From Halanaeroarchaeum sulfurireducens (GTDB lineage: Archaea; Halobacteriota; Halobacteria; Halobacteriales; Halobacteriaceae), in the NCBI RefSeq assembly GCF_001011115.1, contig NZ_CP008874.1, positions 1,564,440 through 1,628,439 of the forward strand: a stretch of DNA of 64,000 bases, given 5' to 3'. Below are positions 1 through 64,000 of this stretch, piece by piece. Under the pieces are notes generated by a model that searched no databases, was not told the DNA's origin, and saw nothing but the letters and a program-made list of their open reading frames with translations. Each line of letters opens with the position of its first letter. The first letter of the stretch is position 1. Made by a program: the position numbers and the translations under genes.

Positions 1-2
1 CG

Positions 3-512
3 GGGTACTTCGGGACGGTCGTGTTCCTGATTCAGGCCGGCAACATTATTCCGAACCTCGTCCTGGCGGTCGCCATTCTCGTTTTCGGATTGCTCGTTGC
101 AGACAAAGCCGAAGTGTTCGTGAGCGAGTCGCTCCGAAGCGTCAAATTACCAGAGATCGGCCTCCTCCCGACGGTCGTCCGGTACACCGTCGTCTTCGTT
201 TCGATCCTGCTGGCGCTCGCACAGGTGGGTATTTCGACCACTGCACTCGTAGTGCTGCTCGGCGCCTACGTGTTTGCCGCCGTCGTCTTTTCTGCGGTAG
301 CGTTCCGACACCTCCTCAGTTCCGGCGCTGCCGGCGTCTATCTACTCCTGAATGAGCCGTACGGGATCGGCGACCGGGTCGCCGTGGCTGGCAGAGAAGG
401 CATCGTCCAGGAAGTGGACGTCTTCGTCACCCTCATCGAGGCAGAGGATCGAGAGTTCGTCGTGCCGAACCACCTGGTCCTCCGCGAGGGCGCCGTCCTG
501 ATCCTGGACTAG
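3..512 (+). CDS. MscS-type mechanosensitive channel-like protein, 3' part (cut by left edge)
   Basis: The reading frame is open to the left edge, so the true start lies outside the window and the GTG at 21 is not a convincing start. The visible protein has about three hydrophobic segments. A soluble part follows with a GIGDRVAVAGREGIV stretch and FVVPNHLVLREGAV, which matches the beta-domain of small mechanosensitive channels (MscS). By family knowledge such proteins sit in the cytoplasmic membrane and release solutes on hypo-osmotic shock. The large C-terminal alpha/beta domain of classical MscS is absent, so this is a short variant. The stop codon overlaps by 4 nt the stop of the convergent acyltransferase gene. 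Confidence 0.75.
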   Translation, partial: GYFGTVVFLIQAGNIIPNLVLAVAILVFGLLVADKAEVFVSESLRSVKLPEIGLLPTVVRYTVVFVSILLALAQVGISTTALVVLLGAYVFAAVVFSAVAFRHLLSSGAAGVYLLLNEPYGIGDRVAVAGREGIVQEVDVFVTLIEAEDREFVVPNHLVLREGAVLILD

Positions 513-1015
513 TCCCGGGTGACCGGCGTCGCCGGGATGCCAGCCACCGTTTCGCCGGCGGGCACATCCTCGGTCACAAGCGAGTTCGCCGCCACGTTCG
601 CCCCGGCGCCGACGTGAACGCCCGGCAAGACGATGGCGCCCGCGCCGATCATCGATCGCTCACCCAGAATCACCTCCCCCGTCCGGTACTCGTCCTGAAG
701 GAACTCGTGACAGAGTATCGTCGCGTCGTAGCCCACGATGGCGTGGTCCTCGACGGTGATGAGTTCGGGCCAGAACACGTCCGGGGTCGCCTCGAGCCCC
801 CAGGAGACACCGGTACCGACGCTCATGCCCAGCCGACGAAGCAGCCAGTTTTTGAGTCGAAGGCTCGGCGAGTGGCGCGCCGCAACGATGGCAGCGTAAT
901 TTTTCGCGACCGTCGCTGGTCGTTTCGCGTCGGGCCAGTGCCACAGCGAGTTGTGCTCGCCGGCAGCCGTTCGCCGAGTGAGTCGATCGTGGCGCCGTTC
1001 GGTCACGCTAATCAC
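509..1015 (-). CDS. Hexapeptide-repeat (left-handed beta-helix) acyltransferase
   Basis: A 168-residue protein whose C-terminal half carries imperfect hexapeptide repeats (for example IGAGAIVLPGVHVGAGANVA) typical of LbetaH O-acetyltransferases of the maltose/galactoside acetyltransferase type. The end VPAGETVAGIPATPV is the classic closing motif. These enzymes usually work as trimers that move acetyl from acetyl-CoA to a sugar or other hydroxyl; the substrate cannot be read from sequence. The N-terminal 50 residues are basic and less conserved, so the start is uncertain. The gene converges on the MscS-like gene with a 4-nt overlap of stops. Confidence 0.8.
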   Translation of the reverse strand: MISVTERRHDRLTRRTAAGEHNSLWHWPDAKRPATVAKNYAAIVAARHSPSLRLKNWLLRRLGMSVGTGVSWGLEATPDVFWPELITVEDHAIVGYDATILCHEFLQDEYRTGEVILGERSMIGAGAIVLPGVHVGAGANVAANSLVTEDVPAGETVAGIPATPVTRD

Positions 1016-1067
1016 TACATTCTGGGCCGTCGTAAAAACATGGGGTTCGACTACCGTCGTTGGAAGG

Positions 1068-1076
1068 ATTTATTAT
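1068..1076 (+). promoter_or_regulatory. TATA-like box of the 1105 wHTH gene
   Basis: The AT-rich block TTTATTATC ends 28 nt before the ATG at 1105, the distance expected for a leaderless haloarchaeal transcript. This supports 1105 rather than the upstream TTG at 1060 as the start of the wHTH gene. Confidence 0.5.
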
Positions 1077-1104
1077 CGTCGAAAACGTGGCTACAATTGA
1101 CGAC

Positions 1105-1329
1105 ATGGCCATCCAACAGACGCCGAAATCCCTCCCCGGTGAGTTGCAGTCGCCCCGAGGAAAACTCATCTATCTGTACCTCGTCCAGTCCGACGGCGCG
1201 ACGCTATCGGACCTCAAAGAGCACCTCGACCTCGGTGCACTCACGCTGTACAGCGTTTTGAAGACGTTACGAGAGCGTGGACTGGTACGGAAAGATGACG
1301 ACCGGTTCGTCACTGCACGACCGGTGTGA
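1105..1329 (+). CDS. Small winged-helix DNA-binding protein
   Basis: A 74-residue protein that is almost entirely one winged helix-turn-helix: GKLIYLYLVQSDGATLSDL, then LTLYSVLKTLRERGLV as the recognition helix, then a short wing (KDDDRFVT). It resembles the MarR/TrmB-like single-domain regulators common in haloarchaea. The start at 1105 is preferred because a TATA-like box lies 28 nt upstream; a TTG at 1060 would run into that box. No ligand domain is present, so it probably acts as a dimer or with a partner. Its 3' end overlaps by 20 nt the convergent HEWD gene. Confidence 0.75.
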   Translation: MAIQQTPKSLPGELQSPRGKLIYLYLVQSDGATLSDLKEHLDLGALTLYSVLKTLRERGLVRKDDDRFVTARPV

Positions 1330-1477
1330 ACTCGCCCGTGATATCCCAGGAGTGGATGCAGTAGATGTCGCCGACAGCGTCGGTTACTTTCCATACCTTC
1401 TCCTCCTCGTCGTAACGTTCTTCCCGTCCACATCGTACGCAGGTTCGATGCGTGGGTGTGCGAATCTGGGCGCTCAT
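1310..1477 (-). CDS. HEWD-family small zinc-finger protein
   Basis: A 55-residue protein with CVRCGREERYD near the start and CIHSWDITGEFTP near the end. The Cys-x2-Cys knuckle, the later Cys-x-His and the HSWD signature fit the haloarchaeal HEWD family of tiny zinc-binding proteins, whose role is unknown. Alternative in-frame starts lie at 1483 and 1513; 1477 is chosen because conserved sequence begins just after it. It converges on and overlaps the preceding wHTH gene, so the two transcripts are antisense at their ends. Confidence 0.75.
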   Translation of the reverse strand: MSAQIRTPTHRTCVRCGREERYDEEEKVWKVTDAVGDIYCIHSWDITGEFTPVVQ

Positions 1478-1614
1478 TATCATGCGAAACGAACTCACAG
1501 TACTTAAACTCACGCAACTGTGTCAGATTTGTCGCCTTCCGAAACGTGGTAGCAATTGACACAGTACACCCCGCCGCAGGGTTGCGATTTCAGGAACCTT
1601 AATGACTTATAATT

Positions 1615-2619
1615 TTAGTCGACGGGCTGAACTGTCGGAAGTCCGAGTTGTACTTCCCCTTTCGAATAGCCCTCGGCGGACCCATCGGGTCGGATCCGGT
1701 AGACGACCGCGGGGCGGTGTCGAACGTCGGGACGTTCGTCGCGGACGGCGGCCCAGTCGTCGTCACGGAACCCCGAACAGTCGACAAACAGCACCACGCC
1801 ACCCGCGTGCTCGTCGAGCTGACCGTTGACCTTTGTCTCGGCCGTGCTCCGGACCGCAGAGATGGGGTTCGAGGTTCGGCGGCGATGGGGCGGTGCAGGT
1901 CGCGTGACCTCGACGAGCGAGACCGTCTCGCCATCCTCGACGCGGTAGTCGATCGAGTGACCCGTCGAAACGGGCGCTTCCGGCTCGATATCGTGCCCGG
2001 CGTCGACGAGAAGTTTCGCCGTGTTGAACTCGGCCATCGCGCTCGCCATCCGTGTCCGATCGACGACCGGTGAGGTTCCCAGTTTCCCCGCCATCGTGTA
2101 TCGATACCGGTCCAGCGATCCGGTGCGGAGAAGGGATTCGTAGAGGCCGAGGGCGACCTCGGGGTCCGCGTCGGGAAAGCCGGCAGTGTGGTCTCGGAAG
2201 AACTCCCGCGAGGACTCCCGACCGTCCTTCGAGAGGAACACTGGCAGGAAAAACCAGGCGACGTGGGGGTACGGTTCCAGCCAGGGGGATTCGTCGTACA
2301 ACTGTGCCAACAACTCCCGCTGTGCCCATCGGGACACTTCATACGGCACCTCCTCGAATCCGAACTTTTCGGTCCGCCAGAGTGCACTCGGCGTCTCCGT
2401 GTTGCCGAGCCAGAATCCCTCCGAATCCGAGGTTGCAAACAGCGCCACGTCGCCGTTGGCCATTTCGAACCGGGCGGCGTCGTACCCGTCTGGGGCTCGG
2501 AACCACGGGTCCTTCCGCGTCGCGCCGAGGTTATCGTTCAGATCGCGGTACAGCCGGTCGGTGATCTCGCCGTCCGACCAGCCCCGGGGTGAGTACCGGA
2601 AACGAAGAGGTTTAGCCAC
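1615..2619 (-). CDS. Uncharacterised haloarchaeal protein (DUF5784-like) with nuclease-like motif
   Basis: A 334-residue soluble protein of a kind seen widely in haloarchaea; my recollection places it in DUF5784. Residues about 190-250 hold a pattern like a PD-(D/E)xK nuclease core: an acidic residue in MAEFNTAKLL, then AGHDIEPEAP, SIDYRV and SLVEVTRP. The usual catalytic Lys appears as Thr. This is suggestive only. There is no signal peptide and no transmembrane segment. The gene stands alone between convergent and tandem neighbours, so context gives no pathway. Confidence 0.6.
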   Translation of the reverse strand: MAKPLRFRYSPRGWSDGEITDRLYRDLNDNLGATRKDPWFRAPDGYDAARFEMANGDVALFATSDSEGFWLGNTETPSALWRTEKFGFEEVPYEVSRWAQRELLAQLYDESPWLEPYPHVAWFFLPVFLSKDGRESSREFFRDHTAGFPDADPEVALGLYESLLRTGSLDRYRYTMAGKLGTSPVVDRTRMASAMAEFNTAKLLVDAGHDIEPEAPVSTGHSIDYRVEDGETVSLVEVTRPAPPHRRRTSNPISAVRSTAETKVNGQLDEHAGGVVLFVDCSGFRDDDWAAVRDERPDVRHRPAVVYRIRPDGSAEGYSKGEVQLGLPTVQPVD

Positions 2620-2791
2620 GATTGTGCTTGACGGCTGATGGATTTACGCCTTCCGTCGTTCGCCAGGGTGACACCGACGCTCCCTCGACGAGCGGTTCGA
2701 AACGCCGACAGTTCGAAACCCCGCCCTCACTGGGGCGAGACCGCAGTCGTAACACAGGGATGAAAATCGATCGTCCTGGTCGGTATTCTGC

Positions 2792-3271
2792 TCAGGACTC
2801 CGTTTCGTCGATCGATCGCTCCATCGTGAGCCGGTGGGGATGGTAGCCCCGTTCCCGATACCACTCCCGGGCCGCCTCGTTATCCGCCAGAACCGACAGA
2901 GCGACGACCGCCGCGTTTCGGTCCGCGAGTTCGGACTCGGCAAAATCGAGTAATCGCGATCCGATGCCCTCGCCGCGGCGGTCCGGGACGACGAAGACGT
3001 TTTCGACGATCCCTCGTCGCACATCCTGCTCGTAAAGACCGCGTTCGACGTGGAACATGACGAAACCGACCAGCTTCCCCTCGCCCTCCCGGGCGATGGC
3101 GAGTCCGTCGGCATGGACGTACTGCTCGATGACGGCCCGACCGTCGGCCCGGTTCTCTTCACCGAGCAGGTGGGCCCCGTGTTCGCGCTGGTCCTCGACG
3201 AGCGCGACCCATAGCGAGGTAATGTCCGCAACGTCTTCGATCGACGGCGCAGCGACGTGCACGTCCGTCAC
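2792..3271 (-). CDS. GNAT-family N-acetyltransferase
   Basis: A 159-residue single-domain protein of the Gcn5-related acetyltransferase fold. The acetyl-CoA pyrophosphate-binding loop is RRGEGIGS at residues 98-105, preceded by the beta-strand IVENVFVVPD. The later segment NEAAREWYRERGY is the usual helix before the last strands. The acceptor (amine, protein N-terminus or small molecule) is unknown. Its ATG overlaps the stop of pgk by 4 nt, so it is probably translated from the pgk transcript. Confidence 0.85.
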   Translation of the reverse strand: MTDVHVAAPSIEDVADITSLWVALVEDQREHGAHLLGEENRADGRAVIEQYVHADGLAIAREGEGKLVGFVMFHVERGLYEQDVRRGIVENVFVVPDRRGEGIGSRLLDFAESELADRNAAVVALSVLADNEAAREWYRERGYHPHRLTMERSIDETES

Positions 3272-4467
3272 GCTTCGAGTGCCTCGATTGCCGGGAGGGG
3301 TTCTCCGGTCAGCATCCGAAGGGCGGCCCCGCCACCCGTAGAGATGTGATCGAATCCAGTGATATCGAAACGACGAACGGCCGCGCTCGTATCGCCGCCG
3401 CCCACGATACTGAATCCGGAATCGGACACGACATCGAACAGCTTCCTGGTACCCGTCTCGAAGGTGCTCTCCTCGAACACGCCGGCCGGGCCATTGAGTA
3501 TCGTGGTTCCGACCGTCGCAAGGATATCGCTGTACGTCTCGACCGTGTCGGTTCCGATATCCATAACGGCCTCGTCACCAGCAGGCGGGAGGTCCTCGAC
3601 ACCGATCTCGACGCGGCGGTTCTGGCGCTCGATGGCGACGTCTGTCGGGAGGTGGATCTTCTCGGGATACGATTCGAGCAGATCTGCAGCCCTGTCGATC
3701 TGCTCCCAGTGGCCCCGTTCGTAGACCACGTCGGCGGACCCGTCGCCCAGGTCGTGCCCCGCCGCGAGCAAAAAGACGTTCGCGACGAGCCCGGTCGTGA
3801 GGATTTCGTCCGCGAGGCCCTGGTCGAGGCTATGCCGAATGATCGTCATCGAATCGGGGATTTTCGCTCCGCCTATGACGTACGCCCGTGGCGTGGGAGT
3901 GCTCTGGACGTTCCCCAGGACCTCTATCTCTCGTTCCATGATCCGTCCGGCGTACGACGGTAGCGCGTGTGCGAACCCGACGAGCGAGGGCTGGGACCGG
4001 TGTGCCGCGGCGAACGCGTCGTTGACGAAGGCGTCGAGATGGGGTGCGAGTCGGCCGACGAGATGTGTCCGCGCCGCCCGCTGTGGTTCGAACTCCATGT
4101 ATTCCTCGCTGTAAAATCGCGTGTTCTCGAGAAGGATCGCCTGACCGTTCGGGAGGTCGTCGATCGCCTCGCGAGCGGCGGTCGAAAACGTGGTGTCCGT
4201 GAAATCGACGGGCGCGTCGAGTAATTCGTCCAGCCGGGTCGCGTGGGAGGCGAGCCCCTCGAACGCGTCACCGCCCGGTCGGCCCTGATGTGCGAGTATC
4301 GCGACCCGACCACCCCGTTCGAGGAGTTCAGACAGCGTATCGACGTGGGCCCGGAGCCGAGCGTCGTCGGCCAGCTCGGCGTTTTCACCGAGCGGACTGT
4401 TGATGTCGACCCGGACACCGACCGCGCGGCCAGCGACCGTCAGATCGTCGAGGGTCTGAAATCCCAT
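3268..4467 (-). CDS. pgk: Phosphoglycerate kinase
   Basis: A 399-residue archaeal phosphoglycerate kinase, a normal length for the family. It interconverts 1,3-bisphosphoglycerate + ADP and 3-phosphoglycerate + ATP in glycolysis and gluconeogenesis in the cytoplasm. Visible signatures are VRVDINSPLG near the N-terminus (substrate site), AILAHQGRPGG, YVIGGAKIPDS, and the nucleotide-binding VGGGDTSAAV and STGGGAALRML near the C-terminus. It is the first gene of a likely two-gene unit with the overlapping GNAT gene. Confidence 0.96.
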   Translation of the reverse strand: MGFQTLDDLTVAGRAVGVRVDINSPLGENAELADDARLRAHVDTLSELLERGGRVAILAHQGRPGGDAFEGLASHATRLDELLDAPVDFTDTTFSTAAREAIDDLPNGQAILLENTRFYSEEYMEFEPQRAARTHLVGRLAPHLDAFVNDAFAAAHRSQPSLVGFAHALPSYAGRIMEREIEVLGNVQSTPTPRAYVIGGAKIPDSMTIIRHSLDQGLADEILTTGLVANVFLLAAGHDLGDGSADVVYERGHWEQIDRAADLLESYPEKIHLPTDVAIERQNRRVEIGVEDLPPAGDEAVMDIGTDTVETYSDILATVGTTILNGPAGVFEESTFETGTRKLFDVVSDSGFSIVGGGDTSAAVRRFDITGFDHISTGGGAALRMLTGEPLPAIEALEA

Positions 4468-4540
4468 CTCGACTGGGAACTAATCTGGCGGTGGCAAAAG
4501 CGTTTCTTTCGCACGTCACGCGACCCGATCGCCGGGACTC

Positions 4541-5092
4541 TCACACCTCTCGACAGTCCGGACACAGCAACTGTCCGTTCACGTTGACGAGATCGTGCGA
4601 GAGAGACCCACACACCTCACAGATGCTCTGGGTCGAGTACTCCTCGGTGGCCGTCGCGGTCTGCTCTCCAAGCTCCTCGTTCAGTTCGTCCGGTCGCTGA
4701 TCGGACCGGTTGGTGCGTCCCCACGTGTATCGTGCCAGTTCCCGAGCCGTGACGATTCCGAGGAGGCCATCGTCGCCGTTGACGAGTACCACGTCCGAAT
4801 CGGTCGACAACATCGTCGTCGCCGCCTCGCCGATATCGACGTCGGGCGACAGCGAGGGCGCGTCGGTTTGCATTACGTCCCCGACCGTCCTGGTCTCGAC
4901 GTCCTCGCCTGCAGCGAGGGCGTCGAGGACGTCACCGGCGGTCAGGACCCCCTTGGGCTCACGTCCCTGGAGGACCACGGCATTGTACCCGCCCTCTTCG
5001 CGAATAAGCCGCACCGCTCCGACGACGGTGTCCGACGGGGAGACGCCGACGAACTCCCGGGTCATCACGTCCCGGAGGGTCAACTGGGCCAT
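4541..5092 (-). CDS. Tandem CBS-domain protein with C-terminal zinc ribbon
   Basis: A 183-residue protein. Residues about 1-60 and 65-122 are two CBS motifs (LRDVMTREFVGVSPSDTVV; VGDVMQTDAPSLSPDV), which form a Bateman module that usually binds adenine nucleotides. A linker rich in Glu and Thr follows, then a zinc ribbon with Cys158, Cys161, Cys177 and Cys180. The combination suggests a nucleotide sensor coupled to nucleic-acid or protein binding; the target is unknown. On its own strand a TTTTAG box lies about 27 nt upstream of the ATG. Confidence 0.85.
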   Translation of the reverse strand: MAQLTLRDVMTREFVGVSPSDTVVGAVRLIREEGGYNAVVLQGREPKGVLTAGDVLDALAAGEDVETRTVGDVMQTDAPSLSPDVDIGEAATTMLSTDSDVVLVNGDDGLLGIVTARELARYTWGRTNRSDQRPDELNEELGEQTATATEEYSTQSICEVCGSLSHDLVNVNGQLLCPDCREV

Positions 5093-5375
5093 GATACTTA
5101 CTACCCGGTATCGCGGCTAAAAGCTATCCCCGGCATGCTTAAGCGTTCAGCGAGATTATTCAGAAAGTTTGTGCGTTTGTGGCCGGAGTCTGGCCATCGT
5201 CGGTGGCACGAATCGAAGACGACCCGCTTCGTTCCAATCGGTATCGACACTCCCGGCGGGAACGGTCGAGGTCCTCGTCCGCCGCCCAGACGACATCACA
5301 GCCAGTCGTCGCGAGTAGCGGGAGTTCGCCGGCGGAGTGTTCTGAAAACGCTATCGGGCGGCCAGCACGAATCGC

Positions 5376-5687
5376 CTACGTGTCCGGCGTGTACTCCCAG
5401 AGTCCCGTGTTGCGGATCGCGCGGCCCGTCGCCTTGTGGAATTCGATTTTCGTCTCGAAGGAGTCCTCCTCGACGTGTTCGAAGATCTCGGCCACGCTGA
5501 CGACCGTCTTGTGGTTGATGCGGACCGGCCAGTCGCCGAATTCGTCGACGAATTCGTCTTTCTGGATGGGGAACTCGTCCTCTTCGACCATCTTCGAGAG
5601 GACCGCCATATCGAAGTTACGCATCCCCTCGCTACCCATGTCACCGTCCGGATCGTGTGGCCAATCCTTCGCGGAAGCGTCTGCCAT
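5376..5687 (-). CDS. Conserved haloarchaeal small protein (DUF5785-like)
   Basis: A 103-residue acidic protein starting MADASAKDWPHDPDG. It has no membrane segment or metal-binding cluster. The mid region (EDEFPIQKDEFVDEFGDWPV then INHKTVVSV) looks like a small compact alpha/beta domain of the kind annotated DUF5785 in haloarchaea; that family name is from memory. An in-frame ATG lies 9 codons upstream at 5714 but adds unconserved-looking sequence. After its TAG stop the same frame stays open for 71 more codons (reported as a finding). Function unknown. Confidence 0.65.
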   Translation of the reverse strand: MADASAKDWPHDPDGDMGSEGMRNFDMAVLSKMVEEDEFPIQKDEFVDEFGDWPVRINHKTVVSVAEIFEHVEEDSFETKIEFHKATGRAIRNTGLWEYTPDT

Positions 5688-5756
5688 GGATCGACAATGT
5701 TCGGGAATCCCCAAAACCGTTACTCTCCGTCGCGGGGACTCGGGACACCACGGACG

Positions 5757-5833
5757 GAGGGGATTTGAACCGAAATCAGATGGTCGGTCTCACTCCATTC
5801 GACCGCTGCGTCTGATAGGGTTACAAATGCCTC
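5757..5833. repeat. tRNA-Ser-derived hairpin unit 1 (most decayed)
   Basis: This is the outermost of three tandem units related to the 3' end of the tRNA-Ser at 6095-6178. The left arm reads GGGGATTTGAACC and the right arm GGTTACAAATGCC, pairing with small bulges. Inside, ATCAGA (5776-5781) pairs exactly with TCTGAT (5812-5817) and GGTCG (5783-5787) with CGACC (5801-5805). The inner stems share no sequence with those of units 2 and 3. Confidence 0.7.
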
Positions 5834-5871
5834 TCACGTTCTCCTCGCACGTCGCTCGGAAAACGGTGAGG

Positions 5872-5953
5872 AGGGGATTTGAACCGGAGGAAGACGGTCC
5901 GGGTTGCTCCCTTCGGTCGCTTCCCGGGCTGCGACTTACAGGATTCAAATCCC
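5872..5953. repeat. tRNA-Ser-derived hairpin unit 2
   Basis: The left arm GGGATTTGAA (5874-5883) pairs with TTCAAATCCC (5944-5953) over 10 bp. An inner stem pairs GTCCGGG (5897-5903) with CCCGGGC (5923-5929), with one G-U pair. It is preceded by GGTGAGGA (5865-5872), the acceptor-stem sequence of the neighbouring tRNA. Confidence 0.75.
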
Positions 5954-6009
5954 TCTCTCCGTTCTTCTCACAAGACGTTCGAAGAAGCGGTGAGGAGGGG
6001 ATTTGAACC
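5944..6009. repeat. 66-bp direct repeat, copy 1
   Basis: Positions 5944-6009 are identical to 6051-6116, offset 107 bp. The repeat runs from a TTCAAATCC arm through an AAGACGTTCGAAGAAGC spacer into GGTGAGGAGGGGATTTGAACC. In the second copy the last part is the acceptor stem and T-arm of the tRNA-Ser gene itself. Confidence 0.9.
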
Positions 6010-6060
6010 GGAGCCAGACGTGCTCGCTTCGCTGCGCGCGACTGGCAGGGTTCAAATCCC
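5997..6060. repeat. tRNA-Ser-derived hairpin unit 3 (best preserved)
   Basis: The left arm GGGATTTGAACC (5998-6009) pairs perfectly with GGTTCAAATCCC (6049-6060). Inner stems are GCCAG (6013-6017) with CTGGC (6042-6046), and CGTGC (6019-6023) with GCGCG (6036-6040). It directly abuts the tRNA-proximal spacer. Translation of these repeats gives spurious RGFEPE-type peptides, which should not be annotated as proteins. Confidence 0.8.
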
Positions 6061-6116
6061 TCTCTCCGTTCTTCTCACAAGACGTTCGAAGAAGCGGTGA
6101 GGAGGGGATTTGAACC
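6051..6116. repeat. 66-bp direct repeat, copy 2 (overlaps tRNA-Ser 3' end)
   Basis: This is the second copy of the 66-bp perfect repeat. Its last 22 bp are the discriminator base, acceptor stem and T-arm of the tRNA-Ser gene, as expected if the repeat arose by duplication or integration at the tRNA 3' end. Confidence 0.9.
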
Positions 6117-6178
6117 CCTGAGGCCGTGAGGCCACCTGCTCTCAAGGCAGGCGCGGTGGGCCGCTTCGCTACCTCACC
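6095..6178 (-). tRNA. tRNA-Ser (anticodon UGA), class II
   Basis: Reading the minus strand gives a full cloverleaf. The acceptor GGTGAGG pairs with CCTCACC. The D-stem is GCG/CGC. The anticodon stem CCTGC/GCAGG closes the loop CTTGAGA with anticodon TGA. The long variable arm has a GGCC/GGCC stem, and the T-arm is AGGGG-TTCAAAT-CCCCT. The discriminator is G. The long variable arm and G73 fit tRNA-Ser, which decodes UCA and related codons. No encoded CCA and no intron are seen. Its 3' flank carries the tandem repeat array at 5757-6060. Confidence 0.93.
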
Positions 6179-6345
6179 TCACGCTTTCGTACCCCGCCGC
6201 CGGCCTAAGACCTATCGGTATACTGCAGAGGGAGTGTTCTGATCGCCTTCTTGTGCCATATCCGAAATCCTGCACCCCACCTGATACCCCTATATCATGG
6301 ACTGATTGCTTTCGGCAGCCATTGCCAGTAGACAGTCTTGCGAGC

Positions 6346-6379
6346 CTTTTAATCGCATGAAAATAAGCATTTCGCTTAT
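6346..6379 (+). promoter_or_regulatory. Promoter with overlapping inverted repeat, DoxX gene
   Basis: A TATA-like CTTTTAAT at about 6346-6353 is followed by the inverted repeat ATAAGC (6363-6368) / GCTTAT (6374-6379), centred near the expected transcription start. The position suggests an operator for a repressor of the DoxX pair; the regulator is not identifiable. Confidence 0.4.
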
Positions 6380-6415
6380 CTTAGTCTGTCCTAAATTTAC
6401 TCGTGAAGGCAGACA

Positions 6416-6952
6416 ATGACCCAAACAATACAGGCTGACTTGCCGGGGGCGGACCGACCCCTGGAACTAAATGGCACATGGGCGGCGTACTGGCTGTTCA
6501 TTCTTCGCGTCGTGACTGGTTGGTGGATGTTCCACGCGGGATTGACCAAGGTCTGGGAGACCCACATACTGGGATCGCCCTTCGATGCAGCCTGGTTCAT
6601 CCAGTATGCCTCCCAGGGGTCGATTCTCGAAGGCGTCCTGGCGCTTTTCAACAGTTCGGCGGGCATCGCGTTCACGAACGTCATGATCCCATGGGGCGAG
6701 TTGCTGATCGGTCTGGGCATCCTACTCGGCGCGTTCACCAGGCTCGCCGCTTTCTTCGGTGGGTTCCTGATGTTCATCTTCTACTTCGTGAACGCCGGAT
6801 GGAGCCACGGGATGTTCAACAGCGACCTGATGGCCCTGATCCTGTTCGTCACCATCGCTATCTTCGGTGCCGGTCGAATCTGGGGCGTCGACCAGTACCT
6901 CGAACGGATGAACTGGGCACAGAGTTCGACAGTTCGCGCGCTCCTCGGGTGA
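6416..6952 (+). CDS. DoxX/DoxD-family membrane protein
   Basis: A 178-residue protein with four predicted membrane segments: WLFILRVVTGWWMFHAGLTK, a segment around ITNVMIPWGELLIGLGILLG, then AFFGGFLMFIFYFVNAGW and LMALILFVTIAIFGAGRIWG. The GWWMFHAGLTK and PWGELLIGLG patterns fit the DoxX family, which includes the membrane subunit of thiosulfate:quinone oxidoreductase in Acidianus. Here that activity is only a possibility; many DoxX proteins have unknown redox roles. It is followed after 5 nt by a small membrane protein that is probably co-transcribed. Confidence 0.85.
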   Translation: MTQTIQADLPGADRPLELNGTWAAYWLFILRVVTGWWMFHAGLTKVWETHILGSPFDAAWFIQYASQGSILEGVLALFNSSAGIAFTNVMIPWGELLIGLGILLGAFTRLAAFFGGFLMFIFYFVNAGWSHGMFNSDLMALILFVTIAIFGAGRIWGVDQYLERMNWAQSSTVRALLG

Positions 6953-6957
6953 TCACA

Positions 6958-7290
6958 ATGGAAGAACACATCTCACCAGTCGAACGGGTTGGAATGCTAC
7001 TGATCGGCGCGCTTGTCGTGATCGCGATGCCGGTGCTCGGGCTCCTGGTCACCGTTACCGGGTCGATGAGCGCGATGGTCTCGTACACGACAGGCGACGG
7101 GGCTGGCCACGCGCTTACGACGGGAGCCATCCCGGACGGCGCAACCGTTACGGCCGCGCCGGTCGTCGAACCGAACCTGCGTGCGATCATACTCTCCGTC
7201 GCCCTGGTGCTCCTGGGCTTCCTGGCGATCTATCGACTACTCTCCGTATCGGGATCGAAGCCCGTGGTATCGAGCCAGACCGTGGACTGA
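6958..7290 (+). CDS. Small two-TM membrane protein paired with DoxX
   Basis: A 110-residue protein with a hydrophobic segment near the N-terminus (VGMLLIGALVVIAMPVLGLL) and another near the C-terminus (AIILSVALVLLGFLAIYRLL). An extracytoplasmic-looking stretch of about 45 residues, rich in Ala, Thr and Gly, separates them. The ATG at 6958 lies 5 nt after the DoxX stop, which argues for co-translation and a shared complex. In sulfur-oxidising archaea DoxD works with DoxA, a small membrane-anchored partner; this protein could fill a similar place, but I see no motif that proves it. Confidence 0.6.
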   Translation: MEEHISPVERVGMLLIGALVVIAMPVLGLLVTVTGSMSAMVSYTTGDGAGHALTTGAIPDGATVTAAPVVEPNLRAIILSVALVLLGFLAIYRLLSVSGSKPVVSSQTVD

Positions 7291-7685
7291 GCCACGCACT
7301 TCGCTTTTTCTCGCGACTCAGAGCGACACGTCGATCCCATTTCGAGACTGGGGCCAAAAGCACGTCACGGCACTACACGCTGTGGCGATACCTCCCCCCC
7401 CCCCTCGCTGCCCCGGCACGAGTCGGGTCTCATAACCCCATCCTCTCTATCGCCATCCGCCACTCGGCGGACAAAACTAGCCCAAAAGGGACGCAATCGC
7501 CCAGACACAGCTCCGTCACCGAGGGATAGGGCCCACCAGTAGGTACGATCTGCTTTCTGAAGAGAGTTGTCGTGACGCGAGTGACCGAATTGGGCCGATA
7601 TAGGCGCTGAGGCGTGGGTCTACGTAGCAAAATGGTAGTGCGGCAATAACATCAATATACGGAAATTTCCTCTGTAGCCCGCAGC
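7291..7685. other. Intergenic region with an 11-C homopolymer tract
   Basis: No credible gene is seen on either strand. The notable element is a run of 11 C at 7394-7404. The rest has mixed composition with no long repeat. The pilin promoter lies at its right end. Confidence 0.6.
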
Positions 7686-7695
7686 TTTATTTATT
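7686..7695 (+). promoter_or_regulatory. Probable TATA box of the pilin gene
   Basis: TTTATTTATT lies about 100 nt upstream of the pilin ATG, so the transcript would have a leader of about 75-80 nt, unlike the leaderless promoters elsewhere in the window. Confidence 0.4.
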
Positions 7696-7796
7696 CCCCC
7701 CGCCTAAATGAAAGCAGACACGGCTTCACGGTACAAAGACTACCCCTGGCGGGGGAGTACCCTGCCTGTGGCCAAGTCGTGCACCATAAACACACA

Positions 7797-8288
7797 ATGA
7801 AATTACAAGAACTGACGGATTCGGACCGAGGCGTATCGCCGGTCATCGGAGTCATCTTGATGGTCGCGATCACGGTGATTCTCGCGGCCGTTATCGGCAC
7901 GTTCGTGCTTGGATTGGGCGAGAACGTGAGTAGTACCGCGCCCCAGGCCCAGCTAACAATGAGTGCGGATGCATCCACGGATAATATCACTGTTGAGCAC
8001 AAGGGAGGAGATGCAATTATTGCAAGTGAGATCAAGGTGAAGGTTTCAAACGAATCTAAAAGTGTGACCTACACGCCAACTAACAATGAAGAATTGACAG
8101 TTGGTGATCAGGGCGTGATCAATACTACAAATAATGGTGATGGCCCTGAGGTATACTGGCCAGATTCTACAAATGTATCAGGGGATGATACGATAGACCT
8201 TGTTACCAGCTACGATGACCCATACACAGTCCAAATCATCCATACTGAATCTGACCAATTGATTGCTGATCAGACAGTCCGACCCTAG
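7797..8288 (+). CDS. Type IV pilin-like protein (archaellin/pilin N-terminal domain)
   Basis: A 163-residue secreted pilin. The N-terminus has a charged leader ending RGVSPVIGVILMVAITVILA, the haloarchaeal pilin signature: a prepilin peptidase (PibD) should cut just before or within the SPVIG region and the hydrophobic H-domain forms the filament core. Residues 45-163 form a hydrophilic, Thr/Asn/Asp-rich head. The 5' third is GC-rich like its neighbours, but from about 7960 to the stop the codons turn AT-rich (ATT, AAT, ACA), suggesting a recently acquired or fast-changing head domain. The start at 7797 places the leader correctly; an upstream ATG at 7779 is less likely. Confidence 0.88.
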   Translation: MKLQELTDSDRGVSPVIGVILMVAITVILAAVIGTFVLGLGENVSSTAPQAQLTMSADASTDNITVEHKGGDAIIASEIKVKVSNESKSVTYTPTNNEELTVGDQGVINTTNNGDGPEVYWPDSTNVSGDDTIDLVTSYDDPYTVQIIHTESDQLIADQTVRP

Positions 8289-8525
8289 ATATACTTCGGT
8301 CACGTTTCTGTTCCTACATCTTGAGTTCGCACATAGCTAATTACTCACTAACCAACACCCATGTCATTTGAAATTAGGGACCTTCATCGAGTATTAGCGG
8401 ACTGAACTCTAGCCAATCACGTGCTCGCTAAAATGTTCCTCGAGTCTTCCCCAGTAATCGCCGATGCGTATCCGAAAGTAACGCAAAACAATTGATTGGA
8501 CCGGCTTCGTCCGCCAAACCTGACC

Positions 8526-9281
8526 CTACCGATCGTCGCCGTTCGAAACCACTAGCTCACCGTCCTCGACGCGGAGGCCGATCTCCTCGATCTGGGCCGT
8601 CGTGTACGCAGCCATCGGCCGCCCCGCCATCCGGCGAGCGCGGAGGAGCGAGACGACGGTTTTCAGATCCCTCGGCGTCCTCACGACCTCGCGTCGCCGG
8701 ACGAAGTCCACGTCGTGATCCTCGGCCGTGGCGCGAGAGACGACGTTCTCGAGCGGGGAGCCCGGAAGGACGTCCGCGAAGTCGATCGGCTCCGTGAACC
8801 CGGCCAGGAAGAGACCCCCATCGGTTGCCGGACCGACGACCGTATCGTTGCGGCGGAGCGCGATGGCCGCCTGATCCACGACCGACCGGTCCAAAAGCGG
8901 GGCGCGGTGGTCGACGAAGGCCGCCGACTGCTCCTCCTCGTCGCGGAGCAGGTGCGTGAGGGCGTTGCCGATTCGCGCGGAGGGCGTCGATCCGACCTGA
9001 ACCTCGAAGCGGACGTGTTCCAGGTCGTCCTCGTCGAGGACCCGCTCCGCGACCGCCCGGATCTCTTCGGCCGGATCACCGTCGTCGCCCGGAAGCATCT
9101 CGGGAGCCGGATAGTTGACGAGCACGTCGGCGGTCGTCTTCGCGGTCGTCGCGAAGAAATCGGCCAGCATGGCCTCGTAGAGCGCGACGCCGGCCGCGGG
9201 CGAAAGTGGCGTCTCTTCGACGATGTCCGAACAGACGACACCCTCCCGGGGCGGATCGACGAGCGCGACGGCGACGGTCAC
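8526..9281 (-). CDS. DUF2064-like nucleotidyl/glycosyl-transferase-type protein
   Basis: A 251-residue protein with the architecture of the TIGR04282/DUF2064 group, related to the GT-A fold of CofC-like guanylyltransferases. Visible features are DEEEQSAAFVDHRAPLLDRS, then ALRRNDTVVGPATDGGLFLAG, where the GPATDGG segment is the usual substrate-binding loop. The C-terminus carries RDLKTVVSLLRARR. The exact reaction is unknown. It lies 150 bp downstream of aroC on the same strand and may be read from the same transcript. Confidence 0.7.
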   Translation of the reverse strand: MTVAVALVDPPREGVVCSDIVEETPLSPAAGVALYEAMLADFFATTAKTTADVLVNYPAPEMLPGDDGDPAEEIRAVAERVLDEDDLEHVRFEVQVGSTPSARIGNALTHLLRDEEEQSAAFVDHRAPLLDRSVVDQAAIALRRNDTVVGPATDGGLFLAGFTEPIDFADVLPGSPLENVVSRATAEDHDVDFVRRREVVRTPRDLKTVVSLLRARRMAGRPMAAYTTAQIEEIGLRVEDGELVVSNGDDR

Positions 9282-9431
9282 CGAAACGCACCTCCTCGTA
9301 CCGGACGCGTGGCGTTCATGATAGTCCGTCTGGACCCGACGGCCTTCAACTGCGTGGGTTCCGGGCGACGGAGGGCGAAAAGAGAAAAGCGGTGAAAAAG
9401 AGGAGGAGAAGAGAGGAGAAAAAGGAGGAGG

Positions 9432-10586
9432 CTACTCGTTGCGGCGGGGGTTCTCGGGGTGGTAGTCGGTGTCGTACTCGCCGACCTGCCCATCCAGCCG
9501 GTCGGGATTGATGCGACCGGAGAGAAGCATGAAATCGACGAGGGTGAGCGCCAGCACCGACTCGACCACGGGGACCGCCCGCGGGGGGAGGACCGGGTCG
9601 TGCCGGCCGGTAACCTGGACCGTCTTTGGCTCGCCGGTCTCCCAGTCGACGGTCTCCTGCTCTTTCGGGATCGAGGTGGGCGCGTGGAGGGTCACCTCGC
9701 CGTAGATCGGCTCGCCGGTCGTGATGCCGCCCTGCACGCCGCCGTGGTCGTTCTCGACCGGCGTCGGATCGCCCGCGTCGTCGAAACCCCACTCGTCGTT
9801 TCGCTCGCTGCCGGTGTACTCGCGGGCCTCCCGGCCCAGCCCGAACTCGAACGCAGTCGAAGCGGGGATCGCCATCATCCCCTGGCCGAGACGCGCCTCG
9901 ACGCTCTCGAATCGGGGCGCGCCCAGACCGCGCGGGACGCCCCGGGCCTCGAAGTAGACGGACCCACCGATGGAGTCCCCTTCACGCTGGTACTCCTCGA
10001 CGCGCTCGCGCATGCGCTCGGCCGTCTCGGGGTGAGCACAGCGGACCTCGTTGTCGTCGGTGTGCGCTTCGATCTGCTCGAAGTCGACCGGCGGCGCCCG
10101 GATGTCGTCGATCTGGTTGACGTGGGCGGCGATCTCGATCCCCTGGCTCGCGAGGACCTTCGTCGCGATCGCGCCCGCGGCGACCCAGTTTGCCGTCTCC
10201 CTGGCCGAGGAGCGGCCGCCGCCACCCCAGTTGCGCGTCCCGAACTTCGCGGAATACGTGAAGTCGCCGTGGCTCGGGCGCGGCGCGGTGACGAACGGCT
10301 CGTACTTCTCCGATTGCGCGTCCCTGTTCTGGATCGTCATTCCGATGGGCGTCCCGGTCGTCACGCCATCCTGGAGGCCGCTCTCGATGGTCACCGCGTC
10401 CGGTTCGTCGCGACTGGTGGTCATCGTCGACTGGCCCGGCTTCCGCCGATCGAGTTCGTGTTGTACGTCCGCCGCCGAGAGGTCGAGACCGGCCGGGACC
10501 CCAGAGACGACGACGCCCATTCCCGGACCGTGGCTCTCGCCGTAGGTCGTCACCTGGAAGAGTCGGCCGAAACGGTTCCCGTTCAT
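9432..10586 (-). CDS. aroC: Chorismate synthase
   Basis: A 384-residue chorismate synthase, the last shikimate-pathway enzyme; it converts EPSP to chorismate with reduced FMN. Signatures include FQVTTYGESHGPGMG at the N-terminus, RDEPDAVTIESG, the GGRSSARETA segment with its conserved basic and Ser residues, and NDHGGVQGGITTGEPI. The ATG at 10586 is chosen because family sequence begins at once (NGNRFGRLF); upstream in-frame codons overlap aroA and are spurious. It follows aroA by 52 bp on the same strand. Confidence 0.96.
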   Translation of the reverse strand: MNGNRFGRLFQVTTYGESHGPGMGVVVSGVPAGLDLSAADVQHELDRRKPGQSTMTTSRDEPDAVTIESGLQDGVTTGTPIGMTIQNRDAQSEKYEPFVTAPRPSHGDFTYSAKFGTRNWGGGGRSSARETANWVAAGAIATKVLASQGIEIAAHVNQIDDIRAPPVDFEQIEAHTDDNEVRCAHPETAERMRERVEEYQREGDSIGGSVYFEARGVPRGLGAPRFESVEARLGQGMMAIPASTAFEFGLGREAREYTGSERNDEWGFDDAGDPTPVENDHGGVQGGITTGEPIYGEVTLHAPTSIPKEQETVDWETGEPKTVQVTGRHDPVLPPRAVPVVESVLALTLVDFMLLSGRINPDRLDGQVGEYDTDYHPENPRRNE

Positions 10587-10638
10587 GCTCGGTGAGTGGG
10601 ACCGCGGCGCATATACGTGTTGCAGTTTCCGCAACTGA

Positions 10639-11922
10639 TCAGTTCTCGACCGTCGCGCCGAGATCGTAGAGCACGTCGAAAAAATCGGGGAACGAGACGT
10701 CGACGTGTTCGGCGTCCGAGATCGTCGTCGCCCCGTCCGCAACGAGGCCGGCGATCGCCAGCGCCATCACGATGCGATGGTCGCCACGACCCCCGACGCG
10801 GGCCCCCTCCAGGTCGCTCTCGCCACCGTGAACCGTGAGGACGTCTTGCTGTTCGTCGACGACAGCCCCGAGCGTCGTCAGCGCCTCGGCCATCGCGCTC
10901 ACGCGGTCGGTCTCCTTGTACCGGACGTGTTCGCAGTTCTCGATCCTGGTCGTCCCCTCCGCGACGGCGCCGAGGACTGCGATCGTCGGCAGCAAGTCGG
11001 GCGTGTCCCCCACGTCGACGGTGGTTCCGGTAAGCGTAGACCCCCGGACGCGGACCACGCCGTCGGCCTCGTTCCACTCCACCGCCGCACCCATAGCCTC
11101 CAGGATCGAGACGATGGCGGTGTCGCCCTGGGGGTTCGGGAACGCACCGGTCACGACGACCTCCTCGTCGCCGGCGACTGCGCCGGCGGCCAGCAGGTAG
11201 GAGGCCGAGGAGAAGTCCCCAGGGACGGTGTATTCGCCGTCGGTCGGTTCGTAATACTGGCCGCCTGCGACGCTGTAGCCGTGGGACCGCGGGCGGGCGG
11301 TCACGCCGAACTCGTCGAGAACGTCGAGGGTGACGTCGACGTACGGGGTCGATTTGAGCTCGGTCGTCACGGTCAGGTCGATCCCGTTTGCGGTGACCGC
11401 GCCGGCCATGAGGAGCGCGGTGATGAACTGCGATGAGACGTCACCGGGGATCTCGACGGGGCCGCCGGAGATCGGTCCGTCGATCACGAGTGGGGCCTGT
11501 CCGTTGTCGCGGGTGCTCCGTGCCGTCCCGCCGAGCTGGGCGATCGCATCGAGGAGCGGTCCGTGGGGGCGCGAGCGGAGCGAACTGTCGCCCGTGAGAA
11601 CGGTCGTCCCGTCGGCGAGGGCCGCCGTGGCCGTGGTCAGCCGCATCGTCGTCCCGCTGTTGGCGCAGTCGATGACGTCCGCCGGAACGGCGGGGCGTCC
11701 GTCGAACCCGTCGACCTCGATGGTGTCGTCGTCCTGGGTGACGCTGCCGCCGAACTGCTCGACCGCCCGCATCGTGGCACGCGTGTCGGCGCTACTGAGG
11801 GGCTGGCGGATTAGCGCTCCGTCGGCGTACCCGGCCGCGAGAATGGCCCGATGGGTGTAGCTCTTCGACGGCGGAGCCCTGGCGCGTCCCTCAACCTTCG
11901 ATTGCGTGACGGTGACGTCCAT
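10639..11922 (-). CDS. aroA: 3-phosphoshikimate 1-carboxyvinyltransferase (EPSP synthase)
   Basis: A 427-residue EPSP synthase that joins shikimate 3-phosphate and phosphoenolpyruvate in the step before aroC. Key motifs are [10 protein letters not shown] with Lys20 (phosphate/PEP site), NSGTTMRL, the [12 protein letters not shown] segment, and the C-terminal [14 protein letters not shown] and FPDFFDVL. The start at 11922 fits the family N-terminus; in-frame sequence upstream overlaps the divergent peptidase promoter. aroA and aroC form a leftward pair. Confidence 0.96.
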
Positions 11923-11966
11923 GGCTGTGGTCTCGTCCGGTGTCCGCAAGAACGTTCCGGCGAGGG

Positions 11967-11974
11967 TTTTTAGG
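11967..11974 (+). promoter_or_regulatory. TATA-like box of the M24 peptidase gene
   Basis: TTTTTAGG ends 25 nt before the ATG at 11999, as expected for a leaderless transcript; this favours 11999 over starts further upstream. Confidence 0.4.
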
Positions 11975-11998
11975 CCGGCGTCCGCGTTCGTCGATAGC

Positions 11999-13171
11999 AT
12001 GGACATGGACGTTTCGCGACTGGACGAGACGCTGGCCGATCGCGGACTCGACGGCCACCTCCTCGACGCCGATTCCACCACTGCCGACCAGCGCTACCTG
12101 TCCGGCTTCGACGCTCCGGACCCGTTTCTCACCCTGTACATGCCCGACAGGATCGCCGTGCTCGTCTCCTCGATGGAGTACGAGCGCGCTCGCTCGGAGA
12201 GTCGAGCGGACGTCGTCCGTCGGCGGTCCGCGTACGACTACAACGATCTCGTCGACACCTATGGATCGGTGGAAGGGCGGGCCCGTGCCATCGCAGCGTT
12301 TCTCGAGGAGTTCGACGTCGAGGCAGCGTCGGTCAATCCCCGCTTCCCGCTCATTACCGCGGACGAGCTCCGCGAGCGCGGAATCGAGATCGATGCCGAT
12401 CAGTCTGACGCGGTGGAGAAGACCCGTGCGGTCAAAACCGAAACCGAGATCGCATACATCCGGGAGGCCCAGCGCGCGAACGAGGCGGCGATGGCGGAGG
12501 CGGAACGGCTGATCGCCGAGGCGACGGTCGTGGACGGCGTCTTGCACCACCAGGGCGACCCCCTCACCAGCGAGCGGGTCCGTCGGGCCATCGAACGGAC
12601 CCTGCTGGACCACGACTGCGCGCTGGACGAGACCATCGTCGCCGCCGGCCCGGACGCCGCGAACCCACACGACGTCGGGAGCGGTCCGATTCGCGAGGAC
12701 GAGGCGATCATCGTCGACATCTTCCCGAAGGACAAGCGAACGCAGTATCACGCCGACATGACCCGGACCTTCCTGCATGGAACACCCGGCGAGGAGATCG
12801 ACGCCTTCCACGCGGTGACACGTGACGCGAAACGGGCTGCCCTCGACGCGGTCGAACCGGGCGTCAGCGGTCAACAGGTACACGACGCCGCCTGTACGGT
12901 CTACGAGGCCGCGGGCTATCCCACGCTCAGGACCGACGAGGGGACCTCGCGCGGCTACATTCACAGCACGGGCCACGGGGTCGGCCTGGAGGTCCACGAG
13001 CGACCGCGCGTCTCCCGCAACGGTGAGACGCTCGAACCGGGCCACGTCATCACGATCGAGCCCGGTCTGTACGACCCCGCAATTGGCGGGGTTCGGATCG
13101 AGGACCTGGTGGTCGTCACCGAGGACGGCTACGAGAATCTCACCGACTACCACGAGGATCTGATCGTCTGA
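11999..13171 (+). CDS. M24-family metallopeptidase (Xaa-Pro peptidase-like)
   Basis: A 390-residue protein with an N-terminal creatinase-like domain (residues about 1-130) and a C-terminal pita-bread M24 catalytic domain. The five metal ligands can be placed: Asp in IIVDIFPK, Asp in HADMTRTF, His in [12 protein letters not shown], Glu in TIEPGLYD and Glu in VRIEDLVVV. The family removes N-terminal residues before proline from peptides, or acts on related substrates. A second ATG two codons in (12005) is possible. The gene is divergent from aroA. Confidence 0.88.
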
Positions 13172-13218
13172 CCGGTTCGGCCGCCCACTTTTTTCGTCCC
13201 CGTCACCGAGTTCTACAC

Positions 13219-14913
13219 ATGGCAGACGCGTACACGGGTGCCGACCTCTTCGTCGAAGCACTCGAACGATACGGGGTCGAGCACGTTTTCGGCAATCCCG
13301 GCACGACCGAACTGCCGATACTCGAGGCGCTAGCTGACGGTGATCTCGAGTACGTGCTCGGGCTCCACGAGGACATCGCGGTCGGGATGGCGGCCGGGTA
13401 CGCACAGACCCGACGGTATCATAGCCACCACGCAGACGTACTCCCGGCCGGCGTCGTCAACCTCCACGTGACCCCTGGCCTCGCCCACGGACTCGCCAAC
13501 GTGTACGCGGCCAGTTTCACGGGGGCGCCCCTGGTCGTCACGGCCGGCAACCACGAACGGGACTTCCGCCACGAGGAACCGATCCTTCACGGTGATCTCG
13601 CAGCGATGGTCGATCAGTTCACGAAGTGGAGCGACGAGGTGCTCGCTGTCGACGCGTTGCCGACGATGGTCCGACGCGCCTTTCGCGTGGCGCTCACGCC
13701 ACCCACCGGTCCCGTCTTTCTCGCACTTCCGGCGGACGTGATGCGCTCTGTGACCCGACCCGACGCGATCGAACCGCTCGGCCCCATCCCGTCCGCCGGC
13801 CGGGGAGACCCGACCCAGATCGACCATGCCGTCGACGTACTCGTGAACGCGGACGAGCCCGTACTGATTCTCGGCGATGCCGTCGCGCGCTCCGGAACCG
13901 ACGCCGTCGATGCGGCGGTTGCCTTCGCAGAGGCGGCCGGCACCCGCGTTCACGCGGAGATCCTTTCGAGCGAAGTCACTTTTCCGACGCGTCACGACCA
14001 GTGGGTCTCTCATCTCCCCCTCCGGGAGGGTGACGCCAGCATGTTGATGGACACCGACACGATCGTCTTCGTGGGAACGTCGACGAATACGACCCTCCTC
14101 CCCCACGACGACGAACTGCTCGATCCAGATACCGCGGTGGTACACGTCGGGGACGATGCCTGGGAGGTGGGCAAAAACCACCCCGTCGACGCACCGATCG
14201 TCGGTGACCCCGGTCTGGTGCTCGACGAACTGGCAGACCGCCTTCAGGAGGGACTACCGGCGTCCGAGCGGGAACGCCGCATCGAGCGCGTCAAAGAGGT
14301 AAAGCAGTCACTCGAACCGACCTTCGAGTCGATGAGTGTCGACGAAAAACCCGAGGGCGAGACGCGTGCCGGGAAGCACGAACTCGTGGACGCGCTCTCG
14401 GACGTCGCCGGTGCGGCCTACATCGTCGACGAGGGGATCACCGCGAAGGCCCCGCTCTTGCTCCGCTACGACATGGAGCCCGAAGGGTTCATCTCGAACA
14501 AGGGCGGTGGCCTGGGATACGGCCTTCCTGCCGCGGTCGGGGCGGCACTGGCGGAGTCCCAGCGGGACGATCCTCGCGACGTCGTGGGGTACGTCGGCGA
14601 CGGGTCGTACCTGTACTATCCACAGGCGATCTACAGCGCCGCCCGGTATGATCTGGACCTGACGGTGGTCGTGCCCGACAATCGGAACTACCGAATCCTG
14701 AAGGACAACGCCCTCGAACTCTTCGGTGGACCGGAAGCTGACCGCAACTTCGTCGGCATGGATTTCGATCCCCCGGTGGACATCGTGACGAACGCCGAAA
14801 GCCACGGGGCTCGCGGCCACCTCGTCGAGACACCTGCGGAGATCGCACCCACGCTGGAAACCGCACTCGAAGCGTCAGGCGTCGATGTCGTGGATGTCCT
14901 CGTCCACGATTGA
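13219..14913 (+). CDS. Thiamine-pyrophosphate-dependent enzyme (benzoylformate-decarboxylase/ALS-like)
   Basis: A 564-residue protein with the three-domain TPP fold. The N-terminal PYR domain carries the activating Glu in LHEDIAVGMAAGYA at about residue 51 and the segment GVVNLHVTPGLAHGLANVYA. The middle FAD/NAD-like domain begins about residue 190. The C-terminal PP domain carries the Mg/TPP motif VGDGSYLYYP followed by VVVPDNRNYRIL. The NLH segment and overall pattern resemble benzoylformate decarboxylase more than acetolactate synthase, but the substrate is not determined. It follows the M24 peptidase by 47 bp. Confidence 0.82.
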   Translation: MADAYTGADLFVEALERYGVEHVFGNPGTTELPILEALADGDLEYVLGLHEDIAVGMAAGYAQTRRYHSHHADVLPAGVVNLHVTPGLAHGLANVYAASFTGAPLVVTAGNHERDFRHEEPILHGDLAAMVDQFTKWSDEVLAVDALPTMVRRAFRVALTPPTGPVFLALPADVMRSVTRPDAIEPLGPIPSAGRGDPTQIDHAVDVLVNADEPVLILGDAVARSGTDAVDAAVAFAEAAGTRVHAEILSSEVTFPTRHDQWVSHLPLREGDASMLMDTDTIVFVGTSTNTTLLPHDDELLDPDTAVVHVGDDAWEVGKNHPVDAPIVGDPGLVLDELADRLQEGLPASERERRIERVKEVKQSLEPTFESMSVDEKPEGETRAGKHELVDALSDVAGAAYIVDEGITAKAPLLLRYDMEPEGFISNKGGGLGYGLPAAVGAALAESQRDDPRDVVGYVGDGSYLYYPQAIYSAARYDLDLTVVVPDNRNYRILKDNALELFGGPEADRNFVGMDFDPPVDIVTNAESHGARGHLVETPAEIAPTLETALEASGVDVVDVLVHD

Positions 14914-15157
14914 GTGGGTGACGTCTCGGCATGTCACGGGATCCAGGCCTGATCCGGAAGGTGGTTCCAAGCCTCCCCAAGAAACCGCGTTGGAGGATCG
15001 CCCCGCGGTCGTGGGCTACGAGTACGACCCGGCAGGGGCTCGGTCTTCCCTCGACAGATCGATGAACCGTGAGTCGCGCGAAGCGGTCGGCGTGCGACCC
15101 GGATGTGGCCGACGGACAAGCGAATTCTTTTGCCGGACCGTCCGGTAGGGGCGAGCG

Positions 15158-15883
15158 ATGGACGTATTGATCGTCGGGGCCGGTGCCGTCGGCCGCTGGG
15201 TGGCAACCGTGATTGACGGCTCGGTCGCGTTCGCCGATGCGGACCGCGAGGCGGCGCGGGCGGCAGCGGCCGACATCGCCGATTCGAGAGCGGTCGATCT
15301 TGACAGCGAGGAGACCTTCGACGCCGTCTGCGTCGCCGTCCCGATGCGAGCCGCGACCGGAGTCATTGAGGCGCAGGCACAGCGCGCCACCCGGGCGATC
15401 GTGGACTGCACGGGGTCGATGCGAGATCCGCTCGACACGATGGCGTCGGTCGCTCCGGACCTGGAGCGGGTCAGCTATCACCCCCTTTTCGCCCCCGAAC
15501 ACGCCCCCGGTCGGATCGCCGTTTCCACGGGGGAGGCGGGGCCGACGACGGATGTCCTCTCGGCGGCGTTCGAGGACGCGGGCAACGATCTCGTTTCGGT
15601 GACGGCCGAGGAACACGACGAAGCGATGCGGACGATTCAAGGGCGCACTCACGCCGCCATCCTCGCGTTCGGCCTCGCCGCGGAGGAGGTCCCCGAGGCG
15701 CTCGCGACGCCGGTGTTCGAAGACCTCGACGCCCTTCGCGAGCGCGTGACGGGCGGTACGCCGGGCGTCTACGCCGACATCCAGTCGACGTTCGACGGCG
15801 CCGCGGACGTGGCCGAGGCGGCCAGCCGACTCGCCGACGCAGACCGAGAGACCTTCGCCGACCTCTACGACGATGCCGGTTGA
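15158..15883 (+). CDS. tyrA: Prephenate dehydrogenase family protein
   Basis: A 241-residue NAD(P)-dependent dehydrogenase of the short archaeal TyrA type. The Rossmann loop GAGAVG is at residues 7-12. The segment AIVDCTGSM and SYHPLFAPEHA are the expected positions of conserved substrate-site residues, the His in SYHPLF being the catalytic candidate. It oxidatively decarboxylates prephenate (or arogenate) toward tyrosine. The preceding 244-bp gap holds only a TTCTTTTG box near 15124. Its end overlaps the next gene by 11 nt. Confidence 0.85.
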   Translation: MDVLIVGAGAVGRWVATVIDGSVAFADADREAARAAAADIADSRAVDLDSEETFDAVCVAVPMRAATGVIEAQAQRATRAIVDCTGSMRDPLDTMASVAPDLERVSYHPLFAPEHAPGRIAVSTGEAGPTTDVLSAAFEDAGNDLVSVTAEEHDEAMRTIQGRTHAAILAFGLAAEEVPEALATPVFEDLDALRERVTGGTPGVYADIQSTFDGAADVAEAASRLADADRETFADLYDDAG

Positions 15884-17273
15884 TCGCGCCGCCGTCCGGG
15901 ACGCGGCGAAGTACCTGCGAAACGTCCGACCGATCGAACCGACGGAGATCCGCGAATACGTCGATGGCAGGCCCGACGCGCGGGTCGTCCGTCAGGTGCT
16001 CCGGGAGTCCGCGCCCTCGCTCGGGCTCGTCGAGCACCAGGACGGGACCTTTCGGCCCGTAAAATCGGTGCCGATTGATCCGGCGTTCGATGGGGTGTCC
16101 GCGGTGCCGACCGAGTACGTTTCGGTCCTCGAAGATCTCCTGGTCGCCCGCTACGGTCCCGACTGGGCGACCGGCGACTCGGGCGAGCACCTGCGCGAGA
16201 CCATCCGACGGTTCAAGTCGGAGTACTACCGGCAGCATCCCGTCGAGTACGACGAGGACGTGGCCCTGGGATACGCGATCTATCACCTCCCCGCCTATTA
16301 CGCGACCGCCCAGTACGTGTTCTGGGACCTGGCCCGGGACGAACGCCTCGACCGGTCGCTCCGGGTGCTCGATATCGGGGCCGGAGTGGGCGGTCCGGCA
16401 CTGGGCCTGCACGATCTGATCGAGACGGACGAATCCGGCCCGGCGCTCGTCGAGTACCACGCGGTCGAGCCCAGCGAGAGCGTCGCCGTTCTGCAGTCCC
16501 TGCTCTCGGAGACGAACCGGAACTTCCACTGGGAAATCCACCAGGAGACGGCCGAGGCGTTCGAGCCGACGGGGCCCTACGACGTCGTTCTGTTCAGCAA
16601 CGTCCTGAGCGAACTCGACGATCCGGTGTCGGTCGCCGAATCGTATCGTGAAAGCCTTTCGGACGAGGGAACGATGGTCGGGATCGCACCCGCCGATCGG
16701 AACACGAGCCTGGGATTGCGATCGGTCGAGCGCGCCCTCGAGGATCACCGAATGACCATCTACGCACCGATGGTCCGCCTCTGGCCGGCGGACCGACCGA
16801 CCGTCGACATCTGGTCGTTCGATGAGCGGCCCGACGTGGAGACACCATCGGTCCAAAAGCGCCTCGCCGCGGAGGCCGATCGCCCCGCGGAGTTCCGCCA
16901 CACTTCGGTAAAGTTCTCGTACTCCTTCCTCCGGACCGATGGCGCCAGGCGATACGCGGTCGATGCCACCGAGATGCCGGTGACGAAACTCGCCGCCGCC
17001 GAGCACCACGTCACCGATCGGCTCGACGTGCTCGTCGCGAAACTCTCCGCGGACCTCTCTGACGACGGCCATCCGCTGTTCACGGTCAGCGACGGAAGCG
17101 AGCGGGACCGCCACTTTGCCGTCCTCGTCAACGAAACGGAACTCAACCAACTGCTCCGCGAGGCGGAGTACGGCACCCTCCTGTTCGTCGAGCGTGCCCT
17201 GGTCCTCTGGAACGACGACGAGGACGCGTACAACCTGGTCGTCGACGAGGAGACCGTCGTCGACCCGGCGTGA
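15873..17273 (+). CDS. Rsm22-like class I SAM methyltransferase
   Basis: A 466-residue protein. Residues about 1-100 form a helical N-terminal region, followed by a SAM-binding domain with LRVLDIGAGVGGPALGLHDL (motif I), YHAVEPSES (motif II) and YDVVLFSNVLSELDDP (motif IV). A further C-terminal region of about 180 residues follows. This layout matches the small-subunit ribosomal protein Rsm22/mS35-like methyltransferase family, thought to act in ribosome assembly. The Cys cluster often present in Rsm22 is not seen. It overlaps tyrA by 11 nt, so the pair is likely co-transcribed, though the pathways differ. Confidence 0.75.
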   Translation: MPVDRAAVRDAAKYLRNVRPIEPTEIREYVDGRPDARVVRQVLRESAPSLGLVEHQDGTFRPVKSVPIDPAFDGVSAVPTEYVSVLEDLLVARYGPDWATGDSGEHLRETIRRFKSEYYRQHPVEYDEDVALGYAIYHLPAYYATAQYVFWDLARDERLDRSLRVLDIGAGVGGPALGLHDLIETDESGPALVEYHAVEPSESVAVLQSLLSETNRNFHWEIHQETAEAFEPTGPYDVVLFSNVLSELDDPVSVAESYRESLSDEGTMVGIAPADRNTSLGLRSVERALEDHRMTIYAPMVRLWPADRPTVDIWSFDERPDVETPSVQKRLAAEADRPAEFRHTSVKFSYSFLRTDGARRYAVDATEMPVTKLAAAEHHVTDRLDVLVAKLSADLSDDGHPLFTVSDGSERDRHFAVLVNETELNQLLREAEYGTLLFVERALVLWNDDEDAYNLVVDEETVVDPA

Positions 17274-17315
17274 CCGGCGGTGGGCTTTTGCGAGCGGAGC
17301 GCCCAGATTGAGCCG

Positions 17316-18083
17316 ATGGATTCGCCGACGATTCTTCTGACGAACGACGACGGTATCGACAGCCCGGGCATCCGGGCGCTCGCGAACGGGCTGTCGGACG
17401 TCGGCGAGGTGACGGTCGTCGCGCCGGCCGACAACAAGAGCGCGGTCGGTCGGGCGACCTCCAGCGAGGCGCGCGTCCACGAACACGAGCTCGGATACGC
17501 ACTGGAGGGGACGCCCGTGGACTGCGTGATCGCGGGCATCGAGGCCCTCGGTCCGTCACCGGACGTCGTCGTGGCCGGCGTCAATCAGGGAGCCAACCTG
17601 GGGATGTACGTCCTCGGTCGGTCGGGCACCGTGAGTGCCGCAGTGGAGGCGGCCTATTTCGGCGTCCCGGCCATCGCGACCTCCCTGTACCTGCCGGGCG
17701 ATCGATGGAAGACCGTCCCCAAGCCGGAGGAGTACGACGAGGCCGTGCGGGCGACGCGCTATCTCATCGAGCGGGGCCTCGATAACGGCCTCTTCGAACT
17801 GGCGGATTACCTCAACGTGAACGCGCCCGCCCCGGAGAACGGTCGAACCGAGATGCGGATCACCCGCCCCTCGAGCGTCTACGACATGACGGCCAACCAC
17901 GACGGCGAGACCGTGACCCTTCAGGACAACATCTGGCAACTGATGGAACGCGACAGCTACTCAGAAGGGGAGAGGACCGATCGGCAGGCCATCGTCGAGG
18001 GGGTCATCAGCGTCTCGCCGCTCGCCGCTCCGCACTCGACGGAACACCACGACGCACTGGACGACCTCGCTGCGGAGTACTGA
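17316..18083 (+). CDS. surE: 5'/3'-nucleotidase SurE
   Basis: A 255-residue SurE phosphatase. Metal-binding residues are in LLTNDDGIDSPG (Asp11, Asp12), with a later Ser in the NKSAVG loop and Asn in GVNQGANLG. Family members hydrolyse nucleoside 5'- and 3'-monophosphates and are stationary-phase survival factors in bacteria. The ATG at 17316 is used because the first beta-strand follows directly; the upstream in-frame start at 17280 adds 12 unrelated residues. Confidence 0.94.
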   Translation: MDSPTILLTNDDGIDSPGIRALANGLSDVGEVTVVAPADNKSAVGRATSSEARVHEHELGYALEGTPVDCVIAGIEALGPSPDVVVAGVNQGANLGMYVLGRSGTVSAAVEAAYFGVPAIATSLYLPGDRWKTVPKPEEYDEAVRATRYLIERGLDNGLFELADYLNVNAPAPENGRTEMRITRPSSVYDMTANHDGETVTLQDNIWQLMERDSYSEGERTDRQAIVEGVISVSPLAAPHSTEHHDALDDLAAEY

Positions 18084-18120
18084 CGGTTGGTCGACCGGTG
18101 ACCCCGGAGGGATACCGTCC

Positions 18121-18426
18121 TTACCGACTCTCGCGCTGTTCGATCTTGTTCAACTCGATGAGCAACCGGAAGACCGCCTTCACCAGGTTAGAGTCCACGT
18201 CGAACTGTTCGGCGTTTTCGCCGGCGCGATCCATGACGGCCTGCTCCTGTGCTTCGTCGGTCGTCGCGAGGCCGCGTTCGTCCTTCACGTCGGCGATGGC
18301 CTCGGCGACGTACGTTCGGCGCGCGATGAGTTCGACGATATCGCGGTCGATCTCCTGAATCTCCTGGCGCAGTTCGTCGAGCGAGCGGTCGTCCTGTGGA
18401 GTGGGGTCGTCGGTTTCCTCGGTCAT
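18121..18426 (-). CDS. Chorismate mutase (AroQ class)
   Basis: A 101-residue all-helical AroQ chorismate mutase. Helix 1 reads LDELRQEIQEIDRDIVELIA with the catalytic Arg; RRTYVAEAIADVKDERG supplies the conserved Lys, and FRLLIELNKIEQRESR closes the domain. It rearranges chorismate to prephenate, feeding tyrA. Its ATG overlaps the stop of shikimate kinase by 4 nt, so the two are translationally coupled. Confidence 0.92.
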   Translation of the reverse strand: MTEETDDPTPQDDRSLDELRQEIQEIDRDIVELIARRTYVAEAIADVKDERGLATTDEAQEQAVMDRAGENAEQFDVDSNLVKAVFRLLIELNKIEQRESR

Positions 18427-19271
18427 ATCGGTCGTGCACCTGCCGTCTGTGTAGTCGTTTCCATGATCGTTCCCGGTCGATCCGCCCATTCGTCGACGAC
18501 CGCCTCCAGGGCGTCGCGGTCGCCGACGGCGACGTAACTCGGGCCCGTGCCGGAGAGCGACACGCCGGCGGCCGCCGGAAGTACCTCGACCATCGGCCCC
18601 GCCGGTCGGTCGAGCGCGGCGGCGAACGCGAACCCGTTGACCGTCATCGCAGTCCGATAGCGGCCGGCGAGCGCGAGCTCCGCGACGAGATCGGCCATCG
18701 GGGCGATTTTGCGACACCGGTCCACGTCGGCGTCCGCGCTGAACGCCTGCTCGGGCGGCGTCCAGGTGACGACGTCCCAGTCGACCTCGTCGCGAACGAG
18801 CAGGGCGTCCTCGTCGTTGTCCGTCACCGTGACGCCCCCGAGCATGCTCGCGCTCGCGTCGTCGAACGCCCCGGTGACCGTGACGCCGGCGTCCCGGGCC
18901 GCCTCGACGCCGATGCGGGCCGCGCGTTCTCTGGTCACCGCCTCGGTTGCGTCGAGGGCGTCCAGTGTCGCCAGCGCGACCGCGTTCGCCGCAGCACTCG
19001 AACTTTTCAGCCCCGCGGCCATCGGGACCGTCGAGTCCGTCTCGACGGTCGCCCCCTGTCCGTCGCCGTACTCCGCGATGATCAGTTCGGCTACGCGCTC
19101 GATGAGGCGCGTGTCGGCGTCTGGGGCCTCGGCCACTGTTCCAGTGACGTTCGTCCCGCCGAGGGAGACCGACGCGCGCACGTATTCGTCGATCGCGAAC
19201 GCCGAACCGGTCCCGGTGGCGAGCGCGTTGAGCACCGTTCCGGCAGCTGGCGCTTCTGCACGACCGTCCAT
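18423..19271 (-). CDS. aroK: Shikimate kinase, archaeal GHMP type
   Basis: A 282-residue GHMP-fold kinase, unrelated to bacterial AroK. The ATP loop is PMAAGLKSSSAAA at residues 83-95; ASMLGGVTVTDND and the late AGVSLSGTGPSYVAVG are the other GHMP motifs. It makes shikimate 3-phosphate, the substrate of aroA. Start choice: ATG 19271 gives the conserved N-terminus DGRAEAPAAGTVLNA; ATG 19280 is also possible. It forms a two-gene unit with chorismate mutase. Confidence 0.93.
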   Translation of the reverse strand: MDGRAEAPAAGTVLNALATGTGSAFAIDEYVRASVSLGGTNVTGTVAEAPDADTRLIERVAELIIAEYGDGQGATVETDSTVPMAAGLKSSSAAANAVALATLDALDATEAVTRERAARIGVEAARDAGVTVTGAFDDASASMLGGVTVTDNDEDALLVRDEVDWDVVTWTPPEQAFSADADVDRCRKIAPMADLVAELALAGRYRTAMTVNGFAFAAALDRPAGPMVEVLPAAAGVSLSGTGPSYVAVGDRDALEAVVDEWADRPGTIMETTTQTAGARPI

Positions 19272-19365
19272 GGTGGACATTCTCCAACTCGGCACTTACG
19301 CGTGGCGGTCCTGGCAAGCGTGGTCAAACGGCGGGCTTTTCACGATCTGGTCCAAGGGAAAAGCG

Positions 19366-19794
19366 ATGAGTCTCCGCACCGACGTCGCACCGGACACGCT
19401 CGACGTTTCGCTCGTAGAAGAGGGCATTTACGTGGAGTACCGCGACGGCCGCCGGGTATTCTACAACGGGGTTCCGGAGAAGGTCTACGGGACGCTTCGG
19501 ACGCGACCCGGCAAGGACGTCCAGGTTCTCGTGACCAACGCGGACGACACCGAGGGCGTGATGACCTACGTCAACGAACGCAAGACCGAAGCCGATATCC
19601 TCGAATCGAGCGGCGTGGGGCGTGTCATGCTTGAGGACGGGGAGAGCGAGGAGCTGTTCCCCGGCGTCGAGGCCACCCTCGACGGGCACGCCGTCGAGGT
19701 CGAAGCGGACCCGGCGAACGCCGGCGGTCGCGTCTTCGTCTTCGAGGAGGACGAACTGGGCGAGCTGATGTACGAGCTATTCGCCGAGGAGTGA
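19366..19794 (+). CDS. Conserved haloarchaeal protein (DUF5796-like)
   Basis: A 142-residue acidic soluble protein with alternating short strands: VEEGIYVEYRDGRRVFYNG, DVQVLVTNADDTEGVMTYVN and GRVFVFEEDELGELMYELF. There is no membrane segment, Cys cluster or known catalytic motif. The pattern fits the haloarchaeal DUF5796 group (name from memory); function unknown. It ends immediately next to the stop of the convergent 44-residue zinc-finger gene. Confidence 0.65.
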   Translation: MSLRTDVAPDTLDVSLVEEGIYVEYRDGRRVFYNGVPEKVYGTLRTRPGKDVQVLVTNADDTEGVMTYVNERKTEADILESSGVGRVMLEDGESEELFPGVEATLDGHAVEVEADPANAGGRVFVFEEDELGELMYELFAEE

Positions 19795-19929
19795 TTACTG
19801 AAGGTACGACGGCTCCTCGGCATCGCAGTTCTCCTCGTGCTGTCTGGCGTCCTCGGGGTCGTCGAACATCAGGCCACACTTCTCGCATCGATACCAGGTC
19901 ATGCCGTCCCGTTCGGTTTCCTCCACCAT
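19795..19929 (-). CDS. 44-residue C2H2-like zinc-finger protein
   Basis: A tiny protein starting MVEETERDGMTWYRCEKCGL and ending NCDAEEPSYLQ. It has the metal-binding pattern Cys-x2-Cys ... His-x3-Cys (CEKC and HEENC). Its length and the GMTWYRCEKCGLMFD pattern match a class of very small zinc proteins in haloarchaea. Its stop lies directly next to the stop of the convergent DUF5796-like gene, with no gap. It may bind nucleic acid or protein; nothing more can be said from sequence. Confidence 0.75.
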   Translation of the reverse strand: MVEETERDGMTWYRCEKCGLMFDDPEDARQHEENCDAEEPSYLQ

Positions 19930-20004
19930 ACGTCATTGTCGGCCTGCCGTCAGTATAGTCGTTGCCCCGCCACCCTTTTGCTCCGCTACGACCTGCGCCC
20001 ATCC

Positions 20005-22104
20005 ATGCACGACGGTCGTGGCCGCGAGGCGCGCGTTCTCGAGGCGCATCCGCGCGACGCAGGGCGCGGGACGGTTCGGCTCTCGCGAGCCCTATTGCAG
20101 GATCTCGGCGTCTTGAGCGGTGAGGCAGTTCGAATCGAGGGGGACCGCTCGACCGTCGCGACGGTCTGGCCGGGGCGGTCGGATCTGGACGCCGACGCGA
20201 TCCGGGTCGACGGACAGATCCGTGCGAATGCAGGCGTCTCGGTCGGTGAGCGGGTGACGGTCGCCCCCGCTGCCGCCGAGCAAGCCGAACGGGTGGTCCT
20301 CGCACCGACGGTCGCCTTGAGCCGCGAGGAAGTCGACATCGAGTCGGTCGTCGAGCGTGCCCTCCTCGACCGGCCCGTCGACACCGGCGAGCGCGTGAAA
20401 GTCGACGGGCTGGGCGACCTCGGCGAGTTTCTGGTGCAGGAGACGGAGCCCGCGGGGCCGGTCCGGATCACGGAATCGACGACCGTCGTCGTGTCATCGT
20501 CCGAGGCCGATCCCGAGTCACCGGGCGACTCGGTCGGCGTGACCTACGAGGACGTCGGCGGCCTCGACGACGAACTCGAACAGGTCCGCGAACTGGTCGA
20601 GGTGCCCCTGTCCGAGCCGGGGGTATTTCACCGCCTTGGGATCGAACCGCCGAAGGGTGTGTTGATGCACGGCCCGCCGGGAACCGGCAAGACGCTCATC
20701 GCCCGTGCTGTCGCGAACGAGGCGGACGCTCACTTCGAACACGTCTCGGGCCCCGAGATCGTCCGGAAATACAAGGGCGAATCCGAGGAGCGACTTCGCG
20801 AGATCTTCGAGACCGCCGAAGAGCAAGCGCCCAGCATCGTCTTCTTCGACGAGATCGACGCCGTCGCGCCAAAGCGGGAGGACGGCGGCGACATGGAGAG
20901 TCGTGTCGTCGGACAGTTGCTCTCGCTCCTGGACGGGCTCGAGTCACGCGGCGAGGTCGTGGTCATCGGCGCGACGAATCGGGTCGACACGCTCGATCCC
21001 GCGCTTCGGCGGCCGGGTCGATTCGATCGAGAGGTCGAGATCGGGGTGCCGGACGCGAAAGGCCGGGCGGAGATCCTGCACGTCCACACGCGTGGCACGC
21101 CGCTCGCAGACGACGTGGACGTGGACCGAATCGCCGAGCGCGCTCACGGGTTCGTCGGAGCGGACCTCCGCGCGCTCGTCGTCGAGGCCGCGATGTCCGC
21201 CCTTCGACGGGGTCGCGAGGAGGGAACGGAAGACGTCGCGGTGACTCGTCGTGACTTCGAACGGGCGCTCTCGGGCGTGGAACCCTCGGCGATGCGCGAA
21301 TACGTCGCTGAACTGCCGGAGACCTCCTTCGACGACGTCGGCGGACTCACAGAGGCGAAGGCGACGCTCCGGGAGGCCATCGAGTGGCCGCTGACCCACA
21401 AAGACCTCTTCGAGGCCGCCGCGACGGACCCGCCGACGGGTGTCCTGCTCTATGGGCCACCGGGAACGGGCAAGTCGCTGCTGGCCCGCGCCATCGCCCA
21501 CGAGAGCGGCGTGAACGTCATCCGCGTTGCCGGCCCCGAGATCCTGGATCGCTACGTGGGGGAGTCCGAACGCGCCGTCAGGGAGGTCTTCGAGCGCGCC
21601 CGACAGGCCGCTCCAGCCATCGTCTTCTTCGACGAGATCGACGCCATCGCCGGCGCTCGCGGCGATGGGCGCCACGAGGTGAGCGAACGCGTGGTCTCAC
21701 AGCTTCTCTCGGAGATGGATTCGGCCGCAGACGATCCGAACCTCATCGTACTGGCCGCGACGAACCGCAAGGACGCCATCGACCCGGCACTACTCAGACC
21801 GGGCCGTCTCGAAGAACACGTCGACGTCCCCGCGCCCGACCGGCCGGCCAGGATCGAGATTCTCCGGGTGCACGCACGGGAGAAACCGCTGGGCGATGAC
21901 GTCGACTTCGCGACCATCGCCGGGGAGCTCGACGGGTACACCGGCGCCGACATCGCGGCACTCGTACGCAGGGCGTCGATGCGTGCGATCCGAGACGTCG
22001 CGGAACGACGGGAAACCGACGATGCCGGTCACGACCGATCGGTCACTGTGGGAATGGATCACTTCCGAGCGGCGATGGCGACCATCGATGCCACCGCCAG
22101 ATGA
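20005..22104 (+). CDS. CDC48/VAT-type AAA+ ATPase
   Basis: A 699-residue double-AAA protein. The N-terminal about 180 residues form the substrate-binding double-psi/beta-clam region. D1 has Walker A GPPGTGKT at about residues 223-230 and the [10 protein letters not shown] Walker B. D2 has GPPGTGKS at about 483-490 and [11 protein letters not shown]. Arginine-finger segments ([22 protein letters not shown]) follow each. Such ATPases unfold ubiquitin-like/SAMP-tagged or aggregated proteins for the proteasome. The ATG at 20005 fits the family N-terminus. The downstream HAD gene has a possible 4-nt overlapping start. Confidence 0.93.
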
Positions 22105-22154
22105 ACGCCCACCAAGGCGATAGCTACTCGACCCTCCGCGGCGAACGAAGGCGC

Positions 22155-22814
22155 ATGGTCGCAGCGGTCGTCTTCGACATGGACGGCGTCATCGTCGACA
22201 CAGAGCAGTACTGGGTCGAAGAGGAGGCGGCGATCCTCGATGAAGCGCTGCCGGCAGACCACGACGTGGACCCCCACGACATCACCGGCATCAACGTCCA
22301 CGAGCAGTACGAGATGCTCTCCGGGGAGTACGAGATGCAGGTCGACCGCGAGGAGTACTTCGATCTCTTCGACGCCAAGGCGGAATCCGTCTACGCCAGG
22401 GCGGACCTCCTCGAGGGATTTCACGACCTCCTCGACGCGCTGGACGAGCGGGACCTGCCGCTGGGCGTTTGCACCTCCTCGTATCCCCGCTGGATCGAGA
22501 TCGTCTTCGAATCGAACGATCTTCAGGACAGGTTCGACGCCGTGTTGAGCGCCGCCGAGGAACCGGTGCCCGGCAAGCCGGAACCCGACCTGTACGAACG
22601 GGTCGCGGACGAACTCGGCGTCGAACCGGAAGAGATGTTGGTCGTCGAGGATTCGGCGAACGGCGTCGCCGCTGCGGCGGCCGCCGGCGCGTACACCATC
22701 GCGTACGCCGCGAACGCCCACGACGGCATCGATCACTCGCCCGCGGACGAGGTGATCGACTCGGCCGAGCGTCTGCGCGAGCGCGTGCTGGCGCTCGTCG
22801 ACGGTGCGGAATAG
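22155..22814 (+). CDS. HAD-superfamily phosphatase (beta-phosphoglucomutase-like)
   Basis: A 219-residue HAD hydrolase. Motif I is FDMDGVIVDT with nucleophile Asp8 and acid/base Asp10; motif II is CTSSYPRW, motif III KPEPDLYERV with the conserved Lys, and motif IV VVEDSANGV. An all-helical cap lies between residues about 20 and 85. Substrates of this subgroup are small phosphorylated sugars or similar. An alternative ATG at 22101 overlaps the CDC48 stop as ATGA and would add 18 residues; 22155 is preferred because the catalytic strand follows immediately. Confidence 0.85.
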   Translation: MVAAVVFDMDGVIVDTEQYWVEEEAAILDEALPADHDVDPHDITGINVHEQYEMLSGEYEMQVDREEYFDLFDAKAESVYARADLLEGFHDLLDALDERDLPLGVCTSSYPRWIEIVFESNDLQDRFDAVLSAAEEPVPGKPEPDLYERVADELGVEPEEMLVVEDSANGVAAAAAAGAYTIAYAANAHDGIDHSPADEVIDSAERLRERVLALVDGAE

Positions 22815-22960
22815 CTGACAGGCGAGACGGGGCGAGCGGTTTCACCGCTCCCCCATTCCGTGGCGACCGAGCGCCACCCGTCCGACGGATCGGTGTCTCG
22901 CGCTCCCGCGGACCGATCCGCCGTCTGTTTCAGATAACGGGTACGGCTGGGCCGGTTCCA

Positions 22961-22969
22961 TTATATAAA
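22961..22969 (+). promoter_or_regulatory. Strong TATA box inside the 22.8-23.1 kb gap
   Basis: TTATATAAA is among the clearest TATA boxes in the window. No protein gene starts downstream before the convergent helicase gene, so it points to a non-coding transcript beginning near 22990. Confidence 0.5.
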
Positions 22970-22989
22970 CCTAAGTCTGCCAATAGCCG

Positions 22990-23070
22990 TACACTGTCCA
23001 AGGCACTGCCGTGCGGTGCGGTAGCGCTCACCGTACCGCACCGCGAGCGCGGAGCGCTCGCGGCTTTTTT
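22990..23070 (+). ncRNA. Candidate small RNA with two hairpins and T6 tail
   Basis: About 20 nt after a consensus TATA box the sequence folds into a perfect 9-bp stem, GGTGCGGTA (23015-23023) with TACCGCACC (23034-23042). Directly after comes an 8-bp stem, GCGAGCGC (23043-23050) with GCGCTCGC (23054-23061) and a GGA loop, followed by GGC and six T at 23065-23070. This looks like a short independent transcript with an intrinsic-type terminator. It could instead be the terminator region of the HAD gene, but that gene ends 175 nt earlier, before the TATA box. Confidence 0.4.
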
Positions 23071-23078
23071 CATGAACG

Positions 23079-23122
23079 TTTTTTCGATGAGCGGGTCGCG
23101 CAGCGACCCCGAATCGAAAAAA
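23079..23122. terminator. Bidirectional terminator hairpin
   Basis: TTTTTTCGA (23079-23087) pairs with TCGAAAAAA (23114-23122), and inside it GGGTCGC (23093-23099) pairs with GCGACCC (23103-23109). It lies 3 nt from the helicase stop and offers a T tract to transcripts from either direction, separating the helicase gene from the rightward HAD/sRNA transcripts. Confidence 0.6.
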
Positions 23123-23125
23123 GGT

Positions 23126-25951
23126 TCACCAGAAGGCCTTCGTACGAGCATATTCGCGCTCGCGCTCGAGGATGTCGCGGTAGAAGTCGTCCTCGTCCTC
23201 CCGGTGGCGATTGATGATCCGGGCGGCGTTCTGGGGGCCGACGCCCCGAGCGACGAGGGCGATGACGGCCTTCTTCCCGTGACTTTGGACGATGCTGGCG
23301 TTCTGGACCGCCCGCTCCGTGAGGTGTTCCTGTTCGTCGTCTTTCTCCGCTGCCCTGACCGCGGTGACGACCTCGTCGGCCCACGGGCTGAGCGCGGCAA
23401 TACGCGTCGACTCACACCGCGGACACTGCGGCTGATCGGGAACGCGTCGGACCTTGGTCTCCTGTTCCCAGTCCCGACAGTGGACACAGAAGAGCTTCAC
23501 GCGGTCCTCCTTGATGCGTTCGCGAACGGCGTTGACGACGCTCGCGTCGGCGTTCTCCGGGGTCAACAGCTCTTTTCCGCTGGAGCGGCCGGAGACGCCG
23601 AGGGGCGTGCGACCACCGTGGCGGACGACGTCGATCTCGCCGCGCTGTATGCGCTCGAGCACCTCGCTCGCGCGCTCGACGTCGAGGGTCTCGTGGAACA
23701 CCTCCCGGACCGCCTCGTCGTACATCGGGGTGTCTTCGAGGGCCGCCATGACCCGGTCGAGCGAGACGGCGTCACCACCGCGCCAGCGCTTGAGCGCGCC
23801 GAACTTGGCCGCGACCTGCGAGAGGGTGAACTTGAGCGTGTCCGAGCGCTTGAGGCTCAATTCGAGAAGGGGGCCGACGTGCTCCGGGTCGGTCGACTCC
23901 AGCACGTCGACGACGTCGGGCCCGCGAATCCCCTGGGGGACTTCGAGTTCGATGCGGTACGGGTCGACGTCGATGCCGACCGACGACCCCGTGCGTTGGC
24001 CGACGAGCGCGGCGAGCAATCGACCGAGCGTCTCGTTGGTCTTGTGGCCGAAACAGGCGTTGACGACGATGCTCCGGCCCTGTGATTCGATCACCACGTC
24101 CCCGTCGGTGGGCACCGGTGCATCGGCGTCGACGTGGCCCTCGAGCCGTTCGATGGCGGAGGCGACGGTGTCCTGGTCGGCCGGATAGCGCCCGGTGAAA
24201 TCCCGGCCGACCGCGGCGGCCGACGCGCCGGCTTCGATCTGTGGACCGGCAGTAGCTCTCATCCGTCCGACTTCCTGGGCGACCTCGAATGGGACCGGTA
24301 TCTCCTGGCCCACCCACGATGGCACCTCGCCCGAGGGGTCCTCGATCGGGGAGACTTCGACGCGCTCTTCGTCCTCGTCGATCTCGGCGATGCGCCACAT
24401 TTCTCCACGCTGGACGAACGTCGCTCCCGGTTCCGCGAAGTTGACCACGAATCGCTCGTCGAGGGTGCCGATCTGCTGGCCGCGTGCGATGTCGTAGACC
24501 TCGTAGGTCTCCTCGTCGGGAATCATCGAGAGGTTGGCGTAGTAGTACTGCCAGGTGCCACCGGATTTGGCGATGCGGTCCGCTTCCTCGTCGAGGTAGA
24601 CGATTCGGTTGCGGTTCACCTCCCGGAGGACCGCCTTGAACGTCTCCTCGTCGAGATCACGGAAGGGATGGGCCCGACGCACGATCTCGTAGGCACGCCT
24701 GGCCGAGAGCTCCCCCTCGTCCATGGCGAGTCCGACGATCTGATTGGCGACCACGTCGAGACTCCCGTGATGGATGTTCGCGTCCTCGACCTCGCCGGCG
24801 TAGGCCCGCCTCGCGATGGCAAGTGCCTCCATCGTGTCGTCCGGGTGACCGGTGACAATGGTCCCCTTCGAAACCTGGTCCTGGCGGTGGCCGGCGCGGC
24901 CGACCCGCTGGAGCAACCGGGCGACTTCGCGTGGACTTGCGTACTGGACGACGTGGTCGATACGGCCCACGTCGATTCCGAGTTCCATCGATGACGTACA
25001 GAGCAACGCGTCGAGTTCGCCGGCTTTGAACGCCGTTTCGACCTCGATACGGGCGGACTTCGAGAGCGAGCCGTGATGGACGCCGATGTTGGCACCGATC
25101 TCTTTGAACCGCGATCCCAGTGCCTCGGCCGTCTGTCGCGTGTTCACGAATATCAGCGTCGAGTCGTTGGCGTCGACGATATCCGTGATCGTCCGGACGT
25201 GACTGGCCATCGTCGGGGATGTCATGAGTTCCGAGGCGAGATCCTCGTCCTCGGAGCGAATTTCGGGGGACAGGACGCGAAAGTCGACCTGGCTGGTCAC
25301 GTCCACTTCGACGATGGCACAGCCACGGTCCCCTGTGAGGAACTTCCCGACCTCCTCGGGGTCCCCAACGGTCGCCGAGAGGCCCACACGCTGGAAGGAT
25401 CCCGCGACCTCCCGGAGCCGTTCTAAACCCACGGTGAGCTGTGCCCCCCGTTTCGCGGCCGCGAGCTCGTGGACCTCGTCCACGACGACGTGTTCGACGG
25501 ACTCCAGGCCCACCCTGAGTTTCGAGCCGGTGAGCATCGCCTGCAGCGTCTCGGGGGTCGTCACGAGCACGTCGGGTGGGTCCTCGGCCTGTTGCTGTCG
25601 CTGGTAATCCGTCGTGTCGCCGTGGCGCACGTCGACGTCGAGGTCCAGGGCGTCGGCCCACCAGTCGAGTCGCTCGCGCATGTCGCGGTTGAGCGCTCGC
25701 AGCGGCGTGACGTACAGGGCCCCGAACCCCTCGGGCTCGGCATCGACCAGCGCGTCGAAGATCGGCAACATCGCCGTCTCCGTTTTGCCGGTTCCCGTCG
25801 GAGCCACGACGAGCGCGTCGCGACCGTCGGCGATCGGCGGGATGGCCCGGCGCTGTGGCTCCGTGGGGTGGTCGAAGCCCCGCTCGGAGAGCGCGTCCCG
25901 GACGGACTGTCCGAGGGACGCGAACGCATCGGCTCCTTGCATCCCGCTCAT
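23126..25951 (-). CDS. Lhr-type DEAD/DEAH-box helicase
   Basis: A 941-residue superfamily 2 helicase. Walker A APTGTGKT is at residues 50-57, DEVH at 158-161, GLSATVGDPEE is motif III, and VGRAGHRQDQ is motif VI. After the two RecA domains comes a long winged-helix/Lhr core region. The C-terminal part has a four-Cys ribbon (CVHC and CPRC) followed by an HhH-like segment RGVGPQNAARII. By family, Lhr proteins are ATP-dependent 3'-5' helicases in DNA repair or recombination. ATG 25951 is chosen; GTG 25954 and ATG 25942 are alternatives. It follows the rpa1-rpap1-rpe genes by 63 bp, which supports a DNA-repair role. Confidence 0.9.
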   Translation of the reverse strand: MSGMQGADAFASLGQSVRDALSERGFDHPTEPQRRAIPPIADGRDALVVAPTGTGKTETAMLPIFDALVDAEPEGFGALYVTPLRALNRDMRERLDWWADALDLDVDVRHGDTTDYQRQQQAEDPPDVLVTTPETLQAMLTGSKLRVGLESVEHVVVDEVHELAAAKRGAQLTVGLERLREVAGSFQRVGLSATVGDPEEVGKFLTGDRGCAIVEVDVTSQVDFRVLSPEIRSEDEDLASELMTSPTMASHVRTITDIVDANDSTLIFVNTRQTAEALGSRFKEIGANIGVHHGSLSKSARIEVETAFKAGELDALLCTSSMELGIDVGRIDHVVQYASPREVARLLQRVGRAGHRQDQVSKGTIVTGHPDDTMEALAIARRAYAGEVEDANIHHGSLDVVANQIVGLAMDEGELSARRAYEIVRRAHPFRDLDEETFKAVLREVNRNRIVYLDEEADRIAKSGGTWQYYYANLSMIPDEETYEVYDIARGQQIGTLDERFVVNFAEPGATFVQRGEMWRIAEIDEDEERVEVSPIEDPSGEVPSWVGQEIPVPFEVAQEVGRMRATAGPQIEAGASAAAVGRDFTGRYPADQDTVASAIERLEGHVDADAPVPTDGDVVIESQGRSIVVNACFGHKTNETLGRLLAALVGQRTGSSVGIDVDPYRIELEVPQGIRGPDVVDVLESTDPEHVGPLLELSLKRSDTLKFTLSQVAAKFGALKRWRGGDAVSLDRVMAALEDTPMYDEAVREVFHETLDVERASEVLERIQRGEIDVVRHGGRTPLGVSGRSSGKELLTPENADASVVNAVRERIKEDRVKLFCVHCRDWEQETKVRRVPDQPQCPRCESTRIAALSPWADEVVTAVRAAEKDDEQEHLTERAVQNASIVQSHGKKAVIALVARGVGPQNAARIINRHREDEDDFYRDILEREREYARTKAFW

Positions 25952-26014
25952 CACCGCAATACTACCCGGGAGCCCGGGTTAAGCCCGTTGCTCCGTGCGG
26001 GGGGAGAACACGCC

Positions 26015-26761
26015 TCAGACGGCCCTGAACGGCCCGAGACGGGTTCCGTCGAGGAGGTAGGCGTCCGCGTCCGGGCACGCGTCCGGAAGAAACGGCGAGA
26101 GGAAGTCCTGCTCGTCGACGTTGACCCACGTCCCGCCCACGAGATCGTTGAACGCCGGGAAGACGACAAGATCGGCGTCAGCGACGGGTACGGTGTCGGT
26201 CCCCGCGTGGGTCTCGAAGGGGTCCGACGAGAGCGGTCCACGGAGCCAGACACGTTCGATGCGACTGCCCCCGACCTCGTCGGTCAGTCGAACGGTCGGG
26301 TGCTCGTGTCCCACCGCGAGAACGTCGGCGTCGAGGACCGCCTCGCTCGGCCACGAGTGACCGTGGACGAATCCGACGGATCCGAAGACGACACCGTCCC
26401 CGTCGGCGATGTCGAACTCGAGGACGTCGCCGAGGCGGCCGTCGTGGTTGCCGGGGACGAGCGTGACCGCGACGTCGTGGAGGTCGTGTTCCAGCTCGAG
26501 AAGTTCCTCGAGTTCCGCCCCGCTCGGCTCCCCGATGTGATTCCCCAGGTCCCCGAGGAAAAGCACGCGGTCCGCGCCGGTCCGGTCGATCAGCGAACGA
26601 ACGCGTGCCCGGCGGTCGGGCCCCCGGCTCTCGAGTTCGACGCCGTCGCGGCGAAGTTGCTCCTCGACGCCGGCGTGATAGTCGGCGATCACCAGCGCAG
26701 TCTCCGAGCCGAGGTCGGCAGTGGCCGCCGGAGCGTCGCGGACGGGCTCGACCAGTGCCAT
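26015..26761 (-). CDS. rpe: Metallophosphoesterase, RPA-operon type (Rpe)
   Basis: A 248-residue calcineurin-like phosphoesterase. The metal-ligand motifs are visible in order: VIADYHAG (normally DxH), FLGDLGNHIG (GDxxN), PGNHDG, FVHGHSWP and GHEHP. Known haloarchaeal rpa1 operons contain such an RPA-associated phosphoesterase, and the order here (rpa1, rpap1, rpe) matches the Haloferax volcanii layout as I recall it. Its ATG shares one base with the rpap1 stop (TGATG). A role in processing DNA ends or intermediates is an inference from context. Confidence 0.85.
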   Translation of the reverse strand: MALVEPVRDAPAATADLGSETALVIADYHAGVEEQLRRDGVELESRGPDRRARVRSLIDRTGADRVLFLGDLGNHIGEPSGAELEELLELEHDLHDVAVTLVPGNHDGRLGDVLEFDIADGDGVVFGSVGFVHGHSWPSEAVLDADVLAVGHEHPTVRLTDEVGGSRIERVWLRGPLSSDPFETHAGTDTVPVADADLVVFPAFNDLVGGTWVNVDEQDFLSPFLPDACPDADAYLLDGTRLGPFRAV

Positions 26762-28314
26762 CAGATCGGCGTGATCCGGTCTTCGGTCGGTTCGTAACAC
26801 CGCCCGCCCATCAGTGCGTCCTGGATGGCGTCTTCCACGTCCGCCGCCGGGACGTCGTACTCGTCGGCGACGGCCGTCACGAGTTCGTCCCGTGGTGCAC
26901 CGTCGCCATCGTCCAGTTCGCCCATCGTCTCGACGACGACGTCCTCGAGGTCCACGTCGGCGGCATCCGCCGATGTCTCCGTCGGCTCGGAATCCGATTC
27001 GGTCTCGGAGGGCGGTGACCCCTCCGCGTCGGTTGCCGCCTCCGGCTCGGGCGTGTCGGTGTCGATGTCCCCCTCGCCGGGGTCCTGAACCTCGTTGCCG
27101 GTCTCGAACCCGACGCCGAATTCGGATTCGACTTCCGCGCGTTCCTCCTCGGACATTTCGTACATCTCGTCGGGATCCACGGGGGTATCGGTGGGCTCAC
27201 CGGCGTCCTCGCCGGGGGCAACATCCGCAGGAGCCGACGAATCTGGCTCCCCGGCGTCGCGCTCCGTGTCGGGCCCGCTCCCGGTGGCCGCGTCACCAGA
27301 TGTCTCCGCGACATCGGTGTCGGGGACCGGTTCGGCGTCCGACCCATCTTCGGACGCTGCGTCCGTCGGTGTGGTTTCTGTCTCCGTCTCTGCGGTCCCA
27401 CTTTCCGCATCTACGGGGTCAGTCTCCTGCGAGGGTCCTGTCTCGGTCGCAGCCGCCTCCGTACTGGTTTCGCCCGGCTCCGTGCTCGTCTCGACCGACT
27501 CCGATGTGGCCGCTGCGGACCGCTCCGAGTCGTCGCCCGGCATCTCGTCGGCTGTGACGTCCGGTGACGCATCGGCGGTCGCGTCATCAGGCTCGGGCAG
27601 GGACGCGTCGAACTCGTAGTCGTGGTCGGCGTCGGCGTCCGGCGCGAGAGTCGGTGGCGTCACCTCCTCGAGTTCGTCCGCCACGACCCTGGCTGCATCG
27701 AGTGCGACGCGTCGGATCTCGGCGAGATACGCGGTGGTCGTCCCGTACTGTTCGATCGCCCTGGGGATGCCGGCGGCGAGTCCGGACCGGACACCGCGAC
27801 GGGAGAGCGCGTCGACGAGGGCGTCGCCCCGCTCCGCCAGCGCCAGCGCGCCCGCGAACGTCTCCACCCGGTCGAGGGTCTGTTCTGCGGTCTGGACGAC
27901 CCAGCGATCCCGCGTCTCGGCGGTGACAACGTTTGCACTCTCCGGTCGGATGGAGGTGTAGATCACCTCGGAGTCCTCCGGCTGGAAGGTCCGGGCTTTC
28001 CCCGTCACCGCGACGAATGCCGGTGGGTCTGCCCGCTCGAAGAACGACAGCGCCTCGGGCTGGTACTGGCCGGCGTAGACCACGAACGCGCCGGTCGGGT
28101 CCACGATCCGCGCCCGGAGCACCTCGTCGCTGACGCGTTCGACCTCAGTCAACACGCCCACGACGAACACCCGGTTGACGCGTGCGCCAGTCGGCGTGAC
28201 GACGTAGTTCGGGGCGCGCTCCTCGTCGCTCTCCGCGTAGGTGTACTCGGCGTCCGAGAACTCCGCCGCGAACAGGCGGTAGGCGACCTCGCGCTGGGGT
28301 GCTTCGGCGCTCAT
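26761..28314 (-). CDS. rpap1: RPA-associated protein Rpap1 with long acidic linker
   Basis: A 517-residue partner of replication protein A (COG3390-like). Residues about 1-220 hold the conserved OB-fold-containing domain (VFVVGVLTEVERV, AFVVYAGQYQPEAL). Residues about 230-450 are a low-complexity linker of Glu, Asp, Ser, Thr and Pro. The last 65 residues (VDLEDVVVETMGELDDGDGA to CYEPTEDRITPI) form a small winged-helix-like end. In Haloferax, RPAPs bind their cognate RPA and help ssDNA handling. The ATG overlaps the rpa1 stop by 4 nt. The linker is much more acidic and repetitive than other proteins nearby. Confidence 0.88.
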   Translation of the reverse strand: MSAEAPQREVAYRLFAAEFSDAEYTYAESDEERAPNYVVTPTGARVNRVFVVGVLTEVERVSDEVLRARIVDPTGAFVVYAGQYQPEALSFFERADPPAFVAVTGKARTFQPEDSEVIYTSIRPESANVVTAETRDRWVVQTAEQTLDRVETFAGALALAERGDALVDALSRRGVRSGLAAGIPRAIEQYGTTTAYLAEIRRVALDAARVVADELEEVTPPTLAPDADADHDYEFDASLPEPDDATADASPDVTADEMPGDDSERSAAATSESVETSTEPGETSTEAAATETGPSQETDPVDAESGTAETETETTPTDAASEDGSDAEPVPDTDVAETSGDAATGSGPDTERDAGEPDSSAPADVAPGEDAGEPTDTPVDPDEMYEMSEEERAEVESEFGVGFETGNEVQDPGEGDIDTDTPEPEAATDAEGSPPSETESDSEPTETSADAADVDLEDVVVETMGELDDGDGAPRDELVTAVADEYDVPAADVEDAIQDALMGGRCYEPTEDRITPI

Positions 28315-29579
28315 GCTTCGACCTCCGAGAGGAGGGTCCGTGCGCGACCGGCCGGGTCGTCGTCCGACCGGTCGAAATCAGTCGCCTCGAGGGTCGAGCC
28401 ATACTCGTCGACGCTCAAGTGTCCTCGCACCCGGTACTCGTGACCGACCAGGCGCTCAGCGATGGTGTCGGCCACGACCGACTGGTCCATCGCGTCCCGG
28501 GCCTGCTCGCGGGCGTCGTCGATGTCGCCGCCGTAGACGGCCTCGGTCAACTCGTCGTCGAGGACGACGGTAGCCGTCCCCGTCCCGTCGTCGAGAATGG
28601 CCTTCACGCGGAGGTCGTCTTCACCCTCCACGTCACCGTGCTGCCGGCACTGCCCCTTCTTCACGACGCGTCCGCACTCGGGGCACCGCTGGATGAGGCC
28701 CGAGCCGTCGCGAATCTCGATGACGTTCCCGGTGAGCGCCACGTCGTAGACGCCGCCTCGATCGACTGCCTCGCCGACCGACAGTTCGGTCGGACCGCCG
28801 GGCTCCACGGCCTCGTCGGTTGGTTCGACGGCACTGAACTCGGAGACGTTGACGGAGGGAACGCCACGAAACTCCCGCACGTAGACGTTCTCGAGACGGA
28901 GCGAGCGCTCCGCTGCTATCGCGTCGTGGGGGTCCCAGTCGGTAAAGGGAAGTCGCGCCGTCTCGTCGCCGAGCACCCCCGAGAGAATTTCCGTCTCGCC
29001 GTCGCGCCCGTCGATGGTTCGGGACTCGACGTCCAGGACCAGTACCTCGACGGTGCGACCGCGGTCGCCGGGTTCGAGGTCGGCGAGCGTGGCGTCGCCA
29101 CCCACCTCGTAGGGCACCGACTGCGCCTCGTCTGCGACGGTGACCGACGTGTGTTCGCCGACGTTCAATTCCGGCTGTCCCTCCCACTCCCGGACGGACG
29201 CGTTGGCGATAGTCACCGTCTCGCCGGGCTCGACGTCGAAATCCTCCCAGGCGGTGTAGGATATTCGGCCCGTCTCGTCGGCGACCGCGCCCTCACGGAT
29301 GACGTGGTCCTCGCCGCGGTACTGGATGCGACGTGTGCCGACGGTAAGCACGGTGACCGTTACCGTCGCGGAGCCGGTATTGGGGGTGATCTCCGCGACC
29401 GCCGTCGCGGATGGAGTGCCCCCGTCACCGCCCCCATCGCCGTACTTCCGTCGGAGGCTTTGCTTTGCCTCGTCCAGGGGGACGCTGTAGGCGAGCAGGT
29501 TCTCCAGGTCCGTTTTGACCTCCGTTTTGTCGACGCCGAGGTCGGAGGCGAGATCCTCGGCATGGGATTCGAGTTCCAT
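28311..29579 (-). CDS. rpa1: Replication protein A (ssDNA-binding), Rpa1 type
   Basis: A 422-residue single-stranded-DNA-binding protein. Three OB-fold segments can be placed at about residues 65-165, 170-270 and 280-400. The third contains a zinc finger, CPECGRVVKKGQCRQH (CxxC ... CxxH). Several OB folds plus a zinc finger, together with the neighbouring rpap1 and rpe, identify it as the Rpa1 rather than the Rpa3 type of haloarchaea. It coats ssDNA in replication, repair and recombination. It is the first gene of the leftward rpa1-rpap1-rpe-helicase block. Confidence 0.9.
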   Translation of the reverse strand: MELESHAEDLASDLGVDKTEVKTDLENLLAYSVPLDEAKQSLRRKYGDGGGDGGTPSATAVAEITPNTGSATVTVTVLTVGTRRIQYRGEDHVIREGAVADETGRISYTAWEDFDVEPGETVTIANASVREWEGQPELNVGEHTSVTVADEAQSVPYEVGGDATLADLEPGDRGRTVEVLVLDVESRTIDGRDGETEILSGVLGDETARLPFTDWDPHDAIAAERSLRLENVYVREFRGVPSVNVSEFSAVEPTDEAVEPGGPTELSVGEAVDRGGVYDVALTGNVIEIRDGSGLIQRCPECGRVVKKGQCRQHGDVEGEDDLRVKAILDDGTGTATVVLDDELTEAVYGGDIDDAREQARDAMDQSVVADTIAERLVGHEYRVRGHLSVDEYGSTLEATDFDRSDDDPAGRARTLLSEVEA

Positions 29580-29671
29580 TGACCCATCCTTCGGCCAGCG
29601 TCGGTAAAAGGGTCGTGGGCGCCCCGGGTCGCGGTCGAAACCCGTTTGGTCGCCCCTTTTGAAGGAGTGGT

Positions 29672-30352
29672 ATGCACGTCGTCGTCAACGCGGCGGAGAG
29701 CGTGGACGGAAAAATCGCCACGAGGGAACGCGAGCAACTGCGTATCAGCGGTCCCGAGGACTTCGCTCGCGTCGACAGGCTCCGCGCGTCGGTGGACGCC
29801 GTGATGGTGGGCGTCGAGACGGTCCGCTCCGACGACCCCTCGTTGACGCTCGACGACGAATCGCTCGTCGCCACGCGAACAGCCGACGGAAAATCCCCGC
29901 ACCCCGCACGCGTCGTTGCGGACTCTCGCGGCCGCACGCCGCCGGAAGCGAGAGTTCTGGACGACACGGCGGAGACGTACATCCTCACGAGCGAGGCGAC
30001 GACGGACGAGTATCGGCGCTCACTCGAGGAAGGGGATGCGACCCCGATCGTCGCGGGATCCGATCGGGTCGACCTCGGGGCCGCCTTCGAGGCCCTCGCG
30101 GCTCACGGCATCGAGTCGATCATGGTGGAGGGGGGCGGCGAACTCATCTTCTCGCTGTTCGCGGCGGACCTCGTGGACGAACTCCGGGTGTACGTCGGGT
30201 CGATGATTGTCGGCGGCCGCGGCGCTCCGACACTCGCCGATGGGGACGGATTCGTCGGGGCATTTCCGGACCTCAGCCTCGAATCGGTCGAACGACTCGA
30301 CGACGGGGTCCTCCTGGAATACGATGTAACCGACGCCGATCGTGGCGACTGA
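29672..30352 (+). CDS. arfC: 2,5-diamino-6-(ribosylamino)pyrimidinone 5'-phosphate reductase
   Basis: A 226-residue RibD_C/DHFR-like reductase acting early in archaeal riboflavin and F420 biosynthesis; it reduces the ribose of the pyrimidine intermediate with NADPH. Signatures are the opening VVNAAESVDGKIATRE, VDAVMVGVETVRSDDPSLT, and the C-terminal IMVEGGGELIFSLF. The length and lack of a deaminase domain fit the archaeal stand-alone type. It is divergent from rpa1 with about 90 bp between them. Confidence 0.92.
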   Translation: MHVVVNAAESVDGKIATREREQLRISGPEDFARVDRLRASVDAVMVGVETVRSDDPSLTLDDESLVATRTADGKSPHPARVVADSRGRTPPEARVLDDTAETYILTSEATTDEYRRSLEEGDATPIVAGSDRVDLGAAFEALAAHGIESIMVEGGGELIFSLFAADLVDELRVYVGSMIVGGRGAPTLADGDGFVGAFPDLSLESVERLDDGVLLEYDVTDADRGD

Positions 30353-30403
30353 GCTTGGGTCGGCTCCGTCGGCGGCGTCAGTGGGGTGGATCCGATGCCC
30401 TCG

Positions 30404-30691
30404 TCAGTGCGAGTGGCCCGTCATCTCGGCGTAGGTCGTGCCGAACCGATCCTCGAAAACGTCCATCGCCTCCGATTCGATGGCCTGTAGCTCCTCGTCA
30501 TCGGCGTTTTCCCCGTGATGGACGATCGCATGTGCGCGCTCCGCGAACGCCATCACGACCATGTCGGCGACGATCTCGGCGTCGGTCTCCTCGGGCGTCT
30601 CGCGAAAGAGATCGAGGAGGTCAGCCGGAAGTTCGAGTTCGTCGGTTTCGCCGTCGACGTCCAGTGATATCGTCTGTCGATCGAGTTCCAT
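30404..30691 (-). CDS. Uncharacterised haloarchaeal small acidic protein
   Basis: A 95-residue, strongly acidic, mostly helical protein (LPADLLDLFRETPEETDAEI; VVMAFAERAHAIVHHGENAD). It starts MELDRQTISLDVDGETDELE and ends with a His-containing tail, MTGHSH. I do not recognise a family with confidence. There is no membrane segment. It lies between arfC (convergent) and trxB (upstream on the same strand, ending 61 bp away), and could be read from the trxB transcript. Confidence 0.55.
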   Translation of the reverse strand: MELDRQTISLDVDGETDELELPADLLDLFRETPEETDAEIVADMVVMAFAERAHAIVHHGENADDEELQAIESEAMDVFEDRFGTTYAEMTGHSH

Positions 30692-30751
30692 GCGAAGGGG
30701 TACGGCCCACAGGATATGAATCCCGTGCTTGCGGCCAGGGCTTCGGTGGCC

Positions 30752-31810
30752 TCACCTCCCGTCGCTGTCTTCTTTCTCGAGCCATTCGTCGACGTCGAGT
30801 GCGGCCTGGCTCCCCATACCGGCGGCCGTAACCGCCTGCTGGTAGTGGAAATCCACCACGTCTCCGGCGCCAAAGATCCCCTCGACGTCAGTCCGTGTTC
30901 GACCGCCACCGCGGCCGCCTTCGGTCACGAGATACCCGTCCTCGTCGAGTTCGACGCCGGTGTTCTCGAGGAAGTCGGTGTTCGGAGTGTGGCCGATCGC
31001 CAGAAAGACGGCACCCACGTCCATGTCGAAGTGATCGACCTCCTCTGCCGTGGCGGGGTCGTCGAGTTTCTCGGTGGGATGGCCGTCGGGGTGGCTGACC
31101 AGACTCACGTGATCGACGCCCTCCTGTTGACTGCCGTGGATCTCCATCGCCTCGGTGTTCCTGAGAAGTTCGATGTCGCCGTCGTCGACCATCTCGTCGA
31201 CCCGGTCGATCCAGTAGTCCTCGGCCCGGAACTTCTCGCGCCGGTGGACGATGTACACCGTGTCCGCGAACTTCGTGAGAAACGCGGCCTCCTCCATGGC
31301 CGCGTCGCCACCACCGACGACGATCATGTCTTCGCCCTGGAAGAAGGCACCGTCGCAGGTGGCACACGTCGAGACGCCATAGCCCATCAATTCCCCTTCG
31401 CCGGGAATGCCGAGGGTCCGGGCGCTCGCGCCACTCGCGACGATGATCGCGTCTGCGGTGTAGACGTCACCGTTCGACAGCGTGATCTCGAACGGGCGGC
31501 TCTCGTCGTCGATGGCCTCGACGATACCGTGTTTCAATTCCGCCCCGAACTTCTGGGCCTGCTTTTTCATCCGGTTGATGAGTTCGGACCCGTTGATGCC
31601 GTCCGGAAACCCGGGGTAGTTGTCCACTTCGGTGGTCAGGGTAAGCTGCCCGCCCGGTTCGTCGCCCTCGAACAGGAGGGGATCGTTGTTCGAACGTCCG
31701 GCGTAGATGGCCGCCGAAAGGGCGGCGATGCCGGAGCCAGCGATGACCAGTCGTCGATGATCGACCCCACCGCCGTCGGTTGCCGTCGTCCGGGACTCTC
31801 TCGATTCCAT
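30752..31810 (-). CDS. trxB: Thioredoxin reductase-like flavoprotein
   Basis: A 352-residue FAD/NAD(P)H pyridine nucleotide-disulfide reductase. FAD is bound by VIAGSGIAALSAAIYAGRSN, and the redox-active cysteines are in CATCDGAFFQG. A second nucleotide loop is VVGGGDAAMEEA, and the C-terminal GIFGAGDVVD is the conserved FAD contact. It should reduce thioredoxin or a similar disulfide protein. The N-terminal extension MESRESRTTATDGGG is longer than in bacterial TrxB. The ATG at 31810 is used; in-frame codons upstream fall in the divergent promoter region. Confidence 0.92.
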   Translation of the reverse strand: MESRESRTTATDGGGVDHRRLVIAGSGIAALSAAIYAGRSNNDPLLFEGDEPGGQLTLTTEVDNYPGFPDGINGSELINRMKKQAQKFGAELKHGIVEAIDDESRPFEITLSNGDVYTADAIIVASGASARTLGIPGEGELMGYGVSTCATCDGAFFQGEDMIVVGGGDAAMEEAAFLTKFADTVYIVHRREKFRAEDYWIDRVDEMVDDGDIELLRNTEAMEIHGSQQEGVDHVSLVSHPDGHPTEKLDDPATAEEVDHFDMDVGAVFLAIGHTPNTDFLENTGVELDEDGYLVTEGGRGGGRTRTDVEGIFGAGDVVDFHYQQAVTAAGMGSQAALDVDEWLEKEDSDGR

Positions 31811-31919
31811 ATGGGGACAATTGCCGCGAGTGGGGTAATTAGCTTGTCCCCGAGGGCGACGTTGCCGCGTTCGCTCGCGGGCCGCAACCCTTAGGCGGGC
31901 TCCCGCGGTGGGTCCGGAC

Positions 31920-32204
31920 ATGGCCGCCGACCTCGACGAGAAGACCGAACGGTACGAGCGACTCCTCGCGGAAGCACTGTCGGAGGCCGAGCCGACACCG
32001 CCACCGCGGACGCCACTCGGCGAGTCCGCCGCCGAGTTCGAGGAAATGGCCCGGTCGTATCTGAAAGACGGCCGTCACTTCCGGGCTGACGGCGACCTCG
32101 TCAACGCACTCGCGGCGTTCTCGTACGGGCACGCGTGGCTGGACGCGGGGGCGCGCCTGGGACTCTTCTCCGTGCCGGTCGAGGGGGACCTCTTCACTGT
32201 ATGA
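31920..32204 (+). CDS. DUF357 family protein
   Basis: A 94-residue helical protein of the archaeal DUF357 group: MAADLDEKTERYERLLAEAL, then FEEMARSYLKDGRHFRADGD and AFSYGHAWLDAGARLGLF. It looks like a compact helical hairpin bundle. No catalytic motif is present and the function is unknown. The ATG at 31920 is chosen over a GTG four codons upstream. It is divergent from trxB. Confidence 0.8.
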   Translation: MAADLDEKTERYERLLAEALSEAEPTPPPRTPLGESAAEFEEMARSYLKDGRHFRADGDLVNALAAFSYGHAWLDAGARLGLFSVPVEGDLFTV

Positions 32205-32225
32205 CCATCCGTGCGTCGGTGTCGT

Positions 32226-32273
32226 CGTCGCCATCCCGTCCATCGGTTTCGACGTCGCCATCCCGTCCATCGG
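32226..32273. repeat. Tandem 21-bp repeat (period 27)
   Basis: The 21-bp word at 32226-32246 recurs exactly at 32253-32273. It lies in the 158-bp gap before the phosphoribosyltransferase gene and upstream of its likely promoter. Confidence 0.85.
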
Positions 32274-32362
32274 GGGACGGACTATCGGCCGATCGATACG
32301 GCATCCCGATACCGGCCTGGATTGGCACGGGGTTTGATATCATCCGGCGCGTAGTGTTACCT

Positions 32363-32986
32363 ATGTTTCAGGACCGGCTCTCGGCAGGACGGCAACTCGC
32401 GGACCAGATGCAATCCGAGGACGTGTCCCTGGATCTCGTCCTCGGCGTGCCCCGGGGCGGTCTCCCCGCGGCCTGGGCCGTCGCGGACGCCTACGACGTC
32501 CCCCTCGACGTGGTCGCCGCGAAGAAACTCGGCGCCCCCAACAACCCCGAACTCGCCATCGGCGCGGCCGCCGCGGATGGAACCGTCTGGCTGAACGATG
32601 ACATCATCGACCGTCTTCGCGTCGGCGACGACTACATCGAGTCCGAACGCGAACAGGCGATGTCGGTGGCCGCGGAGAAAGAACGAACCTATCGCGAGGG
32701 ACGCGAACCACCCACCATCGATGGGAAGCACGTCGCCATCGTCGACGACGGCGTGGCGACCGGTGCAACGGCCAAGGCCAGTATTCGCGCCGTTCGGAAC
32801 CAGGGGGCACAATCGGTCATTCTGGGCGTCCCGGTCGGGCCGCCCGATACCGTCACCGAACTCCGGGAGGAGGCCGACCGCGTCGTCGTGGTCGAACAGC
32901 CGTCGGGGTTCGGCGCCATCGGCGCCCACTATCGCGATTTCGGCCAGGTCTCCGACGAGGAAGCCATGGAGTACCTCCGCTCCTGA
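32363..32986 (+). CDS. Phosphoribosyltransferase family protein
   Basis: A 207-residue type I phosphoribosyltransferase-like protein. LVLGVPRGGLPAAWAVADAY near the N-terminus is the pyrophosphate loop region and VAIVDDGVATGATAKAS is the PRPP-binding motif. The long hood (KKLGAPNNPELAIGAAAADG) is typical of the broad COG1926 group of unknown base specificity. It may salvage a base, or be regulatory. The ATG at 32363 follows an AT-rich GATATCAT stretch. Confidence 0.85.
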   Translation: MFQDRLSAGRQLADQMQSEDVSLDLVLGVPRGGLPAAWAVADAYDVPLDVVAAKKLGAPNNPELAIGAAAADGTVWLNDDIIDRLRVGDDYIESEREQAMSVAAEKERTYREGREPPTIDGKHVAIVDDGVATGATAKASIRAVRNQGAQSVILGVPVGPPDTVTELREEADRVVVVEQPSGFGAIGAHYRDFGQVSDEEAMEYLRS

Positions 32987-33012
32987 CGTGGCCGAAGCGG
33001 TCGGGAACGAGC

Positions 33013-33020
33013 CTTTTATC
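33013..33020 (+). promoter_or_regulatory. TATA box of the L21e-rpo4 operon
   Basis: CTTTTATC ends 30 nt before the L21e ATG, a near-consensus haloarchaeal promoter for a leaderless or almost leaderless ribosomal-protein transcript. Confidence 0.5.
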
Positions 33021-33050
33021 ACTGCCTCGCTGGTACAGGGACGTACGACT

Positions 33051-33344
33051 ATGCCGAGTTCCAACGGACCCCTCAACAGCACACGGAAGAAACTCGCTAA
33101 CCGAGCGCGAGAGCGTGGTACGTCCCCGCCCCAGCGGTCCGTCGAATCCTTCGACCCCGGGGAGAAGGTGCACCTCCACATCGATCCGAGCGTTCCCGAC
33201 GGCCGCTTTCACCCCCGCTTCAACGGCCAGACCGGTGAGGTAATCGAAGAGCAGGGTCGCGCGTACAAGATCGCCATCACCGACCGCGGCAAGGAGAAGA
33301 CGGTCTTCGCCATCCCCGCACACCTCAGCGCCCAGCAGGACTGA
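33051..33344 (+). CDS. rpl21e: Ribosomal protein L21e
   Basis: A 97-residue large-subunit ribosomal protein of the archaeal/eukaryotic type: MPSSNGPLNSTRKKLANRAR, VESFDPGEKVHLHIDPSVPD, then FHPRFNGQTGEVIEEQGRAY and KEKTVFAIPAHLS, an SH3-like barrel. It binds 23S rRNA in the 50S subunit. It leads a conserved archaeal cluster with rpo4, DUF655, rsmA and hemK2, separated from rpo4 by only 3 nt. Confidence 0.97.
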   Translation: MPSSNGPLNSTRKKLANRARERGTSPPQRSVESFDPGEKVHLHIDPSVPDGRFHPRFNGQTGEVIEEQGRAYKIAITDRGKEKTVFAIPAHLSAQQD

Positions 33345-33347
33345 CCC

Positions 33348-33704
33348 ATGACCATCTTCAAGGAGACGGTCGACGAGGAGTTCGTGACGGTCTCGGAGGC
33401 CAAGGAACTGCTCGCCGCCATCGAGGACGAGCGAGCCCTCGACGAGGACCGCGAACTCCGATACGAACTCGCACGGGCCATCGAGCACACCAACCGATTC
33501 GCGGTGCTGGACCCCGACGAGTCGGTGGAACTCCTCGAAGATCTCGTGGCCCTGGAAACCATCGACGAGGAGGTCGCGTTCAAGATCGCCGATCTCCTCC
33601 CGCAGTCGCGAACGGAACTCAGGGCCGTCTTCGCGCAGGAACGATACGCGCTCTCGGGCGACGAACTGGACGACATCCTCGACGTCGTCGCCAAGTACGC
33701 CTGA
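33348..33704 (+). CDS. rpo4: RNA polymerase subunit Rpo4 (RpoF)
   Basis: A 118-residue homologue of the Rpb4/RpoF subunit that forms the polymerase stalk with Rpo7. The protein is helical and acidic: TVSEAKELLAAIEDERALD, LARAIEHTNRFAVLDPDESV and VAFKIADLLPQSRTELRAVF, ending in the HRDC-like EQERYALSG-type helix pair. Position after L21e is conserved in euryarchaea. It begins 3 nt after the L21e stop. Confidence 0.93.
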   Translation: MTIFKETVDEEFVTVSEAKELLAAIEDERALDEDRELRYELARAIEHTNRFAVLDPDESVELLEDLVALETIDEEVAFKIADLLPQSRTELRAVFAQERYALSGDELDDILDVVAKYA

Positions 33705-33758
33705 CTCAGGCTTCGCTGGGGGACATCCCTTAAGTGGTCGCTCGGCGTATCCGATCTC

Positions 33759-34337
33759 ATGAGCGAAAGTGACGGGTCCGACGCCGACGACCGCGAGTAC
33801 GCCGTCGTCCTCGACGTTCTCGCCCACGGGCGGAGCGACGCCGATGAGCCCCAGTATCGACGGTCTCCCGTCGCGTACGCCGTCGCGGAGGACACCTTCG
33901 CCCTCTACGAGATGACCCTGGACGACGACGCCGACATCACGATCGGCGATCGCGTCGCGATTCGGCCCGCCCTCGCGCCGGGCATCGACCGGGGTCGCCA
34001 GATCGACTACGATCGGCTCACCGACGGCGCCAAATCCGAACTCGAGTACGTCGTCGAGGAGATCGTCGACGCCAACGAGGGGCGCTTCGTCGATTTCTTC
34101 AACGAGGCCCAGCCCGTCTCGCTGCGGTTACACCAGCTCAACATCGTCCCGGGCATCGGCGACAAGCTTCGCGATTCGATCCTCGACCAGCGCAAACGAC
34201 GCCCCTTTGACTCCTTCGAGCAGCTGGAGGACCGCGTCGACGGACTGCACGACCCGAAGGGAACGATCGTCGATCGGATCATCGAAGAGATCCGCGAGGG
34301 TGACGATCTGAAGTACCAGCTCTTCGCCCGCTCGTAA
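33759..34337 (+). CDS. DUF655 RNA/DNA-binding protein
   Basis: A 192-residue protein. The N-terminal half is an OB-like barrel (EYAVVLDVLAHGR; FALYEMTLDDDADITIGDRV). The C-terminal half contains helix-hairpin-helix elements, LHQLNIVPGIGDKLRDSILD, followed by RRPFDSFEQLEDRVDGLHDP, which usually bind nucleic acid non-specifically. DUF655 genes sit next to L21e, rpo4 and rsmA across archaea, which suggests a role in ribosome biogenesis or transcription; the precise role is unknown. Confidence 0.9.
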   Translation: MSESDGSDADDREYAVVLDVLAHGRSDADEPQYRRSPVAYAVAEDTFALYEMTLDDDADITIGDRVAIRPALAPGIDRGRQIDYDRLTDGAKSELEYVVEEIVDANEGRFVDFFNEAQPVSLRLHQLNIVPGIGDKLRDSILDQRKRRPFDSFEQLEDRVDGLHDPKGTIVDRIIEEIREGDDLKYQLFARS

Positions 34338-34370
34338 GCGGTATGGGGCCGCGCCCGCTACGGAGAGTCA

Positions 34371-35195
34371 ATGTCTCGCCGTCGCGATCCGGACGACCTC
34401 ATCGCCCGGGCGGGCCGCGGTGACCCGCGCCAGGACCAGCACTTCCTCGTCGACGACCGGGTGCTCGATCGCATTCCGACCTACGCCGAAGAGTTCGACA
34501 CCGAACACGCACTCGAAATCGGTGGGGGAACGGGGGCGTTGACGGACCGGCTGCTCGCCGTCGCGGACCACGTGACGGTAATCGAGCGCGACCGCGATTT
34601 CGCCCGGTTCCTCCGAACCGAGTTCGACGGGGCGATCGACGAGGGGCGGCTCTCCGTCGTCCAGGGCGATGCCCTCGAGGTCAATTTCCCTGCGTACACC
34701 GTCTGTATCTCCAATCTTCCCTACGGCATCGCCACGGAGGTCGCGTTCCGGTTGCTCGGCGAACGCGAGCCCGCCGTCCTGATGTTCCAGACGGAGGTCG
34801 CCGACCGAATGGCGGCCGAGCCCGGGACGTCGGAGTACGGTCGCCTCTCCGTGGCTGCCCAGCACTTCGCCCGCGTCGAGATCGTCGAACCGGTGCCACC
34901 CGAGGCCTTCGATCCCCAGCCCGCCGTCGACTCGGCCATCGTCCGACTCACCCCGCGAGAACCGGACTACCGGGTCCCCGACGAGGACGATTTCCTCAGC
35001 CTGGTCAAAGCCATGTTCACCCAGCGACGCAAGACGGTACGGAACGCCATCCGGAACACGACACACATCTCTGGGCTGGCGGACGGCGATGCCGTGGTCG
35101 AGGCCCTCGACGAGGAGGTGCTCTCCCGACGACCCGACGCGCTCGAACCGGCTGCCTTCGCGCGAATCGCCACAGTCGCCGCCGAGGTTCAATGA
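34371..35195 (+). CDS. rsmA: 16S rRNA dimethyladenosine transferase (KsgA/Dim1)
   Basis: A 274-residue SAM-dependent methyltransferase that dimethylates the two adenosines in the helix-45 loop of 16S rRNA. Signatures are the N-terminal QDQHFLVDDRVLDRI, SAM motif I ALEIGGGTGALTDRLL, and catalytic ISNLPYGIATEVAFRLL (NLPY). The C-terminal LVKAMFTQRRKTVRNAI is the rRNA-binding helix. It overlaps hemK2 by 4 nt. Confidence 0.96.
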   Translation: MSRRRDPDDLIARAGRGDPRQDQHFLVDDRVLDRIPTYAEEFDTEHALEIGGGTGALTDRLLAVADHVTVIERDRDFARFLRTEFDGAIDEGRLSVVQGDALEVNFPAYTVCISNLPYGIATEVAFRLLGEREPAVLMFQTEVADRMAAEPGTSEYGRLSVAAQHFARVEIVEPVPPEAFDPQPAVDSAIVRLTPREPDYRVPDEDDFLSLVKAMFTQRRKTVRNAIRNTTHISGLADGDAVVEALDEEVLSRRPDALEPAAFARIATVAAEVQ

Positions 35196-35767
35196 CCGAC
35201 CTCGCCGAGCGGCGCGGGGTCGAGACCGAATTGTACGAGCCGGCGGAGGACTCCGCGCTGCTGGCGGGAGCGGCCGTTGACGGTGTCGACGCCGAGGACA
35301 GGGTGCTCGACGTCGGGACCGGCTCAGGCTACGTCGCGGCGCGCGTTCGAGCCGAGACGGGCGCTCACGTCGTGGGCTCGGACGTGAACCCCCACGCCTG
35401 TCGTCGGGCCGCGGAGGCAGGCGTCGAGACGGTCCGTGCGGATCTGGTCTCGCCGTTCCGCGCCGCGGTCTTCGACGTGGTCACGTTCAATCCGCCGTAC
35501 CTACCGGCCGACGAGGACGCAGCTCGCGACGACTGGGTCGAAGTCGCCCTGACCGGCGGCACCTCGGGCCGTGCCGTCGTCGATCCGTTCCTGGACAAAG
35601 TGGGTCGGGTGCTGCGCCCGGACGGCACTGTCTTCTTGCTCGTGAGCAGCCTCACCGGGATCGAGGCGGTCGTGCAGCGAGCGGGCGAACGGGGGTTCTC
35701 CTCGGTAGTCGTCGCGGAGACGTCGTTTCCGTACGAGACGCTGGTCGTCTTAAAACTCGTCCGGTGA
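35192..35767 (+). CDS. HemK2/MTQ2-type protein methyltransferase
   Basis: A 191-residue N5-glutamine methyltransferase-like protein. SAM motif I is VLDVGTGSGYVAARV, and the catalytic FNPPYLPADED carries the NPPY signature. In archaea and eukaryotes this group (Mtq2/HemK2) modifies the GGQ loop of the release factor aRF1/eRF1. Its ATG overlaps the rsmA stop as ATGA, ending the L21e-rpo4-DUF655-rsmA cluster. Confidence 0.9.
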   Translation: MTDLAERRGVETELYEPAEDSALLAGAAVDGVDAEDRVLDVGTGSGYVAARVRAETGAHVVGSDVNPHACRRAAEAGVETVRADLVSPFRAAVFDVVTFNPPYLPADEDAARDDWVEVALTGGTSGRAVVDPFLDKVGRVLRPDGTVFLLVSSLTGIEAVVQRAGERGFSSVVVAETSFPYETLVVLKLVR

Positions 35768-35838
35768 GGTGTCATTACCGACGTGAATGATTCAGGAAAG
35801 AAAATATTAAAGGGCGTCTTCGGCGTACGTCCGGTCAC

Positions 35839-36834
35839 ATGCAATTGCTCGCGACGACGCCGGGGCTCTATCCGCTGCCGGACGACGCGAAGGAGACGCT
35901 CTCGGATCTGAAGGGTCACCAACGAGGCGATATGATCGACGGGGACGAAGGAGCGGAGATCGTCGCGGTCTACGACGACGTCCGCACCGAACTGATCGAC
36001 GCCCAGGCGGGTGCCGGCCTCGACCGCGTGGTCGAGGGACAGGCCCGCTGGGACGACATGCTCGCCCATCCGCTCGTCGTCCACGACAACGTGGAGACCG
36101 GCGGCATCGTCCGATACTACGACAACAACAACTTCTACCGCGATCCCATCGTACGGGGCGAGCTGAGCTTCGACGGCGACATGGCCGCGGAACTCGAGGC
36201 TGCCACGACCCTGACCGACGACCTCCAGGCCGTCGCACCCGGACCGTATTCGCTCGCGGACCTGGCGACGAACGAACACTACGAGGACGAGGCCGCGTTC
36301 CTCGACGCGATCGCAGACTTTCTCGCGGCCGAGATCGAGGCCTTCCCGGCGGCCGTCGAGACACTCTTTCTCCTCGAGCCCTCGCTGGTCACGAATCCGC
36401 CGACCGACGGCGTCGACGAGCGGGTCAGTCGAGCTATCGACGTCGTCGCCGAGGCCATCGACGTTCCGGTCGTGGTCCAGACGTACTGGGGCTCCCTCGA
36501 GGAGAAGGTACACGCCCACCTCCTCGACGCAGACGTGGACGCCATCGGCTACGACTTCGTCTCAGACCACGACGGCAACGCCAGTCTCATCGCGGAGTAC
36601 GGGACCAAAGACGACGTCGCGCTCGGTCTCGTCGACGGACAGAACACGCTAATCGAGGACCCCGAAACCATCGTGGAGCGCGTCGAGTGGATCGAGACGC
36701 AAACGCCCCCGTCCCAGGACTTCGAAACCGTGTATCTCACGAGCAACACCGAACTGTTCTACTTGCCTGTGAACCGCTTCGAGGACAAACTCGCGGCGCT
36801 CGCAGACGCCGCCGAACTGGGGGTGGACGCATGA
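35839..36834 (+). CDS. MetE-like TIM barrel without zinc ligands (N-terminal-half homologue)
   Basis: A 331-residue protein with the UROD/MetE barrel fold (TLFLLEPSLVTN; VDGQNTLIEDPETIVERVEW). It aligns by pattern with its downstream neighbour but lacks every zinc ligand: VVVQTYWGSLEE stands where the neighbour has LHVCYG, and YLTSNTELFYLP stands where it has SPDCGLKLLP. It therefore resembles the N-terminal, catalytically silent barrel of full-length MetE. Its stop overlaps the start of the second gene (ATGA), so the pair probably forms one enzyme. A TATA-like AAAATATTAAAG lies about 30 nt upstream. Confidence 0.82.
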   Translation: MQLLATTPGLYPLPDDAKETLSDLKGHQRGDMIDGDEGAEIVAVYDDVRTELIDAQAGAGLDRVVEGQARWDDMLAHPLVVHDNVETGGIVRYYDNNNFYRDPIVRGELSFDGDMAAELEAATTLTDDLQAVAPGPYSLADLATNEHYEDEAAFLDAIADFLAAEIEAFPAAVETLFLLEPSLVTNPPTDGVDERVSRAIDVVAEAIDVPVVVQTYWGSLEEKVHAHLLDADVDAIGYDFVSDHDGNASLIAEYGTKDDVALGLVDGQNTLIEDPETIVERVEWIETQTPPSQDFETVYLTSNTELFYLPVNRFEDKLAALADAAELGVDA

Positions 36835-37883
36835 CGGACACCCGCGCCCAGTTCCGCCCCGAGGACCACCCGAACGACCATTTCCTGCTGACCACCGTCG
36901 TCGGCAGCTATCCCAAGCCCAAGTGGCACGATCGCGCGCGACAGCTCTTCGAGGACGCCGATGCGGACTTCGACGAGGATGCCTGGGCCGAGGCCAAAGA
37001 CGACGCCGCCCGGCTCATCACCGAGGAACACGAGCGGTCGGGCCTCGACGTCGTCTCCGACGGGGAGATGCGGCGCAACGAGATGGTCGAGTACTTCGCC
37101 CACCTGATCGAGGGCTACGAGTTCAACGGTCCCGTGAAGGTCTGGGGCCACAACTACTTCGACAAACCGTCCGTCGTCGACGAGGTCGAGTACGACAAAT
37201 CGTGGCTCGTCGACGAGTTCGAGTTTACCGACGACGTTGCCGGTCGGCCGGTGAAGGTGCCGATTACCGGCCCGTACACCCTCGCCTCGTGGAGTTTCAA
37301 CGAGGTCTACGAGGACGACGCCGAACTCGCGAACGAACTCGCCGATCTCGTCAACCTCGAAATCGAGAAACTCGTCGAGGCCGGCGCGAAATACATCCAG
37401 ATCGACGAACCCGCCCTCGCGACGACGCCCGACGACCACGCCATCGTGGGCGAGACCCTCGAACGCATCGCGGCGGGTGTCCCGGACGACGTCCGCCTCG
37501 GCCTGCACGTCTGCTACGGCGACTACTCCCGAATCTACCCCGAGATGCTCGACTTCCCGGTCGACGAACTCGACCTCGAACTCGCCAATGGCGACTTCGA
37601 GCAGGTCGAGGTCTTCACCGAACCCGAGTTCACCGAGGACCTCGCGATGGGCGTCGTCGACGTCCACGACGCCACGGTCGAGTCCGTCGAGGAGATCAAG
37701 GAGAACATCGTGCGCGGGTTCGAGATCGTTCCGCCCGAACAACTCACGGTCAGTCCGGATTGCGGGCTCAAACTCCTCCCCCGCGAGGTCGCCTACCAGA
37801 AAATGGAGAACATGGTCCAGGCCGCCCGAGAGGTCGAGGCGGCACTCGACGCCGGCGACATCGACGTCCCGGCAGCCGAGTGA
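36831..37883 (+). CDS. metE: Cobalamin-independent methionine synthase, catalytic barrel
   Basis: A 350-residue MetE C-terminal-type barrel. The zinc ligands can be placed: His and Cys in LHVCYGDYS, Glu in DLELANGDF, and Cys in SPDCGLKLLPREVAYQKM. VVGSYPKPKWH is the conserved N-terminal motif and IQIDEPALATTPD is the homocysteine/folate site. It transfers a methyl group to homocysteine to give methionine. The donor in haloarchaea is uncertain, because the core-type archaeal enzyme may use a methyl-protein or pterin other than triglutamyl folate. It is coupled to the preceding silent barrel. Confidence 0.92.
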   Translation: MTDTRAQFRPEDHPNDHFLLTTVVGSYPKPKWHDRARQLFEDADADFDEDAWAEAKDDAARLITEEHERSGLDVVSDGEMRRNEMVEYFAHLIEGYEFNGPVKVWGHNYFDKPSVVDEVEYDKSWLVDEFEFTDDVAGRPVKVPITGPYTLASWSFNEVYEDDAELANELADLVNLEIEKLVEAGAKYIQIDEPALATTPDDHAIVGETLERIAAGVPDDVRLGLHVCYGDYSRIYPEMLDFPVDELDLELANGDFEQVEVFTEPEFTEDLAMGVVDVHDATVESVEEIKENIVRGFEIVPPEQLTVSPDCGLKLLPREVAYQKMENMVQAAREVEAALDAGDIDVPAAE

Positions 37884-37953
37884 CCGCCGCGGTATCGATC
37901 CCCGACTTCAAGAGACCCTCCGGCGCCGCCTGAACGAACCTCGGCGTGGGGTT

Positions 37954-40206
37954 TCACTCCTCTCGCGGTAGCTCGATGCGCACGATATTCCCGTGCGGTT
38001 CGTTCTCCTGGAATCTGAGGCGTCCATCGGCGTGCTCCACGATCAGTTTCGCGAGCCAGAGGCCCAGACCGCTCCCGTGGTGGAGGGCGTCGATTCCGTT
38101 CACACCGGTCAGTACCTCCCGTTCCAGCTCGGGAATGGGCTCGTTCTCGTCGACGACCGAGATGGTGACCGTCGCCCCGGTCGTCGATGCCGTCACACTC
38201 ACCGCTGGATCCTCACGGTTCGAATGGATGATGGAGTTCGTGAGCAGCTCCCATATGGCGTCTTCGAGGGCGCCGTTGGCACCGGCGAGAAGAGTGTCGG
38301 GGCATTGCCAGGATATCTCCGCGTCGGGATACTCAGATCGAACTCGGTCGATGGTCCGATCCACTGTTTGCTCCACGTCGACGGTCTCCACCGGCGGCAG
38401 GTCCGAGAGGAAATCCGTTATCTTGCGCTGTTTGTCCGCGAGATCCAACAGTCGTTCGCTGTTGGCCTCGATATTCCCCGCGTAGCTTGCGATATCGCCG
38501 TCGGCCCGTTCCTCGATCATCTCCGCGTAACCCAGGACCACGTTCATGTTGTTGTTGACGTTGTGTCGCAGTACGCGATCCAGGATGCGCAACTGACGCT
38601 GATGTTCTTTCAGATCGGTCACGTCCCGGCAGATGGCGATCGTCCCGTCGAGGTCGCCATCGTCGTAATATGGATACCGCGTCGTCGAAAAGGTCCGCTC
38701 CCGACCGTCCGGGAACGACGGCGTTACCTGATACGATTGGGGTTCCTCCGTCTCCAGCACACGCTCTTTCCGCTCCCCGATCTGCTGAGCGGTTCCCTCG
38801 TCCATGAACGCCGTCTCGTCCCTGCCGATCAGGGCCTCTTTTTCCATTCCAGCGAACTCCGCCATCGCTTCGTTGATGACCCTGAAGGTCCCGTCGCGGT
38901 TCTGGAGCATGACCGGATCGTCGATGCGCTCGACGATGTCCGCGAACGATCGATGTTCGGCCTCGAGGGTGTAATGGTTGAGACCATACGCGAGGTTATT
39001 GCCGATCGTCTCCAGTAATTCGACTGCATCCCCCTTCGGTTCGGATTCCGACGGAAGGTGGACCGTCAGGATGCCGTACCGTTCACCCTCGTACTCGAGC
39101 GCGACGGCCACTCCCGGGTGGGACTGGCTATCGGGGTCGTGGTGGGCGAAGGGCGGTTCCGTGACGTCGTCCATTCGAAGGACCCCCGCCTCGAACACCG
39201 TTTCGAGGTAGTCACGTGTGTGTAACGATGCCACCTCGTCTTCCCCGAGCAGGGAATCACGCTCGCAGAACTTGCCGGACTCGGTCGGTCCGAACAGGTA
39301 CGTGAAGGCACAGGAAAACGCATGGGATGCGCCGAGGATATCCGCGATCTCGGGGGCCAGGTCGTCGATATCGTTGGCCCCGACGAGCGCGAGATTTGCC
39401 TCGGACATGATCCGTCGATACTCGGATTCACGCTCGATCGCGGCCTCGCGTTCCCTGTCCGCCGTGACGTCGCGCATCGAGGCCCCGACGCCCTGCACCT
39501 CGCCGTCCGGGTCTTCCAGTGGAAACAGTCGGACGTCCAATATGCGTTCGCCCCGGCTGGGGTGATCGCGGGTCACCTCCGTCTGGGTCGGGCGTCCCGC
39601 CATCGCTGTGCTGACGTGGCCTTCGATCGACGCAAACTGTTCCTCGCCGAGCGCATCCCGCAGAGAGCGACCGGCGATACCGTTCGTCTCGATGTCGTGA
39701 TACTGACGATACGCGTTGTTGGCGAACAGGTACTCGAGATCCTCGTCGACGGCCGCGAGCTGGTCCTTCGAACTCTCGATCGCCTGTTTGTACTGTCGCA
39801 GGGACCGTTCGTTGGTCCGGCGTTCGATGTCGAACCACGCGGTGAGCAACGCGGGGACGCTCCCGTAACTGGTGAAGGTTCCGAGCAGATGCCAGAAATT
39901 GCCAGGAAGGGTCTCGAAGGGATATGCGTACAGGACCAGTCCGACACCGACGATGAGCATCCAGAAGAACCCGAAGACGAGCCACCCCGCGACCCGTGTT
40001 ACAGTGGTCGCATCCCAGTTGTTCCACCACGCCCAGACGCCGATCGCACTGACACCGACCGTGATCGTAAGGGGGAGCAGTGATCCAACGAGGGTGCTCA
40101 CCAGCGTCTTCTCTAACAGGATATGTGAGAGATTGACAGCCGATAGCGTGAACCCGAGGAAGAAGATCAACAGCGCATTCCATCGCGTTCGATGGAACGA
40201 AGACAT
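37954..40206 (-). CDS. Membrane sensor histidine kinase (4TM-PAS-GAF-PAS-HisKA-HATPase)
   Basis: A 750-residue sensor kinase. Residues about 8-125 contain four membrane segments (LLIFFLGFTLSAVNLSHILL and others), the haloarchaeal 4TM sensor region. A PAS domain follows at about 130-245, a GAF domain at about 265-415 and a second PAS at about 420-540. The phospho-accepting His is in LDRVLRHNVNNNMNVVLGYA at about residue 545, and the ATPase domain has N-box LLTNSIIHSN and G-box GSGLGLWLAKLIVEH. No response regulator gene lies nearby, so its partner is encoded elsewhere. The signal may be light, redox or a small ligand. ATG 40206 is preferred over 40227. Confidence 0.92.
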   Translation of the reverse strand: MSSFHRTRWNALLIFFLGFTLSAVNLSHILLEKTLVSTLVGSLLPLTITVGVSAIGVWAWWNNWDATTVTRVAGWLVFGFFWMLIVGVGLVLYAYPFETLPGNFWHLLGTFTSYGSVPALLTAWFDIERRTNERSLRQYKQAIESSKDQLAAVDEDLEYLFANNAYRQYHDIETNGIAGRSLRDALGEEQFASIEGHVSTAMAGRPTQTEVTRDHPSRGERILDVRLFPLEDPDGEVQGVGASMRDVTADREREAAIERESEYRRIMSEANLALVGANDIDDLAPEIADILGASHAFSCAFTYLFGPTESGKFCERDSLLGEDEVASLHTRDYLETVFEAGVLRMDDVTEPPFAHHDPDSQSHPGVAVALEYEGERYGILTVHLPSESEPKGDAVELLETIGNNLAYGLNHYTLEAEHRSFADIVERIDDPVMLQNRDGTFRVINEAMAEFAGMEKEALIGRDETAFMDEGTAQQIGERKERVLETEEPQSYQVTPSFPDGRERTFSTTRYPYYDDGDLDGTIAICRDVTDLKEHQRQLRILDRVLRHNVNNNMNVVLGYAEMIEERADGDIASYAGNIEANSERLLDLADKQRKITDFLSDLPPVETVDVEQTVDRTIDRVRSEYPDAEISWQCPDTLLAGANGALEDAIWELLTNSIIHSNREDPAVSVTASTTGATVTISVVDENEPIPELEREVLTGVNGIDALHHGSGLGLWLAKLIVEHADGRLRFQENEPHGNIVRIELPREE

Positions 40207-40330
40207 GGCATCCCATCGGGGACGCAAACGTATTATTTATTCGTCTCTCCGCTGTCACAGGGACACTATTCCTTGGCAATCATCCCTCGACGATCGGGAG
40301 ATACACCATCCCAATCAGCGAAGCGTGGGG

Positions 40331-40843
40331 TCACGCCCCGTCACGAACCGCCTTAGCAACCCCGGAGATGGTCTCGAATTCCGCATCGCTGTAGCCGATG
40401 AAACGCACCTCCGAGAGCGTTTCACTCGTGAAGTCGTGTATTTCCTCACAAATGAGTCGGGCACCCGCTTCGAGATCGAAGCCGGCGACGCCACATCCGA
40501 GGGCGGGGATGACCATGGACTCACAGCCGAGCTCCTCGGCTCGTTCGAGTGCGTTTCGCGTCGCAGACCGGATACTCTCCTCGGTTGCCTGTCCGTCCCC
40601 GTAATGTGGCATCGCGGCCGCGTGAATGACGTACTCCGCGTCGAGGTCGAAGGCGTCAGTCACGGCGACCTCGCCCAGGTCGACGGGGCCCTTCTCCATG
40701 GCGGCTTCGTTGATGGGACCGTTCGCCCCACGCCGGAGGGCCCCGGCGACCCCGGAGCCCATTCGCAGACTCGTCCCGGCGGCGTTGACCAGGCAGTCCG
40801 CGGACTGTGCTGCGATGTCACCCTGGATCGCCTCGACGTCCAT
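40331..40843 (-). CDS. Macro-domain (ADP-ribose-binding) protein
   Basis: A 170-residue stand-alone macro domain. The binding-site motifs are VEAIQGDIAAQSADCLVNAA, GSGVAGALRRGANGP and ALGCGVAGFDLEAGARLICE. Such proteins bind ADP-ribose or hydrolyse O-acetyl-ADP-ribose and related adducts. The ATG at 40843 places the first strand correctly; in-frame codons upstream run through the IS-like remnant and are not coding. It shares a short intergenic region with the divergent zinc protein gene. Confidence 0.9.
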   Translation of the reverse strand: MDVEAIQGDIAAQSADCLVNAAGTSLRMGSGVAGALRRGANGPINEAAMEKGPVDLGEVAVTDAFDLDAEYVIHAAAMPHYGDGQATEESIRSATRNALERAEELGCESMVIPALGCGVAGFDLEAGARLICEEIHDFTSETLSEVRFIGYSDAEFETISGVAKAVRDGA

Positions 40844-40913
40844 GTCCGGGGATTCGACGTGCTGGGACAAAAAATGTCGCCGGTCGGGCCATACAACAAC
40901 CGACGTCCGGTCC

Positions 40914-40949
40914 CGTGACATCCTCCCCGCCCTGAAGCGCGAGGATTCC
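40914..40949. other. Possible IS200/IS605 (TnpB-type) right-end hairpin remnant
   Basis: The sequence GTGACATCCTCCCCGCCCTG followed by AAGCGCGAGGATTCC folds as ATCCTC (40920-40925) with GAGGAT (40941-40946) and inner CGC/GCG. From memory this closely resembles the conserved hairpin at the 3' end of haloarchaeal IS1341-type (tnpB) elements, where guide-like RNA is made. No tnpB or tnpA gene is nearby, so this would be an orphan end or a non-autonomous relic. Confidence 0.35.
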
Positions 40950-41050
40950 CAAGCGTTGGGATATAACGCCGGCGCCGATCCGCACGTGCTGAGGAGGCAA
41001 TCCGCACCCCATCGGCCATCTATTTGCATGCCGAGCCGGTGGTACTGTGT

Positions 41051-41290
41051 ATGGAAAGGGTTTCGGCAGACGACGGTTCGACCGTGTACGTCGCGGACGA
41101 CGAATGGATCTCCGGCCAGGTCGGCCCCTTTTTCGCCACGTACCGGTCACAGGATCGTTCGCGCAAGTACGGATGGTACTGCGATCACTGCAATTCGATC
41201 GACACCGCGATGGACACCATGGGACGGTTGAAGTGCAACGAGTGTGGCAACCTCCGGAAGCCGGAAGGATGGGACCCCGTACAGAAGTGA
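41051..41290 (+). CDS. Small zinc-ribbon protein (DUF5816-like)
   Basis: A 79-residue protein. The N-terminal half is polar (MERVSADDGSTVYVADDEWI). The C-terminal half has YGWYCDHCNSIDTAMDTMG and LKCNECGNLRKPEGWD, a four-Cys zinc ribbon (CxxC ... CxxC). The pattern fits the haloarchaeal DUF5816 group (name from memory). It could bind nucleic acid; function unknown. The ATG at 41051 is chosen over an upstream in-frame ATG at 41024. Confidence 0.7.
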   Translation: MERVSADDGSTVYVADDEWISGQVGPFFATYRSQDRSRKYGWYCDHCNSIDTAMDTMGRLKCNECGNLRKPEGWDPVQK

Positions 41291-41345
41291 AAGGACGGTG
41301 TCAAGAGGGAACGCTTATTAGGTGTGGGGACTAGTGACACACTGT

Positions 41346-41654
41346 ATGGGGACCATTCCCACCCCGCCCGACGAACAGGCCAGGTCGATATTCGACGGTC
41401 TCGGATACGAGCTCGCCGGCACCGGTCCCGAATTTTCAGCGACACGCGACTGGAAGGAGGTACACGTCTCTGCAGTCGCGGACACGAGCGTGCCACTCGA
41501 CGGCGGTCGGTATCGCTGTTTCGTCACCTGGTCCGAGCAGACAGAGGAGTTACAGGAGACGCTCCAGCGGGCCGATCCAGGGTTCGAGTGGGCCGTCATC
41601 GGCGTCTCCGAGGACGGTGACTACGAGGTCACCCGCGCACCGCCGGTCTCCTGA
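41346..41654 (+). CDS. Uncharacterised haloarchaeal protein, about 100 residues
   Basis: A 102-residue soluble protein starting MGTIPTPPDEQARSIFDGLG. The sequence alternates strands and helices (YRCFVTWSEQTEELQETLQR; FEWAVIGVSEDGDYEVTRAP), consistent with a small alpha/beta fold. There are no metal ligands or catalytic motifs. I do not recognise a named family with confidence. It follows the zinc-ribbon gene by 55 bp, with an AT-rich TTATTAGG box about 25 nt upstream, so it probably has its own promoter. Confidence 0.6.
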   Translation: MGTIPTPPDEQARSIFDGLGYELAGTGPEFSATRDWKEVHVSAVADTSVPLDGGRYRCFVTWSEQTEELQETLQRADPGFEWAVIGVSEDGDYEVTRAPPVS

Positions 41655-41666
41655 GCGGTATCGCGT

Positions 41667-42845
41667 TTACAGGACGTCGCGCATCGCGGCGATACCCGCG
41701 TCCGCGTCCACGTCCGCGCCAAGCGTTTCGAGCGCGTCGGCGAAGGCGGTCATCAGGAAGGCGACGTTATCGGGCCGACAGCTGTGGCCCATACAACCGA
41801 TGCGGAAGATATCCCCGGAGAGATCACCAAGTCCGCCAGCGATCTCGATGTCGTACTCCGAGAGCAGGTAGTCGATGACCTCCCCGTCGGTCACGCCCGC
41901 CGGAACGCGCACCGCGTTGAGGCTTGGGAGCCAGTAGTCGTCCTCGGGATTGAGTTCGAGGCCCATTCCCTCGACGCCCGCCTTGATGGCGCCGGCCGTC
42001 TCGCGGTGGCGCTCCCAGCGGTTCTCGATGCCCTCTTCTGCGACGAGACGCAGCGCCTCTCGGAGAGCATAGACGCTCGTGATGGGCGCGGTGTGATGAT
42101 ACGAGCGGTCGTCGCCCCAGTACCCCTCGAGCAGGGAAAGGTCGAGATACCAGGAGCGCGGGGACTGATCGCGGTCCAGGATCTTGTTCATCGCACGGTC
42201 GTTGAGCGTGAGCGGGCTGGCACCCGGCGGCGCGGACAGACACTTCTGTGCCGCCGAATAGGCCACGTCGATGTCCCACTCGTCCACCCGGAGTTCCACG
42301 CCACCGAGCGAGGTGACCACGTCGGCGATCACGTACGCATCGTGTTCGTGTGCTATCGCGGTGAGTTCCGGTACGTCCGGCTGCAATGCACCGGTGCTCG
42401 TCTCCGCGTGCACGAAGCCGAAGACGTCCGGTTGATGTTCGTCGAACGCCGCAGCCACGTCCTCCGGTCGAAGCGGTTCGCCCCAGGGTGCGTCGACGGT
42501 GACGACGTCGCCGCCCGCACGCTCGGCCATCTCTGCCTTGCGACCCCCGAAGTAGCCGTTCGTGGGAACGAGGACGGTATCCCCGGGTTCGACGAGATTC
42601 CCGTAGGCAGCCTCCATCGACGCCGATCCCGTCCCGCTGACGGGGATCGTCCACGTGTTGTCCGTTCGAAACGTGTACCGAAGCAACTCCTGGACCTCGT
42701 CCATGATGTCGAGAAAGGAGGGATCGAGGTGGCCGACGAGCGGCGTGGTCATCGCCCGCAGAACGCGCGGATGTACGTCGCTCGGCCCCGGGCCCATGAG
42801 CGTCCGGTTCGGTGGCGTCAACTCACCGACGTCTGGAGAGTCCAT
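41667..42845 (-). CDS. Class V aminotransferase (alanine/serine-glyoxylate type)
   Basis: A 392-residue PLP enzyme of the alanine-glyoxylate/serine-pyruvate aminotransferase group. The N-terminus has the typical LMGPGPSDVHPRVLRAM and PLVGHLDPSFLDIMDEVQ. The PLP lysine is in VAYSAAQKCLSAPPG, and the aspartate holding the pyridine nitrogen lies in YVIADVVTSLGG. It likely moves an amino group to glyoxylate or pyruvate. The start at 42845 gives the conserved N-terminus; an ATG nine codons upstream is less likely. Confidence 0.9.
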   Translation of the reverse strand: MDSPDVGELTPPNRTLMGPGPSDVHPRVLRAMTTPLVGHLDPSFLDIMDEVQELLRYTFRTDNTWTIPVSGTGSASMEAAYGNLVEPGDTVLVPTNGYFGGRKAEMAERAGGDVVTVDAPWGEPLRPEDVAAAFDEHQPDVFGFVHAETSTGALQPDVPELTAIAHEHDAYVIADVVTSLGGVELRVDEWDIDVAYSAAQKCLSAPPGASPLTLNDRAMNKILDRDQSPRSWYLDLSLLEGYWGDDRSYHHTAPITSVYALREALRLVAEEGIENRWERHRETAGAIKAGVEGMGLELNPEDDYWLPSLNAVRVPAGVTDGEVIDYLLSEYDIEIAGGLGDLSGDIFRIGCMGHSCRPDNVAFLMTAFADALETLGADVDADAGIAAMRDVL

Positions 42846-42931
42846 ATCTGTTCTTTTCGTGGTTTCCGTCAAAAGTCTTCAGATGACGGACGATCAGCTA
42901 TCCGGCGAGTTTAAACGGACAAGGACCGAAC

Positions 42932-43894
42932 ATGTACTCGATGTTCGTCGGCCATGGACTGCTCGCGTTCGCCATCGTCGCGCTCGTCGCGATGAGCGCC
43001 GACGTGGACCGCGACCGGGCGACGGCGCTCGCCGTCGTGGCGGGCCTGTTCGCGACCGTGCCCGACGTCGACATGGTGTATGCCCTCACGGGCCTCGTCG
43101 GCGTTCCGGGGAGCAGCCCGCTCGCCGTGGCCGAATCGTTCTGGTCGGCGTCGACGGTGGTCCATCGCTCGATGACCCATTCGCTCGCCATCGCGATCCC
43201 GGCCACCGTGGCCTTTGCGCTCGTGGGGCGGTCCACCATCGCGACGGCAGTCTCCTTCCTCCTCGCGGCCAGCCTGATCGCCCTCGGCACCCTCGTCTCG
43301 GGACCGATTACGGGACTCGTCGCCCTCGCGTTCGTCGCCACCGGTCTGCTCGTCGGCGCGGCCGCCACTCGTCACGGTCTCGGCCCGGCAGCCGTCGCCG
43401 GGACGGCATTCGTTGGTCTCGTGACCCACCCGTTCGGCGACGTGCTGACGGGCCAGCCCCCGGAGCTGTTTTATCCGTTTCCGTTCGCGGTCTTCGACGG
43501 GCGAGTGGCCCTCTCGGCTGACCCGACCCTGCACCTCCTGGGTGCGTTCGGCGCCGAACTGGCCGCAATCTGGTTGGGCGTGTACGCGTTCTCCCGGCTC
43601 CGGGAGCGTCACCTGCGATCCGCCCTCAAACCGCGGGCTGCCGTCGGCGCGGCCTACGCGACCGCCGTACTCGTTCTCCCGCCGCCCACGGTGGATGGTT
43701 CGTACACCTTCGTCTTTAGCGTACTCGCCGTCGGCTTCGTGGGTGCAGTCCCGCCACGCAAACACCTTCCCGAGGGTCTGACCGCAGTGACGACGGGACT
43801 TGCGGGCGTGACCGTCGCGGGAATGGCGTACCTGCTGGCGTACCTCACGATGGATCTGGCCCCGCTCCTCGCCCTGGCGGGCCAGCCGTTCTAA
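42932..43894 (+). CDS. YdjM-type membrane-bound metal-dependent hydrolase
   Basis: A 320-residue polytopic membrane protein of the LexA-binding YdjM/DUF457 family. It has about eight hydrophobic segments. The family signature residues are near the N-terminus (FVGHGLLAF), in VPDVDMVYAL, in VVHRSMTHSLAIA (the HRxxTHS motif) and in VTHPFGDVLT. These His and Asp residues would bind a metal on one face of the membrane. The substrate is unknown. It is followed after 12 nt by another membrane protein gene. Confidence 0.88.
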   Translation: MYSMFVGHGLLAFAIVALVAMSADVDRDRATALAVVAGLFATVPDVDMVYALTGLVGVPGSSPLAVAESFWSASTVVHRSMTHSLAIAIPATVAFALVGRSTIATAVSFLLAASLIALGTLVSGPITGLVALAFVATGLLVGAAATRHGLGPAAVAGTAFVGLVTHPFGDVLTGQPPELFYPFPFAVFDGRVALSADPTLHLLGAFGAELAAIWLGVYAFSRLRERHLRSALKPRAAVGAAYATAVLVLPPPTVDGSYTFVFSVLAVGFVGAVPPRKHLPEGLTAVTTGLAGVTVAGMAYLLAYLTMDLAPLLALAGQPF

Positions 43895-43906
43895 CGACGA
43901 GGAACC

Positions 43907-44554
43907 ATGGCACGAAGTGGTGAGTTGGACACGGTGCTCGACGATCGGCGAATCAACGCCGCCGTCGGCTGGGGGTTGCTCGCGTTCGTCGCAGCCGGCG
44001 CCCTCGAAAGCATCGCCGACGGCGACTGGGTGTGGGTCCTCGTCTCCGGGTCAGTCGTCGTCCTCGCGTTACTCCCCGCGCTCATCTATCGGTCGCCGCG
44101 AGTGATGGTTCCCTGGGAGGTCCTGGTGCTGGCCACGCTCCCGATGCTCGCCAGAAGTCTCACGGGGCCCGGCACATTCGGCCAAATCGCGGCCTATCTC
44201 GCCGTCGCGGCCGTCGCACTGATTATCGCGGTCGAACTCGACGTGTTCACGCCGGTCCGGATGACGACCACGTTCGCCGTCGTCTTCGTCGTCATCGCGA
44301 CGATAGCCACCGCCGGCGTCTGGGCCATCGTCCAGTGGGCCTCGGATCTCTACTTCGGGACGACGTTCATCTATCCGATGTCCCCGCCGGTCTCGCGGGC
44401 TGTCGATGATGCCGCCCTCGAATCGCTGATGTGGGACTTCGTCGTCGCGACGGCTGCCGGACTCCTCGGCGGTCTCGTGTTCGCGCTGTACTTTCGAGAG
44501 CGAGCGAACACCCGCATCGAGCCCCTCGACGAGGGTGCCGACGTCGATCGGTGA
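43907..44554 (+). CDS. Uncharacterised polytopic membrane protein
   Basis: A 215-residue protein with five or six hydrophobic segments, for example NAAVGWGLLAFVAAGALESI, VWVLVSGSVVVLALLPALIY and TTFAVVFVVIATIATAGVWA, then a C-terminal segment FVVATAAGLLGGLVFALYF and a charged cytoplasmic-looking tail. No conserved catalytic motif is visible. It starts 12 nt after the YdjM-like gene, so the two are probably one transcript and may work together in the membrane. I do not recognise the family. Confidence 0.7.
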   Translation: MARSGELDTVLDDRRINAAVGWGLLAFVAAGALESIADGDWVWVLVSGSVVVLALLPALIYRSPRVMVPWEVLVLATLPMLARSLTGPGTFGQIAAYLAVAAVALIIAVELDVFTPVRMTTTFAVVFVVIATIATAGVWAIVQWASDLYFGTTFIYPMSPPVSRAVDDAALESLMWDFVVATAAGLLGGLVFALYFRERANTRIEPLDEGADVDR

Positions 44555-44657
44555 GAGTGGGCGACGGTGACCGCCGCACACCACCGGCGCAGGCGGCTAT
44601 CTGGGGCAGTGACTCAAGCCACCTCCGTAGCTGGACAGTATCTCACGAGGCGTGGGT

Positions 44658-44667
44658 AATTTTATCA
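44658..44667 (+). promoter_or_regulatory. TATA-like box of the dodecin gene
   Basis: AATTTTATCA ends 24 nt before the ATG at 44691, supporting that start and a leaderless transcript. Confidence 0.45.
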
Positions 44668-44690
44668 CCACCGAGGACAAAATTACGGAT

Positions 44691-44891
44691 ATGGTATTCA
44701 AGAAAATCGTCCTCCGTGGAACGTCAGAGGAGAGTTTCGAAGCCGCAACCGACGCCGCACTCGATCGAGCAGAGGAAACCCTCGACGAGGTAAAGTGGGC
44801 CGAAGTTATCGACCAGGGCGTCGAACTCGCGGGTGTGGGTCGAGAGTATCAAGTCGAACTCGAGGTTGCCTTCGAAGTCGAATCGGCCTAA
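44691..44891 (+). CDS. Dodecin (flavin-storage protein)
   Basis: A 66-residue dodecin. The whole family pattern is present: [20 protein letters not shown], then [20 protein letters not shown] with the flavin-stacking Trp, then [12 protein letters not shown]. Twelve subunits form a hollow sphere that binds riboflavin or lumichrome in pairs; the Halobacterium protein is the type example. The ATG at 44691 gives the usual length and lies 24 nt after a TATA-like box. It converges on hisD with 8 nt between the stops. Confidence 0.94.
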
Positions 44892-44899
44892 CTCACCGA

Positions 44900-46174
44900 T
44901 CACTCGAATCGAGCGTCGACGCTGTCCGCGTGGGCTTCGAGTCCTTCTGCCCGCGCCAGCGTGGTAATGGTGTCACGGAGGTTCGCGAGTTCGGTCTCGT
45001 CCAGCCGCTGGACCGTCGTCTCGCGCACGAACGTATCCACCGACAGGCCGCCGGTCACCTTCGCGGTACCGCTGGTCGGGAGAACGTGATTCGTCCCCGT
45101 CGCGTAGTCCCCCGCAGCGACGGGCGTGTAGGAGCCGAGAAAGACGCTGCCCGCGCTGTCGATGCGGTCGAGGAGGTCCTCGTCATCACGGGCCTGAATT
45201 GAGAGGTGCTCGGCCGCGTACTCCTCGGCGAAGACGACGGCCTCGCTCATCGATCGCGCGACGAACACGCCGGAAACGTCCTGTGACAGCGCCTCCGCGA
45301 TCACGTCGTTTCTATCGCGCTCCGCGGTTCGGGCCGCGATGGCCTCACAGACCGCCCGCGCCGTCGGCTCGTCGTCGGTGACGACGACGACGCTCGCGTT
45401 GGGATCGTGTTCGGCCTGTGCGAGGACGTCGGCGGCGACGTGGTCCGGATCGGCGGTCTCGTCTGCGAGCACCAGCAACTCGCTCGGACCGGCGAGAAAG
45501 TCGATCTCCACGTCTCCCCGTACCTCGGCCTTGGCGGCGGTGACCCAGCGATTGCCCGGCCCGACGATCTTCTGCACACGGGTGACGGACTCGGTGCCGT
45601 ACGCCAGCGCCCCAACTGCCTGCGCGCCGCCCACGCTGTACACGGCGTCCGCGCCGGCGACGTGGATGGCCGCCAGCGTCGCCGGATTGATCGTCTCCGC
45701 CGGGGGCGTCGCCACCGCGACGTGCTCGACGCCGGCAACCTTCGCGGGAATAACCCCCATCAGCGCGCTCGTCGGATACGCCGCCGTGCCGCCGGGTGCG
45801 TAGACGCCGACGCGCTCGATGGGGCGAAACCGGCGGCCGAGTTCTCGACCGTCGAAGTCGGCCCGCCAGTCGGTTGGGACCTGTTCTTCATGGAACTCGC
45901 GAATGTTCGCCGCGGCGGTCTCGATGGCGTCGAGAACGTCGGGATCAACCGAATCATACGCCCGTTCGACCTGCCCGGTGATGTCGGGATCGCCCACCTC
46001 GACGCCATCGTACTCCCGCGAAAACTCCCTGATGGCGGCATCTCCAGCCTCTCTAACGCGATCGACGATGTCGCGGACCTGTGAGCGGATGGCGTCGACG
46101 CCGGCGTCGCGCTCGAACAGGGCCCGTCGTCGCTCGGATCCCAGGTCTGCGAGCGGCTCAGATTCCAGGGTCAT
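44900..46174 (-). CDS. hisD: Histidinol dehydrogenase
   Basis: A 424-residue HisD, which performs the last two steps of histidine biosynthesis, oxidising L-histidinol to L-histidine with 2 NAD. Motifs include the YAPGGTAAYPTSALMGVIPA segment, KIVGPGNRWVTAAKAEV, and the metal/catalytic region AEEYAAEHLSIQ and GTNHVLPTSGTAK. The ATG at 46174 (TLESEPLADLG) fits; an ATG at 46201 is also in frame. In-frame open sequence extends far upstream but overlaps the divergent surface-protein gene and is not coding. Confidence 0.95.
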   Translation of the reverse strand: MTLESEPLADLGSERRRALFERDAGVDAIRSQVRDIVDRVREAGDAAIREFSREYDGVEVGDPDITGQVERAYDSVDPDVLDAIETAAANIREFHEEQVPTDWRADFDGRELGRRFRPIERVGVYAPGGTAAYPTSALMGVIPAKVAGVEHVAVATPPAETINPATLAAIHVAGADAVYSVGGAQAVGALAYGTESVTRVQKIVGPGNRWVTAAKAEVRGDVEIDFLAGPSELLVLADETADPDHVAADVLAQAEHDPNASVVVVTDDEPTARAVCEAIAARTAERDRNDVIAEALSQDVSGVFVARSMSEAVVFAEEYAAEHLSIQARDDEDLLDRIDSAGSVFLGSYTPVAAGDYATGTNHVLPTSGTAKVTGGLSVDTFVRETTVQRLDETELANLRDTITTLARAEGLEAHADSVDARFE

Positions 46175-46294
46175 ATCCGGGGATTCGGACGGCGGGGCCA
46201 TGTACGCACCGCTTCTCGGAAACGCCCGGGCCGTCCGATATCCACGACCCGAGTTCGACGTTCGATCGCGAGGAGAGCGTGGAAAAACCAGTTC

Positions 46295-46304
46295 GTTTAT
46301 TATT
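46295..46304 (+). promoter_or_regulatory. TATA box of the repeat surface-protein gene
   Basis: TTTATTATTT ends 24 nt before the ATG at 46328, a clear leaderless-type promoter. It is shared back-to-back with the hisD promoter region. Confidence 0.5.
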
Positions 46305-46327
46305 TCATCGGGTCGTGCGTGCCAGCA

Positions 46328-48352
46328 ATGAAAAAGACCGGCGTCCTGCTCACGGTTCTCTCGTTGGTTATCGTCACGGCGACGGCGCCGGGAATTGTGG
46401 CAGCCGACGATCCGAATTTCGACCCCGACGACGTAACCATCGCCACGATCGAGGGCGAGGACCCCGATCAGGTGAACGAAATCTCGATCGACGTCCACGA
46501 CGAGATCCACATCGCACTCGAAGGAGTGGACGAATTCGATCGACCTCTCGTGGTCGAGATCGGCGGAGACGTCGTGACCCGCATGGAGGAACCCGACCAG
46601 GAGATGAAACCCCGGTCCGGGTCTTCCGTGTCGACGGGCCAACAGACCCTCCAGATCGTCTACGAGGACCGTGGGGAGCGAACGATCGTCGCCGAAACGG
46701 AGGTTCGCGTGACGGACGTCATTCTCGAACGGGATGACGACGACGGCGGGCTCGGGTTCGATCCCGAAACGATCGAGATCGAGACGGTCGCCGGGCAGGA
46801 CGCGGACCGGGTGAACGACATCGAGATCGTCGAGAACGAAGAGATATCCCTCGAACTGACCGGCGTCGACGGGGAGGATATCTACGCGACAGTCGAACTC
46901 GACGGCGTGCACGTTGGCAGTATCGTGGACGGGGAAACGAGTTTTCGCCCCCGGCCGGGACTGGACGTCTCCGAGGGCGAGCAGCCGCTGACACTCATCA
47001 GAGAGCGGGACGGTGACCGTATCGTCCTGGCCGAAACGCGGGTGGACGTGACGCACGTCGACCTGACCGAGGACGATCCGAGTGACGATCCGTCGGGACT
47101 CGATTTCGATCCTGAAACGGTCTCGCTGGCGACAGTGAACGGTGAAGACGTGGATGGAGCCGAGTTCGCCCTCGAGTACGACGAGAAGATTTCGTTCAGT
47201 CTCGACGGGCTGGACGTCTCGGAGCAGGCCTTCCGAATCGACCTCGGGGGAGCCACCATCGGGATGGTGGAGGAAAGTGAAACGGCGTTCCGACCGCGCA
47301 CGGACGCCGACGTGGATCCGGGCGAACGGACCCTGAAGATTCTAACGCACAGCGGCCCGGGCGAACGCACCGTTGTGGCCGAGACGACCGTCACAGTGAC
47401 GGACGTCACCCTGGATCGGGAATCGGACAGGGAGTCACGTCCGGAGTTCGACCCGGAGACCGTGTCGATCGTCTCCGTGAACGGTGAGCCGGCCGACCAG
47501 CACAATCAACTCGAGCTGACCACGAATTCGCCGCTGTCGCTCGAACTCGACGGGGTTGAGATGCCCGACCGTGGGTTCCACGTGGAAATCGGCGGCGAGG
47601 TCGTCGGTATCCTCGAGGACACGGAGGGTGAGATCCGGATCCGGTGGGACAGCGACGTAACCACGGGCGAACAGACGATGCAGGTCGTCTGGAAGAGTAC
47701 CGGGAACCGGACCGTGCTCGCGGAGACACCGGTGAATGTCACAACCGTGGATCTCGATCACCGCCAGTTCGACGATCCGCCCGAGGACGTCGACCTGGAG
47801 ATCGTGTCGGTCAACGGCGAGCCCACTGACGGGGTGGTCGTGACCGAACACGATCTCAGAGGAGAAACGCCGATCGAACTGACGGTCGACGGGCTGGCGG
47901 AGACGGATCGCGAACCGACCCTCAGGTACGACGGCGAGACAATTCCGACGGGCCTCGAGGGCTACGAGGTATCGGGCAACCAAATCACACTCGATCACCT
48001 CCCCAAGGTCGAAGACGGTGCGGCCGAGAAACTCGAGTTGGTCGAGCGCACCGGTCCCGACGACTTCCACGTGTACGATAGCGTCGAGATCGAGTACCGA
48101 CACGTCGCCGGTGCGGACGCCTCGAGTGATGCACACGCGGGGGACGAAGAGGCTGCTGACGAGGCCGACGAGGAAAGCGGCATCTTGAACAGCCTCTCGA
48201 AGATCCTGGGCGGCGACGATACGGCAGAAAGCGAGGAGACTAGCGACGCCACACGCACCGAGGACGACCAGCAGGACGAAGTGACCGAGGACGAGCCGTC
48301 CGACGAGGACGGTGGGATCGTCTCCACGATACGAGACGTGCTCGGATTCTAG
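46328..48352 (+). CDS. Secreted surface protein with five approx. 114-residue repeats and acidic tail
   Basis: A 674-residue protein with a Sec signal peptide (MKKTGVLLTVLSLVIVTATA, cleavage near AAD at residues 25-27). Five repeats follow at about residues 30-142, 143-257, 258-372, 373-486 and 487-596. Each starts near FDPETVxIxxVNGE and contains a GEQTLxIV-like strand and an ending TVVAETxVxVTxV, as expected of a beta-sandwich (Ig/CARDB-like) module; the fifth is diverged. The tail (about 597-674) is very acidic and holds two related amphipathic motifs, SGILNSLSKILGG and GGIVSTIRDVLGF, the second at the very C-terminus. There is no lipobox, PGF motif or TM anchor. Function unknown; a cell-surface role is inferred. 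Confidence 0.7.
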   Translation: MKKTGVLLTVLSLVIVTATAPGIVAADDPNFDPDDVTIATIEGEDPDQVNEISIDVHDEIHIALEGVDEFDRPLVVEIGGDVVTRMEEPDQEMKPRSGSSVSTGQQTLQIVYEDRGERTIVAETEVRVTDVILERDDDDGGLGFDPETIEIETVAGQDADRVNDIEIVENEEISLELTGVDGEDIYATVELDGVHVGSIVDGETSFRPRPGLDVSEGEQPLTLIRERDGDRIVLAETRVDVTHVDLTEDDPSDDPSGLDFDPETVSLATVNGEDVDGAEFALEYDEKISFSLDGLDVSEQAFRIDLGGATIGMVEESETAFRPRTDADVDPGERTLKILTHSGPGERTVVAETTVTVTDVTLDRESDRESRPEFDPETVSIVSVNGEPADQHNQLELTTNSPLSLELDGVEMPDRGFHVEIGGEVVGILEDTEGEIRIRWDSDVTTGEQTMQVVWKSTGNRTVLAETPVNVTTVDLDHRQFDDPPEDVDLEIVSVNGEPTDGVVVTEHDLRGETPIELTVDGLAETDREPTLRYDGETIPTGLEGYEVSGNQITLDHLPKVEDGAAEKLELVERTGPDDFHVYDSVEIEYRHVAGADASSDAHAGDEEAADEADEESGILNSLSKILGGDDTAESEETSDATRTEDDQQDEVTEDEPSDEDGGIVSTIRDVLGF

Positions 48353-48456
48353 CCAGTGCCGATCGAAGGGTCGTGGTCCCCTTCACGCGGTCGCTCAGAG
48401 TCGATGGGATCGGCGACGACGGATGGGCCTCTAGTTTTCAAAATGGTGGAAACCTA

Positions 48457-48466
48457 CCCCCCCCCC
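48457..48466. repeat. 10-C homopolymer tract upstream of the pentad-repeat gene
   Basis: Ten consecutive C, then T, then five more C, lie 45 bp before the ATG at 48511. The position between the expected core promoter and the start means length changes by slippage could alter expression. Confidence 0.6.
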
Positions 48467-48510
48467 TCCCCCACCAAACCGTGAAGTATTCTGACAGAGG
48501 AACATTACAT

Positions 48511-48834
48511 ATGCCAGTAGATTGGGAAGATTGGACCGGGATCGTCGTCCTCGTCCTCCTGCTCGGAGCGCTGTTTCTGTCTCTCGCCGGGGTCGAAACG
48601 GTCGCGGGTTTCGAGGTCCTCGCAGCGGGACGGTCGGCAGTCGGATACCTCGCTGCAGGGAATTTTAGCGTCGGAATCCTCTCGACGGGCATCTTTTCGG
48701 TGGGTGTGTTCGCCGCGGGGATTTTCTCCATCGGTATCTTCGCCATCGGAATATTCTCGATCGGTATCTTTTCGTTCGGGATCTACGCGGCGGGAATCTA
48801 CGCCGTTAAGCGCCACATGACGACGGCAGAATAG
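48511..48834 (+). CDS. Hydrophobic pentad-repeat membrane protein
   Basis: A 107-residue protein. Residues 10-28 form a membrane segment (GIVVLVLLLGALFLSLAGV). From Gly45 to Val99 the chain is 11 consecutive pentads of the form G-x-[FLY]-[SA]-x (for example GIFSI, GIFAI, GIYAA), then a short basic tail KRHMTTAE. The period of five with a central aromatic/aliphatic and a following Ser/Ala recalls pentapeptide-repeat right-handed beta-helices, but here almost every outward residue is also hydrophobic, so the repeat must be membrane-embedded or packed. Function unknown. The start follows a TTACAT stretch directly. Confidence 0.7.
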   Translation: MPVDWEDWTGIVVLVLLLGALFLSLAGVETVAGFEVLAAGRSAVGYLAAGNFSVGILSTGIFSVGVFAAGIFSIGIFAIGIFSIGIFSFGIYAAGIYAVKRHMTTAE

Positions 48835-48878
48835 CGAGCCGTCTCACGTCGGAGCGGCACAGACGGTTGTGATCCTGA

Positions 48879-49088
48879 ATCGCCCGCTCGGGGATCGCTA
48901 CCGGCATCGATGAGGATCCGAACACGGTCGGGACAGCCCTTTCACGGCTGAAGCAACGCAATCTCGTCCGTCTAAGGGAGAATACTGGGCGATGACTGAA
49001 CGACTAGACGATGATGGCGGAATCGAACCAGCCGAGTGGGAAGCTAACGCTCCAGACGAACCCCATCCCGGCGAGAGAGAAATAGATG
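48879..49088 (+). pseudogene. Frameshifted winged-helix regulator (antitoxin-type) remnant
   Basis: In one frame 48879-48983 reads IARSGIATGIDEDPNTVGTA then LSRLKQRNLVRLREN, the second half of a winged helix. A single-base deletion near 48972 moves the continuation into the next frame: KGEYWAMTERLDDDGG then EWEANAPDEPHPGE from 48974. Joined, the pieces match the common haloarchaeal wHTH proteins that end ...LVRHKGxYWAI...APDEPHP and sit before MazF/PemK-like toxins. The N-terminal part is unrecognisable and a stop (TGA at 48876) interrupts it. Confidence 0.65.
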
Positions 49089-49184
49089 CAACCAGGGCGT
49101 GGAGACGTCGTTCGGAGTTCGGACCCGTTCAAGTACCGATACGCCCAACCGGAAGTGGTCAGGGTGGATTTTTTCCGGCGTTAA
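49086..49184 (+). pseudogene. Truncated MazF/PemK-like toxin remnant
   Basis: Following the wHTH remnant, an ATG at 49086 opens MQPGRGDVVRSSDPFKYRYA and stops at 49184 after 32 codons. The GDVVxxxDPFK opening is that of haloarchaeal MazF/PemK-type toxins (normally about 120-160 residues); the rest is missing or diverged. Its end overlaps the 3' end of the convergent TumE-like gene, suggesting that the arrival of that module removed the toxin body. Confidence 0.55.
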
Positions 49185-49635
49185 TGTTGGCCATCGACCC
49201 TTCGTCGAGTCCCTGACGCCACAGGAGGTGAACTGCACGGGCGACGAGGTCGACCGAGGGTTCCCCGAGACACGATGCCTCTACGTGGTCATCCGCGCTT
49301 GACGCGTCTGGTGGCGGGTGGAAGTGTCGGTCGTCTGGTGGTGCTGAGAAGTCGTGAGGGTGGAGATCCCAGCGGAGATCGTGCTCTGACGTATCCGAGT
49401 AGTGGATGTTGTAGTCGTTCACCGTCGTCCATCGAATCGTGAATACGGTTTCCGCTGAGGCCCCCACACCGTACGGAATCGTGAGCCGGAGTTCGCGGGG
49501 ATTGAGTCTGTCATCGATTTCGCCCGAGGCCATGGGTTCCATCGCGGTGAATGCATCCCGAAACGCGTCGAGTTTCGCTACGTCGATTGCACCTCGAAGC
49601 GCGTGCGATTCACTGTCTCCACTGTTGAACTGCAT
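49159..49635 (-). CDS. TumE/DUF6516-like putative toxin
   Basis: A 158-residue protein starting MQFNSGDSESHALRGAIDVA. The central region FTIRWTTVNDYNIHYSD, then LRWDLHPHDFSAPPDDRHFH, resembles the core of TumE/DUF6516 proteins, which have a beta-rich body with an R-[YW]-D-x-[AH]-P-H motif and a His-containing end. TumE proteins are toxins paired with DNA-binding TumA antitoxins. Its start shares one base with the stop of the upstream wHTH gene (TGATG), so the two are translationally coupled. An in-frame ATG at 49728 would overlap the partner and is rejected. Confidence 0.55.
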   Translation of the reverse strand: MQFNSGDSESHALRGAIDVAKLDAFRDAFTAMEPMASGEIDDRLNPRELRLTIPYGVGASAETVFTIRWTTVNDYNIHYSDTSEHDLRWDLHPHDFSAPPDDRHFHPPPDASSADDHVEASCLGEPSVDLVARAVHLLWRQGLDEGSMANINAGKNPP

Positions 49636-50165
49636 CAAATTGCCTCTGCGGCTCCAGTGGCGTCTTCGACCCCGCTGAGGGCGAGTGCGACCTCGGCGAA
49701 TGCGAGGTTTCGCCGCGTCGTTCGCCACTCCAGTAGTGTCTCCGCGTCGATATCTGCGTGGGCTCGGACCGCCTCCTCGGGTGAATTGGCGCCGAACCGG
49801 TCGCCGTACTCTCGAAGCTCCTCGCGCATCTCCAAGACGCGTCTTGTGAGGGTCTCGGTGTCCGTTTCATCGAGAATTCGGCGGGCCTGTTCGAGAGCGA
49901 GCGAATCGGTATCCCGCTGATACAGCGTCGCCTTCGAATCGGGTGCCCCTGTCTCCGCAACATACCCATGTTCGACCAGGGAGCGAAGGTGCTTACGGGC
50001 CGTCTGCTCCGACGTGAGGGCTTTTTCGGCGACAGTAGCCGCACTCATCGGTTCGTACGCTGTGCGCATCACAGACCGCACGCGGTCGAAGGGGCTGGTA
50101 TCACGTTTCCAGCCCTCATTGGCACGTTCGTTCACGTCCTCAAACGATGGGGCGGGGTCTGGCAT
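49635..50165 (-). CDS. Winged-helix regulator paired with TumE-like protein (DUF7342-like)
   Basis: A 176-residue protein. Residues about 25-85 form a winged helix: SPFDRVRSVMRTAYEPMSAA, then LTSEQTARKHLRSLVEHGYV, then a wing ending ATLYQRD. The second half is a long helical region (LALEQARRILDETDTETLTR; LEMREELREYGDRFGANSPE) likely to bind the partner or dimerise. It fits the haloarchaeal pattern of a wHTH protein upstream of a TumE/DUF6516-like protein. Just upstream of its ATG is the palindrome ACGTACGT and an AT-rich ATGATATACT box, possible self-regulatory sites. Confidence 0.7.
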   Translation of the reverse strand: MPDPAPSFEDVNERANEGWKRDTSPFDRVRSVMRTAYEPMSAATVAEKALTSEQTARKHLRSLVEHGYVAETGAPDSKATLYQRDTDSLALEQARRILDETDTETLTRRVLEMREELREYGDRFGANSPEEAVRAHADIDAETLLEWRTTRRNLAFAEVALALSGVEDATGAAEAI

Positions 50166-50334
50166 CGATAAAACGTACGTAATGCAAGTATATCATTCTA
50201 TGGAATGTTATTCTTGTTCTTGTTAGGTTGGCAGGTGCGTTTCAGTATGGACGAAAAACCGATGAAGGATGTTAACCAGGACGGCAACAAGCGCAGTGTA
50301 ACCAGCACGGAATTCCATACCTGATGAGGTTCGC

Positions 50335-50639
50335 GGTAGGCGCGGTAGAAGTATTACGGCCGAGCATACGGCGACCGAGTGTTACCGAGACGCGTCGCGT
50401 CTCGGTCGCTAACCAGAACGGATTGCGTTCTGGTGATGGTCCGAAGGACCCGGAAGGTCGCCGGTTCACAGCGCGCTTTGCGCGCTGGCCCGAGCGACCC
50501 CCGAAGGGGGTCGTGACGGGCTTTTGGCCGAGCTTTTACCGAGCGCTGGCTTCGCCAGCGCGCAGCGTAAAAGGTCGTTGTGTACGCCCGGAACACTACC
50601 GGGCGAGGCTCTACTAGTAGGCTCGGTGGAAGTGAAACG
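50335..50639. repeat. Structured repeat element, copy 1 (multi-hairpin)
   Basis: Conserved blocks shared with copies 2 and 3 are GGCCGAGCAT-CGGCGACCGAG (50358 onward), CCGAGCTTTTAC/GTAAAAGGTCG, TGTACGCCCGGAACACTACCG, and CTACTAGTAGGCTCGGTGGA followed by AGTGAAACG. Between them lie perfect hairpins with 3-nt or 4-nt loops: GAGACGC-GTC-GCGTCTC, CCAGAACG-GATTG-CGTTCTGG, GGTCC-GAA-GGACC, AGCGCGC-TTT-GCGCGCT, CGACCCCC-GAA-GGGGGTCG and GCGCTGGC-TTC-GCCAGCGC. A decayed copy of the last block (50335-50357) precedes it. The remainder of the 513-bp gap (50166-50334) shows no gene. Confidence 0.8.
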
Positions 50640-50678
50640 TGCGTTTCTACGAATCGAAAGCAGAGAGCTGTGAGAACG

Positions 50679-50819
50679 TTATTCGTTTTCGAGCGCGTCG
50701 TAAATTTCGCGGTGTTCGTCTCGATCTGCCTTGGCGACGCGCAACACGAGCTCCCGACGAATGTCCTCCATCACGTCGTCGAGCGTCGTTCGTTCGCCAG
50801 TCTTCTCTTCCGTCGCCAT
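50679..50819 (-). CDS. 46-residue partner of Doc (candidate antitoxin)
   Basis: A very small, highly charged helical protein starting MATEEKTGERTTLDDVMEDI and ending REIYDALENE. It starts 26 nt after the Doc stop on the same strand. There is no DNA-binding fold such as Phd/YefM and its order (toxin first, partner second) is reversed from the classical phd-doc operon. Its size and helical Asp/Glu/Arg pattern would suit an antitoxin that inserts a helix into the Fic site; no Fic inhibitory (S/T)xxxE(G/N) motif is obvious. Confidence 0.6.
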   Translation of the reverse strand: MATEEKTGERTTLDDVMEDIRRELVLRVAKADRDEHREIYDALENE

Positions 50820-50844
50820 GTGTATCACTTGACCACGAGCCCGG

Positions 50845-51333
50845 TTAATCGTTCGGGTCCGATGACTCGTCGGACAGTTGATCGAGTCCGAACTCGACGA
50901 GGTCGCCGCGCCACTGTTCGACCACTTCGTCCAAATTAACCTCCGTCGTACGCGTTCGGAGATAGTCGAGCACGTAATCCTCATCGACTGTCTTCTCGTC
51001 CGTCCCGAGCCGTTTCAGTATCTCCCTGATCTCGTCGTCGTATTCGAATCGATACCCATTGAACAGATAGAACACAGTCGCCGCATTGAGCGCGGTGCGC
51101 TTGTTGCCGTCCACGAACGGATGGTTGGCGACGAGGAGCCGGAGCAGATGAAACGCCTTCTCGTGAATCGTCTCTGGAATCGATCCGAAGTTTCCTTCGC
51201 TGACGTACTCCAGTGTGAATTCGATATCTCCGCAATCCGGGACCCCTGAGCTAGTGTCTGGATACTCCGAGACAATGTCCTCATGGATGTCGAGGACGTC
51301 TTCGACCGACGGATACCAGAACGGGTCGGTCAT
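50845..51333 (-). CDS. doc: Fic/Doc (death-on-curing) family toxin
   Basis: A 162-residue Fic-fold protein. The catalytic motif HPFVDGNKRTA lies near residue 91 (HxFx-D-GNKR). The preceding KAFHLLRLLVAN and following ATVFYLFNGYRF helices match Doc-type proteins. Doc phosphorylates EF-Tu and stops translation, while related Fic enzymes AMPylate; the motif here has Asp-Gly-Asn, so which activity applies is not certain. It is flanked by structured repeat copies at 50.3 and 51.5-52.1 kb, and by the 46-residue partner downstream. Confidence 0.85.
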   Translation of the reverse strand: MTDPFWYPSVEDVLDIHEDIVSEYPDTSSGVPDCGDIEFTLEYVSEGNFGSIPETIHEKAFHLLRLLVANHPFVDGNKRTALNAATVFYLFNGYRFEYDDEIREILKRLGTDEKTVDEDYVLDYLRTRTTEVNLDEVVEQWRGDLVEFGLDQLSDESSDPND

Positions 51334-51484
51334 TATCGGAAGTTCACAACCGAGTACCCTATCGTTTTCTCTCTACGAATGAACGACGGTCGGGGGATTA
51401 CCGCACATCAGTTCAGCTCGTCGAACAGAACAACGGGAACACTACGGGAGAAAATCACAATGGATTCAGGACAGGTGAGATGAG

Positions 51485-51871
51485 GCAAGCATTCGGCGAC
51501 CGAGCGTTCACGAGAGCTCCGCTCTCGTGCAGCCTCTTGAAGAGTAGAGCTCTCCAATGGTCGGCGAATCTTCGATTCGCCTCGACATCAGAAATCTCCG
51601 ATTTCTGAGGACGGCTCGGAGAGCCCGGTAGGGAGCCGATTCACTCGCGCGAACGGACGTGAGCGCGAGGCCGACGAGCGACCACCGGGAGTGAGGAGTG
51701 CTTTTGTCGCCAGAAATCGGTGATTTCTGGCTGAACAGCCAGAACGCTTCGCGTTCTGGCGATGGCCGAGCTTTTGCAAGCGAGCGGAGCGAGCGCTGCA
51801 AAAGGTCGAAGTGTACGCCCGGAACACTACCGAGCGAGTTTCTACTAGTAGGCTCGGTGGAAGTGAAACGT
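51485..51871. repeat. Structured repeat element, copy 2 (longest, multi-hairpin)
   Basis: Opens with GCATTCGGCGACCGAGCG and closes with CTACTAGTAGGCTCGGTGGA plus AGTGAAACG (ends 51871). Perfect hairpins inside include CGAGAGC-TCC-GCTCTCG, GGCGAATC-TTC-GATTCGCC, CAGAAATC-TCC-GATTTCTG, CCAGAAATC-GGT-GATTTCTGG and GCCAGAACGC-TTC-GCGTTCTGGC. The core CGAGCTTTTGC ... GCAAAAGGTCG pairs across another stem. The 150 bp before it (51334-51484) contain no gene. Confidence 0.8.
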
Positions 51872-52086
51872 CTGAAGGCCGAGCATTCGGCGACCGAGCG
51901 GCTCGGAGAGCCCGGGAGGTCGCCGATTCACTCGCGCGAACGAACGTGAGCGCGAGGCCGACGAGCGACTAACGCGAGCACAGCGAGCGGCAGGAGCGAG
52001 GACGGCTTTTGGTCGAGATTTTGCCGAGCGAGCGACGCAGTCGCTCGCGCAGCGCAAAAGGTCGAAGTGTACGCCCGGAACACTAA
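51872..52086. repeat. Structured repeat element, copy 3 (tandem to copy 2)
   Basis: Begins CTGAAGGCCGAGCATTCGGC directly after copy 2 and ends GTACGCCCGGAACACTAACG, lacking the final CTACTAGTAG block. It shares with copy 2 the TCACTCGCGCGAACGAACGT-like segment and has GCGAGCGAC-GCA-GTCGCTCGC inside the TTTTGC/GCAAAAG stem. The 188 bp after it (52087-52274) hold no gene that I can support; a short GGGGCC-AA-GCCCC palindrome is seen. Confidence 0.75.
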
Positions 52087-52274
52087 CGACCGGCCTCATC
52101 CCTGGCGGCGTGCCGTGTCGGCCGGGAAACCCTCGTGCCGGGCGGGGGCCAAGCCCCAGTCTGTCGCGTACCGGGGTTCTCCGCAAGTCATCGCGTCCTG
52201 ATGGACGAGCTCGGGCGGGGACAGCGGTACGCACTGGAGAATAGCAGGGGCGTCCGTTTAGGGATGACGGCCGG

Positions 52275-52520
52275 TCAGTCCTCTGCAAGTTCGTAATCCT
52301 CGCCGGCCTCGGTCAGCGTGTAGACCTCCTCTCGACGACCACGAATCCCGCAGATCGGCTCGACGAACCCCGCCGACACGAGGTCGTCGATCGCCTCCTG
52401 GGCCTCAGGGACGGAAATATTCGCTTCGCCGGCGATCTCGCTGGGGGTGAGCGGGCCGCGGTTGTCGAGGACGACTCTCGCGAGTTTGCCCGTACAGGAC
52501 AGCACCCCCGTTTCACACAT
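52275..52520 (-). CDS. Small winged-helix regulator with N-terminal cysteines
   Basis: An 81-residue single-domain protein. MCETGVLSCTGKLARVVLDN is followed by the winged helix LTPSEIAGEANISVPEAQEA and DDLVSAGFVEPICG, then a basic wing RGRREEVYTLTEAG. Three cysteines (residues 2, 9 and about 57) could bind metal or sense redox state, but their spacing is not a known cluster. The ATG at 52520 is used; the TTG two codons upstream is unlikely. It is divergent from the 2-hydroxyacid dehydrogenase gene and might regulate it. Confidence 0.7.
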   Translation of the reverse strand: MCETGVLSCTGKLARVVLDNRGPLTPSEIAGEANISVPEAQEAIDDLVSAGFVEPICGIRGRREEVYTLTEAGEDYELAED

Positions 52521-52650
52521 ACTCAACTGTAACCGATCACGGGCAAAAACCTTTGGCGAAGCGGCGGGAACGGGTTGTAACCCCCGCGAGAGATATTCTC
52601 TCCCGTCCCCCGGTCAGAGGGATGCACTCAAGGGTCTGGTAGCGATAGCG

Positions 52651-53616
52651 ATGACTATGGCCCCAGATATCGCCGTGTTACGCCAGAAGATTCACGGACT
52701 GGACGCCGAGGACCTCGCTGCAGTGCTTCGCTCCCGGCTGCCGGAGTACGAGGTGGCCGTGGCGACGACGCCACAGGAGGAACGCGAACTGCTGCGGACC
52801 GTTCCGATCGCCACCGGCGTGCAGGTCGATCCCGGGGACCTCGACGTGGCCGAGAACCTGGAGTTGTTCGCGTGCGTGTACGCGGGGACGGACCACCTCC
52901 CGATGGAGGCCCTGGAACGCAACGATGTGAGCGTCACGAACGCCTCGGGGGTCCACGGCCCGAACATCGCGGAGTGGGTCCTCGGTGCGATCCTCTCGTT
53001 CACGCGACGATTTCACCTCGCGTGGCGACGCAAGGAGCGCCGGGAGTGGCGTTCGTTCCCGTCCCGGGAGTTGGCGGGCAGCACCGTCACCGTCGTCGGT
53101 CTCGGGGCCATCGGCACCACGATCGTGGATCGGCTGGACCCCTTCGACGTCGAGACCATCGGAATCCGATACACCCCGGAGAAGGGAGGACCGACCGACC
53201 ACGTTCTGGGCTTCGAGGAGAACGACGTCCACGAGGCCTTCAGTCGGAGCGATTACGTCGTCCTCGCCGCCCCGCTCACCGACGTGACCGAGGGGCTCGT
53301 CGACGCGAACGCCCTCAGAACGGTACCGGCTCACGCCGTCCTACTCAACGTCGGACGGGGACCGCTGGTCGACACCGACGCCCTCGTCGACGCGCTCCAG
53401 ACCAACGCCATCCGCGGGGCGGCCCTGGACGTGACCGATCCCGAACCCCTCCCCGAGGACCACGAACTCTGGGGATTCGACAACGTGCTCATCACGCCAC
53501 ATAACGCTGGACACACCCCACAGTACTTCGAGCGCCTCGCCGACATCATCGCGGGCAATCTCGATCGAATCGAGGAAACCGGAACCTACGAGGGCCTCGA
53601 AAATCAGGTGGCCTAA
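52651..53616 (+). CDS. D-2-hydroxyacid dehydrogenase
   Basis: A 321-residue NAD(P)-dependent dehydrogenase. The Rossmann loop is TVVGLGAIGTTIVDRL. The catalytic Arg is in LNVGRGPLVDTDALV, Glu in DVTDPEPLPEDHELW, and His in VLITPHNAGHTPQY. It reduces a 2-keto acid to the D-hydroxy acid or the reverse; the specific substrate is not clear. ATGs at 52651 and 52657 are both possible starts. The adjacent divergent wHTH gene may be its regulator. Confidence 0.9.
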   Translation: MTMAPDIAVLRQKIHGLDAEDLAAVLRSRLPEYEVAVATTPQEERELLRTVPIATGVQVDPGDLDVAENLELFACVYAGTDHLPMEALERNDVSVTNASGVHGPNIAEWVLGAILSFTRRFHLAWRRKERREWRSFPSRELAGSTVTVVGLGAIGTTIVDRLDPFDVETIGIRYTPEKGGPTDHVLGFEENDVHEAFSRSDYVVLAAPLTDVTEGLVDANALRTVPAHAVLLNVGRGPLVDTDALVDALQTNAIRGAALDVTDPEPLPEDHELWGFDNVLITPHNAGHTPQYFERLADIIAGNLDRIEETGTYEGLENQVA

Positions 53617-53638
53617 CTCCGGGTTTTCCGCTCCCAAT

Positions 53639-53986
53639 TCAGACGGTCAACACGTATCGCTCGTCGTCCCTGAGGTACGTCGTGAACTGCTCGCCGATGT
53701 AATAGACGTCCACGTCGAGGTCCTCCAGTGCCTCGACAGCGTCGTAGTTTTCCGCACACGCTTTGCACGCCTCGACGTGCACCCCAGCTTCGTGGAGTTC
53801 CTGAATCCAGTAGTGGAGATCGGCGTCGGACTCGAGGAGTCCCGCGGAGGCGCCCCACACGAGCAATCTGACCTCCTCCCACCAGTCGTTGAGCGCTGCG
53901 TTGAGCGTGTACATCATGACCATATTCTCTGCAACGTCCTTTTCGCCGCTCGTCCAGAGGACGACGAGTTCGTCGGCGTCTGACAT
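53639..53986 (-). CDS. DsrE-like family protein
   Basis: A 115-residue protein with the DsrE/F fold: LVVLWTSGEKDVAENMVMMY at the N-terminus, VRLLVWGASAGLLESDADLH, and VHVEACKACAENYDAVEALE, where the Cys pair is at the usual sulfur-carrier position. It ends VYYIGEQFTTYLRDDERYVL. DsrE-type proteins relay sulfur or reduce peroxides as oligomers; the role here is not known. It is convergent with the dehydrogenase (22 nt apart) and lies downstream of asd on the same strand. Confidence 0.82.
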   Translation of the reverse strand: MSDADELVVLWTSGEKDVAENMVMMYTLNAALNDWWEEVRLLVWGASAGLLESDADLHYWIQELHEAGVHVEACKACAENYDAVEALEDLDVDVYYIGEQFTTYLRDDERYVLTV

Positions 53987-54031
53987 GGACCGACCAACGG
54001 ACGGGACCGTTAAAAGTCTCGGTACGGGCGG

Positions 54032-55063
54032 TTACAGCCAGCCGCGGTCGGCCAGCAGTTCCCCGTTCAGCACGCTCGCTCCGGCAGCCCCCCGAATGGT
54101 GTTGTGCGAGAGCACGTTGAACTGGAAGCCATCGTCATTTTGCTGGATGCCGCCGACCGCGATGGCCATGCCATCGCCCACCATTCGATCGAGGCGGGGC
54201 TGCGGTCGATCGGGTTCGTCGAAAACCTCGATCAGTGGGTCCGGCGCGGTGGGCAGATCCTGACTCGCGGCCGCGCGGAACGCCTCGGCGATCTCCTCTG
54301 TGCTCGGGTCCGCGTCGGTCTCGACGAAGACGTTCTCGAGGTGGCCGTCGATGGTCGCGATGCGGTTACAGGACGCCGAAACGCTGGCCTCGTGCCAGTC
54401 GACGCCGCCATCCCCGACCGTGCCGAGAAGTTTCCGCGATTCGGTCTCCATCTTCTCCTCCTCGCCGCCGATGTACGGGATGGCGTTGTCGATGATCTCC
54501 ATCGAGGTCACGCCGGAGTAGCCCGCCCCGGAGACCGCCTGCAGCGTGGACACGTTGACGCGTTCGATGCCGAACTGGTCGAGAGCGGCCAGCGCAGGTA
54601 CCATGGTGATGGTCGAGCAGTTCGGGTTTTTGATCAGGGCGCCATCCCAGTCGCGTTCCTCGCGCTGGACCTCGATGAGGTCCAGATGGTCGGGATTGAC
54701 CTCGGGGATGACCAGGGGGACGTCGTCGTCGAGACGAGCGTTCGAGGAGTTCGAGGAGACGACGTAGCCAGCCTCGAGGAACGCCGGTTCCACCCGCTCG
54801 GCCACACCCGAGGGAAGCGAGGAAAAGAGGAGGTCGAGATCGTCCGGGACCGCTTCGGGCTCAGTCGCCGTGACGGTCATCGACGCGACGTCCTCGGGGA
54901 TCGGGGTGGAGACGCGCCACTTGGCCGCCGCGCGGTACGAGGAGCCGGCGCTCTCCTCGCTCGCGGTGAGAGCCACCAGTTCGAAGTCCGGATGACCGTC
55001 GAGAAGCTGTACGAATCGTTGTCCGACTGCGCCAGTGGCGCCGAGGATGCCGACACGGAACAT
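54032..55063 (-). CDS. asd: Aspartate-semialdehyde dehydrogenase
   Basis: A 343-residue Asd of the archaeal/fungal type. The NADP loop is VGILGATGAVGQRFVQLL. The catalytic Cys is in KNPNCSTITMVPALAAL, and the substrate region includes SGAGYSGVTSMEIIDN and the His/Cys segment HEASVSASCNRIA. It reduces aspartyl phosphate to aspartate semialdehyde for threonine, methionine and lysine. The ATG at 55063 is used rather than the GTG three codons upstream. Confidence 0.95.
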   Translation of the reverse strand: MFRVGILGATGAVGQRFVQLLDGHPDFELVALTASEESAGSSYRAAAKWRVSTPIPEDVASMTVTATEPEAVPDDLDLLFSSLPSGVAERVEPAFLEAGYVVSSNSSNARLDDDVPLVIPEVNPDHLDLIEVQREERDWDGALIKNPNCSTITMVPALAALDQFGIERVNVSTLQAVSGAGYSGVTSMEIIDNAIPYIGGEEEKMETESRKLLGTVGDGGVDWHEASVSASCNRIATIDGHLENVFVETDADPSTEEIAEAFRAAASQDLPTAPDPLIEVFDEPDRPQPRLDRMVGDGMAIAVGGIQQNDDGFQFNVLSHNTIRGAAGASVLNGELLADRGWL

Positions 55064-55121
55064 ACTGGCCACTGGGGGACTGAAAGAGTAAGGCCTTCGG
55101 TTGCGAGAGAGATTTGTGCCT

Positions 55122-55301
55122 TCAGTTGAGTTTGCGAGTGACGTACCCGGCGATGCGGTTCCGGACCGCCTTCGACTCGACGTTCGTGAGCTGGGTTACG
55201 CTTTCCTTGTTGTGCTCGAAGTCGTCTTCCTGGAAGGCGTCGGGGTACCGCTCCATGAGGATCGTCCCCGTCTTCTTGACGTAGTCGGGTTTGATGGCCA
55301 T
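55122..55301 (-). CDS. rps17e: Ribosomal protein S17e
   Basis: A 59-residue small-subunit ribosomal protein, [20 protein letters not shown] then [20 protein letters not shown] and ending GYVTRKLN. This is the standard archaeal S17e length. It is found only on the minus strand at these coordinates, ending 58 nt before the asd start. Conserved S17e-asd adjacency in haloarchaea suggests a shared transcript. Confidence 0.95.
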
Positions 55302-55428
55302 GTTGGCGCGTTCGCCTTGCTCGGGTTAAAACCATTCGTTCCGGCGAGAGACCGCGCCGCATCGGTGCTCGCTCCAGAACCGACCGGTGGGTCGCAACGT
55401 TGATGGTCCAATTGCCACCAGAGAGCGT

Positions 55429-56136
55429 ATGGAGCGAATCGGCATCCTCGGGGGCATGGCACCCGAATCCACGCTGGAGTACTACCGGATCATCGTCGAG
55501 GAGAGTCACGAGCGCGGGTGGGGGAAACGCTATCCGCAGACATTCATCAACAGCCTCAACTTCGAGACGTTTTACGAGCCACTCTCGGCGGGGAACGACG
55601 AACGGGTCGTCGAGGTACTCACCGACGGGGTCCAATCACTCGCACGGGCAGGCGCGGACTTCGCCCTCATGGCGTCGAATACGCCCCATCGGTACTTCCA
55701 GGCCGTCGACGCCGCCACGTCGATCCCGCTCGTGAACATCGTCGACGTGACCGCCGATGCGGCGGTGAAACGAGATGTCCAGCGCGTCGGTCTCCTCGGC
55801 ACCGCCTTCACGATGGAAGGAGAGTTCTACCCCGCGGGCTTCCGCGAGCGGGGACTCGAGGTCGTGACCCCATCGCCGGCCGACCGGGAGTGGATCGACG
55901 AAACGATATTCGAGGAGCTGACCGACGGCGTGTTCACCGACGAAATCGAGGCCGGGCTGCGAGACATCATCGAGAAACTGGCCACCGAGGAGGGTGTCGA
56001 CGCGGTCGCACTCGCGTGTACCGAACTCCCGCTCGTCGTCGACGACGCCGACGTCCCCGTTCCCACCCTCAACACGACCAGGCTGCACGCCGAGGCCGCG
56101 TTCGAACGGGCCGCTACGGGCGATTTTGCTCAGTGA
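55429..56136 (+). CDS. Aspartate/glutamate racemase family protein (single Cys)
   Basis: A 235-residue cofactor-independent racemase-like protein: MERIGILGGMAPESTLEYYR at the N-terminus, FALMASNTPHRYFQAVD, and AVALACTELPLVVDD. The second catalytic Cys (ACTELPL) is present, but the first position, normally Cys before NT, reads Ser (ASNTPH). Family members with one Cys can be one-directional racemases or have other activities. The ATG at 55429 gives the conserved GILGGM start. No neighbouring gene shows what it acts on. Confidence 0.85.
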   Translation: MERIGILGGMAPESTLEYYRIIVEESHERGWGKRYPQTFINSLNFETFYEPLSAGNDERVVEVLTDGVQSLARAGADFALMASNTPHRYFQAVDAATSIPLVNIVDVTADAAVKRDVQRVGLLGTAFTMEGEFYPAGFRERGLEVVTPSPADREWIDETIFEELTDGVFTDEIEAGLRDIIEKLATEEGVDAVALACTELPLVVDDADVPVPTLNTTRLHAEAAFERAATGDFAQ

Positions 56137-56139
56137 AAA

Positions 56140-56703
56140 TTACCAGTCGACGTGCTGTCGCAATCGATCGAGGGCGCGGTGCTCGCGGTCCCCGCCGCAG
56201 GTCTCCACCACGCCCGCGAAGTGGGCCAATCGTGTTCTGAGCGTCCGGTCGTCGTAGGTCGGAACACCGAGTCGTGAGGCGGCAACTGCCATCTCGACGA
56301 CGGCGTTGAATCCACGGTTCGTCACCGGGATCGATCGGCTGACGACCGTGGCCTTCCCGGGATCCATCGACCAATCGACCCACATCGTCCCGCCCTCGGT
56401 GCCACGGTCACGTTCGGACACCGAGACCTCGACCCGGGCTGCAACACCCTCAATGTCGGGGGTGTCGGCCTTCCGCTCGGTCAGCGCTGCCTCGACGAAG
56501 AGGACCGGGTCCTCCGGGAACGTGACCACCCCACGACCGGACCGCGCGAAGTTGCGCCAGGTGACCGTCTCGCCCCAGGTCCTGGCCGTCGCTGGGACGC
56601 CGGCGTGTACCCCGAGCGCCGCGACGTTCCAGCGACCGTCCGGGTCCGGGGAGAGCGTCACCGTCTCGGCGATGCCATCGAAGTCAGTCGGCCAGCCCGT
56701 CAT
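56140..56703 (-). CDS. DUF447 family protein
   Basis: A 187-residue protein of the archaeal DUF447 group, a flavin-reductase-like split-barrel fold: WPTDFDGIAETVTLSPDPDG, then VTWRNFARSGRGVVTFPEDP and IPVTNRGFNAVVEMAVAASR. DUF447 genes occur with tetrahydromethanopterin-linked C1 genes in methylotrophic bacteria and methanogens. Here it is last in a four-gene unit after cofD, a Dus-like barrel and a CitG-like gene, with a 4-nt overlap with the CitG-like gene. Confidence 0.85.
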   Translation of the reverse strand: MTGWPTDFDGIAETVTLSPDPDGRWNVAALGVHAGVPATARTWGETVTWRNFARSGRGVVTFPEDPVLFVEAALTERKADTPDIEGVAARVEVSVSERDRGTEGGTMWVDWSMDPGKATVVSRSIPVTNRGFNAVVEMAVAASRLGVPTYDDRTLRTRLAHFAGVVETCGGDREHRALDRLRQHVDW

Positions 56704-57545
56704 ACCGGGACACCCCGTTGCAGGGCGACGTAAAGGGCCGCAGCCGTGACGTCCGCTGTCGTGCCAGGGTTGATGCCGCCCTTGACGAGGTCGTCGGCGA
56801 ACGCCTCGACGTCCGCCCGTGGCGCGTCGAGAAGGGTACTGGCCCGTTCGGAGACCGAGCGGGCGACGTCATCGCCGTGTTTCGTGGCGACGAGCGAATC
56901 CGGCTCATCGGCCAACAGCGCCAGAAAGGTATCGGCCGTCCGGTCGAGGATCGGGCCGTCGCCGGCCGCCAGTCGGTCGGCGCTCGCGAACGTTCGCTCG
57001 AATCCGTTCGACCATTCAGCCGCGACGCCGTCCTTGGGTGCCGACCGCTCCATCACGGCCGCGAGGGAAATCCCGCGGGCCTCGACGTCCGGTACGGCGT
57101 CGCTTCCACGCCGAACGTCGAGGTCGGGCGCGTCCGCCGGCGGTTCGCCGACGAGGACCGCCACGTGGTCGAACGCTCGGTAGAAGGCCGCGGCGTCCGC
57201 GACGGTCGTCTCCGCGAGGACCCGCTCGACAGCATCCCGCGACGGCGGCCCGTCGCCCTCCGTCGCAGCCACGAGCGGGACGAGCAGGAGAAGCGCGCCG
57301 AACTGGGTGTTCCCACCCCGCTGGTCGGCCATCCCGGCGACCGCCCGCTCGAAGGACTCCCCTACCGGATCGCCCGCCGCCGCGGCCGCCAGCCCCGGTC
57401 GTGCCCCGACTGCTCCCGCGAGGAAATGTTCGAAGCGAAGATCGTCCAGGTCGCGGTGACGGTCGACGTTGCCCGGCTTCGGCGTCCCGGCGACCTCGAG
57501 GAGGAGCGCGAGTTCGGCGGCCTGGGCCGGCGTCCGCTGGCTCAT
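56700..57545 (-). CDS. CitG-like triphosphoribosyl-dephospho-CoA synthase family protein
   Basis: A 281-residue helical protein of the CitG/MdcB family. TPKPGNVDRHRDLDDLRFEH near the N-terminus is the family signature, ADQRGGNTQFGALLLLVPLV the second, and DLVKGGINPGTTADVTAAAL the C-terminal one. Bacterial CitG makes a CoA-derived prosthetic group for citrate lyase, but no citrate lyase genes are seen; archaeal homologues are linked to C1/pterin metabolism. It overlaps both neighbours by 4 nt, indicating a tight operon with the Dus-like gene and DUF447. Confidence 0.88.
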   Translation of the reverse strand: MSQRTPAQAAELALLLEVAGTPKPGNVDRHRDLDDLRFEHFLAGAVGARPGLAAAAAGDPVGESFERAVAGMADQRGGNTQFGALLLLVPLVAATEGDGPPSRDAVERVLAETTVADAAAFYRAFDHVAVLVGEPPADAPDLDVRRGSDAVPDVEARGISLAAVMERSAPKDGVAAEWSNGFERTFASADRLAAGDGPILDRTADTFLALLADEPDSLVATKHGDDVARSVSERASTLLDAPRADVEAFADDLVKGGINPGTTADVTAAALYVALQRGVPV

Positions 57546-58276
57546 TCGAACCACTCCTCGACGGCCTCGCTGACCCGTGCCAGCACAGCGGGATCGTCGC
57601 TCGGGCGACCGACGCTCACCGCGTCCGCGCCGTAGGCCAGGTACTCCCGCGTCGTGGCCGCGTCTCGAACCCCGTTGTTCGCGATCACGAAGGCGTCGGT
57701 TGCCCCGACGACCTCGGCGACGACCGCCTCAGAATCCATCGCGTCGACGTGGATCGCGTCCGCGCCCACCGCCTCGAGACGCGCCGCCAGAGCTGGGAGG
57801 TCGACGCCTGGGACCTCCGCGCGCACCTTCACGCTCACCGCCGCGTCCGTCCTGGCGGCGGCCGCGACCTGCTCGGCGAACCGATCGGGATTTTCGAGGA
57901 GCGCCTCGCCCGCCCCCGCCGCACGCATCTCGTCCTGGCGGCAGTGTGCGTTGATCTCCAGGATTGCATCGTGGTCCGCACAGATGCGGGCAGCACGGCG
58001 GATCGGTTCGGCGTCGATCGCTCGTACGTTGATCCCCGGCCTGACGGAAACGTCCGACAGATCGGCCAGTTGGTCGCGAATGAACGCAAATGGATCCGCC
58101 GGGAGGAATTCCTCGCGGTCACGCTCCGCCACCATCGTCCGGGCCGCCCGTTGGGTCGGCTCGTCGAGGGAGAGTCCCCCGAGAAACGCCGCGCCGGCGT
58201 ACGGTGCCCCCATTCTCGCCCAGGCTGCGTCGGATTCGCCGCTCAGACTCGCGAGCGCGAGCCGTGGCGAGAACAT
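57542..58276 (-). CDS. Dus/DHOD-like FMN TIM-barrel protein
   Basis: A 244-residue TIM-barrel protein related to tRNA-dihydrouridine synthase and dihydroorotate dehydrogenase. AILEINAHCRQDEMRAAGAG carries the N-x-x-C-R catalytic-like segment, VSVKVRAEVPGVDL the Lys/Arg strand, HVDAMDSEAVV, VIANNGVRDA and GADAVSVGRPS the FMN phosphate site. It is shorter than true Dus proteins and lacks their C-terminal tRNA-binding helical domain, so a small-molecule substrate is more likely. It lies inside the cofD-CitG-DUF447 unit. Confidence 0.8.
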   Translation of the reverse strand: MFSPRLALASLSGESDAAWARMGAPYAGAAFLGGLSLDEPTQRAARTMVAERDREEFLPADPFAFIRDQLADLSDVSVRPGINVRAIDAEPIRRAARICADHDAILEINAHCRQDEMRAAGAGEALLENPDRFAEQVAAAARTDAAVSVKVRAEVPGVDLPALAARLEAVGADAIHVDAMDSEAVVAEVVGATDAFVIANNGVRDAATTREYLAYGADAVSVGRPSDDPAVLARVSEAVEEWFE

Positions 58277-59268
58277 CACGTCACCTCCAGTGCGTTCGCC
58301 GCGGCGCGAGCCACTCGGGCCGCGTCCGCCCGGTCGGTTATCTCCGTATCGGTTCGGACAACTGGCCGATCGAGGTCCGTCCCGTCCGCGTCGTCGAGGA
58401 CGAAGGCGTCGGCAAAGGGGTACGCGTCGGCGACGCCCGCAGTACTCGGGTCGTATCCCGTCGCCGCCATGAGTTTTCCCGCTGGCCCGGAGAAGACCGT
58501 GTCCTCGACGAACGGCGAGACGGCAACGACACGGGTCTCGCGCAGGGCCGCCGCAAGGCCGTCGAGTGCGAGCATCGGTCCGATACTCGTCACCGGATTC
58601 GAGGGACCGATTACGACCGGCTCCGTCCGGATGGCCTCGAGAACTTCGTCGGTCGCGCGGGCCTCGCGGCTCCCGCGGAATTCGACCGACTCGACCTCGG
58701 GATCGCCGCACCGATCGACCCAGAATTCCTGGAAATGCATCGACTCGTCGGCGGTGTGGACGATCGTCGCGACCGGATCGTCGCTCATCGGGAGGAGGTC
58801 GACATCGAGGTCGAAGGCGGCGGCGAGCGTGCGCGTGGTTTCCGTGAGCGAACGACCCTCGTCGAGGAGGCTCGTCCGGAAAACGTGGACCGCCCGGTCG
58901 CGGTCCCCCACGTACATGAACTCCGCCGCCGCTGAGAAGCGCCGCCACCTGGCGAGGTCCCGACCTGTCGTCTGGCGCTCCTCGGGGAGATAGCGTGGCC
59001 CCGCAGGAATGTCGACCGCATCGGAGAGGCGCGTGATCTCGTCGTGGGTCGTCGTCGGGTCGCCGTCGATGCCCCACCACCGGTCGCGATCGAGTTCGTC
59101 CGCACGCTCGTAGAGCACCGTATCGATGTCGGGACAGACGAACAGTCCACCGAGTTCGACGTCGTCGCCGGTGTTTCCGACCACGGTCGCGTCCGGCAAT
59201 GAGAAGACCTCGCCCGCCCCCGAGAGGAGTTTGGGCGTCCCGGTGCCGCCCGCGAGAAAGACTGTCAT
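58276..59268 (-). CDS. cofD: 2-phospho-L-lactate transferase (F420 biosynthesis)
   Basis: A 330-residue CofD, which joins the activated lactyl/enolpyruvyl phosphate to Fo to give F420-0 or its dehydro form. Signatures are [40 protein letters not shown] and [18 protein letters not shown]. The ATG at 59268 begins the first strand. The stop shares one base with the following Dus-like gene (TGATG). It is the first gene of a four-gene leftward unit. Confidence 0.95.
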
Positions 59269-59300
59269 GGTGTCGGGCACGGCCCGGAGTGGGTAAACGC

Positions 59301-60011
59301 TTATGCGTCGGCACTGGCCGCGTCGGTGGCCTCGCTCAGCCAGTCGGGCGTCGGGACGTCCGTCGATCCCACGTCGCTGAACGTGACGGTCCGGGTGTAC
59401 GTCCCCGCTGTCTCCCCACCCGCGAGGGATAGTTCGGCGGTAGTCTGCTGGCGGAGGACCAGACCATCCTGGCGCACGGCGAGTGTCACCTGAACCGATT
59501 CGACGGCCACCCCCTCACCCAGGTCCTGCCTGAGAGACGCGTTCGCGCCGGTGGCGTTGGCCTCGTAAATCTCGACCTGCTGGCCGTCGACCGTCCCGGT
59601 CCCGTTCGCCTCGAAGGAGTGATTGGCAACGACCGGCGCGACGCCGGTCGAAACGACATCGCCCGCACTCATGTCGGTTTCGAGCGTGCGATACTGTGGG
59701 GGTTCGATTCCGATTCGCTGGACGACGGTGTCGTTGGCGACGTATGACTCCACGGGGCCGTACGCGGAGGTGGTCTCGATCAGCGCGCGATCGTTGTCCT
59801 GATCGACGGCGGCCGTGAGATTCGACGTGCCGGCCGCCTGGCCGTCGACGGTGGCGGCCGCCTGGACCGTGTAGGTGTACGAGCCGGCGGATTCCAGGGC
59901 GCGGTCGTGTGCGCTCGCGTCGATCGAGCTACCGGCGCCCGGTGCGCTGAGACAGCCTGCCGTCACCACGACGAGCGCGAGAATCGCGACCGTCCGCGTT
60001 CGTGCGTGCAT
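59301..60011 (-). CDS. Lipoprotein with beta-rich extracellular domain
   Basis: A 236-residue predicted lipoprotein. The signal ends in the lipobox VTAGC (Cys at about residue 20) after a hydrophobic [12 protein letters not shown] core. The mature part ([40 protein letters not shown]) alternates strands, with many Asn-x-Ser/Thr sites, like the LolA-like or DUF7537-type haloarchaeal lipoproteins. It would be anchored outside the cytoplasmic membrane. Function unknown. It ends 7 nt from the cofD 5' flank and is divergent from the HD-domain gene. Confidence 0.75.
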
Positions 60012-60087
60012 ACAGTACCCGTCCCCGTCCGGCGGGATACCCCTTTCGAACGACGGTTTTTATGCGAGGACGGGCAACGTCTTCCCG

Positions 60088-61329
60088 ATGACCACCGTCA
60101 AGGACAGCGTCCACGACCACATCGAGGTCGAGGGCGTGGCGGCCGCGCTGATGGATACCGCGCCGGTCCAGCGACTGCGACGGGTCAGCCAGCTCGGCAC
60201 GGTGTCGCTGGTCTATCCATCGGCCAATCACACTCGGTTCGAACACAGTCTCGGCGTCTACCATCTCGCCTCGCGCGCCCTGGACCACCTCGATATCCAC
60301 GGCCGGCGTGCGGAGACGGTTCGGGCGGCCGCGATCCTCCACGACATCGGCCACGGTCCGTTCAGTCACAACGTCGAGGACCTCATCCACCGCCGGATCG
60401 GTCGGTACCACCACGACGTAGATGACCTGGTAACGACCGGCGACGTCGCCCGCGCCCTCGACGCCCACGAGATCGACCCGGATCGTGTCGTCGAGCTGAT
60501 CGACGGCGAGGGGCTGCTCGGCCAGCTCGTCGCGGGCGAACTCGACGTCGACCGCATGGACTACCTGGTGCGCGACGCCCACCACACCGGCGTCCCCTAC
60601 GGCACGATCGACCACCAACGCCTCGTTCGCGCTCTGCGGTTCGTGGACGGGCGCCTCGTCCTCGACGAGGGCAACGTCCAGACGGCGGAGAGCCTGCTCG
60701 TGGCACGGGCCCTGATGAACCCGACCGTCTACAACCACCACGTCGCTCGGATCTCGAAGGCGATGCTCCGCCGCGCGACCGACTCGCTCATCGACGAGAC
60801 GGACGTGACCGCGGCGGAGGTGAGACGGATGGACGACCCGGAACTCCAGGTCGCTCTCCGGACCCACGACGTGTCCGCACACCTGGGCGAGCGGCTCGCC
60901 GACCGACGGCTCTACAAGCGCGCCGTCTGGGCGGAGATGGGTGACGTGAGTGCCTCCTTCGACGACCGCTTCGAGGCGGACGCCGACCGAATCGCCGACT
61001 ACGAGCAAACGATCGCCGACCGGGCCGGCGTGAAGCCGGAACACGTCGTCGTCGACGTCCAGGGCGAGCCCTCGATGCAGGAATCGACGAGCAGGGTTCT
61101 CGTCAACGGGGACGTCCGCCGGTTGGACGAGCAATCCACGCTCGTCCGGGCGATCCAGGTGACACAGCGCGAACAGTGGCGACTCGGGGTCTACGCGCCG
61201 GAGCGGGAGACGAGTCGGGTCGGTCGCGCCGCAGAGCAGGTACTGGGCCTCGAGACCGACGGTGCTCTCATCGCCGAGAACGACTCACCGGGCCGATACG
61301 CGACCCTCGAGGACTTCGGCGGGGATTAA
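60088..61329 (+). CDS. HD-domain phosphohydrolase (SAMHD1-like)
   Basis: A 413-residue protein of the HD-domain dNTPase-like family (COG1078). The metal-binding residues appear in order: His in RFEHSLGVYHLA, HD in AAILHDIGHGPFSHNVE, and Asp in AGELDVDRMDYLVRDAHHTG. The opening VKDSVHDHIEVEGVAAALMD is the family N-terminus. Relatives include dGTP triphosphohydrolases and SAMHD1. The ATG at 60088 follows a TTTTTATG element. The 3' end is 24 nt from the next gene, suggesting co-transcription with the amidohydrolase. Confidence 0.9.
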   Translation: MTTVKDSVHDHIEVEGVAAALMDTAPVQRLRRVSQLGTVSLVYPSANHTRFEHSLGVYHLASRALDHLDIHGRRAETVRAAAILHDIGHGPFSHNVEDLIHRRIGRYHHDVDDLVTTGDVARALDAHEIDPDRVVELIDGEGLLGQLVAGELDVDRMDYLVRDAHHTGVPYGTIDHQRLVRALRFVDGRLVLDEGNVQTAESLLVARALMNPTVYNHHVARISKAMLRRATDSLIDETDVTAAEVRRMDDPELQVALRTHDVSAHLGERLADRRLYKRAVWAEMGDVSASFDDRFEADADRIADYEQTIADRAGVKPEHVVVDVQGEPSMQESTSRVLVNGDVRRLDEQSTLVRAIQVTQREQWRLGVYAPERETSRVGRAAEQVLGLETDGALIAENDSPGRYATLEDFGGD

Positions 61330-61353
61330 GAGGACGCGGTCGCTTTCCCCGAT

Positions 61354-62400
61354 ATGGAACTCAGCGGGACGATCCTCCGGGGACCGGACTTCGACCCGAT
61401 CGCGGGGCGGGGCGTGATCGAAGAGGGGACGATCGTCGCCGTGGAGGAATCGGCAGCCGACGCGAGTGATGACATCGTCCTCCCGGCCTTCGTCAACGCC
61501 CACACCCACGTCGGCGATTCCCTCGCGAAGGGGGCCGGTCGCGGACTCGATCTCGACGAACTCGTCGCGCCGCCCGACGGCCTGAAACACCGCCTCCTCC
61601 GCGAGGCGGACGAGGCGGAGACGATCGAGGCGATGCGTCGATCGCTCCGATATATGCAACGGGGCGGGACGGGAGCGTTCCTGGACTTCCGCGAGGGGGG
61701 CGTCGCTGGGGTCGAGGCCCTGCGCGAAGCGGCCACTGGATTGGACATCGAGGTCGTCGCCTTCGGCCGCGGCGAACCGGCCGTCCTCGAGGTGGCAGAG
61801 GGGTTCGGCGCCAGCGGCGCCCGCGACGACGATTTCGACGCGCTCCGCGCGGCGGCCCGTGACGCCGGCAAACCGTTCGGAATCCATGCGGGCGAGCGCG
61901 ACGCCGAGGACGTCGACCCCGCGCTGGATCTGGATCCGGACCACCTCGTCCACATGGTGCACGCGGAGGCCGACCACCTGGACCGGGTGTCCGAGACCGC
62001 CACGCCGATCGTGGCCTGCCCGCGGTCCAACCTGGTCACCGGCGTTGGCCTGCCGCCCCTGCGCGACCTCGTCGATCACACGACCGTCGCGCTTGGCACG
62101 GACAACGTGATGCTCAACGGGCCATCGATGTTCCGGGAGATGGCGTTCGCCGCCAAGTGCTGTGACGTCACTGACGAAACGGTGCTGCGGATGGCGACGC
62201 GGAACGGCGCCCGAGTGGCCGGGCTCGATGGCAGCGTGATCGAGGGCGGCGCGCCGGCCCGACTCCTCGTTCTCGACGGGGATTCCGACAACCTGGCCGG
62301 CGCCCAGGACCCCGTGCGTGCGGTGGTGCGCCGGGCGGGCGTGAACGACGTGAAGCGGGTCGTTCTTCCGAGCGGGGACGCCGGCGTCGACGGGGCCTGA
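61354..62400 (+). CDS. Amidohydrolase family protein
   Basis: A 348-residue metal-dependent hydrolase. The HxH metal motif is in VLPAFVNAHTHVGDSLAKGA; later ligands are His in FGIHAGERDAED, His in HLVHMVHAEADHL and Asp in VALGTDNVMLN. The chemistry resembles cytosine/guanine-type deaminases (TrzA/AtzA group). The protein is shorter than chlorohydrolases and the substrate is not clear. It starts 24 nt after the HD-domain gene. Confidence 0.87.
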   Translation: MELSGTILRGPDFDPIAGRGVIEEGTIVAVEESAADASDDIVLPAFVNAHTHVGDSLAKGAGRGLDLDELVAPPDGLKHRLLREADEAETIEAMRRSLRYMQRGGTGAFLDFREGGVAGVEALREAATGLDIEVVAFGRGEPAVLEVAEGFGASGARDDDFDALRAAARDAGKPFGIHAGERDAEDVDPALDLDPDHLVHMVHAEADHLDRVSETATPIVACPRSNLVTGVGLPPLRDLVDHTTVALGTDNVMLNGPSMFREMAFAAKCCDVTDETVLRMATRNGARVAGLDGSVIEGGAPARLLVLDGDSDNLAGAQDPVRAVVRRAGVNDVKRVVLPSGDAGVDGA

Positions 62401-62420
62401 CGTCGGGTTCGAGGAGTTGG

Positions 62421-63359
62421 TCAGGCCGGTCGGACGTGTTCACAGTCGCCGGCGTACACGGTTCGTTCCTCGTCCCCCGTGTCCACGAGGAGCGCTCCCG
62501 CGTCCGTGACGCCGACCGCCTCGCCCTCGAACGTCTCCCTGGCCGTCTCGATGCGCACGTGCTGACCGATGGTGAGGGCGTGCTCCGACCAGACCGACAG
62601 CGTCGCCTCGGGGCGGTCGGCCAGCTCGGAGAAGCGCTCCAGTATATCCTGGACGAGCGAGCGCCGATCGACCGGTCCCACTTCCGCTTGCACACTCGTC
62701 GCCTCCGGAGGAAGGGCACCCTGTGGAACGTTCGCGTTGAGGCCGATGCCCACGACCACCCACGAGACGCGGCCCGATTCCCCCGACATCTCCGTAAGGA
62801 CGCCACAGAGTTTGCGTCCACCGCGCTCGCCCGCGCCGGGGACGATCACGTCATTGGGCCACTTGATCGCCGCGTCGACGCCCCGTTCCCGAACCGCCTC
62901 GGTCACCGCCACGGCGGCAGCGAACGTCAGCAGTGGGACGGCGGCTGGCGGCCGGTCGGGCCGCAGGACGACGCTCGCCCAGACCCCACCGCTCGGCGAT
63001 TGCCACTCGCGCTCACGTCGTCCCCGCCCCCCGATCTGCTCGTCCGCGAGAACGAGGAGGTCCGAGGCGCCAGCCGTCGCACGTTCTCTCGCGATCGCGT
63101 TGGTGCTCTCCACCCGGTCGTGGTACTCCACGTCGTACGGTGCGTCGAGTCCGAATTCGACCGCAGCGGCCCCGTACTCGGGGACCGACGCCAGTTCGTA
63201 CCCGTCCTCTGTGCTACGAATCTCGAAACCATCCTCGCGAAGTGCCTCGACGTGCTTCCAGATCGCGGCCCGCGACACGCCCAGTCGGTCGGCGATCGCG
63301 GGACCGGGGGAGGGACCATCCGCGAGTTCCGCGAGAATGGCCCGACGGGTCTCCTGCAT
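62421..63359 (-). CDS. birA: Biotin-protein ligase with wHTH domain (BirA)
   Basis: A 312-residue bifunctional BirA. Residues about 1-55 form a winged helix (RRAILAELADGPSPGPAIAD; GVSRAAIWKHVEALREDGFE). The ligase domain has RVESTNAIARERATAG, the biotinoyl-AMP loop GGRGRREREWQSP, and AIKWPNDVIVPGAG. The C-terminal SH3-like domain ends HVRPA. It attaches biotin to carrier proteins and may repress biotin genes. The adjacent gene upstream on the same strand encodes exactly such a biotin carrier. Confidence 0.95.
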   Translation of the reverse strand: MQETRRAILAELADGPSPGPAIADRLGVSRAAIWKHVEALREDGFEIRSTEDGYELASVPEYGAAAVEFGLDAPYDVEYHDRVESTNAIARERATAGASDLLVLADEQIGGRGRREREWQSPSGGVWASVVLRPDRPPAAVPLLTFAAAVAVTEAVRERGVDAAIKWPNDVIVPGAGERGGRKLCGVLTEMSGESGRVSWVVVGIGLNANVPQGALPPEATSVQAEVGPVDRRSLVQDILERFSELADRPEATLSVWSEHALTIGQHVRIETARETFEGEAVGVTDAGALLVDTGDEERTVYAGDCEHVRPA

Positions 63360-63405
63360 ACCACCGGGTATCCGGCGAGAAACAATGAAGGATTCGTCCG
63401 AATGG

Positions 63406-64000
63406 TCAGTCGATGGTGACGAGCGTATCGCCCATGTCGACGGACTGCTCCGGTTCGACGTGGATCTCCGAGACGGTGCCGCCCCACGAGGCGACCACGT
63501 CGTTTTCCATCTTCATCGCCTCGAGGACACAGAGCACGTCACCGGCCTGGACCTCGTCGCCTTCCTCGACGTCGACGGAGAGAATCGTCCCCTGCATCTC
63601 CGCGGTGACGACCTCGCCGTCACCCGGCGCGCTCGCCGGGGCCGAGTCCTCCCCGGCCGGCGCCGGGGGCGTGGCCTCCCCGGACTGGGCTGCTACCTCG
63701 GACGCACCGTGCTCCTCGAGATTCACCGCGAAGCGCTTGCCGTCCACCTCGACGGTGAACTCACGTTCGACAGTCTCGCCCGACTCCCCACCGCCGTCGG
63801 ATGGCTGTCCCCACCGTTCCTGGGCCGCAGCGATGCGCTCGGCGTCGACCTCCTCGTCGAGGTAGTCCGTCGTATGCGTCCCCTCGACGAACTGCTCGTC
63901 GGACAGTAGCATCCGGTGAAATGGGATGATCGTGGTGATACCCTCGATGTCGAACTCCTCGAAGGCCCGCCTGCTACGGGCGAGGGCTTCCCGTCGGTCC
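63406..64000 (-). CDS. Acyl-CoA (acetyl/propionyl) carboxylase alpha subunit, C-terminal part (cut by right edge)
   Basis: The frame runs open to the right edge, so the N-terminal biotin carboxylase domain lies outside the window and the ATG at 63912 is internal. Visible are the end of the carboxylase domain (RRAFEEFDIEGITTIIPFHR; FVEGTHTTDYLDEEVD), a linker with a Pro/Ala-rich stretch, and a C-terminal biotinyl domain whose lysine is in LCVLEAMKMENDVV. It carries CO2 on biotin for acetyl- or propionyl-CoA carboxylation. It lies 46 bp upstream of birA on the same strand. Confidence 0.9.
   Translation of the reverse strand, partial: DRREALARSRRAFEEFDIEGITTIIPFHRMLLSDEQFVEGTHTTDYLDEEVDAERIAAAQERWGQPSDGGGESGETVEREFTVEVDGKRFAVNLEEHGASEVAAQSGEATPPAPAGEDSAPASAPGDGEVVTAEMQGTILSVDVEEGDEVQAGDVLCVLEAMKMENDVVASWGGTVSEIHVEPEQSVDMGDTLVTID

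Follow-up and report, generated by a model that had tools for sequence, protein, structure and literature searches.

Positions 50335-52233 of a 64,000-nucleotide stretch of DNA from Halanaeroarchaeum sulfurireducens (hereafter the window, meaning the whole stretch analysed) appear to hold a conserved box H/ACA guide RNA gene with mobile gene cassettes arrayed in small number at its 3' end, a reading to which we give a probability of about 0.7. By comparing this region with other haloarchaeal genomes, we document the arrays, the boundaries of their units, the mobility of those units between genera and the identity of the target RNA. The array in the window may be an old one.

The initial annotation had described one novel repeat family, present in three copies around a Doc toxin locus. 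Three cores in the same orientation are indeed there: the sequence TGTACGCCCGGAACACTA occurs exactly three times in the window, always on the plus strand (50581-50598, 51812-51829 and 52068-52085), and the block GGCCGAGCAT/GGCGACCGAG also has three occurrences (at 50361, 51486 and 51880). The arm that bears CTACTAGTAGGCTCGG, however, lies downstream of cores 1 and 2 only. Because core 3 instead precedes a different conserved block (ACGACCGGCCTCATCC..., the H/ACA RNA), the three copies are not one family; they resolve into attachment cores, a dispersed hairpin element and nested smaller elements. The Doc gene is likewise not an unrelated neighbour of the repeats but the cargo of one cassette unit. 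We propose that a cassette would be one unit running from just past a core, through the arm and the cargo, up to the next core, which gives the following layout:

50581..50598, plus strand: attachment core 1, an exact match
50599..50640, plus strand: cassette-side arm CCGGGCGAGGCTCTACTAGTAGGCTCGGTGGAAGTGAAACGT, kept after every internal core in other genomes
50599..51829, plus strand: cassette unit 1 (1231 bp), with a Phd-Doc toxin-antitoxin pair and hairpin element copy 2
50679..50819, minus strand: putative antitoxin partner (MATEEKTGERTTLDDVMEDIRR...), an open reading frame in a four-member cluster with Doc units
50845..51333, minus strand: Doc toxin (Fic/DOC family; PF02661, E=2.3e-10), with homologues in 8 arrays
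51428..51448, plus strand: degenerate core-like remnant GAACAACGGGAACACTACGGG
51812..51829, plus strand: internal attachment core 2, an exact match
51830..51871, plus strand: cassette-side arm CCGAGCGAGTTTCTACTAGTAGGCTCGGTGGAAGTGAAACGT, with the same conservation in other genomes
51830..52085, plus strand: cassette unit 2 (256 bp), geneless, the hairpin element alone
52068..52085, plus strand: attachment core at the RNA gene (attB/attR side), TGTACGCCCGGAACACTA, which is the 3' end of the guide RNA

A unit homologous to cassette unit 1 is present in another genome (G001, 82% identity) and also in other genera. The putative antitoxin had no Pfam match. Upstream of copy 1 of the hairpin element, a 17-nt stretch (50279-50295) is identical, in inverted orientation, to the codons of the Doc Fic motif at 51096-51112, and is perhaps a remnant of another Doc unit.

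The guide RNA gene at the insertion site

The block that follows the last core (ACGACCGGCCTCATCC...CTCGTGCCGGGCGGG, from window position 52086 onwards) matches 179 of 195 genomes of the order, and the gene that contains it was found in 154 of 157 good haloarchaeal genomes, with a single match in nearly all of them. On comparative grounds we identify this gene as a box H/ACA guide RNA, because of its stems, its kink-turn motif, its ACA boxes, pairing that favours the minus strand and the match of its pocket to 23S. The similar HP1/HP2 guide of H. volcanii, described below, is called sR-h45. The parts of the gene in the window are as follows:

52068..52233, minus strand: two-hairpin box H/ACA guide RNA gene, from conservation, pairing and the pocket match to 23S
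52068-52070 (ACA box) and 52072-52078 with 52138-52144 (lower stem, CGCCCGG with CCGGGCG), minus strand: 3' stem-loop (A)
52162-52164 (its own ACA) to the end at 52233, minus strand: 5' stem-loop (B)

The attachment core is thus the final ~18 nt of the guide RNA and comprises the 3' pocket arm, the 3' strand of the lower stem and the ACA box. An alignment of about 40 loci revealed two conserved hairpin domains with a variable hairpin stretch between them. Read on the minus strand, the 3' domain consists of a lower stem, a pocket and an upper stem with a GAUGA kink-turn motif, and has an ACA directly past the lower stem. Over 72 sequences, 916 of 936 cells are standard pairs on the minus strand (502 of 504 in the lower stem and 414 of 432 in the upper stem) versus 893 on the plus strand, and at upper-stem pair 4 there are 15 sequences whose G.U on the minus strand would be A.C if read on the plus. 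The structural evidence is this covariation; when the conserved block was first folded, neither strand was more stable than expected, and an Rfam search of window positions 50300-52300 returned nothing at E<=5. The pocket arms of the 3' hairpin, GAGGGU and UAGU/GUUA, are complementary to 23S GUAACUAUGACCCUC (a site also given as GTAACTATGACCCTC), so that the locus has both the structural features and the pocket complementarity of a box H/ACA guide RNA. A structured RNA was among the readings offered in the initial annotation, and it holds for this block on the minus strand, though not for a single repeat family.

In box H/ACA RNAs the ACA lies 14-16 nt from the target U (PMC7991803). By hand count on the alignment, the distance here is 14 or 16 nt (two registers) in the native form and 15 or 17 nt with an extra base, the ACA standing immediately past the stem in the native form and one base further in the occupied form. 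Grosjean and colleagues predicted H/ACA hairpins of H. volcanii for 23S Psi1956 and Psi1958 (PMC2584109); as far as the available part of their paper goes, these hairpins (HP1/HP2) resemble the gene described here in forming a two-hairpin guide with ACA boxes whose 3' hairpin pairs with 23S helix 69 around Psi1956/1958, and a role as a cassette insertion site is not described in that part.

Given its single copy number, the conserved block was also considered as a chromosomal dif site, a candidate that we rejected since the sequence belongs to an H/ACA RNA; haloarchaea have no known dif with which it could be compared (PMC7776575). Between the two H/ACA hairpins there is a run, variable in length, of further perfect hairpins with conserved linkers (NATTGCCGAGGCGG), as seen at window positions 52147-52161 and at loci L033, L035-L038, L052 and L053. 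Across the family the H/ACA gene is syntenic with a ~343-aa gene (an aspartate-semialdehyde dehydrogenase by sequence) and a 59-aa gene, which lie at 54032-55301 in the window.

Arrays, their cargo and the movement of units

The search for conserved blocks in haloarchaea that the initial annotation proposed was productive: the core with its right-hand sequence matched 25 of 59 haloarchaeal genomes, usually several times in each, and the hairpin element, described below, was likewise dispersed. Within a genome the cores share one orientation and cluster beside one site at spacings of ~0.2-8 kb. Aligned cores have two kinds of right-hand neighbour, with internal cores running into CCGGGCGA...TCTACTAGTAGGCTCGG... 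and the array-final core into the H/ACA RNA. Profiles of both kinds of site recovered 97 units in ~60 arrays, and core-to-core arrays in the same orientation stand next to the guide RNA gene in many haloarchaeal families; the organisms that bear them include Halorubrum, Natronomonas, Halorientalis, Halapricum, Halobacterium and Haloarcula. Among 60 attB loci picked regardless of arrays, ~12 to 14 had at least one further core inside 12 kb. Unit lengths peak at 211-360 bp, where units are geneless and hold the hairpin element alone, and at 725-911 bp, with a tail to 8.5 kb, and units without any hairpin element are the majority. The cargo common to several genera is dominated by toxin-antitoxin pairs, with shared clusters of DUF433/DUF5615, HTH/PemK-like, Phd-Doc, UPF0175/DUF3368 and HicA with a DUF7387 partner (HicAB-like); permeases, a P-type ATPase and regulators are also carried. 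Some cores with arms lie remote from any H/ACA gene (L034 at 5734 and 13109; L049 at 8132).

Complete units recur between genera at 92-97% DNA identity. Two genomes of different families (G127 and G122) share a unit that is 97.4% identical over 740 bp, and comparable pairs link Halorientalis pallida with G113 (97.4%), Halopenitus persicus with a Natronomonas (92.6%) and G017 with a Haloferacaceae archaeon (94%). By comparison, identity between families at TBP, a very conserved gene, is mostly 79-87%. When the units were aligned with 700-bp flanks, the alignments usually began 8 to ~16 nt before the left ACACTA and ended 9 to ~45 nt past the right one, and a few extended somewhat further on one side. 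Since identity between genera halts at the cores, the units are best described, from these comparisons, as mobile cassettes that move as units with their ends at the core.

Empty sites of the kind that the initial annotation suggested looking for were found: at empty loci there is no arm and the RNA ends in ...CGGGCG-ACA, whereas at array loci it ends in ...CGGGCG-U/C-ACA. The extra-base 3' end (TGTA/TGTG) occurs at 26 of 27 array loci. Of the 49 loci at which no array was detected, 19 have it and 30 have the native end. At the junction, whose core consensus is TGTaCGCCCG..ACACTACCGGGCGA, 9-bp inverted arms, TGT(a)CGCCCG and CGGGCGACA, surround a spacer of ~9 nt. Of the 88 internal junctions, 74 have a spacer trinucleotide identical to the one at the resident site (GGA 41, GCG 30, GCA 3) and 1 is of the opposite main type; common descent confounds this agreement. 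The initial annotation had also raised the idea of a recombination site, which is borne out for the 18-bp core and arm that bound the mobile cassettes.

Haloarchaea recombine readily, and it is conceivable that the units were moved by ordinary homologous recombination or gene conversion, the core being a conserved gene end that was copied along. Arm and core together offer ~45-60 bp of shared sequence at each end, and homogenisation could account for the agreement of spacers. But identity between distant genera usually ends within ~16-45 bp of the core, far below the usual length of homologous tracts, the insertions always have one direction and always fall at the same base, and empty sites have no arm and a different RNA end; we therefore regard homologous recombination as an unlikely source of the arrays. 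Single-strand transposition of the IS200/IS605 type, in which the core would be a fixed target and the hairpins the ends recognised by a transposase, seems to us improbable. Haloarchaea are rich in palindrome-bounded elements that have no transposase, such as the PATEs, as far as the accessible part of the source describes them (PMC3119063), and hairpin-rich sequence adjoins many of the cores; the nested 110-bp element and its 62-bp terminal-only forms, described below, further resemble PATEs and their core-deleted forms. Yet most units, those of the 725-911 bp peak, have no hairpin element, and what is targeted is an RNA gene, at its 3' end. Every junction, moreover, has the same ~18-bp core and arm, with inverted arms and a matched spacer, features that single-strand insertion after a 4-6-nt target would not need.

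Proposed mechanism and comparison with known systems

For the cassette array at the guide RNA gene, we propose that a circular cassette, an intermediate that we infer, would recombine with the core at the RNA gene; in such a circle the junction of the joined core would lie exactly at TGTACGCCCGSRACACTA. The guide RNA would retain a working 3' end because the cassette would supply its last bases. Repeated events at this one point would lead to head-to-tail arrays, and toxin-antitoxin pairs would presumably penalise the loss of a cassette. For the enzyme, the likeliest candidate is a tyrosine recombinase that acts in trans, a class suggested because the 9-bp inverted arms flank a ~9-nt spacer that matches the resident site. 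No recombinase gene was found in or adjoining any array at the RNA gene, including among the open reading frames of array loci, PF00589 had no match beside arrays in 8 genomes, and no integrase was found among the cassette cargo. A gene for a ~200-aa tyrosine integrase lies ~0.6 kb from a core at L049 and L377. We considered this small integrase as the enzyme and rejected it, for it stands beside a core only in one genus (g31; L375 and L377), and array-bearing genomes, among them that of the window, lack it. A search of viral contigs, phages and plasmids found no free circular, plasmid or phage copy of the core with its arm; a shorter core pattern matched 35 viral contigs, probably by chance.

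Integrons are the textbook route by which bacteria collect genes. The arrays described here work like an integron, in that small mobile cassettes stand in the same orientation at one preferred site with a recombination site at each cassette end, as in integrons including the archaeal ones (PMC9668308); many integron cassettes likewise carry toxin-antitoxin pairs, and integron clusters without a linked integrase (CALINs) are similar as well. They do not qualify as integrons: no IntI beside an attI was found in 8 genomes and the open reading frames of array loci, the core consensus has no attC/attI hallmark (the GTTRRRY box of attC, GTT-R-R-R-Y, is absent), the site belongs to an H/ACA RNA gene, whose 3' end it forms, and the arrays turned up only in Halobacteria. 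The survey of archaeal integrons reports none from haloarchaea, and no word in it starts with 'halo' (PMC9668308).

Integrative elements and genomic islands that occupy tRNA 3' ends (CIME-like, with an integrase in trans) resemble these arrays in that the core coincides with the 3' terminus of a stable RNA gene and restores it on insertion, and in their tandem accretion at one site, but here the units are 0.2-0.9 kb long, hold one gene pair or none, have no integrase of their own and target an H/ACA gene. Xer pdif modules are also small toxin-antitoxin modules with short recombination sites, moved by a chromosomal recombinase; the sites here differ from theirs in having 9-bp arms and a ~9-nt spacer, so that the core consensus is not a 28-bp dif-like site of the 11-6-11 form, and in all lying in one orientation.

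We consider the odds slightly in favour of a broader proposal, namely that Halobacteria own a platform for cassette capture that is not related to integrons. On this view a chromosomal recombinase, encoded apart from the arrays, would gather toxin-antitoxin cassettes where the H/ACA gene has its 3' end, and the cassettes would be exchanged across the class. The open-licence literature that we searched holds no description of haloarchaeal integrons, cassette arrays or insertion at an H/ACA gene, and an earlier description elsewhere is possible. If the proposal is true, cassette capture evolved more than once, here with another site, an RNA-modification guide as target and an unlinked enzyme, and the platform would account for how toxin-antitoxin pairs have spread among salt-loving archaea. 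The site, single-copy in nearly every haloarchaeal genome, could serve as a tool and offers a concrete substrate for asking what each of the many Xer-like recombinases of haloarchaea does.

The hairpin elements

The multi-hairpin sequence beside the cores is a separate layer, which in the window adjoins the 3' end of the guide RNA and the copies of that end in the cores. Its parts in the window are these:

50361..50577, minus strand: multi-hairpin element copy 1, interrupted by an insertion of two hairpins at ~50384-50434
51486..51808, minus strand: copy 2, with nested elements
51504..51613, plus strand: nested ~110-bp four-hairpin element inside copy 2
51880..52064, minus strand: copy 3, the least disturbed

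The perfect hairpins with mostly 3-nt loops that the initial annotation reported are well supported. The three copies contain 11 non-overlapping ones (stem of at least 7 bp), whereas 300 first-order shuffles gave 0.43 on average and never more than 3. Their density is 13 per kb in the copies and 0.6 per kb elsewhere in the window. The compensatory change in the core stem, CTTTTAC/GTAAAAG versus CTTTTGC/GCAAAAG, is also real. Covariation, which the annotation had proposed as a check, is strong in the distal domain, where 98.5% of cells are paired and 37 are compensatory, above all 500 shuffles and all slid controls.

The element, ~190 nt long and separate from the cores, is dispersed in 20 of 31 relatives at 1 to ~30 copies per genome. 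Among the 35 copies away from the cores of the RNA gene, 24 start 0-4 nt past a stop codon in the same orientation; random positions in these loci do so at a rate of 1.3%. A hairpin element also stands at the end of at least three tRNA genes (tRNA-Leu twice, and tRNA-Val). At L237 (1325-1520, 1501-1662), past the intact tRNA, a lone element is flanked by two 22-bp copies of a tRNA-Lys 3' end, which makes this locus a mini-array at a tRNA gene like the array at the H/ACA gene. Past orc1/cdc6, some species have an element of ~209 bp and others do not; in the relatives that lack it, the convergent genes are ~20 nt apart.

From this placement and structure we suggest, with less certainty, that the element is probably a structured two-sided 3'-end or terminator element that also spreads between genomes. 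That it is a mere mobile parasite (PATE- or REP-like), tolerating gene 3' ends and having no 3'-end function, is possible, at somewhat less than even odds: the element is present or absent between species at the same gene, its copies are dispersed and insertions are nested in it. A parasite alone would sit less easily with the single orientation and the 0-4-nt distance from the gene end, with the excess in a profile search of copies between convergent genes (26) over those in tandem +/+ (13), with head-to-head pairs whose distal ends are ~27 nt apart (G006:C1:56324-56505, G005:C1:2003347-2003523 and G011:C1:1691513-1691694), with T-runs conserved on both strands, or with strong, covarying pairing. 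A non-autonomous mobile element, another reading of the initial annotation, fits the multi-hairpin part, which is dispersed, covarying and placed at gene 3' ends, and not one family that takes in the cores.

The nested ~110-bp element recurs both in other families and on plasmids of haloarchaea, at 79-92% identity, and has ~62-bp terminal-only forms elsewhere; stems that are hypervariable yet paired occur in all hairpin layers. These layers, and not the cassettes, resemble the PATEs and other small mobile repeats of Haloquadratum (PMC3119063), which in the accessible part of that paper are hairpin-rich, transposase-free repeats of ~50-200 bp with nested insertions and terminal-only forms; the precise placement of a ~190-nt element at gene 3' ends in one orientation is not reported in that part. 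PATEs are non-coding and have palindromes near their termini, but neither terminal inverted repeats nor target duplications. Palindromes and small size are seen here, and the target-site duplications for which the initial annotation proposed to look are absent, except for the 22-bp tRNA-end repeat at L237.

Core genes of information processing (TBP at L285-L288, cdc48 at L262 and an S19e-like gene at L281) have the element past their stop codon in some genera only. In two sister species that are ~91% identical around the first ~110 nt past the orc1/cdc6 stop (L321 and L322), the first hairpin has been replaced by different perfect hairpins, the arms turning over while the pairing is kept.
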